Shown here: in pieces, positions 1-64,000 of the stretch
Numbering within the stretch: the first letter of the stretch is position 1
How the letters are laid out: each line of letters starts with the position of its first letter
Source of the DNA: an uncultured bacterium
Lineage (GTDB): Bacteria > Bacillota > Clostridia > Lachnospirales > Lachnospiraceae
Direction of reading: 5' to 3'
DNA length: 64,000 bases
Assembly: GCA_945828315.1 (NCBI GenBank)
Contig: CALZQA010000005.1
Coordinates: 1 to 64,000 of the forward strand
Program-made: the position numbers and the translations under genes
The notes under the pieces: model-generated
What the model was told of the DNA's origin: nothing
The model's database searches: none
The model's input: the letters and a program-made list of their open reading frames with translations, nothing else

Positions 1-1
1 T

Positions 2-884
2 TCGAAGAATACATTTTATCGGTTCCTGAATGGTGTCAAGACCAACTGGCTGCGTAAGTTGAAAAAAGACGGAACTTGGATCAAAAGTATTTGATCATGC
101 ATCCATGCGTTACACAAAAGGATATCGTCTGCTGACACTGGGGTGGACGGATGGAAACACCTTCCTTCCGGTCAACAGTTGCCTGCTGGCATCCTCAAAA
201 GCCAGTAACATCATTGGTCCTCAGCAGCATTTTGATGGAAGGTCACTGGCTGCCAAGAGAAGAAATCTTGCCCAGATGAAAGGCACTTCTGCCATGCTGG
301 AACTCTTGAAAACAGCATTGAACGCCGGACACACAGCCGATTATGTGCTGTAATATCTGCTTTCCGTAAATGTTATGGTCGGTAAGGATCAGAAAATACC
401 GGCTAAGATCGTCTGCGTTCGTAATAATCGGAACAAGAAGGACTGGATCGCATTTATCTGCACTAATCCGGATCTTTCCGAAGAAGAGATCATTCGGATT
501 TATGGAAAACGTTGGCAGATCGAGGTGTTTTTCAAGACCTGCAAGTCGTATCTGAACCTGATCGGTGAGTGCCATAGTCTGTCTTATGATGCGCTGACAG
601 CACATGTGGCAATCGTCTTTGCCAGATACATGCTGCTTGCGCTGGAGCAGCGAAAGGACGAAGACAACCGCACACTTGGTGAGATCTTTTTCTATTTGAC
701 AGATGAGCTGGCAGATATCACCTTCGGAGAATCGTTTCAGATCATCCTGAGAGCGATGTTTGAGGGAATCTATGCTGTATTTCAGGTGACAGAGGAACAG
801 ATAGATACTTTTATTAATATCTTTGTAGACCAACTGCCTGATTTCCTGCAAAAGTCGCTAGCCAGATCCGCTGCATGGGTTTAA
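2..884 (+). pseudogene. IS4-like transposase remnant (broken)
   Basis: This is a degraded DDE transposase. Positions 2-94 encode an N-terminal stretch (KNTFYRFLN, TNWLRKLKK) in one frame and end at a stop. The body continues from about 105 in another frame and reaches TAA at 351-353. It then resumes in that same frame at about 375, with the C-terminal hallmark RIYGKRWQIEVFFKTCKS. After ADYVL the family normally continues with a segment around the second catalytic Asp, and here the text jumps straight to MVGKDQKIPAKIV. So an internal deletion accompanies the frameshift and the stop. The 5' end lies outside or at the window edge, and no terminal inverted repeats could be recognised. No active transposase is expected. 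Confidence 0.8.
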
Positions 885-941
885 TTTGTTATCTGATTGC
901 CTGTATTGTTGAATTTTCAAGGAACAAGACCCATTTGGGAT

Positions 942-1565
942 ATGGGAAGTTTTAGTAAATTTACTGAATACATCGGAAGTCAGTTCGGAAATCCACGAGG
1001 ATTGATCGGAAAAATATGCTGCATTGGAATGAATATCATCAACAAACCAATGTATAAGAATACTGTGGCACAGACGAATTTTGACAAGGGCGACAAGATT
1101 CTGGATATCGGTTATGGCAACGGATTTCTGCTGCATGAGATATATAAAAAGAATCCGGTTGATCTGTATGGGATAGATATCTCCGAGGATATGAGAAATG
1201 CTGCTGCAAAACGAAATAGCAGAGCAAAAAAGAACGGACAATTGTTCCTTGAAATCGGTGATTGTTGCGATCTTCCATACGAGGACGATACATTTTCTGC
1301 TGTTTCATCAATCAATACCATCTATTTCTGGAGCGATACCGTAAAAGGGTTATCGGAAATCCGAAGAGTACTGAAAAAGGGGAAATCGTTCTATAACCTG
1401 ATCTACACAAAGGAATGGTTTGGTGATTCCTCATTTACAGAAAAAGGCTTCCGGAAGTTCGAACCTGACGAGCTTGTGGATCTTGGTAAGAAAGCAGGTT
1501 TTGAAAAAGCTGAAGTGAGAGATGTTGTAAAAGGCAAGAGTCTCATGGTGATCTTCACAAAATAA
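942..1565 (+). CDS. Class I SAM-dependent methyltransferase
   Basis: The predicted protein of 207 residues has a Rossmann methyltransferase fold. Motif I (ILDIGYGNGF) is at about residues 53-62. The ribose-binding acidic residue is in YGIDISEDM at about 77-84. A motif resembling LPYEDDTFSAV follows and then IRRVLKKGKSFY, the usual post-motif layout of the Methyltransf_11/UbiE type. The substrate cannot be told from the sequence. The ATG at 942 is preferred over an in-frame TTG at 897 because the conserved part begins just after it, although the Shine-Dalgarno signal is weak. It lies directly after the transposase remnant and upstream of a TetR gene, and nothing links it functionally to either. 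Confidence 0.75.
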   Translation: MGSFSKFTEYIGSQFGNPRGLIGKICCIGMNIINKPMYKNTVAQTNFDKGDKILDIGYGNGFLLHEIYKKNPVDLYGIDISEDMRNAAAKRNSRAKKNGQLFLEIGDCCDLPYEDDTFSAVSSINTIYFWSDTVKGLSEIRRVLKKGKSFYNLIYTKEWFGDSSFTEKGFRKFEPDELVDLGKKAGFEKAEVRDVVKGKSLMVIFTK

Positions 1566-1591
1566 CGTGAAGCCGGAATATCGCGGAAAAT

Positions 1592-1632
1592 CTATTAGCC
1601 AAAAATGAAAAAAGAAAGAAAATGGCTAATAG
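1592..1632. repeat. 10-bp inverted repeat built from TTAGCC/GGCTAA half-sites
   Basis: CTATTAGCCA at 1592-1601 is mirrored perfectly by TGGCTAATAG at 1623-1632, with 21 A-rich bases between. There is no U tract, so it is a poor terminator. The half-sites are the same TTAGCC/GGCTAA words that form the operators at 4572-4589 and 6513-6530, but in everted order. Confidence 0.5.
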
Positions 1633-1675
1633 AGAAAAGGAGAAAGTTGCGCAATGCAGCTTTTTCTTTTTTGCC

Positions 1676-1724
1676 TTGACAAAATCGACACGTGTGTCTA
1701 TAATTGAAATCGACACGAGTGTCG
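1676..1724 (+). promoter_or_regulatory. Consensus promoter with two TetR operators
   Basis: TTGACA (1676-1681), a 17-bp spacer and TATAAT (1699-1704) form an exact sigma-A consensus promoter. GACAC-GT-GTGTC (1687-1698) fills the spacer. A perfect 14-bp palindrome, CGACAC-GA-GTGTCG (1711-1724), covers the expected start site. The centres are 25 bp apart. The gene begins 18 bp downstream, so autorepression by the encoded TetR protein is the simple reading. Confidence 0.8.
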
Positions 1725-1741
1725 AAAGCGAGGAATACAGT

Positions 1742-2317
1742 ATGATCAGTAAAAAAGAGCGCACGAGAGAAATGATATTACAGGCTTCCTATCGTCTGTT
1801 TGCAAGAGATGGCTTCAACAAGGTTACGATGAAAGATGTCTGTGATGCAACGGGCATGAGCCGTGGTGGATTATACAGCCATTTTGCAGGGACAAAGGAG
1901 CTGTTTGAGGCGATTTTGATCGAAATCAGTAAAAAAGACGAAATGGATTTCTATAAAGAAATGGACGAAGGCTTGTCAGCAGTTGATATTTTAGATCGCG
2001 CACTTGTGCTGATGCGGGATGAAATGGAGCACTCTGAAGATTCTCTTTCTCTGGCTATGTACGAATATGCAGGAACTGTATCCAACGATATGATGAATCG
2101 TTTCAATCGGATCGGAGAACAGAAATGGACCGCGCTGATCGAATATGGAATGGCAAGAGGAGAGTTTCAGCGTGTCGATGTAGCAGAAATCGTGAATGTG
2201 ATCTTGTATGTTTATCAGGGAGTGCGAATGTGGAGTCGTATTGTCAGTATGACGCCGGAGACATTTGATTCCATTACGAATCATATTCGTAAACAATTAG
2301 TGGTAAAGGAGCCGTGA
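1742..2317 (+). CDS. TetR/AcrR family transcriptional regulator
   Basis: The protein has 191 residues, a normal TetR length. The N-terminal helix-turn-helix runs from about residue 9 to 55, with the classic pattern [14 protein letters not shown], then [22 protein letters not shown] and KELFEA. The C-terminal all-helical ligand domain is generic. The ATG at 1742 is chosen over upstream in-frame starts because it follows GAGGAA and lies just behind a consensus promoter carrying two palindromic operators. Upstream starts would place the promoter inside the coding region. It probably represses its own transcription. The next gene downstream is a broken GNAT, so the original regulated partner may have been lost. 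Confidence 0.88.
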
Positions 2318-2322
2318 GGGAT

Positions 2323-2565
2323 ATGAGATTTGAAACAGAGCGCTTGATTCTTCGTCCTTGGACAGAGGAGGACGCAGAAAGCTTATTTAAATATGCGAAA
2401 GATCCGGCTGTCGGACCGATCGCAGGCTGGCCGATACATACGAGTGCTGAGAACAGCAGAGAGATCATACAGGGAGTTTTATCGGCGGATGAGACCTATG
2501 CGGTGTGTCTGAAAGAAGACAATCGCGCGATCGGAAGTATTGGGCTCATTCCACCGGCACAGTGA
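2323..2565 (+). pseudogene. Truncated GNAT N-acetyltransferase (RimJ/RimL type)
   Basis: The N-terminal half of a GNAT acetyltransferase is present: [20 protein letters not shown], then [11 protein letters not shown], which corresponds to the core strand before the acetyl-CoA binding loop. Reading stops at TGA after about 80 residues, while the family is about 170 residues. The RxGxG acetyl-CoA loop is missing. The DNA continues without a gap into an alpha/beta hydrolase in another frame, so a deletion probably fused the two genes near 2550. It starts 5 bases after the TetR stop and was probably co-transcribed with that gene. Confidence 0.7.
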
Positions 2566-3436
2566 AAAATGTGGATTTACCTATCATCATACGGAAGAAA
2601 ATAAGCCTTGCGTATTAATGGGAGATGTCAGGACAGAGCATTTTACAAGGATCACGAAGGAGCAGTGGCTTGCCGGACGAAAGACAAGTGAGGTAGTCTT
2701 ATACATTCACGGCAAAGGCGGCAGTGCAGATGAAGCAGAGCATTACAGACCGTTCTTTCCGGGAGCGGATGTATATGGATTCGATTACAAGGCAGAAAAT
2801 CCTTGGGATGCGAGGGAAGAGTTTACGGATATGGTCACTGGATTATCAGAAAAGTATCAAAGGATCATTCTGATAGCCGGAAGCATCGGTGCGTATTTTT
2901 CGATGAATGCCGGTATCGGTAAGTTCATAGATCAAGCATATTTCATCTCTCCGATCGTTGATATGGAGAAGTTGATACTGGATATGATCAATTGGGCCGG
3001 GACGAGTGAAAGTGAGCTGGAAAAGAGAAAGATCATACCGGTCGATTTTGGTGACGACCTGTCATGGGATTATTTGCAGTATGTTAGGAAGCATGCAATT
3101 ATTCAGGACAGATCGGAACGGCACCGCGTAGATCGTGAGAACATGATTCAGGAGTGCGGAAATCCCATCGTCGAAGACGATTTTCATGGATTTTCGCATC
3201 GTAACTGTGAAGGTACTGAACAGTTACGTAATCATAAGATCAGCTGGGATGTTCCGACAGAAATTTTGTATGGAAGCGCTGATCATCTACAGTCGGTGGA
3301 TACGATACAGCAATTTGCTGCGAAAGAAGCTGTGAATGTAACGATTATGGAAGGTGGAGAACATTGGTTTCATACCGATGAGCAGATGAGTTTCTTAGAT
3401 CAATGGCTGCGAAACTCTATAACAAAAGAGATGTAA
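2540..3436 (+). CDS. Alpha/beta hydrolase, 5' end altered by fusion
   Basis: This is a soluble alpha/beta hydrolase of up to 298 residues. Visible are the strand and oxyanion region [18 protein letters not shown], a nucleophile elbow [11 protein letters not shown] with Ser between small residues, an acid-containing LYGSADHLQ, and the terminal histidine in EGGEHWFH. The substrate is unknown. The open frame begins at a TTG inside the truncated GNAT gene. The first ordinary start is the ATG at 2618, and no good ribosome site precedes either. The authentic N terminus was probably lost in the deletion that joined the genes, so translation may depend on coupling to the GNAT fragment. Confidence 0.65.
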
Positions 3437-3440
3437 AAAC

Positions 3441-3572
3441 ATGGCAGAATTAACCTGTACTAGATATGCAATGTCTGGTGGAAAATCTGATGATTCTCAA
3501 AGTGAAGGAAAAATTTTGACATTTCGATGGAATCGTGATAATATGATTGTAGAAAAAGAGTGCTACCGATAG
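3441..3572 (+). CDS. Small unrecognised ORF (43 residues)
   Basis: An open frame MAELTCTRYAMSGG... of 43 codons starts 5 bases after the hydrolase stop. It is hydrophilic and mixed in composition, and I recognise no family. The upstream AAAAGAG could serve as a weak ribosome site. It may be the remnant of a longer gene. Confidence 0.25.
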   Translation: MAELTCTRYAMSGGKSDDSQSEGKILTFRWNRDNMIVEKECYR

Positions 3573-3595
3573 ACGGTTAGTCCGATATAAAGTTA

Positions 3596-3633
3596 GACAA
3601 AAATTGCCGCTTAGTTTACCAGACTGGGGCGGC
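3596..3633 (-). terminator. Intrinsic terminator of the small membrane peptide gene
   Basis: On the minus strand GCCGC (3633-3629) pairs with GCGGC (3610-3606), followed by AATTTTTG. It begins at the stop codon of the 32-residue peptide gene. Confidence 0.6.
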
Positions 3634-3731
3634 TATTTTTGTGGTTTTTGATTATCCTTACCGAATGTGTATCCGATACTAAAGCAGGTTAAGCCGAAGC
3701 CCACTACTGCGATAAAATCTACAATACTCAT
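3633..3731 (-). CDS. 32-residue membrane peptide, type I toxin-like
   Basis: The peptide is 32 residues: MSIVDFIAVVGFGLTCFSIG followed by YTFGKDNQKPQK. One hydrophobic helix spans about residues 3-22 and a charged Lys-rich tail follows, the layout of small type I toxins and holin-like peptides. A strong AAGGAGG lies 9-10 bases upstream of the ATG on the minus strand. A terminator begins at the stop codon and a long hairpin-rich leader precedes the start, so this is a complete independent transcription unit. No antisense antitoxin promoter could be firmly identified. The toxin role is inferred from architecture only. An alternative is a small regulatory membrane protein. Confidence 0.6.
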   Translation of the reverse strand: MSIVDFIAVVGFGLTCFSIGYTFGKDNQKPQK

Positions 3732-3876
3732 TGGCTTAGCCCTCCTTTCCAATGGATTCCCGTTCGGGTTTCTATGTAATCAGAGGGTCACAGTCCCTCT
3801 GTCGAAGGACTAACCGCCTACCGTTGTATGGTAGCACCCATGCCCTGATTATATCAGTTGGAAAGTATGGCTGCAA
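3732..3876 (-). promoter_or_regulatory. Promoter and hairpin-rich leader of the 32-residue peptide
   Basis: On the minus strand TATAAT (3853-3848) has TTGCAG (3876-3871) 17 bp upstream. The leader of roughly 110 bases contains three compact hairpins: CTACC/GGTAG (3818-3834), CAGAGGG/CCCTCTG (3781-3801) and CCCG/CGGG (3759-3768). Such a structured 5' region is out of proportion for a 32-codon gene and suggests RNA-level control of translation. Confidence 0.55.
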
Positions 3877-3965
3877 CAGAAAATTAAAGTAAGTGCGACT
3901 ATCTTATGCCAGCTAAAATGGTGGATGCGAACAAAGGTTTCAGAATAGGACACATGGGAGAAAGC

Positions 3966-4544
3966 ATGAAACAGGAAACGAACAGAAAGACTGCAAAAAA
4001 CATCGTGATATTGATAGTGGTGAATCTTGTTTTTATAACGCTTACTGTCGGTTTTACAGTATTGCATGATATGTATGATAAGGGATGGATGCTGTCCGCG
4101 TACGTAACCTTTCTTACCATCTCCTATCATTTTTCCATGAGACTGATCGTAGGCGAAGTGGTTACGGTCATATATCGCAAGCGTGAATTCAATCTGGATT
4201 CCGTAGGCTTCCGCATATATGGTTTTGAAAAGGACCTCTATCGGAGACTGAACGTGAAGAAATGGAAGCTGCATATGATCACAGCAAAACCGGAGCAGTT
4301 TGATCTTCGGGAAAACAGCATGGATGATCTGCTGCACAACATGGCGCAGGCGGAGCTGGTCCATCGGATCATTATGGTATTGTCGTTTGTTCCGCTTCTG
4401 CTGATCATCCCATATGGAGCTCCGGTGATATTTATTGTGACATCCATAGTTGCCGCTTTGATCGATCTGCAATTCGTGATCATTCAACGTTACAATCGCC
4501 CCAGAGTCATGAAACTTTTGAAAATGAAGCAAAATATATCTTGA
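3966..4544 (+). CDS. Membrane protein, CrtO-like acyltransferase family (tentative)
   Basis: The protein has 192 residues. Two hydrophobic segments lie at the N terminus (IVILIVVNLVFITLTVGF, then WMLSAYVTFLTISYHF) and two near the C terminus (IIMVLSFVPLLLIIPYG, VIFIVTSIVAALIDLQFVII). Between them is a polar region with RLNVKKWKLHM...PEQFDL and NMAQAELVHR, ending in QRYNRPR. This layout resembles the glycosyl-diaponeurosporenoate acyltransferase (CrtO-like) family, but the assignment is from memory of motifs and its role here is unknown. The ATG at 3966 follows GGGAG at a spacing of about 6, better than the upstream in-frame ATG at 3906. The next promoter overlaps its stop codon. Confidence 0.55.
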   Translation: MKQETNRKTAKNIVILIVVNLVFITLTVGFTVLHDMYDKGWMLSAYVTFLTISYHFSMRLIVGEVVTVIYRKREFNLDSVGFRIYGFEKDLYRRLNVKKWKLHMITAKPEQFDLRENSMDDLLHNMAQAELVHRIIMVLSFVPLLLIIPYGAPVIFIVTSIVAALIDLQFVIIQRYNRPRVMKLLKMKQNIS

Positions 4545-4589
4545 CAGCTAAAAAGAATTAGCTTATTATATGGCTAAAACATATTAGCC
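4541..4589 (+). promoter_or_regulatory. Promoter with two GCTAA-N6-TTAGC operators
   Basis: TTGACA (4541-4546), 17 bp, TATTAT (4564-4569). AGCTAA-N6-TTAGCT (4546-4563) fills the spacer and GGCTAA-N6-TTAGCC (4572-4589) covers the start region. Centres are 26 bp apart. The block is repeated almost base for base at 6483-6530. Confidence 0.8.
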
Positions 4590-4603
4590 GTGGAGGGATG
4601 CTG

Positions 4604-5221
4604 ATGGATACAAAGCAGAGAATTCTTTTGGAAGCACTTAGATTGTTTTCAAAAAGAGGATATGATGCAGTTGGTGTGGAGCAGATTGCCTCCGCGGTTG
4701 GAATCAAAGCCCCATCCTTATATAAGCATTATAAGAGCAAGCAGGATATTTTTGATGCAATATTTGAAGAAACAGCCAGAAGATATGACGCATTTACGGA
4801 TACGATCTCTGTTCATGTGACGAATTCTGAGCAGGATGTAATCGAATTTGAAAAAATTACAGCAGATGATCTTGTTCAAAAGGTAAGATCCCTGATTGAG
4901 TATTCTTTGCATGATGAGTATGTCTGCATGTTCAGAAGGATGATGACAATTGAACAGTTTCGGTCTCGGGAGCTGTCAGAGCTTTATTCGAGGAGATATG
5001 TCAATCAGATCCATGATTATCACAGTAGGCTATTTACAAAAATGATCGCAGACGGTGTGCTGGAAGATGAAGATCCGGTCATACTTGCGATGATGTATGA
5101 TGCACCGATTCTTGTTCTCCTGGGTGAATGCGACAGACATCCGGAAAAAGAAGAAGAGTATATGAAGACATTGGAGTCACATGTCAGATTATTCTATAAA
5201 ACGTTTCATCGTGATCGATAA
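4604..5221 (+). CDS. TetR family regulator next to a radical SAM gene
   Basis: The protein has 205 residues. The TetR HTH is at about residues 4-50: ILLEALRLFSKRGYDAVGVEQ, IASAVGIKAPSLYKHYKSKQDIF. The C-terminal domain is helical. Two ATGs compete (4598 and 4604). The GGAGGG immediately before 4598 is too close to that codon but well spaced for 4604. The promoter carries two operators, and an almost identical promoter-operator block stands before the DUF998 remnant at 6.5 kb. The likely regulon is therefore this gene itself, perhaps the radical SAM gene downstream, and the 6.5-kb gene. A strong terminator follows the stop. Confidence 0.85.
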   Translation: MDTKQRILLEALRLFSKRGYDAVGVEQIASAVGIKAPSLYKHYKSKQDIFDAIFEETARRYDAFTDTISVHVTNSEQDVIEFEKITADDLVQKVRSLIEYSLHDEYVCMFRRMMTIEQFRSRELSELYSRRYVNQIHDYHSRLFTKMIADGVLEDEDPVILAMMYDAPILVLLGECDRHPEKEEEYMKTLESHVRLFYKTFHRDR

Positions 5222-5239
5222 AACGAGCCAGACGCAAAG

Positions 5240-5278
5240 ACGCAGTGCTGAATGAAACATTCAGTAACTGCGTTTTTT
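5240..5278 (+). terminator. Intrinsic terminator after TetR gene
   Basis: ACGCAGT-CTGAATG pairs with CATTCAG-ACTGCGT around an AAA loop, followed by a run of T. Confidence 0.85.
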
Positions 5279-5357
5279 CTGTCAGATAATAAAGAAGTAC
5301 GAAAAAATGAATGACTGTAACTGTTAAGAAAAATCGAAAGGCAAGGAGAAAACGTAT

Positions 5358-6470
5358 ATGGAAGAAAAAATAAATATTCAGGAATACATGACAGCCGGTG
5401 TGGAAAATCTCATCAAAAATGCGGTGAAAGTCACTTTGACAAATCCAGCGCAAAGCCTATTTATGGCAAGGTTTGCTATGGCAGACAAAGCAGCATCTAA
5501 AAAACGGTTAGCTGCTGAGAAGGAAGGGGAACATATCCCGGCTTTTCTGATTGCCAGTATTACAAGCAGCTGCAATCTGCATTGTGCCGGGTGCTACGCC
5601 AGAGCGGTTCATTCCTGTGCAGATACGGAACCGGTAGCACAGCTTTCCGCGGAGGAATGGGATCATATTTTTGAACAGGCCGAGAAGATGGGAATCAGCT
5701 TTATTCCTTTGGCCGGCGGTGAACCGATGCTCCGCTGGGATGTGATTGAAAAGGCAGGAAACAGACAGAATATCCTGTTTCTGATTTTTACAAACGGAAC
5801 ATTGATTGATGATACATATATCAAAATGCTGAAAAAATACAGGAATCTTCTTCCGATATTCAGTATGGAAGGAAAAGAAAAACACACAGATGACAGAAGG
5901 GGTGAAGGTGTGTATGAAAAGGTGCTCTCTGCGATGGGAAAAATGCAGAAAGAAAAACTGCTGTTTGGTTCTTCGGTAACGGTCACAAAAGAAAATCTGG
6001 AAGAGGTAACATCTGATACATTTATTAAAAAACTGGAAGAACGGGACTGTAAAGCTCTGTTCTTCGTGGAATTTGTGCCAATGTCCCCGGAAATGAAGGA
6101 TCTGGCACTGGGAGAACCGGAACGAGCGTATATGAATCAGCGTCTTGCAGAAATCAGAGACAAGTATCAGGATATGATCTTTTTGTCTTTCCCGGGAGAT
6201 GAAAAGGCATCCGGAGGCTGCATTGCAGCAGGCAGAGGCTTCTTTCATATCAATTCCCATGGCGGAGCAGAGTCATGTCCGTTTTCACCATATTCGGATG
6301 TGAATGTAAAAGATACGTCTTTGAAGGCAGCATTACATTCCCGATTGTTTACAGAATTACAGAACAGCGGCACCTTGACCGAGGATCATGTCGGTGGCTG
6401 TGTACTATTTGAGAATCGGGAAGAGGTGGAACGCTACCTAAATCATGATGATGAATCTTTTGATAATTAG
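5358..6470 (+). CDS. Radical SAM protein
   Basis: The protein has 370 residues. The radical SAM cluster motif CNLHCAGC supplies Cys72, Cys76 and Cys79. The SAM-binding LAGGEPMLR follows at about residue 118, and IFTNGTLID and FSMEGKEKHTDDRRG fit the TIM-barrel strands. The C-terminal third has Cys in GGCIAAGRGFFHIN, ESCPFSPYSD and GGCVLFEN, a partial SPASM-like arrangement that could bind an auxiliary cluster. The product and substrate are unknown. A Shine-Dalgarno GCAAGGAGAA precedes the ATG. It sits behind the terminator of the TetR gene and before the duplicated operator, so it probably belongs to the same locus. Confidence 0.82.
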   Translation: MEEKINIQEYMTAGVENLIKNAVKVTLTNPAQSLFMARFAMADKAASKKRLAAEKEGEHIPAFLIASITSSCNLHCAGCYARAVHSCADTEPVAQLSAEEWDHIFEQAEKMGISFIPLAGGEPMLRWDVIEKAGNRQNILFLIFTNGTLIDDTYIKMLKKYRNLLPIFSMEGKEKHTDDRRGEGVYEKVLSAMGKMQKEKLLFGSSVTVTKENLEEVTSDTFIKKLEERDCKALFFVEFVPMSPEMKDLALGEPERAYMNQRLAEIRDKYQDMIFLSFPGDEKASGGCIAAGRGFFHINSHGGAESCPFSPYSDVNVKDTSLKAALHSRLFTELQNSGTLTEDHVGGCVLFENREEVERYLNHDDESFDN

Positions 6471-6482
6471 GAAAAATGTATC

Positions 6483-6530
6483 TTGACAGCTAAAAAGAAT
6501 TAGCTTATCTATGGCTAAAACATATTAGCC
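6483..6530 (+). promoter_or_regulatory. Second copy of the GCTAA/TTAGC promoter-operator
   Basis: TTGACA (6483-6488), 17 bp, TATCTA (6506-6511). The same AGCTAA-N6-TTAGCT (6488-6505) and GGCTAA-N6-TTAGCC (6513-6530) palindromes occur as at 4541-4589. The only differences are a few bases around the -10 region and after the second palindrome. Confidence 0.8.
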
Positions 6531-6564
6531 ATAGAAGGATGCTTTTTTGACAGAAAGGAAAAAA

Positions 6565-6870
6565 ATGAATGAAAAATTAATACGAAAATTGGGGTTACTG
6601 GGAATTGTAAGTTTACTGTCTTACACAGCGGCTGTTTTTTTTTTTCACCGTTTGTATATCCGGGATACAACTGGATCGCACAGGCTGTCAGCGATCTTTC
6701 GGCGGATTCAGCCCCATCCAGAGCGCTTTGGAATCAGTTGGGCGCACTGTATATGCCGTGTGGGATTGTCTGTGTGACCATGTGCTGCGTGACAATAAAA
6801 GAACATTATAATCGGATCTTGAGGATGGGTGTATACATGTTTGCAATCATGAATTGGGTTTCTGCAGACA
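6565..6870 (+). pseudogene. DUF998-type membrane protein, frameshifted and truncated
   Basis: The N terminus reads MNEKLIRKLGLLGIVSLLSY and enters a run of 11 T (6635-6645), where the frame is lost. In the next frame the family sequence continues cleanly: SPFVYPGYNWIAQAVSDLSA, then LWNQLGALYMPCGIVCVTMC and YMFAIMNWVSA. One T more, or two fewer, would restore it. The gene then breaks off near 6870, about half way through the usual length, where a PAS domain begins. It is preceded by the duplicated TetR operator, so it was probably the repressed target. The homopolymer could also be a slippage or sequencing site. Confidence 0.72.
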
Positions 6871-7868
6871 AAATTTATTCCGGGTGGTTTTGTGATTCAG
6901 AGGGCAGATGAAAGCTGTAGTTTCAAGTATATTTCTGAAGGATTTGCAAATATGTTTGGATATACGCTGGAAGAATTTATGGAGGTTTCCGGCGGGACGA
7001 TGAAAGGGATTGCAGATGTCGGAAACGAAACGGAAACAATCACGCAGATAGAGGATCACTTGAAGGATGGAGATGCATATTGTATCCAGTATCGTGTGAA
7101 GTGCAGAGATGGCAGTTGGAAATTTGTAGAAGATCGCGGTCAGAAAATTGCAAACAGTGATGGAGATGATGAATACTGGTGTGTAGTTCTTGATATCGAC
7201 GAAGCAAAAAAAAATTGGAAGAAAAGGAACCTCATCTGATAGCAGAGAAAAGGCTAATGCAGGATGATATTATCCTGAGTATGGCAGATACGGTGGAAGA
7301 CCGGGACAGCAATACAGGAGGACATATCAGAAGGACCAGCGAATGTGTGAGAATTTTTGCAGAGAGCCTTCAAAAGGATCCGGTATATTCAGAAAAAGGG
7401 GACTCTTTTTTTGAATGTGTAATTAATGCAGCGCATCTTCATGATTTTGGTAAAATCGCAGTTGATGATGCCATATTAAGAAAACCTGGAAAATTCACAC
7501 CGGAGGAGTACGAAATCATGAAGACGCATCCTGAAAAAGGAGCGCAGATCGTAGCAAAAATTTTGCATAATTCTGGTGATACGAAATTCAAGGAGATCGC
7601 GGAAAATATCGCTCATTATCATCATGAAAAATGGGATGGCTCTGGATACCCGGCAGGCCTTTCAGGAGAGGAAATTCCTCTCGAGGCCAGAATCATGGCA
7701 TTGGCAGATGTCTTTGATGCGCTGGTAAGCAAACGATGCTATAAGGAGAAGTATTCGTTTGATAAAGCCTTTTCCATTATTGAGGAGTCTTTAGGAAAGC
7801 ATTTTGATGCGGAGCTCGGAAAGATATTTATACATCAAAGGGCAGCCCTGGAAACTTATTATGAGTAA
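6871..7868 (+). pseudogene. PAS - HD-GYP c-di-GMP phosphodiesterase, truncated and frameshifted
   Basis: A PAS domain (IPGGFVIQRADESCSFKYIS, FGYTLEEF, RCRDGSWKFVEDRG-like text) begins abruptly without a start codon and leads to DIDEAKK. There 9 A (7206-7214) break the frame; a tenth A would give KKKLEEKEPHLIAEKR. The remainder (from 7215) is an intact HD-GYP domain with HLHDFGKIAV, HYHHEKWDGSGYPAGLSGEE and LADVFDAL, the signature of c-di-GMP phosphodiesterases. The N-terminal part has been replaced by the DUF998 fragment. The HD-GYP part could still be translated from an internal start at 7215 (not verified). Confidence 0.72.
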
Positions 7869-8043
7869 AATAATAAAACGAATTCAACTATTTGTGGTAG
7901 CGTTTCTATTTCTTTTGACGCTATTGTGTAGTATCCGGTATATATTTACCCACAAAAAAGAAGGAAAAAAGGAGTTGAAATGTCAAAACAGGAGATGGTG
8001 GAGTTATATCTGGCAAGAAATAAGAAAGTCAGAAAAAGTATGA
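7861..8043 (+). CDS. Short single-span membrane ORF (60 residues)
   Basis: This frame overlaps the HD-GYP stop and starts MSKIIKRIQLFVVAFLFLLT with one transmembrane segment, followed by a basic tail that runs into the ECF sigma remnant. No family is recognised. It may be a genuine small protein coupled to the HD-GYP gene or a truncated leftover. Confidence 0.3.
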   Translation: MSKIIKRIQLFVVAFLFLLTLLCSIRYIFTHKKEGKKELKCQNRRWWSYIWQEIRKSEKV

Positions 8044-8167
8044 AGTCCTACGTTCCATTGCGAAGGTGGCAGAGTATTTTGGCTGCAGTGAGCGAAAGGT
8101 CAAAACGACGATGGCTCGCTGTCGCAAAAAGTTGCGTGAGAAATTGTACCAGAGTCATGAAAGGTAA
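7980..8167 (+). pseudogene. ECF sigma factor with large internal deletion
   Basis: AAAGGAGTTGAA and ATG at 7980 start MSKQEMVELYLARNKKVRK, the N terminus typical of a clostridial ECF sigma factor. From about 8036, in a different frame, the text reads YEVLRSIAKVAEYFGCSERK and VKTTMARCRKKLREKLYQSH, a sigma region 4 helix-turn-helix. Everything between (region 2 and the linker, roughly 120-150 codons) is missing. It is a deletion scar. No functional sigma factor is expected. Confidence 0.65.
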
Positions 8168-8375
8168 TGAAGAACAAAAACAGCTTGCATAACCGGTCTG
8201 TCCGTGTTACACTCAGACCAAAGCATAAGAATCTAATAAACATACTCCAGAGGTTCGTTTGGAATGATGATTTGTCCATTTCAAATGATAGCGCTCTGTC
8301 TCTTAAAACAGGATAACGTTTTTTGGTATCCTTATCATGTCATAGAATCTTGCTTTTATTTTCCAAACAATAAAA
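8168..8375. other. Intergenic stretch without recognisable feature
   Basis: No coding frame, hairpin with U tract or clear promoter could be supported here. It separates two gene remnants and is probably decayed DNA. Confidence 0.5.
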
Positions 8376-9095
8376 ATGAATAGGCAGGATTCGGATGACA
8401 GAGGGCGAATTGTTTATTTTGATACCCTGAATTAGATGCAGCTGAGGCGGCAGAAGTTCTGGGAGAAACGTTCCCTGTATTATCTTGCGAAAATGTATGC
8501 GGATATCTTGCTTGTCGGAGAACATTTTGAACGGTTAAGAAGGTGTGTCGGGATCAGCATCCTGGATTTTAACCTGACGGAGGATGGGCGGTATCATTCG
8601 GTATACCGTATGCGGGACGAGATGGGGAAAGATTACTCAGATCTGCTGGAATTGCATATCATAGAGTTACGAAAAAAACTGACTGGAAACAGCAGAATGG
8701 ATGACTGGATCCGGTTATTTAACGCGGAAACGGAGGAGGATTTGCATATGATCAAGACAAAGAACGCAGGGGTTCAGAGAGCAAAATACGTCATACAGGA
8801 GATGAGCCTGACGGAAGCAATGAGGGATGCGTTAGAGTCTTACCGCAAGAGAAAGCTGGACAGGAAGTCCGAGGATGCGTATGTGTATGATCAGGGAAAA
8901 GAAGCCGGAGAGCAGATTGGAATGGAGCGAGGAATAGAGCAAGGAATAGAACAAGGAAAACAGGATGTATTACTTGATCTCGTTCAGAAAGGGAAACTGG
9001 ATGTGGAAACAGCGGCAGAAACCTGTGGGATCACACCAAAGGAATTTCAGGAGAAGATGGCAGAAATCACTGATAAGGTTCAGAAAAACGTATGA
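8376..9095 (+). pseudogene. Rpn family nuclease/transposase, 5'-truncated with amber stop
   Basis: The frame begins at about 8376 (NRQDSDDRGRIVYFDTLN) and is cut by TAG at 8433-8435. It then reads MQLRRQKFWEKRSLYYLAKM, the middle of a PD-(D/E)XK_2 / Rpn (recombination-promoting nuclease) protein. The C terminus carries the typical GIEQGIEQGKQ repeats and a small helical domain (KGKLDVETAAETCGITPKEF). About the first 70-100 residues, including part of the nuclease core, are gone. The part from 8436 is a 219-codon open frame but is unlikely to be an active nuclease. Confidence 0.7.
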
Positions 9096-9196
9096 AAACC
9101 GGTGCGGAATTGCGCAGTTGGCTGTTGATCCAGTGTTTCTTCTAAATATAGGTGTAGTTGCGAAACTTAGGATTTCGATTTTCTGTGGGTTTACGC

Positions 9197-9225
9197 TTGA
9201 CAGTACGGGCAGATGGGACTAAACT
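9197..9225 (+). promoter_or_regulatory. Likely promoter of ilvE
   Basis: TTGACA (9197-9202), a 17-bp spacer and TAAACT (9220-9225), 51 bp before the ATG. No T-box or leader hairpin was found in between. Confidence 0.5.
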
Positions 9226-9276
9226 GTTTCCAAAAGATGTTTTATACTAATAAATAAAGAAAAGAGGAATCAGACT

Positions 9277-10299
9277 ATGGAAAAGAAAAACATCGACTGG
9301 TCAAACCTAGGCTTCGCTTATCAGGTAACAGATAAGCGGTTTGTCTCAAATTATAAAAATGGAGCATGGGATGAGGGCATCATGACAGAGGATGCGACCA
9401 TCACCCTGACCGAGTGTGCCGGTGTGTTACAGTATGCTCAGACCTGCTTTGAGGGATTAAAGGCATATACCACAGAGGATGGAAGAACCGTATGCTTCCG
9501 CCCGGACTTAAACGCAAGCCGTATGAAGGATTCCTGCGAGCGTCTGGAGATGCCCGTATTCCCTGAAGACAAGTTTGTTGAGGCTGTAAAGGCAGTTGTC
9601 CGCGCAAATGAGGCATATGTACCTCCTTATGGATCCGGTGCAACACTGTACATCCGTCCCTACATGTTCGGAAGCTCTGCAGTTATTGGTGTAAAGCCTG
9701 CGGAAGAGTATCAGTTCCGTATTTTCTGTACACCGGTAGGACCTTACTTCAAGGGTGGCGCAAAGCCGATCACTATCCGTGTCTGCGATTACGACCGCGC
9801 AGCACCGCATGGCACCGGACATATCAAGGCAGGACTGAACTATGCGATGAGCCTGTACCAGATCGTGGATGCACACGAGAAGGGTTTTGATGAAAATATG
9901 TATCTTGACGCAGCGACCAGAACCTATGTGGAGGAGACCGGTGGTGCAAACTTTATTTTCATCACAAAGGATGGCACGATGGTAACACCGAAGTCAGACA
10001 GTATCTTACCGTCTATCACTCGTCGTTCCCTGATGGTAGTTGCCGAGAAGTATTTAGGCATGAAGGTTGAGCATCGTCCGGTTCGTTTTGACGAGATCAA
10101 GGATTTCGCAGAGTGCGGTCTTTGCGGAACAGCAGCCGTTATCTCACCGGTAGGAAAGATCAATGATCACGGCAACGAGATCTGCTTCCCCAGTGGCATG
10201 GATGAGATGGGACCTGTTACAAAGAAACTGTACGATACACTGACCGGTATCCAGATGGGACGCATTGAGGCACCGGAGGGATGGATCGTAGAGATCTAA
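9277..10299 (+). CDS. ilvE: Branched-chain amino acid aminotransferase
   Basis: This is a 340-residue PLP fold-type IV aminotransferase, which interconverts valine, leucine and isoleucine with their 2-oxo acids using glutamate/2-oxoglutarate. Visible are TCFEGLKAYTTEDG, the arginine-rich FRPDLNASRM, the PLP-lysine region HIKAGLNYAMS (Lys in KAGLNY), and EETGGANFIF followed by SILPSITRRS, which places it with the eukaryote-like/BCAT long group (IlvE type II). The ATG follows AGAGGAATC. It is monocistronic or leads into an AraC gene 26 bases downstream. The acetolactate synthase genes of the same pathway are 42 kb away. Confidence 0.93.
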   Translation: MEKKNIDWSNLGFAYQVTDKRFVSNYKNGAWDEGIMTEDATITLTECAGVLQYAQTCFEGLKAYTTEDGRTVCFRPDLNASRMKDSCERLEMPVFPEDKFVEAVKAVVRANEAYVPPYGSGATLYIRPYMFGSSAVIGVKPAEEYQFRIFCTPVGPYFKGGAKPITIRVCDYDRAAPHGTGHIKAGLNYAMSLYQIVDAHEKGFDENMYLDAATRTYVEETGGANFIFITKDGTMVTPKSDSILPSITRRSLMVVAEKYLGMKVEHRPVRFDEIKDFAECGLCGTAAVISPVGKINDHGNEICFPSGMDEMGPVTKKLYDTLTGIQMGRIEAPEGWIVEI

Positions 10300-10325
10300 G
10301 ATAAGTATTTAAGGAAATCATACAT

Positions 10326-11270
10326 ATGGCGAAAAAGAAGAAAGATTCAATCGAATATCGCTATTACGAAATAGGTCAGGACGAGTACGTCCTGGCCTTA
10401 TTTGGTGAGAGCTGGATCCGTGATTACGGGCGGGATGTGGACGGATTTCATTTTCATAACCTTATGGAGATCGGTATATGTCATGAAGGGCATGGCGAGA
10501 TGGGTTATGAGGAGGGAAAGAGTCCGTATCATCCGGGAACGATCACGATCATTCCAAAAAATATTCCGCATACAACGATCAGCGAGGAGGGAAAGAAGAG
10601 CTTTTGGGAGTATCTGTTTTTAGACCCCGCGCAGCTGGTGCGTGAGGTATATCCGGACGATGAAGTGTTCCAGCGGCAGGTGGTGACACAGCTGAACAAG
10701 ACACACCTGACCTTTGGAAAAGATGGATGTCAGCAGCTCTCACAGATGGTGGAGCTTCTGATCTATGAGATGGCGCATAAGGAAAAACACTACAAGCGGG
10801 TGACCAAGGGATTGTCTGAAGCGCTACTCATGGAGCTGTATCGCCTGTGCACACAGGAAAAGAGCGAGCAGAATATGCGTATCCTTTCAAAAAGCAATTT
10901 TGTGCTGCTCAACGATGCATTGGACTATATCAACAAAAATTATATGGATTCAGGGCTGCGAGTGGAGACACTGGCAGAGCGCTGTGGTCTGTCGGAAACG
11001 CATTTCCGGCGCGTGTTTAAAGAACAGACGAATATGGCACCCAGTGAATACGTGAATCTGGTTCGCATCCAGAAGGCCTGTGAGCTGATGCGCAAGAGTA
11101 ATATGGCGATGGATGAGGTCAGCGGCAGCGTGGGCTTTGAATCCACAACCTCCTTTACACGCAATTTTAAGAAATTGCTGAATATTACCCCTTATCAGTG
11201 GAAAAAACACCCGGAAAACTATGAGGGAAAGATCCTGGAATATAATGTATCCGTGTTGAAGGGCTGGTAG
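10326..11270 (+). CDS. AraC family transcriptional regulator
   Basis: The protein has 314 residues. The N-terminal cupin-like sensor domain is at about 20-150, with FHFHNLMEIGICHEGHGEMG and PGTITIIPKNIPHT. The C-terminal double helix-turn-helix of AraC is at about 205-300: ALDYINKNYMDSGLRVETLA, ERCGLSETHFRRVFKEQ, then VSGSVGFESTTSFTRNFKK. It precedes the sugar ABC importer and beta-galactosidase genes and is the natural candidate for their sugar-responsive activator. Two kinds of direct repeats lie between it and the importer. The start codon is close behind ilvE, so the two may share a transcript. Confidence 0.88.
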   Translation: MAKKKKDSIEYRYYEIGQDEYVLALFGESWIRDYGRDVDGFHFHNLMEIGICHEGHGEMGYEEGKSPYHPGTITIIPKNIPHTTISEEGKKSFWEYLFLDPAQLVREVYPDDEVFQRQVVTQLNKTHLTFGKDGCQQLSQMVELLIYEMAHKEKHYKRVTKGLSEALLMELYRLCTQEKSEQNMRILSKSNFVLLNDALDYINKNYMDSGLRVETLAERCGLSETHFRRVFKEQTNMAPSEYVNLVRIQKACELMRKSNMAMDEVSGSVGFESTTSFTRNFKKLLNITPYQWKKHPENYEGKILEYNVSVLKGW

Positions 11271-11287
11271 TGATCTGAAGAATGTTT

Positions 11288-11406
11288 TTTGTTCATAATT
11301 TGTTCATATAGTTTACAAAAAAGCAATATATAGATTGTACAAATCTGCATGTATGTTTTTGTGAAAAATGCTAAAACGAACATTTTACATGATCGAATTT
11401 GCATGT
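11288..11406 (+). promoter_or_regulatory. Direct repeats before the ABC importer, candidate AraC sites
   Basis: TTTGTTCATA occurs twice 11 bp apart (11288-11297, 11299-11308). AAT(C/T)TGCATGT occurs twice 54 bp apart (11342-11352, 11396-11406). The first spacing equals one helical turn and the second about five, as expected for AraC-type binding. TACAAT at 11458-11463 could be the -10 box, without a good -35, which fits activator dependence. Confidence 0.45.
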
Positions 11407-11507
11407 TTTATGAAAGAAATCAATGGCACAAAGTATTCCCCCTTTGTTACAATAAATACAACAAAAAAAGCGGAACGAACCGCAACATATTTAGGGAGGA
11501 TTACTAA

Positions 11508-12887
11508 ATGAAAAAGAGATTTTTAGCAACTCTGATGATCGTTGCAATGAGCGCTTCCATGTTGGCAGGATGCGGCAGCAGCAATGATGCAGCAACAGAC
11601 AATGCAGCAGCAACTGATGATGCAGCAGCAACTGATGATGCAGCAGCAACAGATGACGCAGAAGCAACAGATGATGCAGCAGCCGAGGGAGAGCAGAAGT
11701 TAACCGTATGGTGCTGGGATCCCTCATTCAACATCTATGCAATGGAGACCGCAGCAGAGTATTACAAGAAAGATCATCCGAACGTAACAGTTGAGGTTGT
11801 TGAGACTCCTTGGGATGACATTCAGCCCTTGATCACCAACGCAGCTTCTACCGGCGAGTACAGCCAGTTACCTGATATCTTACTGATGCAGGATAACGCA
11901 TTCCAGAAAAACGCGATCAGCTATCCGGATCTGTTCGTAGATCTGACAGATTCAGGCATCGACTTCAGCCAGTTCGCAGCAGGTAAGTTAGGTTATTCTA
12001 CTGTAGGCGGAAGAAATTACGGTGTTCCTTTTGATAACGGTGCTGTTATCGCTTGCTATCGTACAGATATCTTAGAGCAGGCTGGTTATACAATTGACGA
12101 TTTAACAGACATTACATGGTCACGTTTCGAGGAGATCTCTTCTGACGTACAGGCTAAGACAGGTTACTATCTGTTATCAGAGCGTACCGGTGAGATCGAC
12201 CTGATCATGATGATGCTTCAGTCAGCAGGCGCTTCTATGTTCGATGAGAACGGTGCAGCAGTGATCGCAGACAACGCAGCATTAAAGAATGTCGTAGAGA
12301 CTTTCAACAGCTTAGTAGATAACAATGCACTTCTTTTGACACAGCAGAACTGGGATGAGTACATCAAGTCTTTCAACTCAGGCTCAGCAGCAGGTGTTAT
12401 CAACGGATGCTGGATCATGGGATCTATTCAGGCAGCAGAGGATCAGGCCGGCAAGTGGGCAATCACCAATATGCCGAAGCTTGATGGCATCGACGGTGCT
12501 ACCAACTACTCTAACAACGGTGGTTCTTCATGGGCTGTTACAACAAACTGCAAGAACGTTGAACTGGCAACTGATTTCTTAAACAGCACATTCTGCGGAA
12601 GCGTAGATTTCTATGCTGAGATCCTTCCTTCTTCAGGTGCGATCGCAACATGGGCACCCGCAGCAGAGGCTGACGTATACGGCGAGCCTTCCGAGTTCTT
12701 CAGCGGAGATGCTGTATTCAAGAAGGTTGTTGACTTCTCTACCAAGACACCTTCAAACAACACCGGTGTATACTACTACGAGGCACGTAACGCTGTAGCT
12801 ACCGCTATCACAAACATCCAGAACGGTGGAAACATCGATGATGAGCTTGCAAATGCACAGGCAACTGTAGAGGCACAGATGCAGTAA
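11508..12887 (+). CDS. ABC sugar transporter substrate-binding lipoprotein
   Basis: The precursor has 459 residues. The signal peptide ends in the lipobox LAGC, with the lipidated Cys at 22. A low-complexity Ala/Thr/Asp tether follows (about 28-60), then a family 1 solute-binding protein: KLTVWCWDPSFNIYAMETAA, PDILLMQDNAF, GVPFDNGAVIACYRTDILEQ and NNGGSSWAVTTNCKN. It would capture an oligosaccharide outside the membrane for the two permeases that follow. Neighbouring beta-galactosidase suggests a beta-galactoside. No ATPase subunit is encoded here, so a shared MsmK-type ATPase is presumed. The ribosome site AGGGAGGA is ideal. Confidence 0.9.
   Translation: MKKRFLATLMIVAMSASMLAGCGSSNDAATDNAAATDDAAATDDAAATDDAEATDDAAAEGEQKLTVWCWDPSFNIYAMETAAEYYKKDHPNVTVEVVETPWDDIQPLITNAASTGEYSQLPDILLMQDNAFQKNAISYPDLFVDLTDSGIDFSQFAAGKLGYSTVGGRNYGVPFDNGAVIACYRTDILEQAGYTIDDLTDITWSRFEEISSDVQAKTGYYLLSERTGEIDLIMMMLQSAGASMFDENGAAVIADNAALKNVVETFNSLVDNNALLLTQQNWDEYIKSFNSGSAAGVINGCWIMGSIQAAEDQAGKWAITNMPKLDGIDGATNYSNNGGSSWAVTTNCKNVELATDFLNSTFCGSVDFYAEILPSSGAIATWAPAAEADVYGEPSEFFSGDAVFKKVVDFSTKTPSNNTGVYYYEARNAVATAITNIQNGGNIDDELANAQATVEAQMQ
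11585..11685 (+). repeat. 18-bp tandem-like repeat in the lipoprotein tether
   Basis: Imperfect 18-bp units (GCAGCAGCAACTGATGAT and variants) repeat about five times and encode AAATDD. They keep the frame and set the length of the membrane tether. Confidence 0.7.
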
Positions 12888-12920
12888 TTTACGCAGTAAT
12901 AGGAATTTAAAAATGAAAAT

Positions 12921-12948
12921 GGGGAACGGCGTTGTCGTTCCCCGTTTT
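12921..12948 (+). terminator. Hairpin between binding protein and permeases
   Basis: GGGGAACG (12921-12928) pairs with CGTTCCCC (12936-12943), followed by GTTTTATT. In this position it most likely causes partial termination or 3' stabilisation, giving more binding protein than permease. Confidence 0.8.
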
Positions 12949-12980
12949 ATTCAGAAGCGTAAATGGAAGGAGTAAGGGAA

Positions 12981-13880
12981 ATGGAGAAAGCAAAAGCAAG
13001 AAAGCTCTCACAGAGTAAACGTTACAATCTGACCGGCTGGGTATTTTTGACTCCGGCAGCACTGCTCATAGCAGTTTTCAGTTTTTATCCGATGATCAAA
13101 TGTTTCATCTACTCATTTCAAAAAGGTTCTACCTTTGCAAACATGCAGTGGTATGGTATCAACAATTACATTCGAATGTTTCAGGACAAAGTATTTATGA
13201 AGTCCTTGGGAAATACATTTATATACTTCCTGATTCAGGTTCCGATCATGTTGATCCTGGCACTGATCCTGGCAAGTATGCTGAACAATAAAGATCTGAA
13301 ATTTAAAGGATTTTTCCGCACGGCGATCTTTTTACCCTGTGCGACCACCTTGGTATCTTATGCGATCATTTTCCGTTCACTGTTCTCTACAGACGGATTT
13401 GTGAACACGATCCTGATGAAGCTTGGTATTCTGGATGCACCTTTTGCATTCCTGACTAACACCACCGGTGCCCGCGCAGTCATTATTTTAGCACTGGTAT
13501 GGAGATGGACCGGATATAACATGGTATTCTACCTGTCCGGCTTACAGAATATTGAGTATTCCGTTTATGAGGCAGCAAAGATTGACGGTGCTTCACCGTT
13601 ACAGTCTTTCTTCCACATTACCGTCCCGCTGTTAAAGCCTACGATCCTTTTGACAGCGATCATGTCAACAAATGGTACGTTACAGCTGTTCGATGAGTCT
13701 GTGAACCTGACAAACGGAGGACCTGCAAACTCATCCATCACGATGTCACATTACATATACGATACGACGTTTAAGTATGTACCGAACTTCGGTTATTCGT
13801 GTGCAATGTCCATCCTGATCCTGATTCTGGTAGGAACACTGGCATTTATTCAGATGAAAGTAGGTGATAAGCGTGATTAG
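12981..13880 (+). CDS. ABC sugar transporter permease (MalF/UgpA type)
   Basis: This is an integral membrane protein of 299 residues with six predicted spans, such as GWVFLTPAALLIAVFSFYPM and SLGNTFIYFLIQVPIMLILA. The EAA loop reads EAAKIDGASPLQSFFHITVP, the contact site for the ATPase. The ATG at 12981 is preferred over 12963 because GGAAGGAG lies 8 bases before it. It overlaps the second permease gene by 17 bases or fewer, indicating translational coupling, and belongs with the lipoprotein upstream. Confidence 0.9.
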   Translation: MEKAKARKLSQSKRYNLTGWVFLTPAALLIAVFSFYPMIKCFIYSFQKGSTFANMQWYGINNYIRMFQDKVFMKSLGNTFIYFLIQVPIMLILALILASMLNNKDLKFKGFFRTAIFLPCATTLVSYAIIFRSLFSTDGFVNTILMKLGILDAPFAFLTNTTGARAVIILALVWRWTGYNMVFYLSGLQNIEYSVYEAAKIDGASPLQSFFHITVPLLKPTILLTAIMSTNGTLQLFDESVNLTNGGPANSSITMSHYIYDTTFKYVPNFGYSCAMSILILILVGTLAFIQMKVGDKRD

Positions 13881-14682
13881 TTTACCGAAAAAAATAGCAC
13901 AGTATGCATTTTTAATTATTTTCTCCCTTTTTTCTATTTTCCCGCTGATCTGGATGGCGATCGCAGCGACAAACCAGAGTATTGATGTCATCCGAGGAAA
14001 AATGATACCGGGAACCTATTTGATCGAGAACTACAAGGCGCTGATTGCACAGTCTGATCTGTGGCATGCGATGGGTAACTCTTTCAAATATTCCATCGTG
14101 GTGACATTGCTCAGTCTGATCGTTTGTTCACTGGCAGGCTATGGTTTTGAAATCTATCACGATAAATTTAAGGACGGACTGATGAGCGTGATCCTTCTGG
14201 CAATGATGGTGCCCTTCGTGGCTACAATGATCCCGCTGTTTGGTATGATGGCAAAGATGGGATTCCTGAACACAGTAGCAGGTTTCGTGCTTCCGTCCAT
14301 CTCCACGCCGTTCCTTATCATGCTGTTTCGACAGAGTGCGCGTTCCTTCCCGCATGATATCATCGAAGCAGCGCGTATCGACGGACTTGGCGAGTTCCAG
14401 ATCTTTGTACGGATGTTCTTCCCGACCATGAGATCCACTTATGCGGCTGCAATGACTATCACATTCATGAACGCATGGAACAACTATCTGTGGCCGAAGG
14501 TTATCATGAACAAGCCCGAGACACAGACGATGCCGATGCTGGTTTCCAACCTGACAGCAGGTTATGTAACTGACTATGGTATGCTGATGCTTGCCGTACT
14601 GTTCTGTACGTTACCGACTGTCATCATCTTCTTCTGCTTACAGAAGAGCTTTGCAGAGGGTATCACAGGTGCAGTAAAATAA
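13864..14682 (+). CDS. ABC sugar transporter permease (MalG/UgpE type)
   Basis: This is the second membrane subunit of the importer, up to 272 residues and six spans. The EAA loop is EAARIDGLGEFQIFVRMFFP. The carboxy end AEGITGAVK is typical of the MalG group. Two GTG starts are possible: 13864, and 13873, which has AGGTG at a good distance. Either overlaps the first permease gene. A strong terminator follows, closing the importer operon before the beta-galactosidase gene. Confidence 0.9.
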   Translation: MISVISLPKKIAQYAFLIIFSLFSIFPLIWMAIAATNQSIDVIRGKMIPGTYLIENYKALIAQSDLWHAMGNSFKYSIVVTLLSLIVCSLAGYGFEIYHDKFKDGLMSVILLAMMVPFVATMIPLFGMMAKMGFLNTVAGFVLPSISTPFLIMLFRQSARSFPHDIIEAARIDGLGEFQIFVRMFFPTMRSTYAAAMTITFMNAWNNYLWPKVIMNKPETQTMPMLVSNLTAGYVTDYGMLMLAVLFCTLPTVIIFFCLQKSFAEGITGAVK

Positions 14683-14694
14683 AACTGCTTTTCG

Positions 14695-14726
14695 GCGGGA
14701 GAGGGATTCCCTTTCCCGCTTTTTTT
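14695..14726 (+). terminator. Intrinsic terminator after ABC importer
   Basis: GCGGGA-AGGG pairs with CCCT-TCCCGC (14695-14719) with a one-base bulge on each side, followed by seven T. Confidence 0.88.
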
Positions 14727-14750
14727 AACAAGGTCAAAAATTAATCGTAG

Positions 14751-17786
<3,036 letters not shown>

Positions 17787-17836
17787 TAGAATATTTAATA
17801 AACTTTACATTTTCACTGTAATGGAGTAAACTAAAA

Positions 17837-17867
17837 GGCGGGTCTGCACGTGTGGATCCGCCGTTTT
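17837..17867 (+). terminator. Intrinsic terminator after lacZ
   Basis: GGCGGGTC (17837-17844) pairs with GATCCGCC (17855-17862) with one G-U pair, followed by GTTTTG. Confidence 0.75.
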
Positions 17868-17931
17868 GTTTGAAAGCAAAACACGTCACAATATATATTT
17901 CTGATATTTCAAGACAAGGGAGGAAAAATAG

Positions 17932-19125
17932 ATGTTATCACAAAATATTCAGACTGCATTAAAGGGAAATTCCGTGATCCGTGCCATGTTCAACGAGGGC
18001 AAGGAGATGGCGGCAAAGATCGGCGCTGAGAACGTATACGATTTTTCACTGGGAAATCCCGCGACACCGGCTCCGGCAAAAGTCAATCAGGCGATCAAGG
18101 ATGCGGTGGACGAGCTGGATTCCATGGAGCTTCACGGGTATATGGCAAATGCAGGCTACCCGGATGTGCGCGCAGCAGTAGCTGAAAATCTGAATCAGCG
18201 CTTCGGCACAGACTTTGATTTCCATAATGTCATCATGACGGTCGGTGCTGCCGGCGGACTGAATATTATTTTGAAGGCATTTCTTGATCCCGGTGACGAG
18301 GTGATCGCTTTTGCGCCCTACTTTGGCGAGTATCGCGGCTATGCGGCAAACTTCGGCGGAAAGATCGTGGAGGTTGCTCCTAACCTGGAAAATTTCCAGC
18401 CGGATCTGGTGGATTTTGAAAAGAAGATCACAGATAAGACAAAGGCTGTCATCATCAATACGCCGAACAATCCGACTGGTGTTATCTACAGTGATGAGAC
18501 AATGACGAAGCTGGGGGAGATCCTTTCCAAGAAGGAAAAAGAATACGGACATGAAATCTATCTGATCTCTGATGAGCCTTATCGTGAGCTGGTTTACGAT
18601 GGAGAGCCGGTGCGCTTCCTGACAAAGTTTTATCACAATACGATCGTGGGCTATTCTTTCAGTAAGTCTTTGTCCCTGCCCGGAGAGCGTATCGGATACG
18701 TGGTTGTTCCCAACGAGGTGACAGATGCTGACGATGTGCTGACCGGTATCGAGATCGCAAACCGCCAGCTCGGATTCGTAAATGCTCCGTCCCTGATCCA
18801 GAAGGCGGTGGCGAAATGTCTGGATGAGAAGACCGATGTGGCATACTATGACAAGAACCGTGAACTGCTTTACAGCGAGCTGACACGCATGGGCTTTACC
18901 TGCATCAAGCCTCAGGGCGCATTTTATCTATGGGTGAAATCTCCCGTGGAGGACGAGGAACAGTTTGTACAGGCAGCAAAGAAGTATCACATTCTGTTTG
19001 TCAAGGGTTCTGCATTTGCATGTCCCGGCTATGTGCGCATCGCCTACTGCACGTCCTACGAGCGCATTGAAAAATCACTGCCTGCATTTGAGAAGCTGGC
19101 TGTTGATATGGGAGTATCCCGTTAA
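17932..19125 (+). CDS. PLP-dependent aminotransferase, class I (AspC-like)
   Basis: The protein has 397 residues and PLP fold type I. NNPTGVIYSDE holds the substrate carboxylate/PLP Asn, LISDEPYRELVYDG has the PLP-pairing Asp, and GYSFSKSLSLPGERIGYV contains the Schiff-base lysine and phosphate-binding Arg. This is the pattern of aspartate/tyrosine/aromatic aminotransferase subgroup I-gamma. Donor specificity cannot be fixed. AAGGGAGG gives a good ribosome site. A HisC-like aminotransferase follows 37 bases downstream. Confidence 0.88.
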   Translation: MLSQNIQTALKGNSVIRAMFNEGKEMAAKIGAENVYDFSLGNPATPAPAKVNQAIKDAVDELDSMELHGYMANAGYPDVRAAVAENLNQRFGTDFDFHNVIMTVGAAGGLNIILKAFLDPGDEVIAFAPYFGEYRGYAANFGGKIVEVAPNLENFQPDLVDFEKKITDKTKAVIINTPNNPTGVIYSDETMTKLGEILSKKEKEYGHEIYLISDEPYRELVYDGEPVRFLTKFYHNTIVGYSFSKSLSLPGERIGYVVVPNEVTDADDVLTGIEIANRQLGFVNAPSLIQKAVAKCLDEKTDVAYYDKNRELLYSELTRMGFTCIKPQGAFYLWVKSPVEDEEQFVQAAKKYHILFVKGSAFACPGYVRIAYCTSYERIEKSLPAFEKLAVDMGVSR

Positions 19126-19162
19126 GCGGTGTGGCAGTTTATGATAAACAGGAGTAAATATA

Positions 19163-20218
19163 ATGAATAACTGGGAAAATAATGTGCGAAAGGTCGTGCC
19201 CTACACACCCGGCGAGCAGCCGAATGTGCCCGGCATGATCAAGTTGAATACAAATGAGAATCCGTATCCGCCCTCGCCGAAAGTATTGCAGGCGATCCGC
19301 GATTTTGATACGGATAAGCTGCGTCTGTATCCGGATCCGACGGCAGGCGTGCTTGTCAATGCGCTGGCAGAACGGTATCAGGTGAAGCCTTCACAGGTAT
19401 TTGTCGGTGTGGGCAGCGATGATGTGCTGGCGATGTGCTTTCTGACATTTTTCAATTCCGGTAAGCCGATCCTGTTTCCGGATATCACCTATTCGTTCTA
19501 TGACGTGTGGGCGGATGTGTTCCGCATTCCCTACGAGGATCAGCCATTGGACGAGAATCTGTGCATCCGAAAGGAAGATTACTACAAGGAAAACGGGGGA
19601 GTGGTGTTCCCGAATCCGAATGCACCGACGGGTGTTTTGATGGAGCTCTCCGAGATCGAGGATATTATCCGTCACAATCCGGATGTCATATGTATTGTGG
19701 ATGAGGCATATATTGATTTCGGAGGCGTCAGCGCGCTGCCGCTGATCGAGAAGTATGACAATCTTCTGGTTGTTCAGACATTTTCCAAATCACGCTCCAT
19801 GGCGGGATCGCGCATTGGCTATGTGTTCGGCAATGAGCGTCTGATCAAGTATCTGAACGATGTGAAATATTCCTTTAATTCATACACGATGGATCAGCTC
19901 ACACTTGTGGCCGGTGCGGTGTCGCTTGCAGACGAGGAATATTTTCGGGAGACATTGGATAAGATCATCACTACCCGTGAGCGTGTGAAAAAGGAACTTC
20001 AAGAGCTCGGCTTCACAATGCCGGATTCTAAGAGTAACTTCCTTTTCATCAGTCATCCGCGCGTTCCTGCAAAGGAGCTGTTTACGGCACTTCGTGAGAA
20101 GAATATCTACGTGCGTTATTTTGACAAGCCGCGTATCGACAACATGCTGCGCGTGACCATCGGAACGGATGAGGAGATGGATCAACTGATTGCATTTTTA
20201 AAGGAGTATTTATGCTGA
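19163..20218 (+). CDS. hisC: Histidinol-phosphate aminotransferase-like PLP enzyme
   Basis: The enzyme has 351 residues and the HisC/HisH signature: KLNTNENPYPPSPKVLQAI at the N terminus, LYPDPTAG, VDEAYIDFGG and QTFSKSRSMAGSRIGYV with the PLP lysine, and a C-terminal RYFDKPRIDNMLRVTIGT. It would make histidinol phosphate from imidazole acetol phosphate. Because it is outside a his operon and sits beside another aminotransferase, an aromatic or other amino acid role is possible. It overlaps the downstream COG2426 gene by 7 bases. Confidence 0.85.
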   Translation: MNNWENNVRKVVPYTPGEQPNVPGMIKLNTNENPYPPSPKVLQAIRDFDTDKLRLYPDPTAGVLVNALAERYQVKPSQVFVGVGSDDVLAMCFLTFFNSGKPILFPDITYSFYDVWADVFRIPYEDQPLDENLCIRKEDYYKENGGVVFPNPNAPTGVLMELSEIEDIIRHNPDVICIVDEAYIDFGGVSALPLIEKYDNLLVVQTFSKSRSMAGSRIGYVFGNERLIKYLNDVKYSFNSYTMDQLTLVAGAVSLADEEYFRETLDKIITTRERVKKELQELGFTMPDSKSNFLFISHPRVPAKELFTALREKNIYVRYFDKPRIDNMLRVTIGTDEEMDQLIAFLKEYLC

Positions 20219-20679
20219 AAAAGTATTTATGGATCGCTTTTATCTCCATGGTGCCGCTCATTGAGCTGCGTGGTGCCGTTCCTGTTTCACAGGGGATGGG
20301 GCTGCCTGTGATCTCCAGCTATATCGTCTGTATCATTGCGAACATGCTTCCGGTGCCGATCATTTATCTCTTTGCGAGAAAGGTACTGGAGTGGGGCGTT
20401 GACAAGCCGTTTATCGGCGGATTTTTCCAATGGTGCCTGACAAAGGGAGAGCACGGCGGACAGAAACTGCAGGCAAAGGCAGGCAGAGGCCTGTTTCTGG
20501 CACTGATGCTCTTTGTAGGCATTCCGCTTCCGGGAACCGGCGCATGGACGGGAACATTGGCGGCAAGTATTCTGGATATGGATTTTAAGTCCAGTGTGCT
20601 GGCGGTGATGTTTGGCGTATTGCTTGCAGGCATCATTATGATGTGCGTGAGTTTGGGCGTATTTGGGATCATACTATAA
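20212..20679 (+). CDS. COG2426 small membrane protein (putative small multidrug export family)
   Basis: The protein has 155 residues and about four hydrophobic spans. The COG2426 (PF06695) hallmarks ISMVPLIELRGAVPVSQGMG at the N terminus and LFVGIPLPGTGAWTGTLAAS in the middle are clear. The database name small multidrug export protein is not backed by biochemistry for this group. It starts inside the HisC stop region and is followed by a strong terminator, so it ends a three-gene operon with the aminotransferases. Confidence 0.85.
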   Translation: MLKKYLWIAFISMVPLIELRGAVPVSQGMGLPVISSYIVCIIANMLPVPIIYLFARKVLEWGVDKPFIGGFFQWCLTKGEHGGQKLQAKAGRGLFLALMLFVGIPLPGTGAWTGTLAASILDMDFKSSVLAVMFGVLLAGIIMMCVSLGVFGIIL

Positions 20680-20700
20680 GATGATATAGAATATTGTAAG

Positions 20701-20741
20701 CTCTCTCACTTTTCCATATTGGATGAGTGAGAGAGTTTTTT
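20701..20741 (+). terminator. Intrinsic terminator after COG2426 gene
   Basis: CTCTCTCACT (20701-20710) pairs perfectly with AGTGAGAGAG (20726-20735), followed by six T. Confidence 0.92.
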
Positions 20742-20863
20742 ATGTGATAATAGTTGCAAAATAGCAAGAACTTTGTGAAATATGCTATGAAATTGTGTTG
20801 CGGAAACCCTGTAAAAGATATAAATATATAATGGAATTACCAATGAAAGCGGGGGACAAGTGT

Positions 20864-22921
20864 ATGCGAAGAATTTTTAAAAACCAGAAAATGAGTACGA
20901 TGATCACAGTTTCCACAGCGCTTGTGACGGCAGTCTGTACATTGATTTTGTTTTTGCTCGCCAATGGTAATATGATGAGTGCCATGCATGATACGGCAAT
21001 GAACAATATGGAAACGACGCTGGTCGCAAAGGCAGGTATTATTGAGGAGTATGTAGATAAGGCTGAAAAACTGTTGATCTCTTATGGAAAGGCACCTATT
21101 GTAGCGGAATTGCTGAAAAACCCGGAAGATCCGGAACTTACTGCAGAAGCACAGCAGTATACAGAGAAATTTTATGCGAATCTTGAGGGCTGGGAGGGTA
21201 TCTATATCGGCGAATGGAACACGCACGTTATTGCTCATTCCAATCCGAAGGTTGTTGGAATTACCACACGAGAGGGCGATTCCCTCAAGCAGCTGCAGGA
21301 CGCGATGACAGCTGCAGGCGCTATTTATAATACGGGGATTATCGTGTCTCCTGCATCAAAACAGTTGACATTGTCGCTGTATGCACCTGTTTATGATACG
21401 GATGGATCGACGATCCTGGGATATGTGGGCGGTGCTCAGTTTGCCGATAGTTTGAAAGTGGTATTGGATAAGATTCCTGTTACAGGTATGGAGCAGGCAA
21501 GCAGCTATATGATCAATACAGCCGGGAAAACCCATATTTTTGATGAGAACACAGATTTGATGGCAACAGAGATTCAAAATCCGATGTTGCTATCTGTGAT
21601 CAGTAAGATAGAGGAAAAGCCGGATGATCTCGTCGGGAGTTTCGAGTATATAAATGAAAACGGTCAGAACTGTCTTGCCGTTTATCAGTATATACCTGAG
21701 CGTCAGTGGGCGGTCGTGCTCAGCGATACGCAGGCGGAGATCTATGCAAAGGCAACTGCAAATAAGTGGATGCTTGGTATTTTATGTCTGGTATCATTCC
21801 TGCTGATCTCAATCTTATCACTGCTGATCGTCAAGGTGAGCACAAAACCGTTGAAGGTGGTGGAGGATTCTCTTATTAAGCTTCAGAATCTGGAGCTGAC
21901 AAAACCGGAGGCGATCAATAAATACATTGGCAGAAAAAATGAAGCAGGTCAGATCGCAACGGCGACAGATCTTTTGTACACGACCTTGCAGGAGATCGTT
22001 GGGACGCTGCATGAGTGTACAGACTCTCTTAATTCGTCCACCGGAAAAACCAATGAAGCAACCAGGACACTGATCGATTTTGTAGGGGATAACTGTGCGA
22101 CAACGGAGCAGCTTGCAGCTGGAATCAGCACGACAAATGACGCTATTACGGGAGTGGTAAATGAGATCAAAACGATTTCTGAACTGGTGCTCGCTGTTGA
22201 GGAGAAGGTAAAGGATGGCAATGCAAAGAGCGAAGAATTGATCCAGACCGCAAGAGAGATGAAGGAAATGGCAGGCAGTACATTGAACGAGACCGGCAAT
22301 AGAATCGAGGAGAATAGGCGTAATGTAGAGTCTGCGATGGCGAGTCTGCAGGCATTGACTCGCATCAATGACATGGTGGCTCAGATTCTGGATATCGCAA
22401 GTCAGACGAATCTGCTTTCATTGAATGCTTCTATAGAAGCTGCAAGAGCCGGTGAGCAGGGCAAGGGCTTTGCTGTTGTGGCACAGGAGATCGGAAATCT
22501 TGCAACGAATTCTTCTGAGACGGCCGAACAGATTCAGGAAATCTGTGGTGAGATAAACGTCAATATTGATAATGTCCGGGCATGCTTTGATGATATCATC
22601 AGTTTTATGGAAGTAGATGTTTCGGACAAGTTTAAAGAATTTGTGACGATCGCCAACGATTATGACAACTCTGTGGAAGTGATCCGGCGCGCGATCGATG
22701 AGATCGAGAAGGCGTCTACAGGTTTCGTTTCTTCTATTGCCAGCATCAAGGACCAGATGGATGTCATTCAGACGACAGCAACCGAGAACGAAAACGGTGT
22801 CGATGATATTGTCAGTGTGATCGAGCGCACGAATAACACCGCAGAGGATCTGCAAAATGTTGTAACTGTCAATGAGGACAATGTTCAGGCAATCAACCGG
22901 ATCGTGGAGAAATTCAAATAA
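20864..22921 (+). CDS. Methyl-accepting chemotaxis protein with Cache sensor
   Basis: The protein has 685 residues. The first transmembrane helix is at about 13-35 ([20 protein letters not shown]). An extracellular double Cache-like domain reaches about 300, with [16 protein letters not shown] and [15 protein letters not shown]. The second helix ([20 protein letters not shown]) leads to HAMP-like text and then the MCP coiled coil. The signalling tip is [20 protein letters not shown] followed by [15 protein letters not shown]. The ATG at 20864 has GGGGGA 7 bases upstream; upstream in-frame ATGs lack a site. It implies a motile cell; the ligand is unknown, though the next genes degrade xylan. 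Confidence 0.92.
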
Positions 22922-22954
22922 AAATGAAATATTTATTCAGATCAAGGAGTAGCA

Positions 22955-25765
22955 ATGGAGTTATTTGGGGAAGGCAAAACAGCATGCTTTGCTGTGGAAC
23001 AGGGTTGTGAAACGGGTATTTTTGAGATTGGACAGAAAGTGGCAGTGGATATGGAACGCGTCTCAGGACTCAGACCTGATATCGTGTGCGGTTTGGATAA
23101 ACTGCATCAGAGAGAACCGGAAGCATTGGTACTGTTTGCCACTGTGGGAAAGAGTGAGGTGTTAGAGCAGCTGGAGCAGCAGGGCGTCGTGAACCTGTCC
23201 GAAGTGAAAGGAAAAAACGAGGTTTTTGGATACTACCTTTTTGAGGATATGGAGGCAGTAACTGCGCTGGAGGCAACCGATTTTAAAGGATTAAGCAGAC
23301 AGCTTCTGCTCATTTGCGGAAGTGATAAGCGTGGAACGATCTATGGAATGTTCCATCTGTCCGAACTGATGGGAGTCAGCCCGCTAATTTACTGGGGTGA
23401 TGCAGCACCGGTGCAAAAAGAATGTATGTCTGTGGGAAAAGAGATTGAGATGGTCTCAAAAGAACCATCGGTTAAATACCGGGGATTTTTTATTAATGAT
23501 GAATGGCCTTGTTTTGGAAACTGGACAACTACACATTTTGGCGGGTTTACGGCAGAGATGTATGATCATGTGTTTGAATTATTGTTGCGATTAAAAGGAA
23601 ATTACCTGTGGCCTGCCATGTGGAGTTCTTCATTTGCTTTGGATGGTCCGGGGGAAGAAAGTGCAAGGCTGGCAGATCTCTACGGTGTTATTATCGGTAA
23701 CTCACACCATGAGCCGTGTCTGCGTGCCGGTGAGGAGTGGGATGTATACCGGGGAGAACATTCACCCTACGGAAATGTGTGGAACTATGCGACAAATAAA
23801 GAGGGACTTCTCAAGTACTGGGAGGACGGTTTAAAGCGGAGCGGAAGCTATGAATCCATCATAACCGTCGGTATGCGCGGTGAACGGGACAGTGTTATGC
23901 AAGGAGCGGATTCGCTGGCTGAACATATAGAGATCTTAAAGGATATCATTACAAACCAGAAGCGGATGATCGCACAGTACGGAACAAAAAACGGTGTGAT
24001 GCAGCCTATGATGCTGGCCATTTACAAGGAAGTAGAAGCATATTATTATGGCAATGAGGCAACACCGGGACTTCGGGAGTGGGACGGTCTGGAGGATGTG
24101 ATCCTCATGTTCTGTGAGGATAACTTTGGACATATGAGATATCTTCCCCCGAAAGAGAATATACATCCTGCCGGATACGGCATGTATTATCATCTGGATT
24201 ATCATGGAGATCCGGTTTCCTATGAGTGGATCAACAGCACGCCTCTGACAGCAATCTGGGAGCAGATGACGATCGCTTATGAACAGGGTGTCAGACAGGT
24301 GTGGATCGTTAATGTGGGAGACTTGAAAGGCAACGAGTTTCCGTTGTCATACTTTATGGAACTTGCGTATGACTATGAGACATGGAGTGCGCCGAACCGG
24401 ACGGGAAAGTTCACGGAGCAATGGTTGAAGCAGCAGTTTGGGACCCATTTGAATGATGGTCAGATCGCCAGCTTGCAGAATGTTTTGACGGAGGGGATTC
24501 TGATCATTGGCAAGCGGAGACCGGAATCGTTGGATGCTGATACTTATGGATCTGGTGAGGAAGCGTTCCGGATGCTGGAACGGTTGGAAGGACTGGAAAC
24601 GGAATTGACGGCACTGGAAGCAGAGATGCCTCGGGCTGCAAGGGCAGCATTTTACAGCATGATCGCAGATCAACTCCGCTTGGGCTTTAATCTGATCCGG
24701 ATGCAGATCTATGCAGGACTGAATGTGCACTATGCAGGACAGGGAAAGGTGATCGCAAATCATTACGGTGACCGCGTCAGAATGTGCATCCGTCTGGACC
24801 GGGAACTGATCCAACAGGCGGGTGAAAGAAGAAACGGCAAATGGTCGGGGATGTGGGATACAAGCCATATCGGATTTAAAAAGTGGAATGAAGACGGCTG
24901 CCGCTATCCGGTCATTTGCAGTGTAGAGCCTTTTCACAGCCCTCGAATGATCATTTCGCGCAGAGGAGAGTCGGGCATTTATCAGAAAAATTACGGAAAG
25001 CCGGATTGTCTGGAGATCCACGATCTATTGTGGAAAGATGACGGTGAAGTGGTGATCGAGATCGCCAATGACGGAATCGGAAGCTTTTTCTTTGATGTGG
25101 AGGCACAGGAGAGTGACTGGTTTACATGGGAGATCTCGGATCATGAAGTGTCTGATCAGGAATATCTATATCTTCACAGAAAAGAACAGCTTCCTGCAAA
25201 ACCGGAAAATAGGAGCTTATGGCTGAAAAGCGGAGACATTGTGATAGAGGTTCGTATATTTGCAGAGCGGAAAAAACAAAGAATCACGATCCCAGCGAAA
25301 GACTTTTCGCATGCAGACGAACGGATCCTGCTGCTCTCCGACTTTGGAAAAGAGGGGTGCGCTGTGAAAGCCTATCCTGTGAAAGCCAGATTCTCCGAGA
25401 ACGAGCGGGCGTGTGTTTCCTATCAGATTGGAGATTGTGAAGAGGAAGTCTATATGCTGACACTCTTTTTCGCACCGTCAAATCCAATCCTGCCTGATGT
25501 GCCGCTGGAGATCATGTTGCGAAATCGAACAGTGACAGAAAAATGGACAAGACTTTCCGTTTTACCTGAGGGCTATTGCGCCGGTGTGGCAGAAGACCGG
25601 GTATGGGCAGAGGGAGTGATCACACAGCAGCATAAGAAAAAACTGCCGATACAGATGAAAAAAGGGTTTAATGAAGTAGAGATCTGTTTTATGGATGGTA
25701 TTTCCGTTTTGGAGAAGCTGGAATTGGAGCCTGTCAATGTGACGGCAGAGGACAGTTCTGTATGA
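22955..25765 (+). CDS. GH115 glycoside hydrolase (xylan alpha-glucuronidase type)
   Basis: The protein has 936 residues and no signal peptide. Family 115 features include GTIYGMFHLSELMGVSPLIY, RGFFINDEWPCFGNW, LLRLKGNYLWPAMW, GVIIGNSHHEPCLRAG, GMRGERDS and CEDNFGHMRYLPP. GH115 enzymes remove (4-O-methyl)glucuronic acid from xylan or xylo-oligosaccharides. Being cytoplasmic, it would act on imported oligosaccharides. AAGGAG lies 6 bases from the ATG. GH3, DUF624 and an SGNH esterase remnant follow, which together look like a glucuronoxylan side-chain removal set. Confidence 0.9.
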   Translation: MELFGEGKTACFAVEQGCETGIFEIGQKVAVDMERVSGLRPDIVCGLDKLHQREPEALVLFATVGKSEVLEQLEQQGVVNLSEVKGKNEVFGYYLFEDMEAVTALEATDFKGLSRQLLLICGSDKRGTIYGMFHLSELMGVSPLIYWGDAAPVQKECMSVGKEIEMVSKEPSVKYRGFFINDEWPCFGNWTTTHFGGFTAEMYDHVFELLLRLKGNYLWPAMWSSSFALDGPGEESARLADLYGVIIGNSHHEPCLRAGEEWDVYRGEHSPYGNVWNYATNKEGLLKYWEDGLKRSGSYESIITVGMRGERDSVMQGADSLAEHIEILKDIITNQKRMIAQYGTKNGVMQPMMLAIYKEVEAYYYGNEATPGLREWDGLEDVILMFCEDNFGHMRYLPPKENIHPAGYGMYYHLDYHGDPVSYEWINSTPLTAIWEQMTIAYEQGVRQVWIVNVGDLKGNEFPLSYFMELAYDYETWSAPNRTGKFTEQWLKQQFGTHLNDGQIASLQNVLTEGILIIGKRRPESLDADTYGSGEEAFRMLERLEGLETELTALEAEMPRAARAAFYSMIADQLRLGFNLIRMQIYAGLNVHYAGQGKVIANHYGDRVRMCIRLDRELIQQAGERRNGKWSGMWDTSHIGFKKWNEDGCRYPVICSVEPFHSPRMIISRRGESGIYQKNYGKPDCLEIHDLLWKDDGEVVIEIANDGIGSFFFDVEAQESDWFTWEISDHEVSDQEYLYLHRKEQLPAKPENRSLWLKSGDIVIEVRIFAERKKQRITIPAKDFSHADERILLLSDFGKEGCAVKAYPVKARFSENERACVSYQIGDCEEEVYMLTLFFAPSNPILPDVPLEIMLRNRTVTEKWTRLSVLPEGYCAGVAEDRVWAEGVITQQHKKKLPIQMKKGFNEVEICFMDGISVLEKLELEPVNVTAEDSSV

Positions 25766-25805
25766 ACAGAAATATTTCTGGGGTATTTATCTAAAGTTTA
25801 TCCGC

Positions 25806-25834
25806 TTTTTAGGGCAGTAGCGTTTTGTTATAAT
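25806..25834 (+). promoter_or_regulatory. Probable promoter before GH3 gene
   Basis: TATAAT (25829-25834) with a weak TTTTTA 17 bp upstream, 27 bases before the start codon. Confidence 0.4.
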
Positions 25835-25861
25835 GAAATCATATCTTAAGGGAGAATAGCG

Positions 25862-28003
25862 ATGAGTATTGAGACAAGAGAATTTGCAAAAAAACTGGTC
25901 AGCCAGATGACATTAGAGGAAAAGATGAGCCAGATGCTGTACGATTCACCGGCAATTGAGCGTCTGGGAATTCCAGAGTACAATTGGTGGAATGAGGCGT
26001 TACACGGGGTGGCAAGAGCCGGAGATGCAACAGTTTATCCGCAGGCCATCGGATTGGCAGCAACTTTTGATGAGGAATTTCTGGGAGAGATCGCGGATAC
26101 GGTATCTACCGAGGGTCGGGCAAAGTTTAACCAGTTTTCGAAAAAGGGAGACAGAGGGATCTACAAGGGTCTGACATTTTGGGCTCCTAATGTAAATATT
26201 TTCCGTGACCCGAGATGGGGACGCGGGCATGAGACTTTTGGCGAGGATCCGTATCTGACGGGACTTCTCGGAACTGCATATATCAAGGGACTTCAGGGGG
26301 AAGATCATGAGCATCTGAAGGCAGCAGCGTGTGCAAAGCATTTTGCGGTACATAGCGGGCCGGAGGCGGATCGTCATTGTTTTGATGCAAAAGCAAGTGT
26401 GCAGGACATGTATGATACGTATCTGTATGCATTTAAACGTTGTGTAGCGGATGCCGGCGTAGAGGCTGTCATGGGAGCATATAATCGCGTGAATGGAGAG
26501 CCGGCCTGTGGAAGCAAAACATTACTGCAGGATATCCTGAGAAAAGAGTGGGGATTTGAAGGACATGTGGTGTCTGACTGCTGGGCGATCCTGGATTTCC
26601 ATGAGCATCACAAGGTGACAGAGACGGTACAGGAGTCAGCAGCCATGGCAGTAAACAATGGCTGTGATCTGAATTGCGGAACAGCATTTTTACATTTAAA
26701 AGAGGCATATGACGAGGGATTGATCAGTGAAGAAAAGATCACTGCTGCGGTGGAACGATTGATGGAGGTACGTATCCGCCTCGGCATGATGAAAGAGTAT
26801 CCGTCTCCCTATGCGGATGTTCCCTACGAAAAAGTAGAGTGCAAAGAGCACATTGATCTGGCGGTAGAGGCTGCCAGAAGAAGCATGGTGCTTCTGAAAA
26901 ACGACGGTATTCTGCCGTTGAAAAAAGATGAGATCCGTTCCATTGCGGTCATCGGACCAAACGCAAATTCCAGAGATGCTCTGGTCGGAAATTATGTGGG
27001 AACTTCCTCACAGTATATCACGCCGCTGGAAGGTATTCAGCAGTATGTTGGTGATGCAGTTCGTGTCTATTATGCGGAAGGATGCCATTTATACAAGGAT
27101 AAGGTGGAATTCCTTGCAAGAGAAAAGGATCGTTTCGCAGAGGCTGTGATCGCAGCGGAGCAGGCGGATGTTGTCGTCATGTGTTTGGGACTGGATGCCA
27201 CGATCGAAGGTGAGGAAGGAGATGCCGGCAACGAATACGCCAGCGGTGACAAGCTGGATCTGAGATTGCCCGGTTTGCAGCAGGATCTTTTAGAGGCGGT
27301 AACAGCGGTCGGAAAGCCGGTTGTTTTACTGCTTTCCGCAGGAAGTGCCATGGATCTGTCATGGGCACAGGAGCATGTAAACGCTATTATTGATACTTGG
27401 TATCCGGGGGCAAGAGGGGGAAAAGCAGTAGCAGAGGCACTATTTGGTGATTTCTCACCGAATGGAAAGCTTCCGGTCACCTTCTATGCAAGCACACAAG
27501 ATCTGCCTGATTTCAAGGATTACAGCATGGAAAACCGTACTTACCGGTATTTTAAAGGAACCCCACTGTATCCTTTTGGATATGGATTGTCGTACGGTAA
27601 GCTGGTGTATAAAAATGCAGCGATCAGCCAGACAGAAGGACAAATTGGAGATATCGTGACTGTTACTGTCGAAGTGGAAAATCAAGGTGCATATGAGGTG
27701 CACGAGGCAGCACAGCTGTACGTAAAGGATATAGAGGCAAGTACCCGGACACCAAACTGGCAGCTTCGCGGCATTCAAAATGTAGACCTGCAGCCGGGTG
27801 CGACCAGGCAGGTGACATTTGAGCTGGGCGCAAGAGATTTTGCTCTCATCACTGAGGATGGAAAATGTGTCGTAGAGCCGGGCGCATTTCAGATCGCAGT
27901 GGGTGGACAACAGCCGGATGCGCGAAGTGCAGAATTGACAGGAAGAATAACAGACGTGTTTGAGCTTGTATTGAATGGAAAAATTACGGAAGTAGAATAT
28001 TAG
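25862..28003 (+). CDS. GH3 beta-glycosidase (beta-xylosidase/beta-glucosidase type)
   Basis: The enzyme has 713 residues and no signal peptide. The N-terminal barrel has YNWWNEALHGVARAG, NIFRDPRWGRGHETFGEDPY and AAACAKHFAVHSGPE. The nucleophile Asp is in GFEGHVVSDCWAI. The second alpha/beta domain has SMVLLKNDGILPL and the C-terminal fibronectin-III-like domain has AAQLYVKDIEAS. NWWNEALHGVAR is closest to bacterial beta-xylosidases of GH3, which fits the GH115 neighbour, but beta-glucosidase activity cannot be excluded. It starts behind TAAGGGAG and leads to the DUF624 gene 14 bases downstream. Confidence 0.92.
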   Translation: MSIETREFAKKLVSQMTLEEKMSQMLYDSPAIERLGIPEYNWWNEALHGVARAGDATVYPQAIGLAATFDEEFLGEIADTVSTEGRAKFNQFSKKGDRGIYKGLTFWAPNVNIFRDPRWGRGHETFGEDPYLTGLLGTAYIKGLQGEDHEHLKAAACAKHFAVHSGPEADRHCFDAKASVQDMYDTYLYAFKRCVADAGVEAVMGAYNRVNGEPACGSKTLLQDILRKEWGFEGHVVSDCWAILDFHEHHKVTETVQESAAMAVNNGCDLNCGTAFLHLKEAYDEGLISEEKITAAVERLMEVRIRLGMMKEYPSPYADVPYEKVECKEHIDLAVEAARRSMVLLKNDGILPLKKDEIRSIAVIGPNANSRDALVGNYVGTSSQYITPLEGIQQYVGDAVRVYYAEGCHLYKDKVEFLAREKDRFAEAVIAAEQADVVVMCLGLDATIEGEEGDAGNEYASGDKLDLRLPGLQQDLLEAVTAVGKPVVLLLSAGSAMDLSWAQEHVNAIIDTWYPGARGGKAVAEALFGDFSPNGKLPVTFYASTQDLPDFKDYSMENRTYRYFKGTPLYPFGYGLSYGKLVYKNAAISQTEGQIGDIVTVTVEVENQGAYEVHEAAQLYVKDIEASTRTPNWQLRGIQNVDLQPGATRQVTFELGARDFALITEDGKCVVEPGAFQIAVGGQQPDARSAELTGRITDVFELVLNGKITEVEY

Positions 28004-28017
28004 AATGAGGTGTAAGA

Positions 28018-28644
28018 ATGGGAGCTTTTCATCCGGACAGTGAGTTTATGCAGGCGCTTAGCCGAGTGGCAGATTATGTGATCTTAAATGTATTATGTGT
28101 TCTATTCTCGCTTCCAGTCATTACGGCAGGAGCGGCAATGACTGCCAAATATTATGTATCCATGAAGATCGTTAGAGGAGAAGAACCGGCAGTCTGGCAG
28201 GCGTTCTGGAAATCTTTTCGGGAAAATTTTAAGCAGGCAACGGGAATCTGGGTTCCTGCGCTGGCGATACTTCTTGTTTTGGCATGGGACTGGTATGCAG
28301 TGGTGAATGGCAGCAGCCAGAGTATGCCCTTAGCCGGAAAGATTCTTTTATTGATCATGACGCTGCTGGTGGGCATGGTCACCTATGCGGTGTTCCCTTT
28401 TCTTGCGCGGTTTCAGATAACGACGGTAGAGGCGTTGAAGGGTGCGATGGTATTTTGCTTCCTGAATCTGCCTAAGATGCTTTTAGTCCTGCTTGTGATC
28501 GCTTTGCCGTATGTACTGGCATTGTGGTATATCGAATGGGCGCTGGGACTATGGTTTTTTATTACGACAGTGGCACTGTACTACATCAGCAGGATGTTTG
28601 TAAAAGAATTTAAAAAGATTGAACAGGAGGAGCAGTTATCATGA
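28018..28644 (+). CDS. DUF624 (YesL-like) membrane protein
   Basis: The protein has 208 residues with about five hydrophobic spans (VILNVLCVLFSLPVITAGAA, LAILLVLAWDWYAVV, ILLLIMTLLVGMVTYAV, LLVLLVIALPYVLAL). VLFSLPVITAGAA followed by YYVSMKIVRGEE is the DUF624 signature. Family members sit with sugar uptake and glycoside hydrolase genes, but their function is not established. It overlaps the next gene by 4 bases (ATGA), so it is translationally coupled to the esterase remnant. Confidence 0.85.
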   Translation: MGAFHPDSEFMQALSRVADYVILNVLCVLFSLPVITAGAAMTAKYYVSMKIVRGEEPAVWQAFWKSFRENFKQATGIWVPALAILLVLAWDWYAVVNGSSQSMPLAGKILLLIMTLLVGMVTYAVFPFLARFQITTVEALKGAMVFCFLNLPKMLLVLLVIALPYVLALWYIEWALGLWFFITTVALYYISRMFVKEFKKIEQEEQLS

Positions 28645-29477
28645 ATGGACCGGCAGCACCGAAGGATCCGGAGAAAAAACGGCCGTTTTTTTACATTATG
28701 AGGGACAAAGAGATCTTTGGCGCCAGACAGGAGGACGGACGAGGCATCCAGTATCTGTACCAGGATTCCGGGCGTCTCATCAATAGTGCGCAGATTGTTG
28801 GAAATATCGAAGATCAGGAAATATTGAAGCTGTTGGAGACCGTAGAAGGCTTCCGGAAGCTGGTGCACAGCATCGGAGTGTCAGTGGAGACGGAGGATCC
28901 CAAAGAACAGGTGGAGTTCATTTTTCAGATGTATGGAAAAACGGATCTGTACGGAGGCGGAACGAACCTGACAGCAGTGTTCCTCGGAGATGGGGCAGAA
29001 AAGAGGATCTATTTATCAGAAGCAGACTGGCAGGAGGACGATCATGAGCCCGGACAGATCAAGATCCTTATGGATACGCCGGAGAAACTGGCAAAAGCCA
29101 GTGTCAGACTGTATCTGAATGATGGCTATACAGCTCCTGAAGTAGCAGAGGAGCAGCTGGTGGATGTGAATGGGCTTCCCTATCAGAAGATGATCGCAAG
29201 ATCTCTCATCCAGACCGGTAATACATACCGCATCTACCGTACGATCCAAAGAGCACGTCTTGGTGAGGATGTGACCCTTGCCTACATTGGAGGATCCATT
29301 ACGCAGGGAGCAGGGGCAACGCCTATTCATACGGAGTGTTATGCGGCTGTGAAAAATTTATTTCATACATCAGAGAAAACGAGGGTACAACGGATCTTGA
29401 CTGCTATATGTCTGTCCGTATGGACTTTTTTCATCAATTTCCAAATGAAGCGCATATATTTTTTGAAGTTTTATTAA
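28641..29477 (+). pseudogene. SGNH/GDSL esterase, 3'-truncated by fusion
   Basis: The first 235 residues look normal: FYIMRDKEIFGARQEDGRGI, then YLNDGYTAPEVAEEQLVDVN and a GDSL block I, TLAYIGGSITQGAGA, with the catalytic Ser. After HTECYA (about 29346) the family sequence stops and the frame continues as unrelated, Phe-rich text to 29477. The remaining blocks with Gly, Asn and the Asp-His pair are missing, so the enzyme is inactive. Such SGNH proteins beside GH115/GH3 are usually carbohydrate (xylan acetyl) esterases. The following DNA encodes a TetR C terminus in another frame. Confidence 0.75.
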
Positions 29478-29764
29478 ACCCGCCACCTCATTTATCGGAT
29501 GAAATACAGGACGCAATGGTAGAATTTAACAAACTAAATGAAAGTATCTGCAAGCAGACTCTGGATATGCTCACCTTGCGTGACGGGATCACGATGGAAA
29601 ATGCGCTGTCGTATTTTCATTTGATGCAGACCATGCTGAACGGGTATTTCAGCAGCCCGGCCTTTCAAAATGTCGTTTTGAAGGAAAAGGTAAAAATACA
29701 TGAAACGATCATTCCAAAGCTGTTTGACTTTATGCTTTACGGAATTGCGAAGGGAGAGAAATAA
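29345..29764 (+). pseudogene. TetR regulator C-terminal domain without HTH
   Basis: From about 29352 the frame reads FISYIRENEGTTDLDCYMSV, FFHQFPNEAHIFFEVLL and FDFMLYGIAKGEK, a TetR_C-type helical domain of about 130 residues. The DNA-binding helix-turn-helix is gone; the DNA upstream belongs to the SGNH gene. It ends 1 base before the antiporter gene, which it probably once regulated. Confidence 0.65.
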
Positions 29765-29765
29765 A

Positions 29766-30998
29766 ATGATCGTATATTTATTGCGTTGGATCGCTGTGCT
29801 TGCGATCGCATTTGTTGCAGGAAAACTGATGGCGAAAATAAAAATGCCTGCGATCCTCGGCTGGCTGATCGCCGGGATGCTGCTGGGGCCTCATGCTGCC
29901 GGGCTGATGCCGCAGCAAGTTCTGGATACCGAATGGTACAAAACCATCATCATGTGGATGCAATGTGCCTTCGGTGTCATGTTGGGCGTGGAACTGATCT
30001 GGAAAAAGCTGAAAAGCTACGGAAAGGCACTGGTGGTTACCACATTGATGCAGTCGCTGGGAACATTTGCGGTAGTCAGCCTTGCATTTGGGCTGATCTT
30101 TGCCTTTCTGGATGTCCCGGTCTATCTTGCATTTGTATTTGGAGGCATTGCACTGGCGACGGCGCCGGCCCCCGCATTGTCCATCGTGAATGAATTTCAT
30201 GCGAAAGGGCCGGTGACGGATACGCTCCTTCCGATGACAGTATTGGATGACGTGGTAGGGATCGCGGTTTTCTTTACGGTCAATTCGCTGGTGGCACGGA
30301 AGGTATCCGGTGGTGCAGTCCCGCTGTATATGATCCCCGTGATGATCTTCCTTCCGGTCATCATCGGCGCGATTGTCGGATTTCCGACCGGTTTATTGCT
30401 AAAAAAATGTGAAAAAAAAGCACCGACGTTGATCGTACTGCTTTCAGGCATCACAGTTACGATGCTGATCGGCTGGTCTGTCAATACGTTTTTGCTTTCA
30501 GGTATCACGTTAAATTATATGCTCATGGGAGTTTCTTTCGCAGCTGTATTTTCCAATATCGTCACACCGGAACAGCTGGATGAGATATCCGCATATTTTT
30601 CACCGATCCTTGGTATCTGCCTGCTGGCAGCGATTGTCGATCTGGGAGCACCGCTGGACTACCATCTGATCCTCGGCGCAGGCTTATATACGTTTGTCTA
30701 TATTTTGGCACGTGCGTGCGGTAAATATTTTGGTGCCATGACCGGAGCAAAGATCATGCATATGCCGGATGCGGTGCAAAAATATCTGGGACTGACGCTG
30801 CTTCCACATTCCGGTGTTTCACTGGTGTTTACGGGAATTATCTGCGCGACACTTTCATCTGAGCCGCAGCTAGTACAGATCGTACAGGGAACGATCGCTG
30901 CGGCTGCCGTCATCAATGAATTTATTGCAGTGATCGCGGCAAAGAAAGGATTCGAGCTGGCGGGCGAGATACAAAAACCGCAGGAAAATCAGGCATAA
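29766..30998 (+). CDS. Cation:proton antiporter (CPA2/NhaP-like)
   Basis: The protein has 410 residues and about twelve hydrophobic spans. MPAILGWLIAGMLLGPHAAG is the typical first re-entrant region. ALATAPAPALSIVNEF and LDDVVGIAVFF carry the conserved acidic pair in the ion path. The C terminus is short, with no RCK/TrkA domain. Na+/H+ or K+/H+ exchange is the family function; the cation is not determinable. The ATG at 29766 is chosen because AGGGAGA precedes it and it lies 1 base from the end of the TetR remnant. Confidence 0.85.
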   Translation: MIVYLLRWIAVLAIAFVAGKLMAKIKMPAILGWLIAGMLLGPHAAGLMPQQVLDTEWYKTIIMWMQCAFGVMLGVELIWKKLKSYGKALVVTTLMQSLGTFAVVSLAFGLIFAFLDVPVYLAFVFGGIALATAPAPALSIVNEFHAKGPVTDTLLPMTVLDDVVGIAVFFTVNSLVARKVSGGAVPLYMIPVMIFLPVIIGAIVGFPTGLLLKKCEKKAPTLIVLLSGITVTMLIGWSVNTFLLSGITLNYMLMGVSFAAVFSNIVTPEQLDEISAYFSPILGICLLAAIVDLGAPLDYHLILGAGLYTFVYILARACGKYFGAMTGAKIMHMPDAVQKYLGLTLLPHSGVSLVFTGIICATLSSEPQLVQIVQGTIAAAAVINEFIAVIAAKKGFELAGEIQKPQENQA

Positions 30999-31032
30999 TG
31001 ACGGGAAAAGCATCCCCCCGTACGTGAGGCGT

Positions 31033-31908
31033 TTACATCAGTTCCGGAATCATCTCTTTTGTCAGATTTAAAAACTTCATAGCTGCCGGAGACATATTGT
31101 CCTTCGCTTTCACGGCGACGCCCAGTGTCCGGGAGTAGTAAGGATCCAGAGGATAGGATGAGATCTGATCCTCAAAATTGCGAATGATAAGCTTGGGAAG
31201 AATACTGATCCCGAGCTTATTTGCGATCATGGAGATGATCGCGTGGTCATCCGTGGAAGAAAACTGGATGTTCGGCTGTACGGTGGAGCTGTCCAGAGCA
31301 TAGTGGATATCGTAGTCCGTGCCCATTGCCGAGATGATAAAGTTCTGACCCTCAAAATCGTTGATGGGATACGCTCCGGACTTCGGAACAGGTGCATCCT
31401 TGGGCAATACGGCCATCAACGGATCTTCGCAGAGGGGGATGAAATCTAGCGAATGCAGATTCCGGGCGCTCATAAAACCGAAATCCGCCATGTCATTTCC
31501 TACCCATTTGACGATGTCATCGGTACCGCCCTCAATCAACTGGATATTGATATTCGGATAGATTTCCTGAAAATGATGGATGATCTTCGGAAGCCAGTGG
31601 ATGGAAATACTGGAAAAGGTGGCGATCGTCAGAGAACCGGTCTCCAGACCGTTGATCTCACTGATGATCTGTTCCAGATTTTCGTGGCTCGCAAGCAGAG
31701 AGCGGACCGCGGGCAGGATCTGTCTGGCGTTAGAGGTCAGCTTGACACCCTGTTTGTTTCGTATAAATAACGGAAAACCGACTTCGTCTTCCAGCGATTT
31801 CAAAATATGGCTGACACCGGACTGGGTATATCCCAGACGCTCACCGCTCTTTGTGAAATTTTCTGTCTCTGCAACATCTGCGAAGAGCGAACATTTCTTT
31901 ATATCCAT
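31033..31908 (-). CDS. LysR family regulator divergent from the prd cluster
   Basis: The protein has 291 residues. The winged HTH is at about 3-60: KCSLFADVAETENFTKSGER, LGYTQSGVSHILKSLEDEVG. The periplasmic-binding-protein-like effector domain follows from about 90. It is transcribed away from prdC, and the shared 270-bp interval holds both promoters, the usual arrangement for a LysR protein that controls the divergent operon. No PrdR-type sigma-54 activator is in the window. Its own leader contains a strong terminator directly behind a consensus promoter. AGGGGAG is the ribosome site. Confidence 0.88.
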   Translation of the reverse strand: MDIKKCSLFADVAETENFTKSGERLGYTQSGVSHILKSLEDEVGFPLFIRNKQGVKLTSNARQILPAVRSLLASHENLEQIISEINGLETGSLTIATFSSISIHWLPKIIHHFQEIYPNINIQLIEGGTDDIVKWVGNDMADFGFMSARNLHSLDFIPLCEDPLMAVLPKDAPVPKSGAYPINDFEGQNFIISAMGTDYDIHYALDSSTVQPNIQFSSTDDHAIISMIANKLGISILPKLIIRNFEDQISSYPLDPYYSRTLGVAVKAKDNMSPAAMKFLNLTKEMIPELM

Positions 31909-31944
31909 AAGAACTCCCCTTTTGAAAACTGAATGATGAAAAAT

Positions 31945-31976
31945 AAAAAAGACGTCAAAGCAGCCGCTTTAACGTC
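31945..31976 (-). terminator. Intrinsic terminator in the lysR leader
   Basis: On the minus strand GACGT-AAAGC (from 31976) pairs with GCTTT-ACGTC (to 31951) with one mismatch, followed by six T and then ATTTTT. It lies only about 12 bases after the predicted start site and 37 bases before the lysR ATG, so it must be bypassed for lysR expression. Confidence 0.8.
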
Positions 31977-31994
31977 TTCGTTTTTTCTAGAAAT

Positions 31995-32023
31995 AGTATA
32001 GCCACTCTTATTTTTGCTGTCAA
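31995..32023 (-). promoter_or_regulatory. Consensus promoter of lysR
   Basis: On the minus strand TTGACA (32023-32018), 17 bp, TATACT (32000-31995). The predicted start is near 31988, immediately before the leader terminator. Confidence 0.75.
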
Positions 32024-32072
32024 CCTTTTTGGAGCATGACAAACTCTAATGATAGACAACGGAAAATGTCGT

Positions 32073-32101
32073 TTTACTTATTGCACGAGCGTGGATATAA
32101 T
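32073..32101 (+). promoter_or_regulatory. Probable prd operon promoter
   Basis: TATAAT (32096-32101) with TTTACT 17 bp upstream (32073-32078). No sigma-54 (-24/-12) element was found. CATGACAA at 32035-32042 matches half of the palindrome at 36638-36649. Confidence 0.5.
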
Positions 32102-32179
32102 CAAAACCAAATTTGAAACCACTCAGGACCCGGACAGATAGGAGCGGGCTGAATGGTTATGGGAAAAAGGAGTGAGAGC

Positions 32180-33487
32180 GTGAAAAAAATTTATCGTTTT
32201 CCTTTGAAGCAGCATATCGGAGCACCGGCTGCCCGGGCAGTTGCCCCCGGTGACAACGTTGTTCGCGGACAGCTCCTCGCGTTCAGGGAGGAAGAAACGC
32301 TGGGTGCCAATATTTATTCCAGTGTATCCGGTGTCGTTTCAGAGATCAGTGAGACCGAGATCATCATAGAGACAGATGAAAAGCAGGCGAAGGAGTATCT
32401 GCCGCTGAAACAGGAAACTCCGCTGGCACTCATTGAGGAGGCTGGTATCGTCGGGTTGGGAGGCGCAGGTTTCCCCACTTATGCAAAGTTGCAGCATCCG
32501 TTGCCGCCGGATGGAGTGGTGATCGTCAATGCGGCGGAATGTGAACCGATCCTGGGACACAACATTGCGGCGATCGAAAAAGATCCTGCGCAGCTCATCC
32601 GCGGACTTCAGATCGCGATGGAGGTCGTAAAGGCGGAAAAAGGCATCATTGCCATAAAGGAAATCCACACCGAAGCAATCGAACGTTTGCAGCAGGCACT
32701 CACAGATGAGCGGATCAGGATCGTGAAACTGCCGAATCTCTACCCGATGGGAGAGGAACGGGCGATCATCCGTGAGACGCTGGGTGTGCTACTTGGGGTC
32801 GAGAGCCTTCCTTCGGAGGCACATGCCATTGTGATCAATGCGGAGACGACCTGCCGGATTCAGGAGGCGGTGGATCTGAAAAAACCGCTGATCGATAAAA
32901 ATATGACCGTTGCGGGAAAATTGAAAGGAAACAGAGATCTGATCCGGATCTTTGAAGATGTTCCGATCGGCATTTCGGTGGGAGAGATGTTTGAGCAGGC
33001 AGGAGGTCTGGCAGACAGTTACGGCGAACTGATCATGGGAGGACCTTTTACCGGAAAGCGCACAAGCCCGGATGCGCCTGTCATCAAGACGACCGGCGGA
33101 CTGATCGCGGCTGAATGTTTTCTGAAGGGACCGGAAAAGATCGGGCTTCTGGTCTGCGCCTGCGGCGCTGATAAGGAGCGGCTGGAGCAGATCGCAGAGA
33201 GCATGGGCTCCAAGGTGGTAGGCGTGGAGTACTGCAAGCAGGCGCATCCGGTCAAAAGCAGCCTGAAATGTGAAAATCCGGGCAGATGTCCCGGTCAGGT
33301 GCAGAAGGTTCTTGCGCTGAAGAAAGCAGGCGCGCAGGCGGTGTTGATCAGTAATTGCACGGACTGCTCCAACACGGTCATGTCCTGTGCACCACAGCTT
33401 GGTCTGACTGTTTACCACTGCACGGACGGTGCTCTTCGGGCAGTGAATGCAAAACTGGTACGCAGGATCAGAGAAACTGCACCGTGA
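32180..33487 (+). CDS. prdC: PrdC, proline reductase-associated RnfC-like electron transfer protein
   Basis: The protein has 435 residues. KKIYRFPLKQHIGAPAARAV opens an RnfC-type barrel-sandwich, and GLGGAGFPTYAKL is the flavin-binding loop shared with RnfC/NuoF. The C-terminal part carries cysteine groups: LLVCACGADKERLEQI, CENPGRCPGQVQKVL and ISNCTDCSNTVMSCAP. PrdC passes electrons to proline reductase. No in-frame UGA occurs, so it is a cysteine form; characterised clostridial PrdC is reported as a selenoprotein. GTG at 32180 is chosen over ATG at 32153 because GGAG lies 7 bases before it and the conserved sequence begins there. Confidence 0.88.
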   Translation: MKKIYRFPLKQHIGAPAARAVAPGDNVVRGQLLAFREEETLGANIYSSVSGVVSEISETEIIIETDEKQAKEYLPLKQETPLALIEEAGIVGLGGAGFPTYAKLQHPLPPDGVVIVNAAECEPILGHNIAAIEKDPAQLIRGLQIAMEVVKAEKGIIAIKEIHTEAIERLQQALTDERIRIVKLPNLYPMGEERAIIRETLGVLLGVESLPSEAHAIVINAETTCRIQEAVDLKKPLIDKNMTVAGKLKGNRDLIRIFEDVPIGISVGEMFEQAGGLADSYGELIMGGPFTGKRTSPDAPVIKTTGGLIAAECFLKGPEKIGLLVCACGADKERLEQIAESMGSKVVGVEYCKQAHPVKSSLKCENPGRCPGQVQKVLALKKAGAQAVLISNCTDCSNTVMSCAPQLGLTVYHCTDGALRAVNAKLVRRIRETAP

Positions 33488-33534
33488 TGAGGTCTATAGT
33501 TACAAAAATCATAGATAGAGGAGGAAACAAACAT

Positions 33535-35355
33535 ATGTCAATCACAAACGAAACCTTACAGAAGCATTTGAAAGATCCGGCAATTTTTTGCTGCCGCAGA
33601 CAGAAAGGACTGGTGATCAGCGCTGCTGACCTGGAAGACCCGTCACTTTTTGACGACATGGAGGAGGCCGGTCTTCTCACGTTAAGTCCTGACGGACTGC
33701 GCATCGAGCAGGTGCTCGGTTCCACGCTGCTCACAGATGTGGAAGCATTGACACCGATCACAAAGGATGTGCTGGATAAGATCAATGAAACAGAGGAAAC
33801 ACCCGCGAAAGAAGTGGTCAGCGAGCCGGCAGCAGAAATATCCGCATCGGCAATACAAACAAGTACAGGAGGAAATGGCATGATACATATTGAGATTGGA
33901 AGAGTAGAAAATCTGGAGCATCTGAGTCTGGATATCCCGGCATTTGCGGGTGTACCCGTGACAGCAGCCACCGCGGCCGCGCCCGGAGCAGCAGTTCACG
34001 CAGCCGCACCGACAGCAGCTCCCAAGGAGGAGAAGAAGGAGAAAAAGGTCATCCGTACACTGACCAAAAAACATATCAGGATCACAGATGCTGAGATCGG
34101 AACTGAGACTTCCATTAAAGACGGAAAGATCACGATCGACGGCAGCATTGTGGAGAAAGCGATCTTGGAAGATCCCCTTTGCAAGAGCATGGAGCTGTCT
34201 GTGATCAAACCAAATGAGCGTCATATCTATACGGAAACGATCATGGATGTGTGCCCGATCGCTACGAAAGTAGAGGGCGAGCTTGGAAGTGGTGTGACCA
34301 AGGTTGCAGACGGCGTTGTATTCATGCTGACCGGTGTGGATGAGGACGGGGTACAGATTCACGAGTTTGGCTCTTCGGAAGGATATCTGGATGAGAAGAT
34401 GTACTTCGGACACCCGGGCTGCGCAGATGAAAACGACATCATCATCCGCTGCAATGTGGTCATTCAGAGATTGTCCGGCATGACAAGACCCGGCCCATTT
34501 GCAGCACACAAATGTCAGGATTATGTGATCCAGGCTGTGAGAAATGAGCTGAAAAAGTACGATGGCGAGATCGTTCGCGAGGAGATCTGCGAGGATGTCC
34601 GCAGACCCGGAAATCCCCGTGTCGTACTTGTCAAGGAGATCATGGGACAGGGCGCGATGCACGATAACGTGATCTGCCCCATCGAGCCCTGCGGCATTTT
34701 AGGAGGACAGAAAAACGTGGATTGCGGAAATGTGCCGATCATTCTGACACCCAACCAGGTGCGTGACGGTTCCATCCATGCGCTGACCTGTATCGGACCT
34801 GCAACGAAAGAGATGACCCGCCACTACATCCGCGAGCCACTCGTAGAGGGTCTGGCAGCAGATACCGAGATGGATCTGGTAGGCGTTGTATTTGTCGGTT
34901 CTCCGCAGGTCAACGACGAGAAGCTGTGGGTATCCGAGCGCCTCGGCTCTCTGTTAGAGTCACTGGATATCGATGGATGTATCATCACGACAGAGGGATT
35001 TGGAAACAATCACATTGATTTTATCCAGCATATCGGTCAGGCAGGAAAGCGAGGGATTCCGGTGGTAGGCGTATCCTTCTGTGCTTATCAGGGACAGCTG
35101 GTAGTCGGAAATGAGTACGCTACAGCCATGGTAGAAGAAAACATGGATCAGGGTGGATTTGAAAATAATGTGGCAGGCTGTTCCTGCGTGACGAAGGAAG
35201 TGGCAGCACGTGCCATCCAGATGCTGAAAAACAAGATGGCAGGTGTCGAGATTGCACCCGCACCGAAGAAATGGAATAACGATGTCATCAACGCCAACAA
35301 CCGACTGTTGGGACTTCCGGAGACCGTTTTGCTTGACAATGGCACGTTACACTGA
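33535..35355 (+). CDS. prdA: PrdA, D-proline reductase proprotein
   Basis: The proprotein has 606 residues. PrdA is cleaved autocatalytically at a Thr-Cys-type site to give a pyruvoyl-bearing subunit. Here the site reads HALTCIGPATKEMTRHY, with Cys419 as the expected pyruvoyl precursor. Flanking regions MGQGAMHDNVICPIEPCGIL and GVVFVGSPQVNDEKLW are typical. An Ala/Pro/Lys-rich linker spans about 140-175. With PrdB it reduces D-proline to 5-aminovalerate in Stickland fermentation. The ATG at 33535 follows GAGGAGGAAAC; the frame's upstream extension overlaps prdC and is not used. It overlaps the next gene by 17 bases. Confidence 0.93.
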   Translation: MSITNETLQKHLKDPAIFCCRRQKGLVISAADLEDPSLFDDMEEAGLLTLSPDGLRIEQVLGSTLLTDVEALTPITKDVLDKINETEETPAKEVVSEPAAEISASAIQTSTGGNGMIHIEIGRVENLEHLSLDIPAFAGVPVTAATAAAPGAAVHAAAPTAAPKEEKKEKKVIRTLTKKHIRITDAEIGTETSIKDGKITIDGSIVEKAILEDPLCKSMELSVIKPNERHIYTETIMDVCPIATKVEGELGSGVTKVADGVVFMLTGVDEDGVQIHEFGSSEGYLDEKMYFGHPGCADENDIIIRCNVVIQRLSGMTRPGPFAAHKCQDYVIQAVRNELKKYDGEIVREEICEDVRRPGNPRVVLVKEIMGQGAMHDNVICPIEPCGILGGQKNVDCGNVPIILTPNQVRDGSIHALTCIGPATKEMTRHYIREPLVEGLAADTEMDLVGVVFVGSPQVNDEKLWVSERLGSLLESLDIDGCIITTEGFGNNHIDFIQHIGQAGKRGIPVVGVSFCAYQGQLVVGNEYATAMVEENMDQGGFENNVAGCSCVTKEVAARAIQMLKNKMAGVEIAPAPKKWNNDVINANNRLLGLPETVLLDNGTLH

Positions 35356-35833
35356 TGATAGTACAACCAATGAAAGTGAAGTGAAGAAATTGCTGGATTA
35401 TATCATAAATCCCGTTCTGATGGGCGGACTGGTCAAAGAGGTGACAGAGGATGCACTGAAAGTTCATCTGCATGGAAGACTGGGTGTGATCACAGTTCCG
35501 AAGTCGCTTGTTCTCGATCCGGTTGAACTGGAGCCGGGACACGAGATGCAGTTTTATTTCAGCTATCTGCAGGTAAACGAGACGCCTTATGACTACGACG
35601 GAAGTGCCATCAGCCGTGATAGAGAATTTACTCCCTGTTTCGTTGGCGGAACCGTCACAGAAGTCAATGATACGGCCATCAAGGCAGATATCATGGAGGA
35701 CATGGGAACGGTTGCCGTACCGAGAAGATGGGTATTTACGGATCTGGCACTGCAGGAGGGTCAGAATGTGGAGTTTTACTTCAGTCCGATGCATGTGACC
35801 GGAAAACGGGAGATACCCGTAGAATCAATTTAA
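35339..35833 (+). CDS. CBO2463/CBO2479-type protein between prdA and prdB
   Basis: The protein has 164 residues. It contains two repeats of one small beta-rich unit: GGLVKEVTEDALKVHLHGRL (about 28-47) and GGTVTEVNDTAIKADIMEDM (about 104-123), each followed by a VxVP(K/R) motif. Such proteins accompany proline reductase genes, but no reaction is known. It starts inside the end of prdA and lacks a strong ribosome site, suggesting coupled translation at a fixed ratio to PrdA. It has no signal peptide or membrane segment. Confidence 0.7.
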   Translation: MARYTDDSTTNESEVKKLLDYIINPVLMGGLVKEVTEDALKVHLHGRLGVITVPKSLVLDPVELEPGHEMQFYFSYLQVNETPYDYDGSAISRDREFTPCFVGGTVTEVNDTAIKADIMEDMGTVAVPRRWVFTDLALQEGQNVEFYFSPMHVTGKREIPVESI

Positions 35834-35875
35834 CAGAATACATCGTTTTGCAAATGCATAAAAGGAGGAAAACTT

Positions 35876-36601
35876 ATGAATCTTACAACAGTAGCGGGCA
35901 TGCAGTCCGAAATATTTGTACCGGTAACTCCGGTTCCTGTATTTACAGAATTAAAGAAACCGTTAAGCGAGTGCAAGGTTGCATTTATCACAGCCGGCGG
36001 TATCCATAAAAAGAGTCAGACACCCTTCAATACATCCGGTGATTTCTCTTACCGCACCATCGAATTCGACACACCGTCTTCGGAGCTGATGGTAACACAT
36101 GGCGGATTCGATAATTCCGATATCAACAAGGATGTCAATGCCATGTTCCCCATCGACCGTCTGCATGAGCTGGTTGAGGAAGGATTTATCGGTTCTCTGT
36201 CTTATGAGACCTATACCTTTATGGGCGGCGGCGGAAACGTAGAAAAATTCAAAAATGAAACAGGTCCCGAGATTGCCCGCAAGTTGAAGGAGCAGGGCGT
36301 GGATATCGTTCTGTGTACCGGCGGATGCGGTACCTGTCACCGCTCAGCAACGATCGTTACCAGATGCTGTGAAGCGGCAGGCATGAGCTGTGTTGTTATT
36401 GCCGCACTTCCGCCGATCGCACGGCAGCAGGGGGCACCGCGCATCACGGCTCCCCATGTGCCTATCGGATCCAATGCCGGTGAACCCAATAACATTCCGA
36501 TGCAGACAGCTATTATCAAGGAGTCGTTGGAGTGGGTGCGCGACTGTCCCAGCTACAATCAGACGAAGGTATTGCCGTACGAATATCGTCATAATGTGTA
36601 A
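35876..36601 (+). CDS. prdB: PrdB, D-proline reductase subunit, cysteine form
   Basis: The subunit has 241 residues and GrdB-like folds: KVAFITAGGIHKKSQTPFNT, HGGFDNSDINKDVNAMFPID, SLSYETYTFMGGGGNV. The active-site segment is VLCTGGCGTCHRSATI. Cys151 (codon TGC) occupies the place where the well-studied PrdB has selenocysteine encoded by UGA (around residue 151-152). The second Cys, Cys154, is kept. The enzyme should therefore work without selenium, presumably with different kinetics. AAAGGAGGAAAAC precedes the ATG. The gene is the fourth of the prd transcript. Confidence 0.93.
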   Translation: MNLTTVAGMQSEIFVPVTPVPVFTELKKPLSECKVAFITAGGIHKKSQTPFNTSGDFSYRTIEFDTPSSELMVTHGGFDNSDINKDVNAMFPIDRLHELVEEGFIGSLSYETYTFMGGGGNVEKFKNETGPEIARKLKEQGVDIVLCTGGCGTCHRSATIVTRCCEAAGMSCVVIAALPPIARQQGAPRITAPHVPIGSNAGEPNNIPMQTAIIKESLEWVRDCPSYNQTKVLPYEYRHNV

Positions 36602-36637
36602 TTCTGCAGAGCCATAGAAATCTTCTCACATGTCAAC

Positions 36638-36649
36638 TTGTCATGACAA
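36638..36649. promoter_or_regulatory. Perfect 12-bp palindrome upstream of the racemase-TetR gene
   Basis: TTGTCATGACAA is self-complementary. It lies 184 bp before the fusion gene, in the prdB-prdF gap. Half of it, CATGACAA, recurs at 32035-32042 in the lysR-prdC interval. It is a candidate operator for the fused TetR domain. Confidence 0.4.
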
Positions 36650-36729
36650 TCATGCAGATGTGGAAGTTTACAAATGACAGAGCATATGATTAAATACAAC
36701 CATATTTAGGAATATTGATGAGCAAAATG

Positions 36730-36780
36730 AAACAGGGCAGACACAGGCGTCGCAAAGACAGGGTGCTGCTCTGTTTTTGT
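36730..36780 (+). terminator. Hairpin with U tract before the racemase-TetR gene
   Basis: AAACAGGGCAG (36730-36740) pairs with CTGCTCTGTTT (36766-36776) with one G-U pair, followed by TTGTTTC. It can end the prdB transcript or attenuate the next gene, 52 bases downstream. Confidence 0.7.
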
Positions 36781-36832
36781 TTCATCAGACAGATATTCGG
36801 AAATACAACGGATATGGAAAGGGGAAAGGACA

Positions 36833-38431
36833 ATGACACCTCCGAAGATCAGAAATTATAAATATCATATTAAAACGATCGATTCTCATACGATGGGTGA
36901 ACCCACCAGAATTGTCTATGACGGTTTCCCGGAGCTTTCCGGTGAGACGATGATGGATAAAAAGAAATATCTGATGGAACACTACGATTATCTGCGTTCT
37001 GCACTCATGCTGGAGCCACGTGGACACCGTGACATGTTCGGAGCGCTTCTGACTGCGCCGGTCCACGAGGAAGCGGACTACGGCGTTATTTTTTTGGACA
37101 GCGGGGGTTGCCTGAACATGTGCGGACATGGTAGTATAGGAACGGCGTCCATGCTGGTGGAGACAGGGATGGTTCCGGTCACGGAGCCCTACACGGAAGT
37201 TGTGCTGGATGCGCCGTCCGGTATTATCCGCACAAAGGTGCACGTGGTAGATGGCGAGGCAGTGGAAGTCAGCATTCTGAATGTTCCGGCATTTTTATAC
37301 AAAAAAAATCTGGAGATCGATACACAGGACTGGGGCAGAATATCCTACGATATTTCTTTTGGAGGTTCTTTTTTTGCGCTAGTTGACGCGGATGCCATTG
37401 GACTGTCCTTAAAGATGGAGAATGCGGATGTCATCACGCGGCTGGGAATGGAATTGCGGGATAAGATCAATCATTCGGTGGAGATCCGTCATCCATACCT
37501 GGATATCACAACCGTGGATCTGGTGGAGTTTTATTCAAAGCGCGCGGGTCATCATGCAACAATGAAAAACTGTGTCATTTTCGGTGATGCGCAGGTGGAT
37601 CGTTCACCCTGCGGAACCGGTACGAGTGCAAAGCTGGCTGCGCTCTATGCAAAAGGGGAATTGGGCCTTCATGAGCCGTTTCTTTATGAAAGTATTACCG
37701 GATCCATGTTCCGCGGCGAAGCTGTTCAGGAAGTGGAGATCGGAGATCAGACGGGCATTATTCCGCAAATCACCGGCAGCGCTTATATTACAGGGCTCAA
37801 TGAGTGGATCATTGATGATCAGGATCCCATGAAATATGGATTTTTGCTGGGACATATCACAGATGAGACCGAGAGCGAGCGCAGCAGGATCGTCAAGGCT
37901 GCATGGGAGTTATTCCATGAGAAAGGCTATGAGGAGACGACGATCACGGACGTAATCACCCGTTCGGGTGTGACAGAGGAATGCTTTTATCAGAATTTCT
38001 CACAGAAGGACGATCTGGAGCATACGCTGGGAGACTTGTTTGATGAGAAATATGCCCAGCTGATGGTATCCATGAATCCGAGATTTTCGCATTACGAGCA
38101 GCTCGTATATTTGAACCGGGAGCTGTTTGAAATGATCGAGACGCAGGTGCCCTTTCAGCTTGTGGAGCATATATACGTGGGGATGCCACAGGAGCGGCAG
38201 GAACTGTTAAATAAAAATCGTTTTTATTATCAGCTGATCACTCAGATCATTAAAGAGGGACAGCAAAAAGGAGAATTTGACCGGGAGGAGTCTGCGGAGT
38301 CATTGACTGATACATATGCATCGCTGGAGCGAGGTCTGATCTATGACTGGTGTGTCAAGGGTGGAACCGAAAGCCTCAGTGCAAAAGGCCAAAAGATCCT
38401 TTCCATTTTTTTAAAACATTTGATGAAATAG
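36833..38431 (+). CDS. Proline racemase fused to a TetR regulator
   Basis: This is a single uninterrupted frame of 532 residues. Residues 1-338 are a complete PrdF-type proline racemase: [20 protein letters not shown], the catalytic Cys97 in [21 protein letters not shown], and the second catalytic Cys260 in [14 protein letters not shown], ending [18 protein letters not shown]. PrdF alone is about 335 residues. Residues 346-395 are a Tet[45 protein letters not shown] TetR ligand-like helical domain runs to 532. The linker is only a few residues. Racemase makes D-proline for PrdA/B; the fused domain suggests gene control by the enzyme. An in-frame ATG at 37829, with AGGA 5 bases upstream, could also yield a free TetR domain. 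Confidence 0.9.
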
Positions 38432-38446
38432 GATGAAAAAAGTATC

Positions 38447-39337
38447 ATGAAAAAATTTGCACCAATACTGATCTTAATAGCGGGAGTCCTGTGGGGCAGC
38501 ATGGGACTGTTTGTGCGCACGCTGAATGCATCCGGTCTCGCATCTATGGAGATTGTGGGACTGCGGGCGATCGTCACGGCAGTGGCATTGTTTTTATATC
38601 TGCTTGCCTTTGACCGAAAGCTTTTTAAGATCCGATGGAAGGATATCTGGTGCTTTCTCGGAACGGGGATTTGCAGTATCGTCTTTTTTAACTACTGTTA
38701 TTTTAAGGCGATCACGATGACGTCCCTTTCCGTGGCGGCAATTCTTCTTTACATCGCACCGGCGATCGTAATGTTGCTTTCCTACTTCCTTTTCGGGGAA
38801 AAATTGACAAAGCGCAAGCTGCTCTCGCTGGTGATGACCTTTGCGGGCTGTGTGCTGGTGACCGGGATCCTGACGGAGAGCGGTTCTATATCAGCCGGAG
38901 GAATTCTGGTGGGGCTGGGTGCAGGACTTGGCTATGCGTTGTATTCGATCTTCGGCCGTTATGCACTTGCAAAAGGATATGCGTCGCTGACGATCACGTT
39001 TTACACGTTTCTGATCGCAGCCATCGCTTCCTGCTTCCTGACGGATATGGGAAAGGTGGTACGGGTGGCGACGGACAGTGCAGGCAACTTTTTCTTCTGT
39101 CTGGCCTTCGGCGTGCTGTGTACGGTCGTTCCCTATCTGACCTATACCTTGGGGCTACAGTATGTAGAGAACGGAAAAGCGTCTATCATTGCATCCGTGG
39201 AGCCGGTAACGGCGACTTTGCTTGGTGCGCTTTTGTTTCATGAAAAACTTACGGTCACCGGAGTGCTCGGCGTTGTGCTGGTGCTGGCAGCGCTGGTGAT
39301 CTGTAATGGCAATAAGAAAGAAGGAATGGAAAAATGA
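38447..39337 (+). CDS. EamA/DMT family transporter
   Basis: The protein has 296 residues and ten hydrophobic spans in two EamA repeats (about 8-140 and 150-290). LILIAGVLWGSMGLFVRTLN and ASVEPVTATLLGALLFHEKL are the signature ends of each half. DMT proteins mostly export amino acids or other metabolites; the substrate is unknown. It begins 15 bases after the racemase-TetR gene and overlaps the aminopeptidase gene by 4 bases, so it is probably part of the same transcript. Export of a proline-fermentation product or import of an amino acid is speculative. Confidence 0.85.
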   Translation: MKKFAPILILIAGVLWGSMGLFVRTLNASGLASMEIVGLRAIVTAVALFLYLLAFDRKLFKIRWKDIWCFLGTGICSIVFFNYCYFKAITMTSLSVAAILLYIAPAIVMLLSYFLFGEKLTKRKLLSLVMTFAGCVLVTGILTESGSISAGGILVGLGAGLGYALYSIFGRYALAKGYASLTITFYTFLIAAIASCFLTDMGKVVRVATDSAGNFFFCLAFGVLCTVVPYLTYTLGLQYVENGKASIIASVEPVTATLLGALLFHEKLTVTGVLGVVLVLAALVICNGNKKEGMEK

Positions 39338-41133
39338 TACAGGAACGATTAAAAAAACTGAGAGAAGCGATGAAAGAGGCGGGAATTGACTGTTATATCA
39401 TCCCGACCTCGGACTATCACAACAGCGAGTATGTCAGTGAATTTTTCTGCGTGCGCAAATATTTCAGTGGCTTTACGGGATCTGCCGGTACCCTTGTCGT
39501 GTGGGCAGATACGGCGGCATTGTTTACCGACGGGCGTTATTTCATCCAGGCACAAGCGCAGCTGGCAGGCAGCGGCATCACGCTGATGAAAATGGGTGAA
39601 AAGGGTGTTCCAAAGCTCACGGAATATCTGGGGCAGGAGTTGAAGGAAGGCGGCACGATCGGCTTTGACGGCAGAGTGGTGACATCCAATGACGGCATAA
39701 AATATGAGGAGATCGCAGAGAAAAAAGGCGGACGCGTGATCTGGGACGTGGACCTGACAGAGGGTGTCTGGGAGGACCGTCCGGCGTTTCCTGCAACAGA
39801 GGTATGGTTGTTAGAAGGATCCTACTGTGGTGAGACTACGGAAAAGAAGTTGGCGCGGCTTCGGGAGAAGATGGCGCAGGAAAACGCAGATGTGCATATT
39901 TTGACAACGCTGGACGATATCGCATGGCTGTTCAATCTGCGTGCGGATGACGTGGAGTGTTGCCCGGTCTTCCTGTCATACGCGGTCATTACTGCAAAAG
40001 ATGCGTATCTGTTTGCAAATGAGCGTGCTTTTTCGGAAGAAGTAAAAGCATATCTGACAGAAAACGGGATCACCCTAAAAGCATATGATTCCTTTTATAA
40101 ATATGTGTTCGCATACTGCAGTGCGCACGAAGATGACAGGCTATTGCTCTGTGGGAAGCAGATCAATTACCGGCTGAAAAAAGAGATCGGTGATCAGATC
40201 ACCATCTTGGACAAGCCAAATCCTACAACCCTCATGAAGGCGGTGAAAAACCCTGTCGAGCAGGAAAATCTGCGGAAAGCGCATTTGATGGATGCGGTTG
40301 CGGTGACAAAATTTATGTACTGGCTGAAGACATCCGTGGGCAAGGTGCCGATGACGGAGATCAGTGTTGCAGATCAGATCGAACAGTTCCGCAGGGAACA
40401 TGCATCCTTTATCGAGCCGAGCTTCCATACCATCAGCGGTTATGGTGCCAACGGAGCCATCGTTCATTACAGTGCTACACCCGAAACTTGTGCGGACATC
40501 GAGGCAAAAGGAATGCTCATGATCGACAGCGGCGGTCACTACTATGAGGGAACGACGGACATCACGAGAACCTTCATACTTGGTGAGATCACAGAGCAGA
40601 TGAAGCAGGATTTTACACTGGTCGTCCGTGCGATGCTGCGGCTCAAGGACACGCGCTTTTTATACGGCTGCACCGGAGCGAATCTGGATCTGGCTGCCCG
40701 GGAGGTGTTCTGGGAAAAAGGCCTGGACTACAAGCACGGCACCGGACACGGCGTCGGCTATCTCATGAACGTGCACGAAGGTCCCAACAGTTTCCGTTAC
40801 AAGGTGGCTGACATGCCGGAGAACTGGGTATTTGAGGAAGGGATGGTGACCACCGATGAGCCCGGCATCTATATCGAGGGCAGCCACGGTGTGCGCATCG
40901 AAAATGAGCTGCTCTGTCGCAAGGGAGAGGAAAACGAGTACGGACAGTTCATGTATTTCGAGAACCTGACCTATGTGCCCATCGACCTGGACGGCATTGA
41001 TCCTTCCGCAATGGAACCGAAGGAGATCGAGTCACTCAACCGTTTTCATCAGGATGTGTATGAAAAGCTCGCGCCGTATTTTGCTGGTGAAGAGCTTGCG
41101 TGGCTGAGAGAAGCGACAAGAAAAATTTCATAA
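39334..41133 (+). CDS. pepP: Aminopeptidase P family (M24B) Xaa-Pro peptidase
   Basis: The protein has 599 residues, the three-domain long form of aminopeptidase P. There are two creatinase-like N-terminal domains (IIPTSDYHNSEYVSEFF, LTTLDDIAWLFNLRADDVEC) and a pita-bread catalytic domain from about 310. The metal ligands are in MIDSGGHYYEGTTDITRTF, GTGHGVGYLMNVHEGP, TTDEPGIYIE and RIENELL. It removes the residue before proline and would supply proline-containing peptides. Its overlap with the transporter gene and place behind prd genes suggest a peptide-to-proline feeding role. No signal peptide, so it is cytoplasmic. Confidence 0.92.
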   Translation: MIQERLKKLREAMKEAGIDCYIIPTSDYHNSEYVSEFFCVRKYFSGFTGSAGTLVVWADTAALFTDGRYFIQAQAQLAGSGITLMKMGEKGVPKLTEYLGQELKEGGTIGFDGRVVTSNDGIKYEEIAEKKGGRVIWDVDLTEGVWEDRPAFPATEVWLLEGSYCGETTEKKLARLREKMAQENADVHILTTLDDIAWLFNLRADDVECCPVFLSYAVITAKDAYLFANERAFSEEVKAYLTENGITLKAYDSFYKYVFAYCSAHEDDRLLLCGKQINYRLKKEIGDQITILDKPNPTTLMKAVKNPVEQENLRKAHLMDAVAVTKFMYWLKTSVGKVPMTEISVADQIEQFRREHASFIEPSFHTISGYGANGAIVHYSATPETCADIEAKGMLMIDSGGHYYEGTTDITRTFILGEITEQMKQDFTLVVRAMLRLKDTRFLYGCTGANLDLAAREVFWEKGLDYKHGTGHGVGYLMNVHEGPNSFRYKVADMPENWVFEEGMVTTDEPGIYIEGSHGVRIENELLCRKGEENEYGQFMYFENLTYVPIDLDGIDPSAMEPKEIESLNRFHQDVYEKLAPYFAGEELAWLREATRKIS

Positions 41134-41146
41134 TAATTCATTTTAT

Positions 41147-41221
41147 AACCCCCGAAATCGTCTTTTTGAGCAGATCCTTTTTTAGAAGGAAACTGAGGTG
41201 AAAAGAATGACGGGGGTTTTT
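41147..41221 (+). terminator. Terminator after pepP
   Basis: AACCCCCG (41147-41154) pairs with CGGGGGTT (41211-41218), followed by TTT. The 56-base loop contains further TC/GA-rich pairing. Confidence 0.65.
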
Positions 41222-41231
41222 GATTTCTCGG

Positions 41232-41260
41232 TTGAAAAGGCTAAAGTTTGATGTTATACT
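41232..41260 (+). promoter_or_regulatory. Promoter of pyrE
   Basis: TTGAAA (41232-41237), 17 bp, TATACT (41255-41260), directly after the pepP terminator and 74 bp before the pyrE start. Confidence 0.7.
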
Positions 41261-41333
41261 TAAAAAGCATATGTGTGCATTGAAATAGGAAAGACAAATG
41301 CCAAAAGGCTTAAAAACAGGAGGATCTGATAAA

Positions 41334-42020
41334 ATGGAAGCTTACAAGAAAGAATTTATTGATTTTATGGTAGACAGTCAGGTGTTAAAATTCGGTGATT
41401 TTACGTTGAAAAGTGGACGGAAATCGCCGTTTTTCATGAATGCAGGTGCTTATGTGACCGGAACACAGCTCATGAAGTTGGGTGAGTATTATGCAACTGC
41501 GATCCACGAAAACTTCGGGGATGATTTTGATGTGCTGTTCGGACCTGCATACAAGGGAATCCCGATCAGCGTTGTGACAGCAATTGCTTACAGCAAACTG
41601 TACGGAAAAGAGATCCGTTACTGTTCTGACAGAAAGGAAGAAAAAGATCACGGAGCAGATAAGGGAAGTTTCCTCGGCAGCAGCTTGAAGGATGGTGACA
41701 GAGTGATCATGATCGAGGACGTTACCACTTCCGGAAAATCCATGGAAGAGACGGTTCCAAAGGTAAGAGGTGCTGCAAATGTTGAGATCCTGGGTCTCAT
41801 GGTATCTTTAAACCGTATGGAGGTCGGTCTTGGCGGCGAGAAGAGCGCACTGGACGAGATTCAGGAGAAATATGGTTTCCGGGCTTGTGCGATCGTGACT
41901 ATGGCAGAGGTCGTGGAAGCGCTTTACAACAAGCCGGTAAACGGAACCGTGCTCATTGACGATGAATTAAAAGCACGGATCGATGAATACTATAAGCAGT
42001 ACGGAGTAAAGGAAGTATAA
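41334..42020 (+). CDS. pyrE: Orotate phosphoribosyltransferase
   Basis: The enzyme has 228 residues. It condenses orotate with PRPP to give OMP in pyrimidine synthesis. The PRPP-binding motif VIMIEDVTTSGKSMEETV is clear, as are KSGRKSPFFMNAGAY at the N terminus and FGPAYKGIPISV. The ATG at 41334 has ACAGGAGGA 10 bases upstream; the earlier in-frame ATG at 41298 is rejected. No PyrR or other pyrimidine gene is adjacent. A VanZ-type gene starts 6 bases after its stop. Confidence 0.94.
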   Translation: MEAYKKEFIDFMVDSQVLKFGDFTLKSGRKSPFFMNAGAYVTGTQLMKLGEYYATAIHENFGDDFDVLFGPAYKGIPISVVTAIAYSKLYGKEIRYCSDRKEEKDHGADKGSFLGSSLKDGDRVIMIEDVTTSGKSMEETVPKVRGAANVEILGLMVSLNRMEVGLGGEKSALDEIQEKYGFRACAIVTMAEVVEALYNKPVNGTVLIDDELKARIDEYYKQYGVKEV

Positions 42021-42026
42021 GTATTC

Positions 42027-42515
42027 ATGAAAGACCGGCAGGTAGATGATGGGACATATGTGGTTGGCTGGTGCATGTTCATTGTGTATCTCTTGTCACT
42101 GGCATATTTTTTGTTTTTCGCGGAAGCGACCGGACGGACGTTTACGGAGCGGACCTATCAGTACAATCTGATACCTTTCCATGAGATCCGGCGTTTCCTG
42201 ACCTATCGCAGACAGCTCGGTTTTGCGGCAGTCACACTCAATCTGGTGGGAAATGTGCTGGCGTTTGTTCCCTTTGGACTGTTCTTGCCTCTGCTTGTGA
42301 GGCGGGTGCGGTCTATGGGAAAGACATTGCTGCTCGGTTTTGAATTTTCACTGCTGGTGGAAATCGTACAGCTTTTCAGTAAGGTGGGCAGCTTTGATGT
42401 GGATGATATTATATTAAATACGCTGGGCGTATTTGCCGGGTATGTGCTGTTTTGGCTGATGCGCGTTTTGCACTCGCATAAAAACGGAGATGGGTTGACA
42501 CATGAGACGAAATAA
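42027..42515 (+). CDS. VanZ family membrane protein
   Basis: The protein has 162 residues and four hydrophobic spans. YQYNLIPFHEIRRFLTYRRQ, NLVGNVLAFVPFGLFLPLL, SLLVEIVQLFSKVGSFDVDD and IILNTLGVFAGYVLF match the VanZ pattern. VanZ gives teicoplanin resistance in enterococci; most homologues, including chromosomal ones like this, have no assigned role. It overlaps the next gene by 14 bases. Confidence 0.85.
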   Translation: MKDRQVDDGTYVVGWCMFIVYLLSLAYFLFFAEATGRTFTERTYQYNLIPFHEIRRFLTYRRQLGFAAVTLNLVGNVLAFVPFGLFLPLLVRRVRSMGKTLLLGFEFSLLVEIVQLFSKVGSFDVDDIILNTLGVFAGYVLFWLMRVLHSHKNGDGLTHETK

Positions 42516-42834
42516 TAAAAGTGTAAAGTTTACGAATAAGAGCTATTCAAAGCCGGGCATTGCATCGCTGGTAATTTCAATATTTTCACTGATCTGGCTG
42601 GTTTATGCGGTCTTCCGGACATATCTGGCGGGAGATGCTGCAGGCAATGTGCTGGGTGGTGTGGGAATGCTGGCACTGGTGTTGCAGATATTTGCATTGG
42701 TGTTTGCGGTGCGCGCACTGCGTGAGGATGATGTGTTCAGAGGGATTCCAAAGGCGGCGGTCGTGACGGCGGTCGTGTTGCTTTTGCTGTGGGCAGGAGT
42801 CTACGGACTTGGAATATATTCTGCATTTGTATAA
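42502..42834 (+). CDS. Small membrane protein (possible DUF6142)
   Basis: The protein has 110 residues. A basic N terminus (MRRNNKSVKFTNKSYSKPG) is followed by three hydrophobic segments: IASLVISIFSLIWLVYAVF, VLGGVGMLALVLQIFALVFA and AAVVTAVVLLLLWAGVYGLG. The pattern SKPGIASL...ALREDDVFRGIPKAA resembles a small conserved Lachnospiraceae membrane family, which I recall as DUF6142 but cannot confirm. It overlaps the VanZ gene. Confidence 0.6.
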   Translation: MRRNNKSVKFTNKSYSKPGIASLVISIFSLIWLVYAVFRTYLAGDAAGNVLGGVGMLALVLQIFALVFAVRALREDDVFRGIPKAAVVTAVVLLLLWAGVYGLGIYSAFV

Positions 42835-42916
42835 TTTATGTAACTATTCAGAACCGTAGGATGTTTGTGATCGAGCCGGGGTAAATAGTTACTGATCTTA
42901 GGAAGGAAATGATAAA

Positions 42917-44989
42917 ATGGGTTATCGAGAGGAATATCGGGAAGCAAATGAGGAAGTAAGGGAGCGTTATGAGCTGGTGATGGATCGGATCCTGGAGCTT
43001 CGGACCGAGCATAACGTAGAGGAGAAATATTGGCCCTATTTTCGCAGGCTCGCCGATATTTTTATGATGGTAGATGAGACCTTGAAAAAAGAGGAAAGCG
43101 GTGCGCTGGATCAGAGAGATCTCTCCGAGTGCGAGGAGATGAGCTGGCAGTTTTATTATGAGCTGCAGGAGGGCAATTATGACCGGTGCTATGCGAATCC
43201 GACAGTGGCAGTAGAGCTTTTGGGCGAGGAGTTTGGTCAGATGCTCTGCTTTTTATATACGGAGCTGCGGGCGGCGATCCCCTATGCATTTGAGGGCAGG
43301 AAACGTGACATCACCATCCTGTGTGAGCTGTTTGTGCAGATCTACAATTGCTTTGAGTCTGAGGAGGGCGCAGACAAGAAGGAGATCGAGCAGATCATTT
43401 ACTGGTTTTTCCATGACTATAGCGAGATCTTTGTGGAGCAGAGCGTGCGGGAGATGCTTGACCCGTCGCTGGATTTCTTTACAAAGATCGTGATGGAGTC
43501 AGAGCTGACAGACCTAAGCTACCTGTATCGCTATGGCGAATATATCAGCAGCAGTGAACTTCAGGTGGCGGAATATCTGAATTCGTTGCCGGAAGAGCAG
43601 ATCCAGTCGATGGCGGATACTTATACAGAGGGCTATCGGATCGGGTTTGAGGTGACCGGAAAGGATCTCAGCAAAAAGAAAACTGTTGATGTGCGCTATC
43701 CCATCGGATTTGAGCGTATGGTGCGTGCAGCCATCAAAAACTTTGAGAAGATGGGGCTGCAGCCGGTCATTTACCGCGACAGCATCAATTCCATGGGCAA
43801 TCGCGGAAACGGGAAAAAAGGCTGTTTTGTGAAGTCTGTCAACCGTCAGTTCGATTACGATCACAAATCCGACCGCGCCTTTTATCTGGATAAGGCTTTC
43901 GTGGAGCGAAGATTGGAAGTGTTGCGCACTTCATATGAAAAATACAAAGATCTGGCGGCAGTCTACGCAGGCCCGGCAGTGATCGAGACCTTCGGCGAGA
44001 CTCCGTTCCAGCCGAAAAACAACCCGGCTGCCCTGAATTACACAGACAAGCAGCAGGAACTGAACGTGTACAATGCCAGTGCAAGTGCACAGATCACGAA
44101 TCAGTATATCAAGGGTGAGGAGCGCAGTTTCACGATCATCGCCTACCCAATCCCTGCGATAGGCAGAAATTTCAAGGAGATCTTTGCACGGACGGTGGAG
44201 ATCAATACGCTGGATTACATGCTTTACCGTGATATGCAGCAGAAGATCATCGATGTGCTTGATCTGGCTGATCATGTGCATATTAAGGGAAAGGGAAAGA
44301 ATCATACGGATCTGACCGTGAAGATCCATCAGCTGAGCGATCCGGCGAGCCAGACGGCTTTTGAGAACTGTGTGGCGGATGTGAATATTCCGGTTGGCGA
44401 GGTGTTTACTTCTCCGGTGCTGGCGGGTACAAACGGAACGCTGCATGTGACGAAGGTATTTTTGAATGAACTGGGTTATGAGAACCTTTCATTGACATTT
44501 GAGGATGGTATGGTGAAGGATTACAGCTGCAGCAATTTTGCAAGTGCGGCGGAAAATCAGAAGTATATTCATGAGAACCTGCTCATGCATCACGATACGC
44601 TGCCGATGGGCGAATTCGCCATCGGAACAAACACGACTGCTTACCGCATGGCGCGTGATTTTGACATTGCGGATAAGCTGCCGATCCTGATCGCGGAGAA
44701 GACGGGTCCTCATTTTGCAGTGGGCGATACCTGCTATTCCCACGCGGAGGATACGCCGGTGTTCAATCCGGACGGCAAGGAGATCATCGCGAGAGACAAT
44801 GAAGTTTCTGTTCTGCGAGGGGAGGATCTGTCCAAGGCATATCTCAACTGTCATACGGATATCACGATCCCTTACGATGAGCTGGATTCCATCATTGCCG
44901 TCGAGGCGGACGGCACGGAACATCCGATCATTCTGGATGGACGGTTTGTCGTGCCCGGCACGGAGGAACTGAACCGGCCGCTGGAGTAG
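42917..44989 (+). CDS. M29 family aminopeptidase, long form
   Basis: The protein has 690 residues. The C-terminal 400 or so match the thermophilic metallo-aminopeptidase (AmpS/M29) family. Candidate metal ligands include the Glu in VGEVFTSPVLAG, the Glu in MGEFAIGTNTTAY, and His/Asp in KTGPHFAVGDTCYSHAED, FNPDGKEIIARDNE. The first 280 or so residues (helical, acidic) are extra, because typical M29 enzymes are near 400 residues. They could be an additional regulatory or oligomerisation domain. GGAAGG precedes the ATG. It is probably a cytoplasmic peptide-degrading enzyme; it stands alone between short intergenic regions. Confidence 0.8.
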   Translation: MGYREEYREANEEVRERYELVMDRILELRTEHNVEEKYWPYFRRLADIFMMVDETLKKEESGALDQRDLSECEEMSWQFYYELQEGNYDRCYANPTVAVELLGEEFGQMLCFLYTELRAAIPYAFEGRKRDITILCELFVQIYNCFESEEGADKKEIEQIIYWFFHDYSEIFVEQSVREMLDPSLDFFTKIVMESELTDLSYLYRYGEYISSSELQVAEYLNSLPEEQIQSMADTYTEGYRIGFEVTGKDLSKKKTVDVRYPIGFERMVRAAIKNFEKMGLQPVIYRDSINSMGNRGNGKKGCFVKSVNRQFDYDHKSDRAFYLDKAFVERRLEVLRTSYEKYKDLAAVYAGPAVIETFGETPFQPKNNPAALNYTDKQQELNVYNASASAQITNQYIKGEERSFTIIAYPIPAIGRNFKEIFARTVEINTLDYMLYRDMQQKIIDVLDLADHVHIKGKGKNHTDLTVKIHQLSDPASQTAFENCVADVNIPVGEVFTSPVLAGTNGTLHVTKVFLNELGYENLSLTFEDGMVKDYSCSNFASAAENQKYIHENLLMHHDTLPMGEFAIGTNTTAYRMARDFDIADKLPILIAEKTGPHFAVGDTCYSHAEDTPVFNPDGKEIIARDNEVSVLRGEDLSKAYLNCHTDITIPYDELDSIIAVEADGTEHPIILDGRFVVPGTEELNRPLE

Positions 44990-44995
44990 GGAAAA

Positions 44996-45051
44996 GAAGT
45001 GTTTGCCTGCTGGTGTCGGTACAGACATAAAATTCAGGCAAAAAGCACTTC
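44996..45051 (+). promoter_or_regulatory. Long hairpin without U tract before purE
   Basis: GAAGTG-TTTGCCTG (44996-45009) pairs with CAGGCAAA (45035-45042), AAG bulge, CACTTC (45046-45051). C-rich sequence follows instead of U. It could be a 3' end or leader structure. TATAAT at 45118-45123 may be the -10 of the purE operon promoter (weak -35). Confidence 0.45.
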
Positions 45052-45180
45052 CCCCGGAAAACAGTGTATGTTAGAATAGTAGCGGCTACGGGCAACTGTA
45101 GTCTGAAAGTTCTTAATTATAATGAACGGCAATATTTTATAGAAACAAAAAATGATCACCATAGAAGAAGGAGAACAATT

Positions 45181-45681
45181 ATGGCAAAAGTAGGAATCGT
45201 CATGGGCAGCGACTCAGATATGCCCGTTATGGCAAAGGCAGCAGACATTCTGGACAAGCTGGGCATCGATTATGAGATGAATATCATCTCTGCCCACAGA
45301 GAGCCGGAGGAGTTTTTTGAGTATGCAAAGACTGCAGAGGAGCGGGGCTATAAAGTCATCATTGCAGGTGCAGGCATGGCAGCACATCTGCCGGGCATGT
45401 GCGCAGCAATCTTCCCGATGCCGGTCATCGGAATCCCGATGCACACCACATCCTTAGGTGGAAGAGATTCACTTTATTCCATCGTACAGATGCCCACCGG
45501 AATTCCGGTAGCGACGGTAGCGATCAACGGCGGTGCCAACGCGGGACTGCTGGCTGCAAAGATCCTTGCGACAAGCGATGCGGCACTTTTGGACAAGCTG
45601 AAAGCATATTCCAAGGAGTTGAAGGAGCAGGTTGTGGCAAAGGATGCCAAGTTGCAGGAAGTTGGATATAAAAATTACTAA
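45181..45681 (+). CDS. purE: N5-carboxyaminoimidazole ribonucleotide mutase
   Basis: The enzyme has 166 residues. It converts N5-CAIR to CAIR in purine synthesis. VGIVMGSDSDMPVMAKAA and ISAHREPEEFFEYAK at the N terminus, then AGAGMAAHLPGMCAA and PVIGIPMHTTSLGG-DSLYS, are the class I PurE fingerprint. ATG at 45181 has AGAAGGAGAAC upstream; the longer frame from 45064 is not needed. It heads a tightly packed pur-thyA-folA gene string. Confidence 0.95.
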   Translation: MAKVGIVMGSDSDMPVMAKAADILDKLGIDYEMNIISAHREPEEFFEYAKTAEERGYKVIIAGAGMAAHLPGMCAAIFPMPVIGIPMHTTSLGGRDSLYSIVQMPTGIPVATVAINGGANAGLLAAKILATSDAALLDKLKAYSKELKEQVVAKDAKLQEVGYKNY

Positions 45682-45707
45682 TAAATAAACATTCAGGAGG
45701 AACAGAA

Positions 45708-46733
45708 ATGGATTACAAGCATTCAGGAGTGGATATCGAGGCAGGCTACAAGTCCGTCGAGTTGATGAAGGAGTATGTAAAAGGAACCATGCGCCCGGAA
45801 GTATTGGGCGGCTTAGGCGGATTTTCCGGTGCATTTTCACTGGACAAGATCAAGGAAATGGACGAGCCGGTATTACTTTCCGGAACGGACGGCTGCGGAA
45901 CGAAGGTAAAGCTGGCGTTTCTTATGGACAAGCATGATACCATCGGTATTGATGCGGTGGCAATGTGCGTGAATGATGTGGCGTGTGCAGGCGGTGAACC
46001 GCTGTTCTTCCTTGATTATATTGCATGCGGAAAAAATTATCCGGAAAAGATCGCGACGATCGTCAGCGGTGTAGCGGAGGGTTGCAAGCAGTCCGGCTGT
46101 GCACTGATCGGCGGTGAGACCGCAGAGCATCCGGGGCTGATGCCTGAGGATGAATACGATCTGGCAGGCTTTGCAGTTGGTGTCGTTGACAAAAAAGACA
46201 TCATCACAGGCGAAGATTTAAAAGACGGCGATGTATTGATCGGTATGGCTTCTACCGGTGTACATTCCAATGGTTTTTCACTGGTACGCAAGATCTTTAA
46301 AATGGACAAAGAGACATTGAATACATATCATGAGGAGCTTGGAAAGACACTTGGCGAGGCACTTCTTGCACCCACACGTATCTATGTAAAAGCGTTGAAA
46401 AACGTAAAGGAAGCAGGTGTGCGCGTAAAGGCATGCAGCCACATTACTGGCGGCGGCTTCTATGAGAACATTCCCCGTATGCTTCCGGAAGGCAAGCATG
46501 CTGTGATCGAGAAAAACAGTTATCCGATCCCTCCGATCTTTACCATGATGGCAAGAGAGGGTGATGTGGAAGAGCAGATGATGTACAACACCTACAACAT
46601 GGGTCTTGGAATGATCGTTGCGGTTGATCCCGCAGATGTGGATAAGGCAATGGAGGCAATGAAGGCAGCAGGCGATACCCCGTACGTGGTAGGTAAGATC
46701 ACAGACGGAGAAAAGGGAGTGACCTTATGTTAA
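45708..46733 (+). CDS. purM: Phosphoribosylformylglycinamidine cyclo-ligase (AIR synthase)
   Basis: The enzyme has 341 residues. It closes the imidazole ring of FGAM using ATP. SGVDIEAGYKSVELMK, VLLSGTDGCGTKVKLAF, DAVAMCVNDVACAGGEPLFF, LIGGETAEHPG and ITGGGFYENIPRMLP are the expected conserved blocks. CAGGAGGA gives the ribosome site. It overlaps purN by 7 bases. Confidence 0.95.
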   Translation: MDYKHSGVDIEAGYKSVELMKEYVKGTMRPEVLGGLGGFSGAFSLDKIKEMDEPVLLSGTDGCGTKVKLAFLMDKHDTIGIDAVAMCVNDVACAGGEPLFFLDYIACGKNYPEKIATIVSGVAEGCKQSGCALIGGETAEHPGLMPEDEYDLAGFAVGVVDKKDIITGEDLKDGDVLIGMASTGVHSNGFSLVRKIFKMDKETLNTYHEELGKTLGEALLAPTRIYVKALKNVKEAGVRVKACSHITGGGFYENIPRMLPEGKHAVIEKNSYPIPPIFTMMAREGDVEEQMMYNTYNMGLGMIVAVDPADVDKAMEAMKAAGDTPYVVGKITDGEKGVTLC

Positions 46734-47350
46734 AATTAGCAGTCTTAGTGTCCGGCGGCGGCACCAATCTGCAGGCAATCATCGATGCGATCGACGCGGG
46801 AACGATCACAAATGCGAAGATCGACGTGGTGATCAGCAACAATGTGAATGCATATGCGCTGGAGCGCGCAAAAAATCATGGCATTGAGGGTATGTGCATC
46901 TCGCCGAAGTCTTATGAGAGCAGGGAGCAGTTCAACGATGTGCTGACACAGACGATCGTAGATCGCGGGATCGATCTGGTCGTTCTGGCAGGTTACCTGG
47001 TGATCATTCCGCCCCAGCTTATTGCGGCTTATAAAAACAGGATCATCAACATTCATCCGTCACTCATTCCCTCTTTTTGCGGAACGGGTTATTACGGTCT
47101 GAAGGTACATGAAGCAGCATTAAAACGCGGTGTCAAGGTAACCGGAGCGACCTGTCATTTTGTGGATGAGGGCACGGACACCGGCCCGATCATTTTGCAG
47201 AAAGCAGTGGAAGTCTTGCCGGATGACACGCCGAAAAGTCTGCAGCAGCGCGTGATGGAGCAGGCAGAGTGGGTGATCATGCCAAAGGCGATCGATCTGA
47301 TCGCAAACGGAAAGATCTGTGTTGAGGACGGTGTCGTGAAGATTCTGTAG
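46727..47350 (+). CDS. purN: Phosphoribosylglycinamide formyltransferase
   Basis: The enzyme has 207 residues and transfers formyl from 10-formyl-THF to GAR. AVLVSGGGTNLQAIIDAI is the phosphate loop. LVVLAGYLVIIPPQLI, INIHPSLIPSFCGTGYYG with the catalytic Asn/His, and TGATCHFVDEGTDTGPII with the Asp are present. It begins within purM, giving translational coupling, and feeds on the folate pool maintained by thyA/folA just downstream. Confidence 0.95.
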   Translation: MLKLAVLVSGGGTNLQAIIDAIDAGTITNAKIDVVISNNVNAYALERAKNHGIEGMCISPKSYESREQFNDVLTQTIVDRGIDLVVLAGYLVIIPPQLIAAYKNRIINIHPSLIPSFCGTGYYGLKVHEAALKRGVKVTGATCHFVDEGTDTGPIILQKAVEVLPDDTPKSLQQRVMEQAEWVIMPKAIDLIANGKICVEDGVVKIL

Positions 47351-47404
47351 TAGGCTGGTTACAGGCCGATACACTATAAAGATAAATTTTAGGAGGCAAA
47401 TACC

Positions 47405-48679
47405 ATGAAGGTTTTGATCGTAGGAAGCGGCGGACGTGAGCATGCCATCGCAATGGCAGTCGCAAAGAGTCCGAAAGTAGATAAAATATATTGCGCACCC
47501 GGAAATGCAGGTATCGCAGCGCAGGCAGAGTGTGTGCCCATCACGGCGATGGAGTTTGATAAGCTGGCGGATTTTGCACAGGAAAAAGCCATCGATCTGA
47601 CGATCATTGGTATGGATGATCCGTTGGTGGGCGGTATCGTGGATGTGTTTGAGGCACGCGGACTGCGTGTGTTCGGACCCCGTAAAAATGCGGCGATCCT
47701 GGAGGGCTCCAAGGCATTCTCCAAGGAACTGATGAAGAAATATAACATTCCGACAGCAGGCTATGAGACATTTGATGATGCAGATGCTGCACTTGCATAT
47801 CTCGAGACCGCAAAGCTTCCGATCGTCTTAAAGGCTGATGGACTGGCACTGGGCAAGGGCGTGCTGATCTGCAACACGCTGGAGGAGGCAAAGGAAGGCG
47901 TAAAGGAGATCATGCAGGATAAGAAGTTCGGCACAGCCGGAAACCGTATGGTCGTGGAGGAATTTATGACCGGACGCGAGGTCTCTGTGTTGTCTTATGT
48001 GGATGGAAAGACTATCAAGATCATGTCCTCCGCACAGGACCACAAGCGTGCACAGGATGGCGATCAGGGACTCAACACCGGCGGAATGGGAACTTTCTCG
48101 CCCAGCCCCTTCTATACAAAAGAAGTAGACGAGTTCTGTAAAAAATACATTTATCAGGCAACGGTTGATGCCATGGCAGCAGAGGGAAGAGAATTCAAGG
48201 GAATCATCTTCTTCGGACTGATGCTGACGGAAGACGGACCGAAAGTGCTGGAGTACAATGCACGTTTCGGTGATCCCGAGGCACAGGTAGTGTTGCCCCG
48301 TATGAAAAATGACATCGTTGAAGTGATGGAGGCATGTATCGACGGCAGACTGGATACGATCGATCTGCAGTTTGAGGATAATGCAGCTGTCTGCGTGGTA
48401 CTGGCATCCGATGGTTATCCGGTCAGCTACAAGAAGGGATATCCCATCACCGGATTTGAGAAATTTGAGGGCAGAGATGACCGTTTCTGTTACCATGCAG
48501 GAACTGCCTTTAATGACAAGGGCGAGATCGTTACAAACGGTGGACGTGTGCTGGGCATTACGGCAACCGGCGCAGATCTGAAGGAAGCCCGCGCGAATGC
48601 GTATGCAGCCACCGAGTGGATCTCTTTTGAGAACAAATACATGAGACACGATATCGGCAAAGCAATCGATGAGGCATAA
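47405..48679 (+). CDS. purD: Phosphoribosylamine-glycine ligase
   Basis: The enzyme has 424 residues with an ATP-grasp fold. MKVLIVGSGGREHAIAMAVA starts the N domain. LPIVLKADGLALGKGVLIC and QDHKRAQDGDQGLNTGGMG form the ATP-binding part, and VLEYNARFGDPEAQVVLPR carries the metal ligands. It makes GAR from phosphoribosylamine and glycine. TTAGGAGGC precedes the ATG. The thyA gene follows 2 bases after its stop. Confidence 0.95.
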   Translation: MKVLIVGSGGREHAIAMAVAKSPKVDKIYCAPGNAGIAAQAECVPITAMEFDKLADFAQEKAIDLTIIGMDDPLVGGIVDVFEARGLRVFGPRKNAAILEGSKAFSKELMKKYNIPTAGYETFDDADAALAYLETAKLPIVLKADGLALGKGVLICNTLEEAKEGVKEIMQDKKFGTAGNRMVVEEFMTGREVSVLSYVDGKTIKIMSSAQDHKRAQDGDQGLNTGGMGTFSPSPFYTKEVDEFCKKYIYQATVDAMAAEGREFKGIIFFGLMLTEDGPKVLEYNARFGDPEAQVVLPRMKNDIVEVMEACIDGRLDTIDLQFEDNAAVCVVLASDGYPVSYKKGYPITGFEKFEGRDDRFCYHAGTAFNDKGEIVTNGGRVLGITATGADLKEARANAYAATEWISFENKYMRHDIGKAIDEA

Positions 48680-48681
48680 CT

Positions 48682-49530
48682 ATGAGTTTGGCAGATGAGC
48701 TTTTTATCGCAATGTGCCGTGATATTCTGGATAACGGCACGAGCACGGAGGGCGAGAAGGTGCGCCCGCACTGGGAAGATGGCAGCAGCGCCTACACCAT
48801 CAAAAAATTCGGCGTGGTGAACCGCTATGACCTCTCAAAAGAGTTCCCGGCGCTGACACTGCGCCGGACTGCGATCAAGAGTGCAACGGACGAGATCCTC
48901 TGGATCTGGCAGAAAAAGTCCAATAACATTCATGATCTGCACAGTCACATCTGGGACGAGTGGGCAGATGCGGACGGATCTATCGGAAAGGCATACGGCT
49001 ATCAGCTTGGTGTGAAGCATCAGTATAAAGAGGGCATGATGGATCAGGTGGACCGTGTGATCTACGACCTGAAAAATAATCCCTTCAGTCGCCGGATCAT
49101 GACGAATATCTATGTGCATCAGGATCTGCACGAGATGAATCTCTATCCTTGTGCTTACAGCATGACTTTCAATGTGACGCAGAAAAGGGGAGACGATAAG
49201 CTGACGTTAAATGCCGTGTTAAACCAGCGCTCCCAGGATGTGCTGACGGCAAACAACTGGAATGTGTGTCAGTATGCCGTACTTCTGCACATGCTGGCAC
49301 AGGTGTGTGACATGCGTGTGGGCGAGCTGGTGCATGTGATCGCGGATGCGCACATTTATGACAGACATGTTCCGCTGGTGGAGGAGCTGATCTCCCGGGA
49401 GCCGCATCCGGCACCGAAGTTCTGGATCAACCCGGATGTTAGGGATTTCTATGAATTTACGCGGGATGATGTGAAACTCATCGACTACGAGACAGGACCG
49501 CAGATCGAGAACATTCCGGTAGCTATTTAA
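48682..49530 (+). CDS. thyA: Thymidylate synthase
   Basis: The enzyme has 282 residues and makes dTMP from dUMP and methylene-THF. The catalytic Cys is in LYPCAYSMTFNV; LNQRSQDVLTANNWNVCQYA holds the dUMP phosphate Arg and Asn, and HVIADAHIYDRH the C-terminal His/Tyr. The residue after the catalytic Cys is Ala, whereas the classic motif is PCH, so it belongs to a divergent branch of ThyA. It is followed by folA 10 bases downstream, which regenerates the THF it oxidises. Confidence 0.9.
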   Translation: MSLADELFIAMCRDILDNGTSTEGEKVRPHWEDGSSAYTIKKFGVVNRYDLSKEFPALTLRRTAIKSATDEILWIWQKKSNNIHDLHSHIWDEWADADGSIGKAYGYQLGVKHQYKEGMMDQVDRVIYDLKNNPFSRRIMTNIYVHQDLHEMNLYPCAYSMTFNVTQKRGDDKLTLNAVLNQRSQDVLTANNWNVCQYAVLLHMLAQVCDMRVGELVHVIADAHIYDRHVPLVEELISREPHPAPKFWINPDVRDFYEFTRDDVKLIDYETGPQIENIPVAI

Positions 49531-49540
49531 GGAGATAACC

Positions 49541-50032
49541 ATGAATTTAATTGCAAACGTAGACATAAACTGGGCAATAGGAAAAAACAACCAGCTGCTG
49601 GTAAAGATCCCGGCGGACATGAAATTTTTCCGCGAAACGACGACCGGAAAGGTGGTCGTCATGGGACGCAAGACGCTGGAGAGCTTTCCCAATGGACAGC
49701 CCCTGAAAAACCGTACCAATATTGTGCTCACACATGACCGCAGCTATCAGGTGAAGGAAGCGATCGTCGTTTACTCTATGGATGAACTGCACGAGGAGTT
49801 GAAAAAATACCCTTCCGAGGATATCTATATTATCGGCGGCGAGAGTATTTACCGGCAGCTGGTGGACGAGTGCGACGTGGCACATATCACAAAGGTGGAT
49901 TTTGCCTACGATGCGGATGCACACTTCCCGAATCTGGACGAAAAGCCGGAGTGGAGGATCACACAGGACAGCGAGGAGCAGACCTACTTTGATCTGATCT
50001 ACCATTTTTATAAGTACGAAAAACAAAAATGA
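49541..50032 (+). CDS. folA: Dihydrofolate reductase
   Basis: The enzyme has 163 residues. MNLIANVDINWAIGKNNQLL, with Asp and Trp of the folate site, KFFRETTTGKVVVMGRKTLE for NADPH, and YIIGGESIYRQLVDE are standard DHFR blocks. It reduces dihydrofolate to THF, working with ThyA upstream. AAGGAGATAACC precedes the ATG. Confidence 0.94.
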   Translation: MNLIANVDINWAIGKNNQLLVKIPADMKFFRETTTGKVVVMGRKTLESFPNGQPLKNRTNIVLTHDRSYQVKEAIVVYSMDELHEELKKYPSEDIYIIGGESIYRQLVDECDVAHITKVDFAYDADAHFPNLDEKPEWRITQDSEEQTYFDLIYHFYKYEKQK

Positions 50033-50064
50033 TGCATCGATCGCTGTGAGGGAACCGAACAGAT

Positions 50065-51018
50065 ATGGAAAATTTTATATACAGTATCAACGTCACCATG
50101 CCGATCTTCCTCGTCATGATGATCGGTTGGTTTTTAAAGCAACGGGGCATGCTGGATGAACATTTTGTCTCCGTTGCAAACAAATTTAACTTTCAGGTCA
50201 CACTGCCGTTTCTGGTGTTCAAGGATCTGTCAGCGGTCGATATCAAGGCCGTTTTTGATCTGAAATACGTGTTATATTGCGCACTGGTCACCACCGTGTG
50301 CTTTTTTGTCATATGGGGCGGCGCAAAGCTGTTTTTGAAGGATCAGTCCATGACCGGTGCCTTTGTGCAGGCATCCTTTCGCAGCAGCGCGGCTGTAATG
50401 GGGCTTGCCTTTATTGAAAATATTTACGGTCCCTCCGCAATGGGACCGCTCATGATCATCGGAGCAGTACCGCTCTACAATATCTTTTCGGTCATCGTTC
50501 TCACCTTTGAGGCGGAGGATGACGGCGGGGAAAAAGATATGAGCAGACTGAAGCAGGCGGGGATCAATATCCTGAAAAATCCCATCATTATTGCCATCGT
50601 TCTCGGACTGATCGTAGCGTACTTTCAGATCGATTTTCCGACGATCGTGGACAATACGGTGAATAACATCGCAAAAATGGCGACTCCGTTGGCACTGATC
50701 GGCATGGGCGCGGGCTTTGAAGGGCGAAAGGCGCTTGCAAAGATCAAACCGACGATCGCTGCATCGCTCATTAAGCTGGTGCTGCAGCCGCTGGTGTTCA
50801 TCCCACTTGCCGTGGTAATGGGCTTTACCGGGGAGAAACTGATCGGCATTCTGGTTATGCTGGCAGCACCCGCGACACCAAGCTGTTATATCATGGCAAA
50901 AAATATGAAAAATGACGGTGTGCTGACTGCCAGTATTGTTGTGACGACAACTTTGCTTGCGGCATTTACCTTGACAGGATGGATTTTTGTGTTAAAATGC
51001 TTACAACTTATCGGTTAG
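50065..51018 (+). CDS. AEC family transporter (auxin efflux carrier type)
   Basis: The protein has 317 residues and about ten hydrophobic spans. PIFLVMMIGWFLKQRGMLDE and VANKFNFQVTLPFLVFKDLS at the start, and MLAAPATPSCYIMAKNM near the end, fit the AEC family. Substrates of bacterial members range over organic acids and are not predictable. It lies 32 bases after folA. A promoter for ilvB is embedded in its last 50 bases. Confidence 0.85.
   Translation: MENFIYSINVTMPIFLVMMIGWFLKQRGMLDEHFVSVANKFNFQVTLPFLVFKDLSAVDIKAVFDLKYVLYCALVTTVCFFVIWGGAKLFLKDQSMTGAFVQASFRSSAAVMGLAFIENIYGPSAMGPLMIIGAVPLYNIFSVIVLTFEAEDDGGEKDMSRLKQAGINILKNPIIIAIVLGLIVAYFQIDFPTIVDNTVNNIAKMATPLALIGMGAGFEGRKALAKIKPTIAASLIKLVLQPLVFIPLAVVMGFTGEKLIGILVMLAAPATPSCYIMAKNMKNDGVLTASIVVTTTLLAAFTLTGWIFVLKCLQLIG
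50971..50998 (+). promoter_or_regulatory. Candidate ilvBN promoter inside the AEC gene
   Basis: TTGACA (50971-50976), 16 bp, TAAAAT (50993-50998). It lies 72 bp before the ilvB start. No T-box was found in between. Confidence 0.5.
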
Positions 51019-51069
51019 CAGGTGCTTGCCATGTGAGTTGTGAGATGGAAATTAGGAGATGAAAGATAT

Positions 51070-52791
51070 ATGGATATTACCGGAAAGAAATTGTTTGTGA
51101 AAGCGATGCGCGAGGAGGGCGTGGACACGATCTTCGGCTATCCCGGAGGAATGGTCACGGACATCTTTGATGAATTATATAAGGCAGACGATATTCACCT
51201 CGTTCTGCCGCGGCATGAGCAGGCGCTGATCCATGAGGCAGAAGGGTATGCGCGCGCCACCGGAAAGGTGGGCGTTTGTATCGTTACGAGCGGTCCCGGT
51301 GCGACCAATATCGTGACCGGTCTCGCGGATGCGCATTATGACAGTATTCCACTCGTTGTGATCACCGGTCAGGTACCCTTAAAACTCATCGGAAACGATG
51401 CATTTCAGGAGGTGGATATTGTCGGCATGACACGCAGTATCACAAAGTACGGTGTGACGGTACGTGACCGCGCAGAGCTTGGAAAAATCTTAAAAATGGC
51501 ATTTTATATTGCGAAGAGCGGAAAACCCGGACCGGTTCTGATCGATCTGCCGAAGGACATTCAAAATGAGCCCGGGGATGCGGAGTACCCTGCAAAAGTA
51601 TCGATCCGCGGTTATAAACCAAATACTTCGGTCCATGTGGGACAGCTGAAAAAGGCATATAAGTTACTGCATTCGGCAAAGAAACCGCTGATCCTTGCGG
51701 GCGGAGGTGTACATATTTCCGGAGCAGAGGATCTCTTGTGTGAGTTTGCGGAAAAGACACATGTGCCGGTGGTGACCACTGTTATGGGCAAGGGTGTGAT
51801 GCCGGTGGGACATCATCTGTATGTGGGTAACTGTGGTATGCACGGAAGATTTGCGGCAAACAAGGCAGTCAGTGAGTGTGATGTGCTCTTTTCCATCGGA
51901 ACCCGTTTTAATGATCGTATCACCGGGGATCTGGAGGAGTTTGCCCCCAATGCAAAGATCGTGCATATCGATATTGCTACTGCCTCTATCTCAAGAAATG
52001 TTGTGGTGGATGTGCCGGTGGTGTCCGATGCGCGTCTGGCGCTGGAAACGATGATGGAGTGGGCGAAACCCCGCAGCACAAAGGCGTGGCGTGATACGAT
52101 CGCAGCGTGGGAGCAGGAAAATCCTCTCTGCATGCGGGGAGATAAGGGTATGAGCCCCCAGATGATCATGGAGGAGATCAACAAGGCATATGATTCCGGT
52201 ATCGTGGTCACGGATGTGGGACAGCATCAGATGTGGGCTTCACAGTTTCTGGATTTCGGACCGGAAAAGAAGTTTATCACTTCCGGAGGACTGGGTACGA
52301 TGGGCTTTGGTTTCCCGGCAGCCATCGGCGCAAAGATCGGTGCGCCGGATAAGGATGTTGTCTGTATTTCCGGTGACGGAGGTATGCAGATGAATATTCA
52401 GGAGCTGGCTACGGCAATCGTGGAGGAGGTTCCCATCACTGTATGTATCCTGAACAATTATTATCTCGGCATGGTGCGTCAGATGCAGCAACTGTTCTAT
52501 GGTAAGCGCTACAGCGCGACCTGTCTGCGCAGGAGAAAGAGCTGCCCTGCAGACTGTAAGGGTCCGAATAAAAACTGTCCGCCCTATGAGCCGGACTTTG
52601 TGAAGCTGGCGGAGAGCTACGGTGCGCACGGTATCCGCGTGACCGAAGCGTCAGAGATTGCGCCCGCGTTGGCACAGGCAAAGGCAAATACAGATGCACT
52701 TACGGTCATAGAGTTTTTGATCGCCACGGATGAGCTGGTACTTCCCATGGTAAAGAGTGGAAACCCGATGAGCGAAATGATTTTGAGATAA
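51070..52791 (+). CDS. ilvB: Acetolactate synthase large subunit
   Basis: The enzyme has 573 residues and is ThDP-dependent. FGYPGGMVTDIFDEL, the catalytic Glu50 in LPRHEQALIHEAEGYARATG, GPGATNIVTGLADAHYDS and the ThDP motif CISGDGGMQMNIQELAT...NNYYLGMVRQ are present. It condenses pyruvate to acetolactate for Val/Leu, or with oxobutyrate for Ile. An insertion after GKRYSAT contains Cys485, Cys492, Cys496 and Cys503 (C-x6-C-x3-C-x6-C) before EPDFVKLAESYG, where most enzymes have a short loop. The ATG at 51070 is chosen over 51040 because conserved sequence begins there. ilvN follows 13 bases later. Confidence 0.93.
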   Translation: MDITGKKLFVKAMREEGVDTIFGYPGGMVTDIFDELYKADDIHLVLPRHEQALIHEAEGYARATGKVGVCIVTSGPGATNIVTGLADAHYDSIPLVVITGQVPLKLIGNDAFQEVDIVGMTRSITKYGVTVRDRAELGKILKMAFYIAKSGKPGPVLIDLPKDIQNEPGDAEYPAKVSIRGYKPNTSVHVGQLKKAYKLLHSAKKPLILAGGGVHISGAEDLLCEFAEKTHVPVVTTVMGKGVMPVGHHLYVGNCGMHGRFAANKAVSECDVLFSIGTRFNDRITGDLEEFAPNAKIVHIDIATASISRNVVVDVPVVSDARLALETMMEWAKPRSTKAWRDTIAAWEQENPLCMRGDKGMSPQMIMEEINKAYDSGIVVTDVGQHQMWASQFLDFGPEKKFITSGGLGTMGFGFPAAIGAKIGAPDKDVVCISGDGGMQMNIQELATAIVEEVPITVCILNNYYLGMVRQMQQLFYGKRYSATCLRRRKSCPADCKGPNKNCPPYEPDFVKLAESYGAHGIRVTEASEIAPALAQAKANTDALTVIEFLIATDELVLPMVKSGNPMSEMILR

Positions 52792-52804
52792 AGGAGGCGG
52801 TATT

Positions 52805-53317
52805 ATGATCGATCGAAGCATGAAAAACCGATGGATTGCACTGTATGTGGAAAATACCGTCGGCGTTCTGGCAAAGGTGTCCGGACTTTTTTCCGGGAAA
52901 TCTTATAATTTACAGTCCCTGACTGTTGGTACGACGGAGGATGATACCGTGTCGCGTATGACGATCTGCGTGACGAGCGATGATGTGACCTTTGAGCAGA
53001 TCAAAAAGCAGCTCAACTGTATGATCGAGGTCATCAAGGTCATTGATCTGACGAATGTTCCGATCCATATGAAGGAGATCCTGTTTGCAAAGGTGAAGGA
53101 TATTTCTGCGGAGGAAAAACTGGAGGTATTCCAGATCGCGCAGGTATTTGAAGTGAAGGTGAAGGATATCGGAACAGACAGCGTGCTGTTGGAGTGTATG
53201 CTCACCGAGCGGCGTAACAACGAGCTGATCGCGCTGCTCCGTTCCAAATTCAAGAACATCGAGATCGTGCGCGGCGGAGCTGTGGCAATCGAATCTATAA
53301 GTACGTCCTGCAGATAA
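52805..53317 (+). CDS. ilvN: Acetolactate synthase regulatory subunit
   Basis: The protein has 170 residues. The ACT domain is at about 8-80: WIALYVENTVGVLAKVSGLF, then SYNLQSLTVGTTEDDTVSRM. The second domain, at about 85-160, has IGTDSVLLECMLTERRNNEL. It gives valine feedback to the IlvB catalytic subunit. AAAGGAGGCG is the ribosome site. The gene ends the operon at a very long hairpin. Confidence 0.93.
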   Translation: MIDRSMKNRWIALYVENTVGVLAKVSGLFSGKSYNLQSLTVGTTEDDTVSRMTICVTSDDVTFEQIKKQLNCMIEVIKVIDLTNVPIHMKEILFAKVKDISAEEKLEVFQIAQVFEVKVKDIGTDSVLLECMLTERRNNELIALLRSKFKNIEIVRGGAVAIESISTSCR

Positions 53318-53327
53318 GATCAATAAA

Positions 53328-53403
53328 AAAAGGAGATGTGTTTTCTGTGCTTTCGTGCGAGCCTGTCAAGGCGAAGTGCAGCACAGAAAATATATCTCCT
53401 TTT
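53328..53403. terminator. Long bidirectional hairpin between ilvN and flavin reductase
   Basis: AAAAGGAGAT (53328-53337) pairs with ATCTCCTTTT (53394-53403), and TTTTCTGTGCT pairs with AGCACAGAAAA inside it, with 3-base internal loops. It serves two convergent genes. Confidence 0.8.
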
Positions 53404-53431
53404 ACATGGATCATATGTCCGGGATACCAAT

Positions 53432-53950
53432 TTACCTGGCGAGTATTTCAGTCACTTCCGCAACATACATCGTGTGGTAATCTTTATCCTTATACCACGT
53501 GCTGTCGATAGCATCATCGATAAATTGCTCCGGCAGGATCTTTGTGGCGGACATCTTCCGGCAAACCAGTACGAGATTACCCTCGTCAATATAAGGTGTG
53601 CCGTCAGATGCATAGTCCACGTGCATTTTAGCGTTGGCAATCTTGTCTTCCTTGCGGCCGGAAACGGCACCGAAATATTTCAGGGCAAGTTTGTTTTCCT
53701 TATTCTGTTTGTCAAAGAAAGTCAGCGAGAAGGTGTCATGGCTGTCGATAAATTCCTTTGTGTAACGGCTGTCCCGAATAAACACGCTGACGACATTTTT
53801 GCCCCAGAGTACACCGATCGTACCCCAGCTGGCAGTCATGGTATTCGCTTTTTTATTGTCCCCTGCAGTCACTGCCATCCATTCTGTTCCGATCTTGGTA
53901 AACGGATTGATTTCAAGAAGATCTGCGGGATAGGGTTGAAATGAATGCAT
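53432..53950 (-). CDS. Flavin reductase family protein
   Basis: The protein has 172 residues and a split-barrel FMN-binding fold. NPFTKIGTEWMAVTAGDNKK, ANTMTASWGTIGVLWGKNVV, FIRDSRYTKEFID and SLTFFDKQNKENKLAL fit the flavin reductase-like (DIM6/NTAB) family, and CRKMSATKILPEQF is the C-terminal part. Such proteins reduce flavin or bind it in redox side reactions; the partner is unknown. Minus-strand AAAGGAGCG precedes the ATG. It is a single gene convergent to ilvN. Confidence 0.85.
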   Translation of the reverse strand: MHSFQPYPADLLEINPFTKIGTEWMAVTAGDNKKANTMTASWGTIGVLWGKNVVSVFIRDSRYTKEFIDSHDTFSLTFFDKQNKENKLALKYFGAVSGRKEDKIANAKMHVDYASDGTPYIDEGNLVLVCRKMSATKILPEQFIDDAIDSTWYKDKDYHTMYVAEVTEILAR

Positions 53951-54082
53951 AAAAATCGCTCCTTTTCCTAACGATGATGAAGGGATTCATCTGTTTTTCT
54001 GTTAAAACTTGATATAAGAATACCATATTCGTGTCGTGTATGCAAAAACTTTGTACAAAAATGAGAATCTTTTAGAAACAGC

Positions 54083-54111
54083 TTGCAAAATCCGAAAACA
54101 TTGTGTAGAAT
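54083..54111 (+). promoter_or_regulatory. Promoter of the cheY-like gene
   Basis: TTGCAA (54083-54088), 17 bp, TAGAAT (54106-54111), giving a leader of about 105 bases. Confidence 0.55.
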
Positions 54112-54222
54112 TAAAAAGTAGTGGAATGTGGTTGTATGACCGATTCTGTTAGAACGGATCATAGATCTGGAAGTATTTTATGAGAAATATGAAATAGAAA
54201 TAGAGTAAAGGATGGATAAGAT

Positions 54223-54588
54223 ATGGCTAAGAGAATCTTGATCGCAGATGATGCAGCATTTATGCGGATGATGTTAAAAGATATTTTGACCAAGGGCGGT
54301 TACGAGATCGCTGGAGAAGCGGCTGACGGTAACGAGGCGCTTTCAAAATATAAGGAGTTGAAGCCCGACCTTGTAACGATGGACATCACAATGCCTAACT
54401 GTGATGGCATTCAGAGTCTGAAGCAGATCAAGGCAGCAGATGCAGGAGCAAATGTTGTAATGTGTTCTGCAATGGGACAGCAGGCAATGGTTATCGAGGC
54501 GATCCAGAGCGGTGCGAAGGATTTCATCGTAAAGCCGTTCCAGGCTGACCGCGTATTGGAGGCTATCAAAAAGATCCTTGGTGAATAG
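54223..54588 (+). CDS. cheY: CheY-type response regulator
   Basis: The protein has 121 residues and is a lone receiver domain. Acidic pair in ILIADDAAFMR, phosphorylation site Asp in LVTMDITMPNCDG, Thr/Ser in VMCSAMGQQ, and Lys in FIVKPFQADRV are all in place. MDITMPNCDGIQ is the usual form in clostridial CheY. It would carry chemotaxis signals to the flagellar switch. It is monocistronic, flanked by a promoter and a perfect hairpin, away from any che/fli operon. Confidence 0.88.
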   Translation: MAKRILIADDAAFMRMMLKDILTKGGYEIAGEAADGNEALSKYKELKPDLVTMDITMPNCDGIQSLKQIKAADAGANVVMCSAMGQQAMVIEAIQSGAKDFIVKPFQADRVLEAIKKILGE

Positions 54589-54599
54589 TACATACAAAA

Positions 54600-54643
54600 G
54601 CATATAGAAAAGCGTCCGTTTATGCGGACGCTTTTCTATATGC
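54600..54643. terminator. Bidirectional terminator between cheY and the PG-binding gene
   Basis: GCATATAGAAAAGCGTCCG pairs perfectly with CGGACGCTTTTCTATATGC around a TTTATG loop (19 bp). Convergent genes lie on both sides. Confidence 0.9.
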
Positions 54644-54654
54644 AAAAACTCCCT

Positions 54655-55917
54655 TTATACCAGCTCTGCAATTCGGCTGACGGCGACATAGATCTCTGAG
54701 ATCTTATACCAGGTCGGATAGTCGACGATGCCGGTGGCAGGCAGACCGAATACAGACTGGAATTTCTTCACAGCATCGCGGGTGGCAGTACCAAAAATGC
54801 CATCGGCTGTGACTGTAGGAATGGCAGGGTAGTTCTGGTGGATGCGGTTTAATTGTTGCTGCATCTGGCGCACTTTCGAGCCGCTGGAGCCGACAGACAG
54901 ATCGTAACCCGGCCAGGAGGAAGGAATGCCAGAGATCTCATCGGCAGTGTTGACGTAAATGCTGCTTCCGTAATAATTGCGCAGGATCTGGATCGCCGAA
55001 TAACCCTGATCCCCCAGATATTTGGAGCCCCACTGGGACAGCCAGTTCGGACAGATGACATTCCTGCCGTCACAATACTGTGTCAGGATCGGCTGAATCA
55101 CATTGGGGCGCGAGAGAAAGTTCTCAAACATCTCATCCACGACACGGGAGATCGTATCATAGATCGTTCGTCCGTAGGACCATTTCTGATCGTAGGCAGT
55201 GGAGGAAGTGATGGTAAAGTTGTAGCCTTTATTTCTGTACCATTCTGTAAAAACACGGTTTAAAGTAAAGGACATGATCGCCAACACGTTGGCGCGGATC
55301 GTGGAATCCGGCCATGTAGCATAGATCTCGCTGGATGCAACATTTTTGATGTAATCCTTGTATCGGACATAGTAATCGTTGGCGCGTGAATCAGTGGGCG
55401 GACCATCATGGACAACAACGAATTCCGGAATGACTACACGACTCAAAACGATCTCGCCGGTTTCCTCTATCGGTTTGATCTCCGATTCCTCAATCTTTGG
55501 AGGATAATCGCCAAAAAGTGTGTTGACCGGAATGTCAATGCTTTCGCGGAATCTGCCGGCATAGTCGAGCGGTGTCAGGACTACATTCTGGATGGCCTTG
55601 ATCGTGGAGAATACCTCTATTCCTGAAATGTTTAATGGCTGATAACCCTCAGCCCGTATCTGGATCGTGTATAGGGAAAACGGCTGATTTTCCTGAGAGG
55701 AGTCCAGACTGTATTCAACTGGTGGTGCATCCAGTGTTACCGTCTGCGTCTGTCCGGATTCATCGGTCTGTAACGATTCCAGCGTGGCATCAGGATCTCC
55801 GCTATAGCTGAGTGTGATCGTAGCCCCCTTGATCGGTGTATTTTGCACCCGGGAGGTCACGTTGACCTGCAGGGTGCCGGTATCTGTGGCTTCCTGCATT
55901 GCATATAATTGTTTCAT
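54655..55917 (-). CDS. SpoIID-like and peptidoglycan-binding domain protein
   Basis: The protein has 420 residues. Two N-terminal beta-sandwich (carboxypeptidase-regulatory/CNA-B-like) stretches, TLQVNVTSRVQNTPIKGATI and TIQIRAEGYQPLN, are followed by a middle region resembling SpoIID/LytB: IRANVLAIMSFTLNRVFTEW, ITSSTAYDQKW. The C-terminal peptidoglycan-binding domain has VRQMQQQLNRIHQNY, TADGIFGTATRDAVKKFQ. There is no signal peptide, so it may act in the mother cell or leave without one. This architecture belongs to sporulation and cortex proteins. The ATG at 55917 has GGGAG 8 bases before it, better than 55977. Confidence 0.75.
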   Translation of the reverse strand: MKQLYAMQEATDTGTLQVNVTSRVQNTPIKGATITLSYSGDPDATLESLQTDESGQTQTVTLDAPPVEYSLDSSQENQPFSLYTIQIRAEGYQPLNISGIEVFSTIKAIQNVVLTPLDYAGRFRESIDIPVNTLFGDYPPKIEESEIKPIEETGEIVLSRVVIPEFVVVHDGPPTDSRANDYYVRYKDYIKNVASSEIYATWPDSTIRANVLAIMSFTLNRVFTEWYRNKGYNFTITSSTAYDQKWSYGRTIYDTISRVVDEMFENFLSRPNVIQPILTQYCDGRNVICPNWLSQWGSKYLGDQGYSAIQILRNYYGSSIYVNTADEISGIPSSWPGYDLSVGSSGSKVRQMQQQLNRIHQNYPAIPTVTADGIFGTATRDAVKKFQSVFGLPATGIVDYPTWYKISEIYVAVSRIAELV

Positions 55918-56011
55918 GCAAAAACTCCCAAACGTCATTACTCCATTATATCCAAAGTGTAAAAAAAGGTTCCACAAAAAGAGGAAAAGTGTGGCATTAT
56001 GTGAATGGGTG

Positions 56012-56020
56012 TGATAAAAT
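56012..56020 (+). promoter_or_regulatory. Extended -10 promoter of the GGDEF gene
   Basis: TGA-TAAAAT (56012-56020) has the TGn extension; the -35 region is weak. It lies 35 bp before the GTG start. Confidence 0.45.
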
Positions 56021-56054
56021 GAAGCAGGATATATTCAGGGGGGAGGTCACATAA

Positions 56055-57143
56055 GTGACAGCTTTTACAAAAGCGAAAGCCTTGGTTTTTCAGGAACCTC
56101 AAAATAAAAATGAGTCACCAAAGGTGGCAGTGGTACTGCGTATCTCATGTCTGCTGTTTATGTTGTATCTTTTGAGCGCAGGTGTTGGTTTTGCGATCAT
56201 GAAACGTCCGTATCTGACAATTTTCAGCGCGTTGTTTCTGATTTTGTATGCTTATGGGTTTTACTGTTCCTATCAGGATCGGATGTCATCAGCATTTTTG
56301 CTGCTGAATATTAATACACTGCTATGGGTGGTCATGTTTTACGCGATCTTTGGAGAAGGTACAGGTGTACAGCACTTTATTTTTGCATTGATCCTGGTAG
56401 ATCTTCTGCTGGACCGTCGCCATCCGATCATCCTGATTCTGGGCCTGTATCTGGTCAGGCTGGCATTGTATGTCGGAAGGCTGACCTGTTTACCGTTAAC
56501 AGTGGAGGGAATGCTGGGCGGGCTGGAGATTTACATGTATGTGCTTAGCGTGGTTATCGAGTGTGCCACCATATTATTTACCGGCATCTATTTTACAAAG
56601 GATGCTTTTCAGATGGAGAGCAGATTGCAGGAGTATAATAAGGAGCTCCGGCATGTTGCGTCCACAGATCCTCTGACAAAGATATGGAATCGCTTCCGGA
56701 TGCTGGAGCATGTGGAAAAATGCCTGAAAAAATACCGCAAAGGTGAAATGCAGTTTCTGTCACTGGCGATCGGTGATATTGATTTCTTCAAACATGTCAA
56801 TGATACTTACGGACATGAGTGCGGTGATGAAGTGCTACGGTCTCTGGCGCATCTGTTTGATGAGGAGACGCACGGAATCGGGGCGGTAGCCCGCTGGGGC
56901 GGTGAGGAGTTTTTGTTCCTCTTTGAGAATATGAACGGTGATGATGCATGGACAGCGCTGTCGCTGATCCAGACAAAACTGAATCGTCTGGATATTCCGT
57001 ATGAGGGTGAGATGCATCGCGTGACGATGACCTTTGGTCTAACAGAATATGATTTTCATCTTTCTCTGGATGATAATATTAAGCAGGCAGATGATAAGCT
57101 GTACAAAGGTAAAGAAAACGGTCGGGATCGCATTGTATATTAA
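56055..57143 (+). CDS. Membrane-bound diguanylate cyclase
   Basis: The protein has 362 residues. Five or six hydrophobic helices occupy about 25-185 (ISCLLFMLYLLSAGVGFAIM, FILILYAYG-like, AFLLLNINTLLWVVMFYAIF). The GGDEF domain at about 200-362 has DPLTKIWNRFRM, GDIDFFKHVNDTYGHECGDE and the active RWGGEEFLFLF (GGEEF), so it should make c-di-GMP. The RxxD inhibitory site is not obvious. GTG at 56055 follows GGGGGAGGTCACATAA. The membrane part may sense an unknown signal. A terminator follows, then recJ. Confidence 0.9.
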   Translation: MTAFTKAKALVFQEPQNKNESPKVAVVLRISCLLFMLYLLSAGVGFAIMKRPYLTIFSALFLILYAYGFYCSYQDRMSSAFLLLNINTLLWVVMFYAIFGEGTGVQHFIFALILVDLLLDRRHPIILILGLYLVRLALYVGRLTCLPLTVEGMLGGLEIYMYVLSVVIECATILFTGIYFTKDAFQMESRLQEYNKELRHVASTDPLTKIWNRFRMLEHVEKCLKKYRKGEMQFLSLAIGDIDFFKHVNDTYGHECGDEVLRSLAHLFDEETHGIGAVARWGGEEFLFLFENMNGDDAWTALSLIQTKLNRLDIPYEGEMHRVTMTFGLTEYDFHLSLDDNIKQADDKLYKGKENGRDRIVY

Positions 57144-57159
57144 AAATAAAGCATTTTGA

Positions 57160-57196
57160 GGGAGTCTTTTGCGTGAAGGCTTCCTTTTGCTTTTTG
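57160..57196 (+). terminator. Terminator between GGDEF gene and recJ
   Basis: GGGAGTC (57160-57166) pairs with GGCTTCC (57178-57184) with two G-U pairs, followed by TTTTGCTTTTT. Confidence 0.6.
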
Positions 57197-57220
57197 TTAG
57201 AAAGGGTGTAGCTATTCATT

Positions 57221-58984
57221 ATGAGAAGAGAGGAAAAATGGGTAGTGCTGGCAAAATCGGCTGATTTTAACGGTATTGGAAAGACTTATGGCGTGGATCC
57301 GGTGATCGCGCGCATCGTGCGCAACCGGGAAGTCATTGATCCGGAGGAGCTGGAGGCTTATTTTCATCCGACGATCCACTGCCTGCATGATCCGGCGCTT
57401 TTAAAAGGTGCAAAGGAGGCGGCGGAGCTGTTGCAGCGAAAGATCCGGGAGCAGAAAAAGATCCGCATCATAGGCGATTATGATATTGACGGCATTTTCG
57501 CTACATATATTTTATATCATGGACTGACAGCATGCGGGGCTGTGGCAGACTACGCGCTTCCGCACCGTATCAATGACGGTTACGGGTTAAGCGAAAAGCT
57601 GATCCGCGAAGCGTGTGAAGCAGGCTGCGACACGATCCTTACCTGTGATAACGGGATCGCAGCAGCATCTGAGATCGCATATGCGAAATCCCTTGGAATG
57701 ACTGTCATCGTGACAGATCACCACGAAGTACCACTGCGCTGGGAAGGAGAGACATCGACGGTGGTGTTGCCGGAAGCAGATGTCGTTGTAGATCCGAAGC
57801 AGCCGGGCTGCACGTATCCCTTCAAGGGTATCTGCGGAGCTGTGGTGGCGTGGAAGGTGCTGCAGCTTTTGCTGCGAGAGCTTGGCAGGGTGGATGACTG
57901 GAAGCAGTATCTCGCGTGCGCTGCCTTTGCGACAGTGGGTGATGTGATGGAACTGCGGGGAGAAAACCGTACCATCACGGCACTGGGTCTGGAGCAGCTG
58001 CGGCATACGGAAAATATCGGTCTGCAGGCGCTGATCCGTCAGAATAGTCTGGAACAGGAAGAAGTTCGGGCATATCATATCGGCTATGTCATCGGCCCTT
58101 GCATGAATGCCAGCGGAAGACTGGACACTGCGGAGCGCGCACTGAAACTGCTGCTGGAAAGCAGCCCGGAGCGTGCGAGCCTGTTGGCACAGGAACTGGT
58201 AGCGCTCAATGCAAGCCGAAAAGATCTGACGGCGAAGGGCTTTGAGGCAGCTGTGGAACTGGTTGAGTCACAACAGCTGTGGCAGAAGCAGGTACTTGTT
58301 GTTTATCTGCCGGAGTGCCATGAAAGTCTTGCAGGTATCATTGCGGGAAGACTGCGGGAGCGATATTATCGTCCGACCTTTGTGCTGACAAAAGGGGAGG
58401 ATTGCATCAAGGGATCCGGGAGGTCGATTCCGGGGTATCATATGTACGGAAAACTGAGCCGGGCAGGAGATCTGCTTTTGAAGTTTGGCGGACATGCGAT
58501 GGCAGCGGGGCTGTCAATCGCGGAGGAGCATGTCGGCAGGTTTGCAGAAATACTCAATGAGGATGCCGGACTTAGTGAGACGGACCTGATAGAAAAAATA
58601 TGTATTGACGTTCCTATGCCGTTATCTTATATCAGTGAAACTCTTGTGGAGCAGCTTTCGGTGCTGGAGCCTTGCGGAAACGGCAATGAAAAACCGATAT
58701 TTGCAGATCGGGAGCTGATCGCGAAGCGTGCATTTTATATAGGAAAGGAACGCAATATGCTGAAGCTTCAACTTGTCTGTGGAAACGGAACGATGGATGC
58801 GCTCTATTTTGGAGAAGCAGAGGAATTTTTGGATTATTATCGTGGAAAATACGGTGCAGATCAGGTGGATGCACTGATGTGTGGCAGACCGCAGCAGATG
58901 CGTTTTTCCTTCGTTTATTATCCGCAGATCAATCGTTATCAGGGCAGAAGCAGCCTGCAGATCGTGATCTCGCATTTCGCGTAA
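57221..58984 (+). CDS. recJ: Single-stranded-DNA exonuclease RecJ
   Basis: The protein has 587 residues, DHH/DHHA1 superfamily. RIIGDYDIDGIFATYIL, ILTCDNGIAAASE and VIVTDHHEVP provide the metal ligands; GRLDTAERALKLLL and KFGGHAMAAGLSI mark DHHA1, and the OB-like C-terminal domain follows. RecJ degrades single-stranded DNA 5' to 3' in repair. It starts with ATGAGAAGAGAG behind AAAGGGTG. It is a housekeeping gene of ordinary length for Clostridia. Confidence 0.9.
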   Translation: MRREEKWVVLAKSADFNGIGKTYGVDPVIARIVRNREVIDPEELEAYFHPTIHCLHDPALLKGAKEAAELLQRKIREQKKIRIIGDYDIDGIFATYILYHGLTACGAVADYALPHRINDGYGLSEKLIREACEAGCDTILTCDNGIAAASEIAYAKSLGMTVIVTDHHEVPLRWEGETSTVVLPEADVVVDPKQPGCTYPFKGICGAVVAWKVLQLLLRELGRVDDWKQYLACAAFATVGDVMELRGENRTITALGLEQLRHTENIGLQALIRQNSLEQEEVRAYHIGYVIGPCMNASGRLDTAERALKLLLESSPERASLLAQELVALNASRKDLTAKGFEAAVELVESQQLWQKQVLVVYLPECHESLAGIIAGRLRERYYRPTFVLTKGEDCIKGSGRSIPGYHMYGKLSRAGDLLLKFGGHAMAAGLSIAEEHVGRFAEILNEDAGLSETDLIEKICIDVPMPLSYISETLVEQLSVLEPCGNGNEKPIFADRELIAKRAFYIGKERNMLKLQLVCGNGTMDALYFGEAEEFLDYYRGKYGADQVDALMCGRPQQMRFSFVYYPQINRYQGRSSLQIVISHFA

Positions 58985-59007
58985 CAGGCCATATGGGAAA
59001 ATAGAGG

Positions 59008-59036
59008 TTGACTTTTTGCGGGTTTTAGTTCAAAAT
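59008..59036 (+). promoter_or_regulatory. Promoter of the EAL gene
   Basis: TTGACT (59008-59013), 17 bp, CAAAAT (59031-59036), 53 bp before the ATG. Confidence 0.5.
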
Positions 59037-59088
59037 ACCTATGCATACAAGACCATGTGACAAAGTGCTGACGCGCGGAGGATAAATC

Positions 59089-61002
59089 ATGAATATTGCC
59101 GTACAGTGCTGCGGAATGGCAGTTCTTATCATTTTGTTTTTATTTTATATTCAAAAGAAAAATCTGGCAACACGGACGGAGCATGTGTTTAGATGTTCAT
59201 TTCTGGCGATTGCATTCTGTCTGTTTATGGATATCTTATCAATCGTTGCGATTACGTTCCAAGCGAAGCTGTCGCTCTGGCTGGTGAATGCGGTATGCAA
59301 AATTTACTTGATGACGCTTGTTTTATCGATGCTTTTTGCACTGCTTTATATTTGGTCTGACATTTTGACAGAGGAAAAGCACTGGCGTTTGTGTGTGCGT
59401 GTCTGCAGCCTGTTTGCTCTGGCAATTTTCCTGTGTATCTGCACGGCACCGATCTCGATTTATAACAATCTGCTGACGAAGGAGACCTACACTTATGGTC
59501 CTGCGGTATTGATCACATATGCAGGCGTGATTGTGATGCTTATCAATAATATTGTATTATTGATCACGCAGAAAAAGATGAATGTCAGGCGCAGACGGGC
59601 AGTTGCGATCTGGATGGGTATGTGGATCTGTGCAGCAGTTGTGCAGTTTTTTCACAAGGAATTGCTGATCGTTGGTTTTGCTGCCGCGATGGGTATTATG
59701 GTCGTCTATCTGCAGTTTGAAAATCCGGAGTTGAATCTGGACCGGGAAACTGGCCTGTTCAATCAGGGGGCGTTCATGATGTATATGCAGCAGCTGTACG
59801 AGCAGAAGCAGGATCTGCCGGTGATGTCTGTACGTGTTTATCGTTTTCATGACGGAAAACAGCCGGAGGCTATGCAGGAACATATTATCCGCCAGCTGGC
59901 ACGTATTTTGCTGGCAATGCCGAATCTTTATGTGTTTCGGGTGAATGAGGCAGAGCTGGTGCTGTTGTTCCGCAAAAAGGAAAGGGCAGAGCATGAGGCA
60001 GATGATATTTACCGCAGAATAGAGTCAGAATTCAGACTTTATGGGGATCATGTCTTTAAACCGTATTATTTTTATACAGATAGCTTGCAGATCGTCGGAA
60101 GTGGATCAGAGCTGCTGGAACTGATGCATTATGCGCGTGTAAAAAACGGTGAAGCTGCACTTGGAAAGTTTTTGAAGATTGATGCACAGACGGCGGAGCG
60201 CTTGTTTTACATTAAAAATATGGAGCACCAGATCAATGATGCACTGGAACAGGATCGGATCGTTGTATATTATCAGCCGATCTATTCCGTAAAAGAGCAG
60301 CGGTTTACCAGTGCCGAAGCCCTGGTGCGCATGATCGATGAGCAGGGGAATCTGGTCATGCCGGGGGAATTTATCTGGATCGCAGAAGAAAATGGCATGA
60401 TCCGGAAGATCGGAATGCGTGTGTTTAAAAAAGTATGCCACTTTTTCATTGAGCAGAAACTGGATCAGTATGGCATAGAATATATAGAGGTCAATCTGTC
60501 GGCAATACAGGCCGCAGATGAGAATCTGGCCAGAGATTATATCCGGATCATGGACGAACAACATATCTCGCCAAAGCATATCAATCTGGAAATCACGGAA
60601 TCTGCTTCTGTTAGTGCCAGCAATGTACTGTTGGATAATATGAATGTCCTGATGGGTCAGGGTGTCCGGTTTTCTTTGGATGATTTTGGAACCGGTCAGT
60701 CTAATCTGAATTATATTGTGGAGATGCCGGTCAATATCGTCAAATTTGACAGGGATATGACAAAAGCATATTTTGAAAACGGAAAAGCGAAGTATGTGAT
60801 GGATGCAGCGATGCATATGATCCACGGGATGGATCTGGGCATTGTAGCAGAGGGCATCGAGACAGAACCTCAGCTTGAAACGATGAAAACGCTTGGAATA
60901 CAGTACATACAGGGTTATTATTTTTCAAAACCGTTATCAGAACAGCATTTCTTGGATTTTATCAAAGAAAAGAATGCGGATGAAACAGGAGGCGTCGCAT
61001 GA
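59089..61002 (+). CDS. c-di-GMP phosphodiesterase, 7TM - degenerate GGDEF - EAL
   Basis: The protein has 637 residues. About seven hydrophobic helices fill residues 1-220. The GGDEF region (about 225-370) is degenerate: FRVNEAELVLLF stands where GGDEF should be. The EAL domain (about 385-630) keeps its catalytic set: SAEALVRM (E of EAL), INLEITESA, SLDDFGTGQSNL with DDFG, VKFDRDMTK, VAEGIETEPQ and QGYYFSKPL. It should hydrolyse c-di-GMP, opposite to the GGDEF protein 2 kb upstream. It overlaps the next gene by 4 bases (ATGA), which implies coupled synthesis of a hydrolase. Confidence 0.9.
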   Translation: MNIAVQCCGMAVLIILFLFYIQKKNLATRTEHVFRCSFLAIAFCLFMDILSIVAITFQAKLSLWLVNAVCKIYLMTLVLSMLFALLYIWSDILTEEKHWRLCVRVCSLFALAIFLCICTAPISIYNNLLTKETYTYGPAVLITYAGVIVMLINNIVLLITQKKMNVRRRRAVAIWMGMWICAAVVQFFHKELLIVGFAAAMGIMVVYLQFENPELNLDRETGLFNQGAFMMYMQQLYEQKQDLPVMSVRVYRFHDGKQPEAMQEHIIRQLARILLAMPNLYVFRVNEAELVLLFRKKERAEHEADDIYRRIESEFRLYGDHVFKPYYFYTDSLQIVGSGSELLELMHYARVKNGEAALGKFLKIDAQTAERLFYIKNMEHQINDALEQDRIVVYYQPIYSVKEQRFTSAEALVRMIDEQGNLVMPGEFIWIAEENGMIRKIGMRVFKKVCHFFIEQKLDQYGIEYIEVNLSAIQAADENLARDYIRIMDEQHISPKHINLEITESASVSASNVLLDNMNVLMGQGVRFSLDDFGTGQSNLNYIVEMPVNIVKFDRDMTKAYFENGKAKYVMDAAMHMIHGMDLGIVAEGIETEPQLETMKTLGIQYIQGYYFSKPLSEQHFLDFIKEKNADETGGVA

Positions 61003-61934
61003 TAAGAGAGGATTTTCACTTTTTATCAAAGGATGCAAAGACAAAAATACACGGTGTGCGTTGGATGCCAGATGACGGCGCTGTGCACGGCGTGATCCAG
61101 CTTGTACATGGGATGCAGGAATATATCGGTCGTTATGAAGAACTGGCAGGATTTTTGACGGGACACGGCTTTTTGGTGATAGGCCATGACCATCTGGGTC
61201 ACGGACAGTCTGTGCGCGATGAGCGTCATCTGGGCTATTTTTGCAAGTCCAAGCCTTCGGATGTGCTGGTGGCGGATATTCATCAGGTGACCGCGATCAC
61301 CAGAAGAGTATACCCGGATCTGCCTTACTTTATTTTTGGACACAGCATGGGTTCCTATCTGCTGCGCAAGTATCTTACCGTCTACAGTAAAGATGTGGAT
61401 GGTGCGGTTCTTTGCGGAACCGGCAGCGTGCCGGATGCGACCTGTTATCTGGGCATGGCTGTCTGTGCCTTTATCGCGATGTTTCGGGGGTGGCATTATC
61501 GTAGCAGCTTTGTAAAGAAGGCTGCCTTCGGAAAATCTTATGCAAAGTTTTGTATGGATGGCAGTGTACCGGAAAATAGTTGGCTGTGCAATGATGCAGA
61601 GCGCGTGAAAAAGTATTACAGTGATCCGCTGTGCACCTTCGATTTTACACTGAATGGATTTTACGGACTGTTCTCTACCGTTTCTTATGATAATCAGGAA
61701 AAATATGTTAAACAGGTCCGTACAGATCTCCCCATTTTTATCATATCCGGATCGGAAGACCCGGTAGGTGATGCGGGGATTGGAGTCAAAAGAGTTTACC
61801 GGCAATATAAAAAAGCCGGATTAAAGGATGTTACAATGAAGCTGTACGAGGGCGATCGCCATGAGCTCGTCAATGAGCCTGATCGGGAAAACGTATATGC
61901 GGATATATGGGAATGGATAACTAGTCGTCTCTAA
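60999..61934 (+). CDS. Alpha/beta hydrolase (monoacylglycerol lipase-like)
   Basis: The protein has 311 residues. VIQLVHGMQEYIGRYEELAG and IGHDHLGHGQSVRDERHLGY are the hydrolase_4 (lysophospholipase/monoglyceride lipase) signature. The nucleophile is Ser in FIFGHSMGSYLLRK, acid Asp in IISGSEDPVGD, and His in EGDRHELVNE. No signal peptide. The ATG lies in the EAL gene's stop region. Lipid or ester hydrolysis is the likely chemistry and the physiological substrate is unknown. Confidence 0.88.
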   Translation: MIREDFHFLSKDAKTKIHGVRWMPDDGAVHGVIQLVHGMQEYIGRYEELAGFLTGHGFLVIGHDHLGHGQSVRDERHLGYFCKSKPSDVLVADIHQVTAITRRVYPDLPYFIFGHSMGSYLLRKYLTVYSKDVDGAVLCGTGSVPDATCYLGMAVCAFIAMFRGWHYRSSFVKKAAFGKSYAKFCMDGSVPENSWLCNDAERVKKYYSDPLCTFDFTLNGFYGLFSTVSYDNQEKYVKQVRTDLPIFIISGSEDPVGDAGIGVKRVYRQYKKAGLKDVTMKLYEGDRHELVNEPDRENVYADIWEWITSRL

Positions 61935-61948
61935 GGAGGGAAAACACT

Positions 61949-62983
61949 ATGAAAAAGAGAAGCATGAAAAAATGGTTGGCAATGCTGCTGACCGCAGTTA
62001 CCGTCTGCTCACTGGCAATGCCTGTGGCAGCAGAGGAAGTAGAAGGCGAGATCACAGAGGACGCCGAGGAAGAAGATGCTGCCGTGGAAGGCGAGATCAC
62101 TGTTGACGAGGATGACAGTGAGCCTGTCGGTGAAGTGGAAGTTGAAACTGACGGGGTCAATGCAGATGACAATGTAGTGATCCAGGCGGATGACAAGCCA
62201 TATCTCGCACTGGGAGAGAACCTTTCCGCAGACCAGCAGGCAAAGGTTCTCAGCCTGATGGGTATTGATGCGGCAAATCTGTCTGACTACAACGTGGTTT
62301 ACATCACAAATGCGGAGGAGCATCAGTATCTGGATGAATATCTTCCTGCAGAGAAGATCGGAACGAAAGCACTTTCTTCGGTTGTGATCGTAAAGAGAGA
62401 AAAGGGAAACGGACTTAACATTTCTACAAAGAATATCAACTATTGCACCATCGGTATGTATAAGAATGCACTTGCAACTGCAGGTCTGGAGGATGCGGAT
62501 ATCATCGTGGCAGGTCCCAGCCCGATCTCAGGTACAGCGGCTCTGATCGGTGCCATGAAAGCATATTCCGAGATGACCGGCGAGCCGGTTGATGAGGAGA
62601 GTCTGGATGCGGCAATGAATGAGATCGTTGTTACCGGAGAACTGGCAGATATCATCTCTGATGCCGATGACGGCGAGGTGGAGGAATTCATCGCATACGT
62701 CAAGCAGAAGGTCTTAGAGGGCGGTTTAAAGGACGAGAGCAGTATCCGCAAATGTATTGACGACGCACTGAAGAAATATGATTTTTCCATGACCGATGAT
62801 GAGAAAAATGAGCTGACGAATGTACTGATGAAGATCAGCAAGCTGGATATCGATGTGAATTCCCTGCTGGATCAGGCAAAGTCATTGTATGATCAGATCA
62901 AAAACTCTGACGATGCGCAGGGCTTTTTCGCAAAGATCTTTCAGAGCATCCGGGACTTCTTCAAGAATCTGTTCAACTGGTAA
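61949..62983 (+). CDS. Secreted DUF1002 protein (YpuA-like)
   Basis: The precursor has 344 residues. A signal peptide MKKRSMKKWLAMLLTAVTVC...MPVAAEE is cleaved near residue 29. A very acidic linker (about 29-72) is followed by DUF1002: PYLALGENLSADQQAKVLSL, then GPSPISGTAALIGAMKAYSE, and a helical C-terminal region. B. subtilis YpuA is in this family; no function is proven. AAGGAGGG lies 8 bases before the ATG. It is convergent with the membrane gene at the window end with only 2 bases between, without a terminator. Confidence 0.85.
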   Translation: MKKRSMKKWLAMLLTAVTVCSLAMPVAAEEVEGEITEDAEEEDAAVEGEITVDEDDSEPVGEVEVETDGVNADDNVVIQADDKPYLALGENLSADQQAKVLSLMGIDAANLSDYNVVYITNAEEHQYLDEYLPAEKIGTKALSSVVIVKREKGNGLNISTKNINYCTIGMYKNALATAGLEDADIIVAGPSPISGTAALIGAMKAYSEMTGEPVDEESLDAAMNEIVVTGELADIISDADDGEVEEFIAYVKQKVLEGGLKDESSIRKCIDDALKKYDFSMTDDEKNELTNVLMKISKLDIDVNSLLDQAKSLYDQIKNSDDAQGFFAKIFQSIRDFFKNLFNW

Positions 62984-62985
62984 AA

Positions 62986-64000
62986 TTAAATCTTTTGCTT
63001 GAGAAAAGCGATCAAACCATCCGCAAAGCGCGTCACACCGGGCATGGCCTGGACCGCTTTGCGGTTTTTTTCGTTAAATCCCACCAGTATGTTGTGGTTC
63101 GCTTCGGCGAGATAGTCAATGATACCGTCGATGTCAGATTTCATATTTTTTGGAAACTGAATGTATAAGTGTTTGTTTGCGGTAATGTGCAGCGTGTAGG
63201 AAATGCTGAAATGATACCACAAAATATTGTGCAGTGTGGAATACTTGTAGATCCACACGATCTCGCTGATGGGAATGACCGTCACGGACTTGTTGGCAAA
63301 AGCGATAAAAAAGTGCTCTGTGATATACATGTCCTCGGTGGCGAGCTGAGGCAGTGTAGCCAGTTCTTCTTCCGCCTGGGCCAAAAGCTCACTGCGTTTG
63401 CCGTAAAGTCCCAGCTGCCGGCTGGCGGGAGAGAGCACCGGAAACAGCGCGTACAGCGTAAACAGTACGATACTTAAAAATGCGTAGACACCGGAGACAA
63501 AAAAGCATGCCAAAAGAAGGAAGCTACTGATTTTTCCAAAACCGGGTTCTGAGATGATGCAGTCAGAAACGGTATCATAAAAGCCTGCGGTTGTCCAATC
63601 CAGATCGTCGGCAAGCTGCTCTGCCAGAAGTGCATAGCTATCCGGCTGTCTGCGGATGCTGGCACGGATCGTCACCTCGCGTACCTGGGGAAGACCTTCT
63701 TCGCAGGTGCGGGGGCTTAAGACCACAAGATAGCAGCCGTCCTTGCGCATGGTGTAGTAATAGTATCCTGTGACAAAGCCGAGACGGCTCTGGGTATAAC
63801 CGGTAAAATTCAGATTGTGCAGTGTGGTTGTGATATACTGGTTACCATCCGCTGCCAGTGCCTCAATCTGCGCCTGATCGGAGATCTCCAGAGGGTGCAT
63901 GAGAGACCGCAAGGGGGTAGAAAACCAGACGATCACAAGAAAGATGCAATAAATGATCGGAGAAACTACACGTCTGCCGTAGGTGCTCCGTATTTTTTTC
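62986..64000 (-). CDS. Unrecognised membrane protein, continues past the window end
   Basis: The minus-strand frame is open to base 64000, so the N terminus is outside; at least 338 residues are visible. It begins with a hydrophobic span (PIIYCIFLVIVWF), then an extracellular-type region of about 130 residues (GFVTGYYYYTMRKDGCYLVV), a second hydrophobic block (FLLLACFFVSGVYAFLSIVL...LYALFP) and a cytoplasmic part with ITEHFFIAFANKSVTVIPIS, SEIVWIYKYS, HNILVGFN. The latter resembles DUF6709-like Lachnospiraceae proteins, but I am not sure. No catalytic motif is visible. Confidence 0.65.
   Translation of the reverse strand, partial: KKIRSTYGRRVVSPIIYCIFLVIVWFSTPLRSLMHPLEISDQAQIEALAADGNQYITTTLHNLNFTGYTQSRLGFVTGYYYYTMRKDGCYLVVLSPRTCEEGLPQVREVTIRASIRRQPDSYALLAEQLADDLDWTTAGFYDTVSDCIISEPGFGKISSFLLLACFFVSGVYAFLSIVLFTLYALFPVLSPASRQLGLYGKRSELLAQAEEELATLPQLATEDMYITEHFFIAFANKSVTVIPISEIVWIYKYSTLHNILWYHFSISYTLHITANKHLYIQFPKNMKSDIDGIIDYLAEANHNILVGFNEKNRKAVQAMPGVTRFADGLIAFLKQKI

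Follow-up and report, generated by a model that had tools for sequence, protein, structure and literature searches.

A proline racemase fused to a TetR-family fold in D-proline reductase loci of Lachnospiraceae

PutA is a trigger enzyme of the proline pathway whose N-terminal ribbon-helix-helix domain binds DNA and whose enzyme fold is unrelated to that of the racemase considered here. The fusion that we describe resembles PutA in that a proline-pathway enzyme is joined to a regulator-type domain. An enzyme and a helix-turn-helix (HTH) domain share one chain here, but the hallmarks of DNA binding are missing. The enzyme part has counterparts in clostridial PrdF and in the proline racemase of Acetoanaerobium sticklandii (AsProR, PDB 7pb3), which have the same fold, both catalytic cysteines and linkage to prd genes. 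AsProR is the best solved relative of the racemase half (54% identity, TM 0.97 by target length), and its solved chain has 343 residues, whereas the fusion has 190 more, which form a TetR fold. This additional part has in common with TetR-family repressors of the AcrR, TtgR and FadR types the HTH and the all-helical ligand-binding and dimerisation fold. It differs from them in having lost the DNA-recognition signature and in lying C-terminal to an enzyme.

The regulator described for the prd genes of Clostridia is PrdR, a sigma54-dependent activator predicted for Clostridium, Clostridioides, Alkaliphilus and Geosporobacter (PMC6615313). It regulates the same pathway, but is an unrelated protein. 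In the openly available literature that we searched, regulation of D-proline reductase was found solely with this activator, and we found no description of a racemase-TetR fusion, of a TetR protein controlling prd genes or of a TetR-enzyme fusion that does not bind DNA.

One reading frame with two folds

The window, i.e. the whole stretch of 64,000 nucleotides analysed here, comes from an uncultured bacterium of the Lachnospiraceae. It holds a prd locus and, in it, an open frame of 532 codons that encodes a proline racemase, a short linker and a whole TetR fold (Table 1). The racemase part matches Pro_racemase (PF05544) at residues 16-337 with 393 bits against a cut-off of 27 (E 1e-117, Pfam profile search), and the fusion protein is the only one above this cut-off in the genome of the window. 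The original prediction of a complete racemase with Cys97 and Cys260, fused in one frame to a TetR protein, is borne out: both cysteines are invariant in the 11 fused proteins presented below. The fused protein of G008 (L034 1987-3588) reads MCRHGS instead of MCGHGS, through either a sequencing error or a loss of activity. The NCBIfam equivalog model of proline racemase (NF010576) gives the fusion 491 bits, under its curated cut-off of 556, and it is still the top one among the racemase-family models, the next giving 336 bits. The prd context and the best solved relative suggest that the racemase half is specific for L/D-proline. As a whole, these data best fit a protein that serves the D-proline reductase pathway as its L/D-proline racemase (PrdF) and has a TetR-family regulator fused to it.

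Table 1. Features of the prd locus and of the fusion gene, in positions of the window
Feature	Position	Strand	Basis
LysR-family regulator, divergent from prdC	31033..31908	-	profile match, flank comparison
prdC	32153..33487	+	TIGR04481 644.5 bits, above cut-off
prdA (start approximate)	33553..35355	+	TIGR04480 879 bits, above cut-off
prdB, Cys form	35876..36601	+	TIGR04483 454.8 bits, above cut-off
Promoter-like TTTACA-N17-TTAAAT upstream of fusion gene	36667..36695	+	sequence, comparison with L033 and L035
Terminator-like hairpin and T-run in fusion-gene leader	36732..36779	+	RNA folding
prdF-tetR fusion gene	36833..38431	+	532 codons plus stop; open frame, recurs in 11 assemblies
Proline racemase domain, residues 1-340	36833..37852	+	Pfam Pro_racemase
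Catalytic Cys97 codon, MCGHGS motif	37121..37123	+	invariant in 11 fused proteins
Catalytic Cys260 codon	37610..37612	+	invariant in 11 fused proteins
Internal ATG (Met333)	37829..37831	+	not a conserved start
Linker, residues 341-349	37853..37879	+	pLDDT below 50 at 341-346
TetR-type HTH region, residues 350-397, fold kept	37880..38023	+	TetR_N; helices 349-364, 371-378, 382-388
Remodelled recognition helix, residues 380-391, versus TSKG[ST]FYHYFxx in relatives	37970..38005	+	alignment comparison
Ligand-binding and dimerisation half of TetR type (residues 398-532), with retention of key residues	38024..38428	+	conservation, omega
EamA-family transporter gene, just downstream of fusion	38447..39337	+	profile match

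The TetR_N profile matches at residues 353-395 (41.6 bits against a Pfam cut-off of 24) and is matched by all 11 fused proteins at E 0.1 or better; TetR_C matches, reaching up to residue 528, are weak and below cut-off. An AlphaFold2 model based on 69 aligned sequences (mean pLDDT 90, pTM 0.64) has a racemase fold, a flexible joint at residues 341-346 and then nine TetR-like helices at 349-530. Of 30 ligand-half positions with at least 90% conservation among unfused TetRs, 17 are retained by all fused proteins. They include Arg463, Tyr465, Glu499, Arg500 and Trp506, residues that show little or no variation in unfused TetRs. Within the genus of the window, the omega values are about 0.05 (racemase), 0.04-0.08 (HTH region) and 0.04-0.06 (ligand-binding half). 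The low value of the HTH region suggests that the recognition helix is constrained for something.

The same one-frame architecture, under purifying selection, is shared by 11 assemblies (the window, G001, G008, L035, L036, L037, G399, G473, G504, G513 and G516), which belong to at least four genera of Lachnospiraceae. The ten other fused proteins are 64-89% identical to that of the window. In most of the fused genomes the gene is part of a prd cluster or close to one, and prdA is present in every genome with an intact fusion, the match being partial in the draft genomes G516 and G638. This much of the original interpretation is supported: the fusion is a genuine, recurrent gene, kept under selection and tied to the D-proline reductase genes. 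A further genome of the same genus as the window (G006) has a fusion copy with two internal in-frame deletions, at about residues 188-253 and 270-490 (L038 1632-2450). It has no detectable prdA, and the two observations together fit a link between the fusion gene and the pathway.

DNA-reading parts and predicted operators in unfused relatives

The two families are found in the same order, as separate genes, in other genera. At 26 loci a racemase gene is followed by a TetR gene on the same strand, mostly 8 to 280 bases on, and at many of these loci the pair is divergent from prdC-prdA-prdB. The tandem TetRs are about 38-44% identical to the fused half. Unlike it, they have a canonical TSKG helix, a basic arm and a conserved predicted operator in the promoter region. 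The latter is the palindrome TACTAGAAYRYRKTCTAWTT, which is found within the shared promoter region, some 150 bases ahead of the start of the racemase gene, and scores 18.8-27.7 at 25 of the 26 tandem loci with upstream sequence, compared with a peak of 16.5 in shuffled sequence of 18 kb. The best score at fused loci is 12.6, i.e. background. Exact copies stand at the racemase promoter in seven of nine tandem genomes, the other two having a single-mismatch copy there, and a genome-wide search found none in 17 fused-clade genomes (12 fused or degenerate and five racemase-only). In G041 and G396, a second, distant racemase gene is likewise preceded by exact copies, and L100 has a strong site upstream of a solo TetR from the family of the tandem ones. 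From its position and symmetry, and bearing in mind that the loci are related, we infer that the palindrome is the operator of the tandem TetRs; at L082 the predicted operator is TACTAGAACTCAGTCTATTT.

Palindromes of the same or related kinds (TAGAC....GTCTA types) were also seen near solo TetRs of this family (L100 3821, L109 4728, L105 3771 and L092 4278), which suggests a larger family whose operators are related. Two more racemase-TetR pairs, both broken and in opposite orientation, lie on one short contig (L128, contig C4 of G014), and operator-like sites CTAGAATGCGTTCTG adjoin both of them.

The recognition helix, TSKG[ST]FY[HY]YF, is nearly invariant in 44 unfused TetRs (25 tandem and 19 solo), whereas the T-S-K-G motif is gone from all 11 fused proteins, with TPAEMQFVF among their helix sequences. 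Thr380, Lys382 and Gly383 are 95-100% conserved in these 44 proteins and kept by none of eight distinct fused proteins. Six of the eight have an acidic residue at 382/383, against none of 61 other TetRs, i.e. the 44 relatives and 17 unrelated TetRs of these and related genomes (Fisher p 2e-7, only a guide since related sequences are not independent). The DNA-facing positions, where acidic residues are frequent, are also those that vary most among fused proteins. At matched divergence of the ligand domain, the mean divergence of the recognition helix is 0.65 in fused pairs versus 0.13 in unfused pairs, and it differs even between species of one fused genus (TEEC, TEES, TEET). The 12 residues of the arm before helix 1 have a mean net charge of -0.8 in fused proteins versus +5.1 in tandem and +3.8 in solo TetRs. 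Sequence rules for DNA binding by TetRs do not hold absolutely. The comparison suggests that the fused TetR half does not bind DNA any more. The claim that neither half is degraded thus holds for the fold and fails for the DNA-recognition helix, where conserved residues were lost.

A gene for a LysR 50-68% identical to that of the window stands at prd or fusion genes in most readable flanks of the fused clade. Its homologues are also found at the prd genes of racemase-only members of the clade, and LysR genes near tandem loci share no more than 36% identity with the one in the window. In the fused clade, a LysR may thus have replaced a TetR as regulator of the pathway.

History of the fusion and its possible roles

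The fused TetR halves form one clade (support 100/99), and the fused proteins do not in the racemase tree (AU p 0.007). There, the racemase-only genes of G426, G199, G130 and G255 are nested among the fused racemases, and both kinds occur in the same genera (G426 with G473; G199 with G504, G513 and G516). Both trees are accounted for by a single fusion, after which the TetR half was lost repeatedly. The fused TetR probably derives from the regulator encoded next door in relatives, although the test of a descent from racemase-adjacent TetRs does not decide the matter (AU p 0.525). The racemase-only protein of G426 has a short C-terminal tail, PPWEMI as against AAWKLF, a possible remnant of the TetR half that is suggestive only.

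The marks of DNA reading are lost and the fold is conserved, so the fused half is probably a sensor or tuner of proline fermentation within the enzyme rather than a switch for genes. We favour, as rather probable, the interpretation that a captured repressor became a non-DNA-binding ligand and dimerisation module of the racemase and was later lost in some lineages. A TetR-family regulator would have been fused once into a PrdF racemase and would no longer bind DNA, serving as a ligand-sensing, dimerising module within the enzyme. This module would adjust the activity or stability of the racemase to a pathway metabolite, for which L- or D-proline, ornithine and 5-aminovalerate are candidates, and it would be dispensable enough for some lineages to have lost it again. 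The fusion of G504 is next to proC and an ornithine-type aminotransferase gene, and the sensed metabolite could thus be proline or a neighbour in the route from ornithine to proline. The TetR half may have an allosteric effect on the racemase. With somewhat more doubt than belief, one might go further and propose that a TetR repressor was domesticated in a cofactor-independent racemase, as an allosteric domain that senses a ligand and does not bind DNA, after a LysR had taken over control of the pathway genes.

The original prediction was of a trigger enzyme that binds DNA. To do so now, the fusion would have to bind a new operator and repress or activate prd genes depending on whether proline occupies the racemase or the TetR pocket. 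The HTH fold is kept, with TetR_N above cut-off, and most fused genomes have the gene within or close to a prd cluster, but the parts that read DNA argue against such a role. The Lys-Gly of the recognition helix is lost in all 11 proteins, and the helix is acidic and so divergent between species of one genus that each species would need a new operator. The basic arm is lost, the ancestral operator is gone from the fused clade and a LysR gene is present at the prd genes. A search for new palindromes in 11 to 15 fused-clade promoter regions gave a weak excess over shuffles, with a TGTAA-TTTACA-like site that overlaps the -35 element, and this candidate operator was rejected. We thus regard a DNA-binding trigger enzyme as unlikely, and leave it some probability since the HTH has kept its fold and is under constraint. 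It had also been suggested that the ATG at 37829, with AGGA upstream, might release a free regulator. Both are present, but the ATG codes for Met333 in the C-terminal motif DPxxxGF of the racemase. Comparison of the fused genes found no recurrent start codon with a ribosome-binding site at the junction beyond the window's own genus, which rules out an internal translation start as a conserved feature.

The TetR half might instead provide only a dimer interface or stability, or be a slowly decaying remnant, in either case without ligand sensing. Racemase-only proteins nested among the fused ones, some in the same genera, and the G006 copy with two deletions and no detectable prdA would be expected from such a passenger. 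Yet the strong purifying selection on the ligand-binding half and the retention of the five residues from Arg463 to Trp506 speak against it, and we find it improbable. As for an assembly artefact, or a stop codon lost by chance in a single genome, the window does come from a draft genome in 113 contigs and separate tandem genes are indeed common in relatives, which had been named as a sign of artefact, but a fusion that recurs in 11 independent assemblies is neither chance read-through nor misassembly, and the idea is practically refuted.

If the fused half is a repressor turned into an enzyme domain, the stages of its evolution stand side by side in present-day genomes and can be compared: distinct genes for repressor and enzyme, fusion with decayed DNA reading, and domain loss. 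It would then show a route from transcription factor to enzyme domain, in which gene fusion turned a transcriptional feedback loop into direct feedback on the enzyme. The tandem loci, for their part, predict a TetR regulator of D-proline reductase genes, with a defined operator, in gut Lachnospiraceae.

Other features of the prd loci and of related regulators

Transcription units around prd genes in the fused clade begin with a promoter and a short leader, in which a strong terminator-like hairpin (z -3.4 to -5.6) precedes the first gene. We observed this at 36667-36779 of the window and at L033 3735-3820, L035 3825-3905, L068 5775-5850, L156 10800-10860 and L133 15190-15250, with loops that are partly alike (CAGACA..GG.GTC..GACA). 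In the window, positions 36700-36790 fold with -31.3 kcal/mol (z -4.95). An Rfam search of positions 31880-36900 found no known RNA family, with one sub-threshold hit at chance level. These are possibly attenuation leaders.

Two other frames concern regulators of the TetR family. Positions 29336-29764 of the window hold a 142-residue frame with a TetR_C_5-like half and no in-frame HTH, overlapping the end of the open reading frame at 28641-29477; this may be a truncated or frameshifted regulator. In G345 (L098 4050-5486), a solo TetR of the same family as the tandem ones and a sequence like endonuclease IV (Nfo) share one frame of 479 codons, another apparent fusion of a TetR with an enzyme, judged by eye only.

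Finally, the genome of the window has a second prdA-prdB set (L134 4194-6852, contig C61 of G000), beside a selD-like gene and further genes that seem connected with selenium. The frame of this second prdB is interrupted by a TGA at the expected selenocysteine, whereas the prdB of the window has a cysteine, and two forms of D-proline reductase may thus coexist in this genome.
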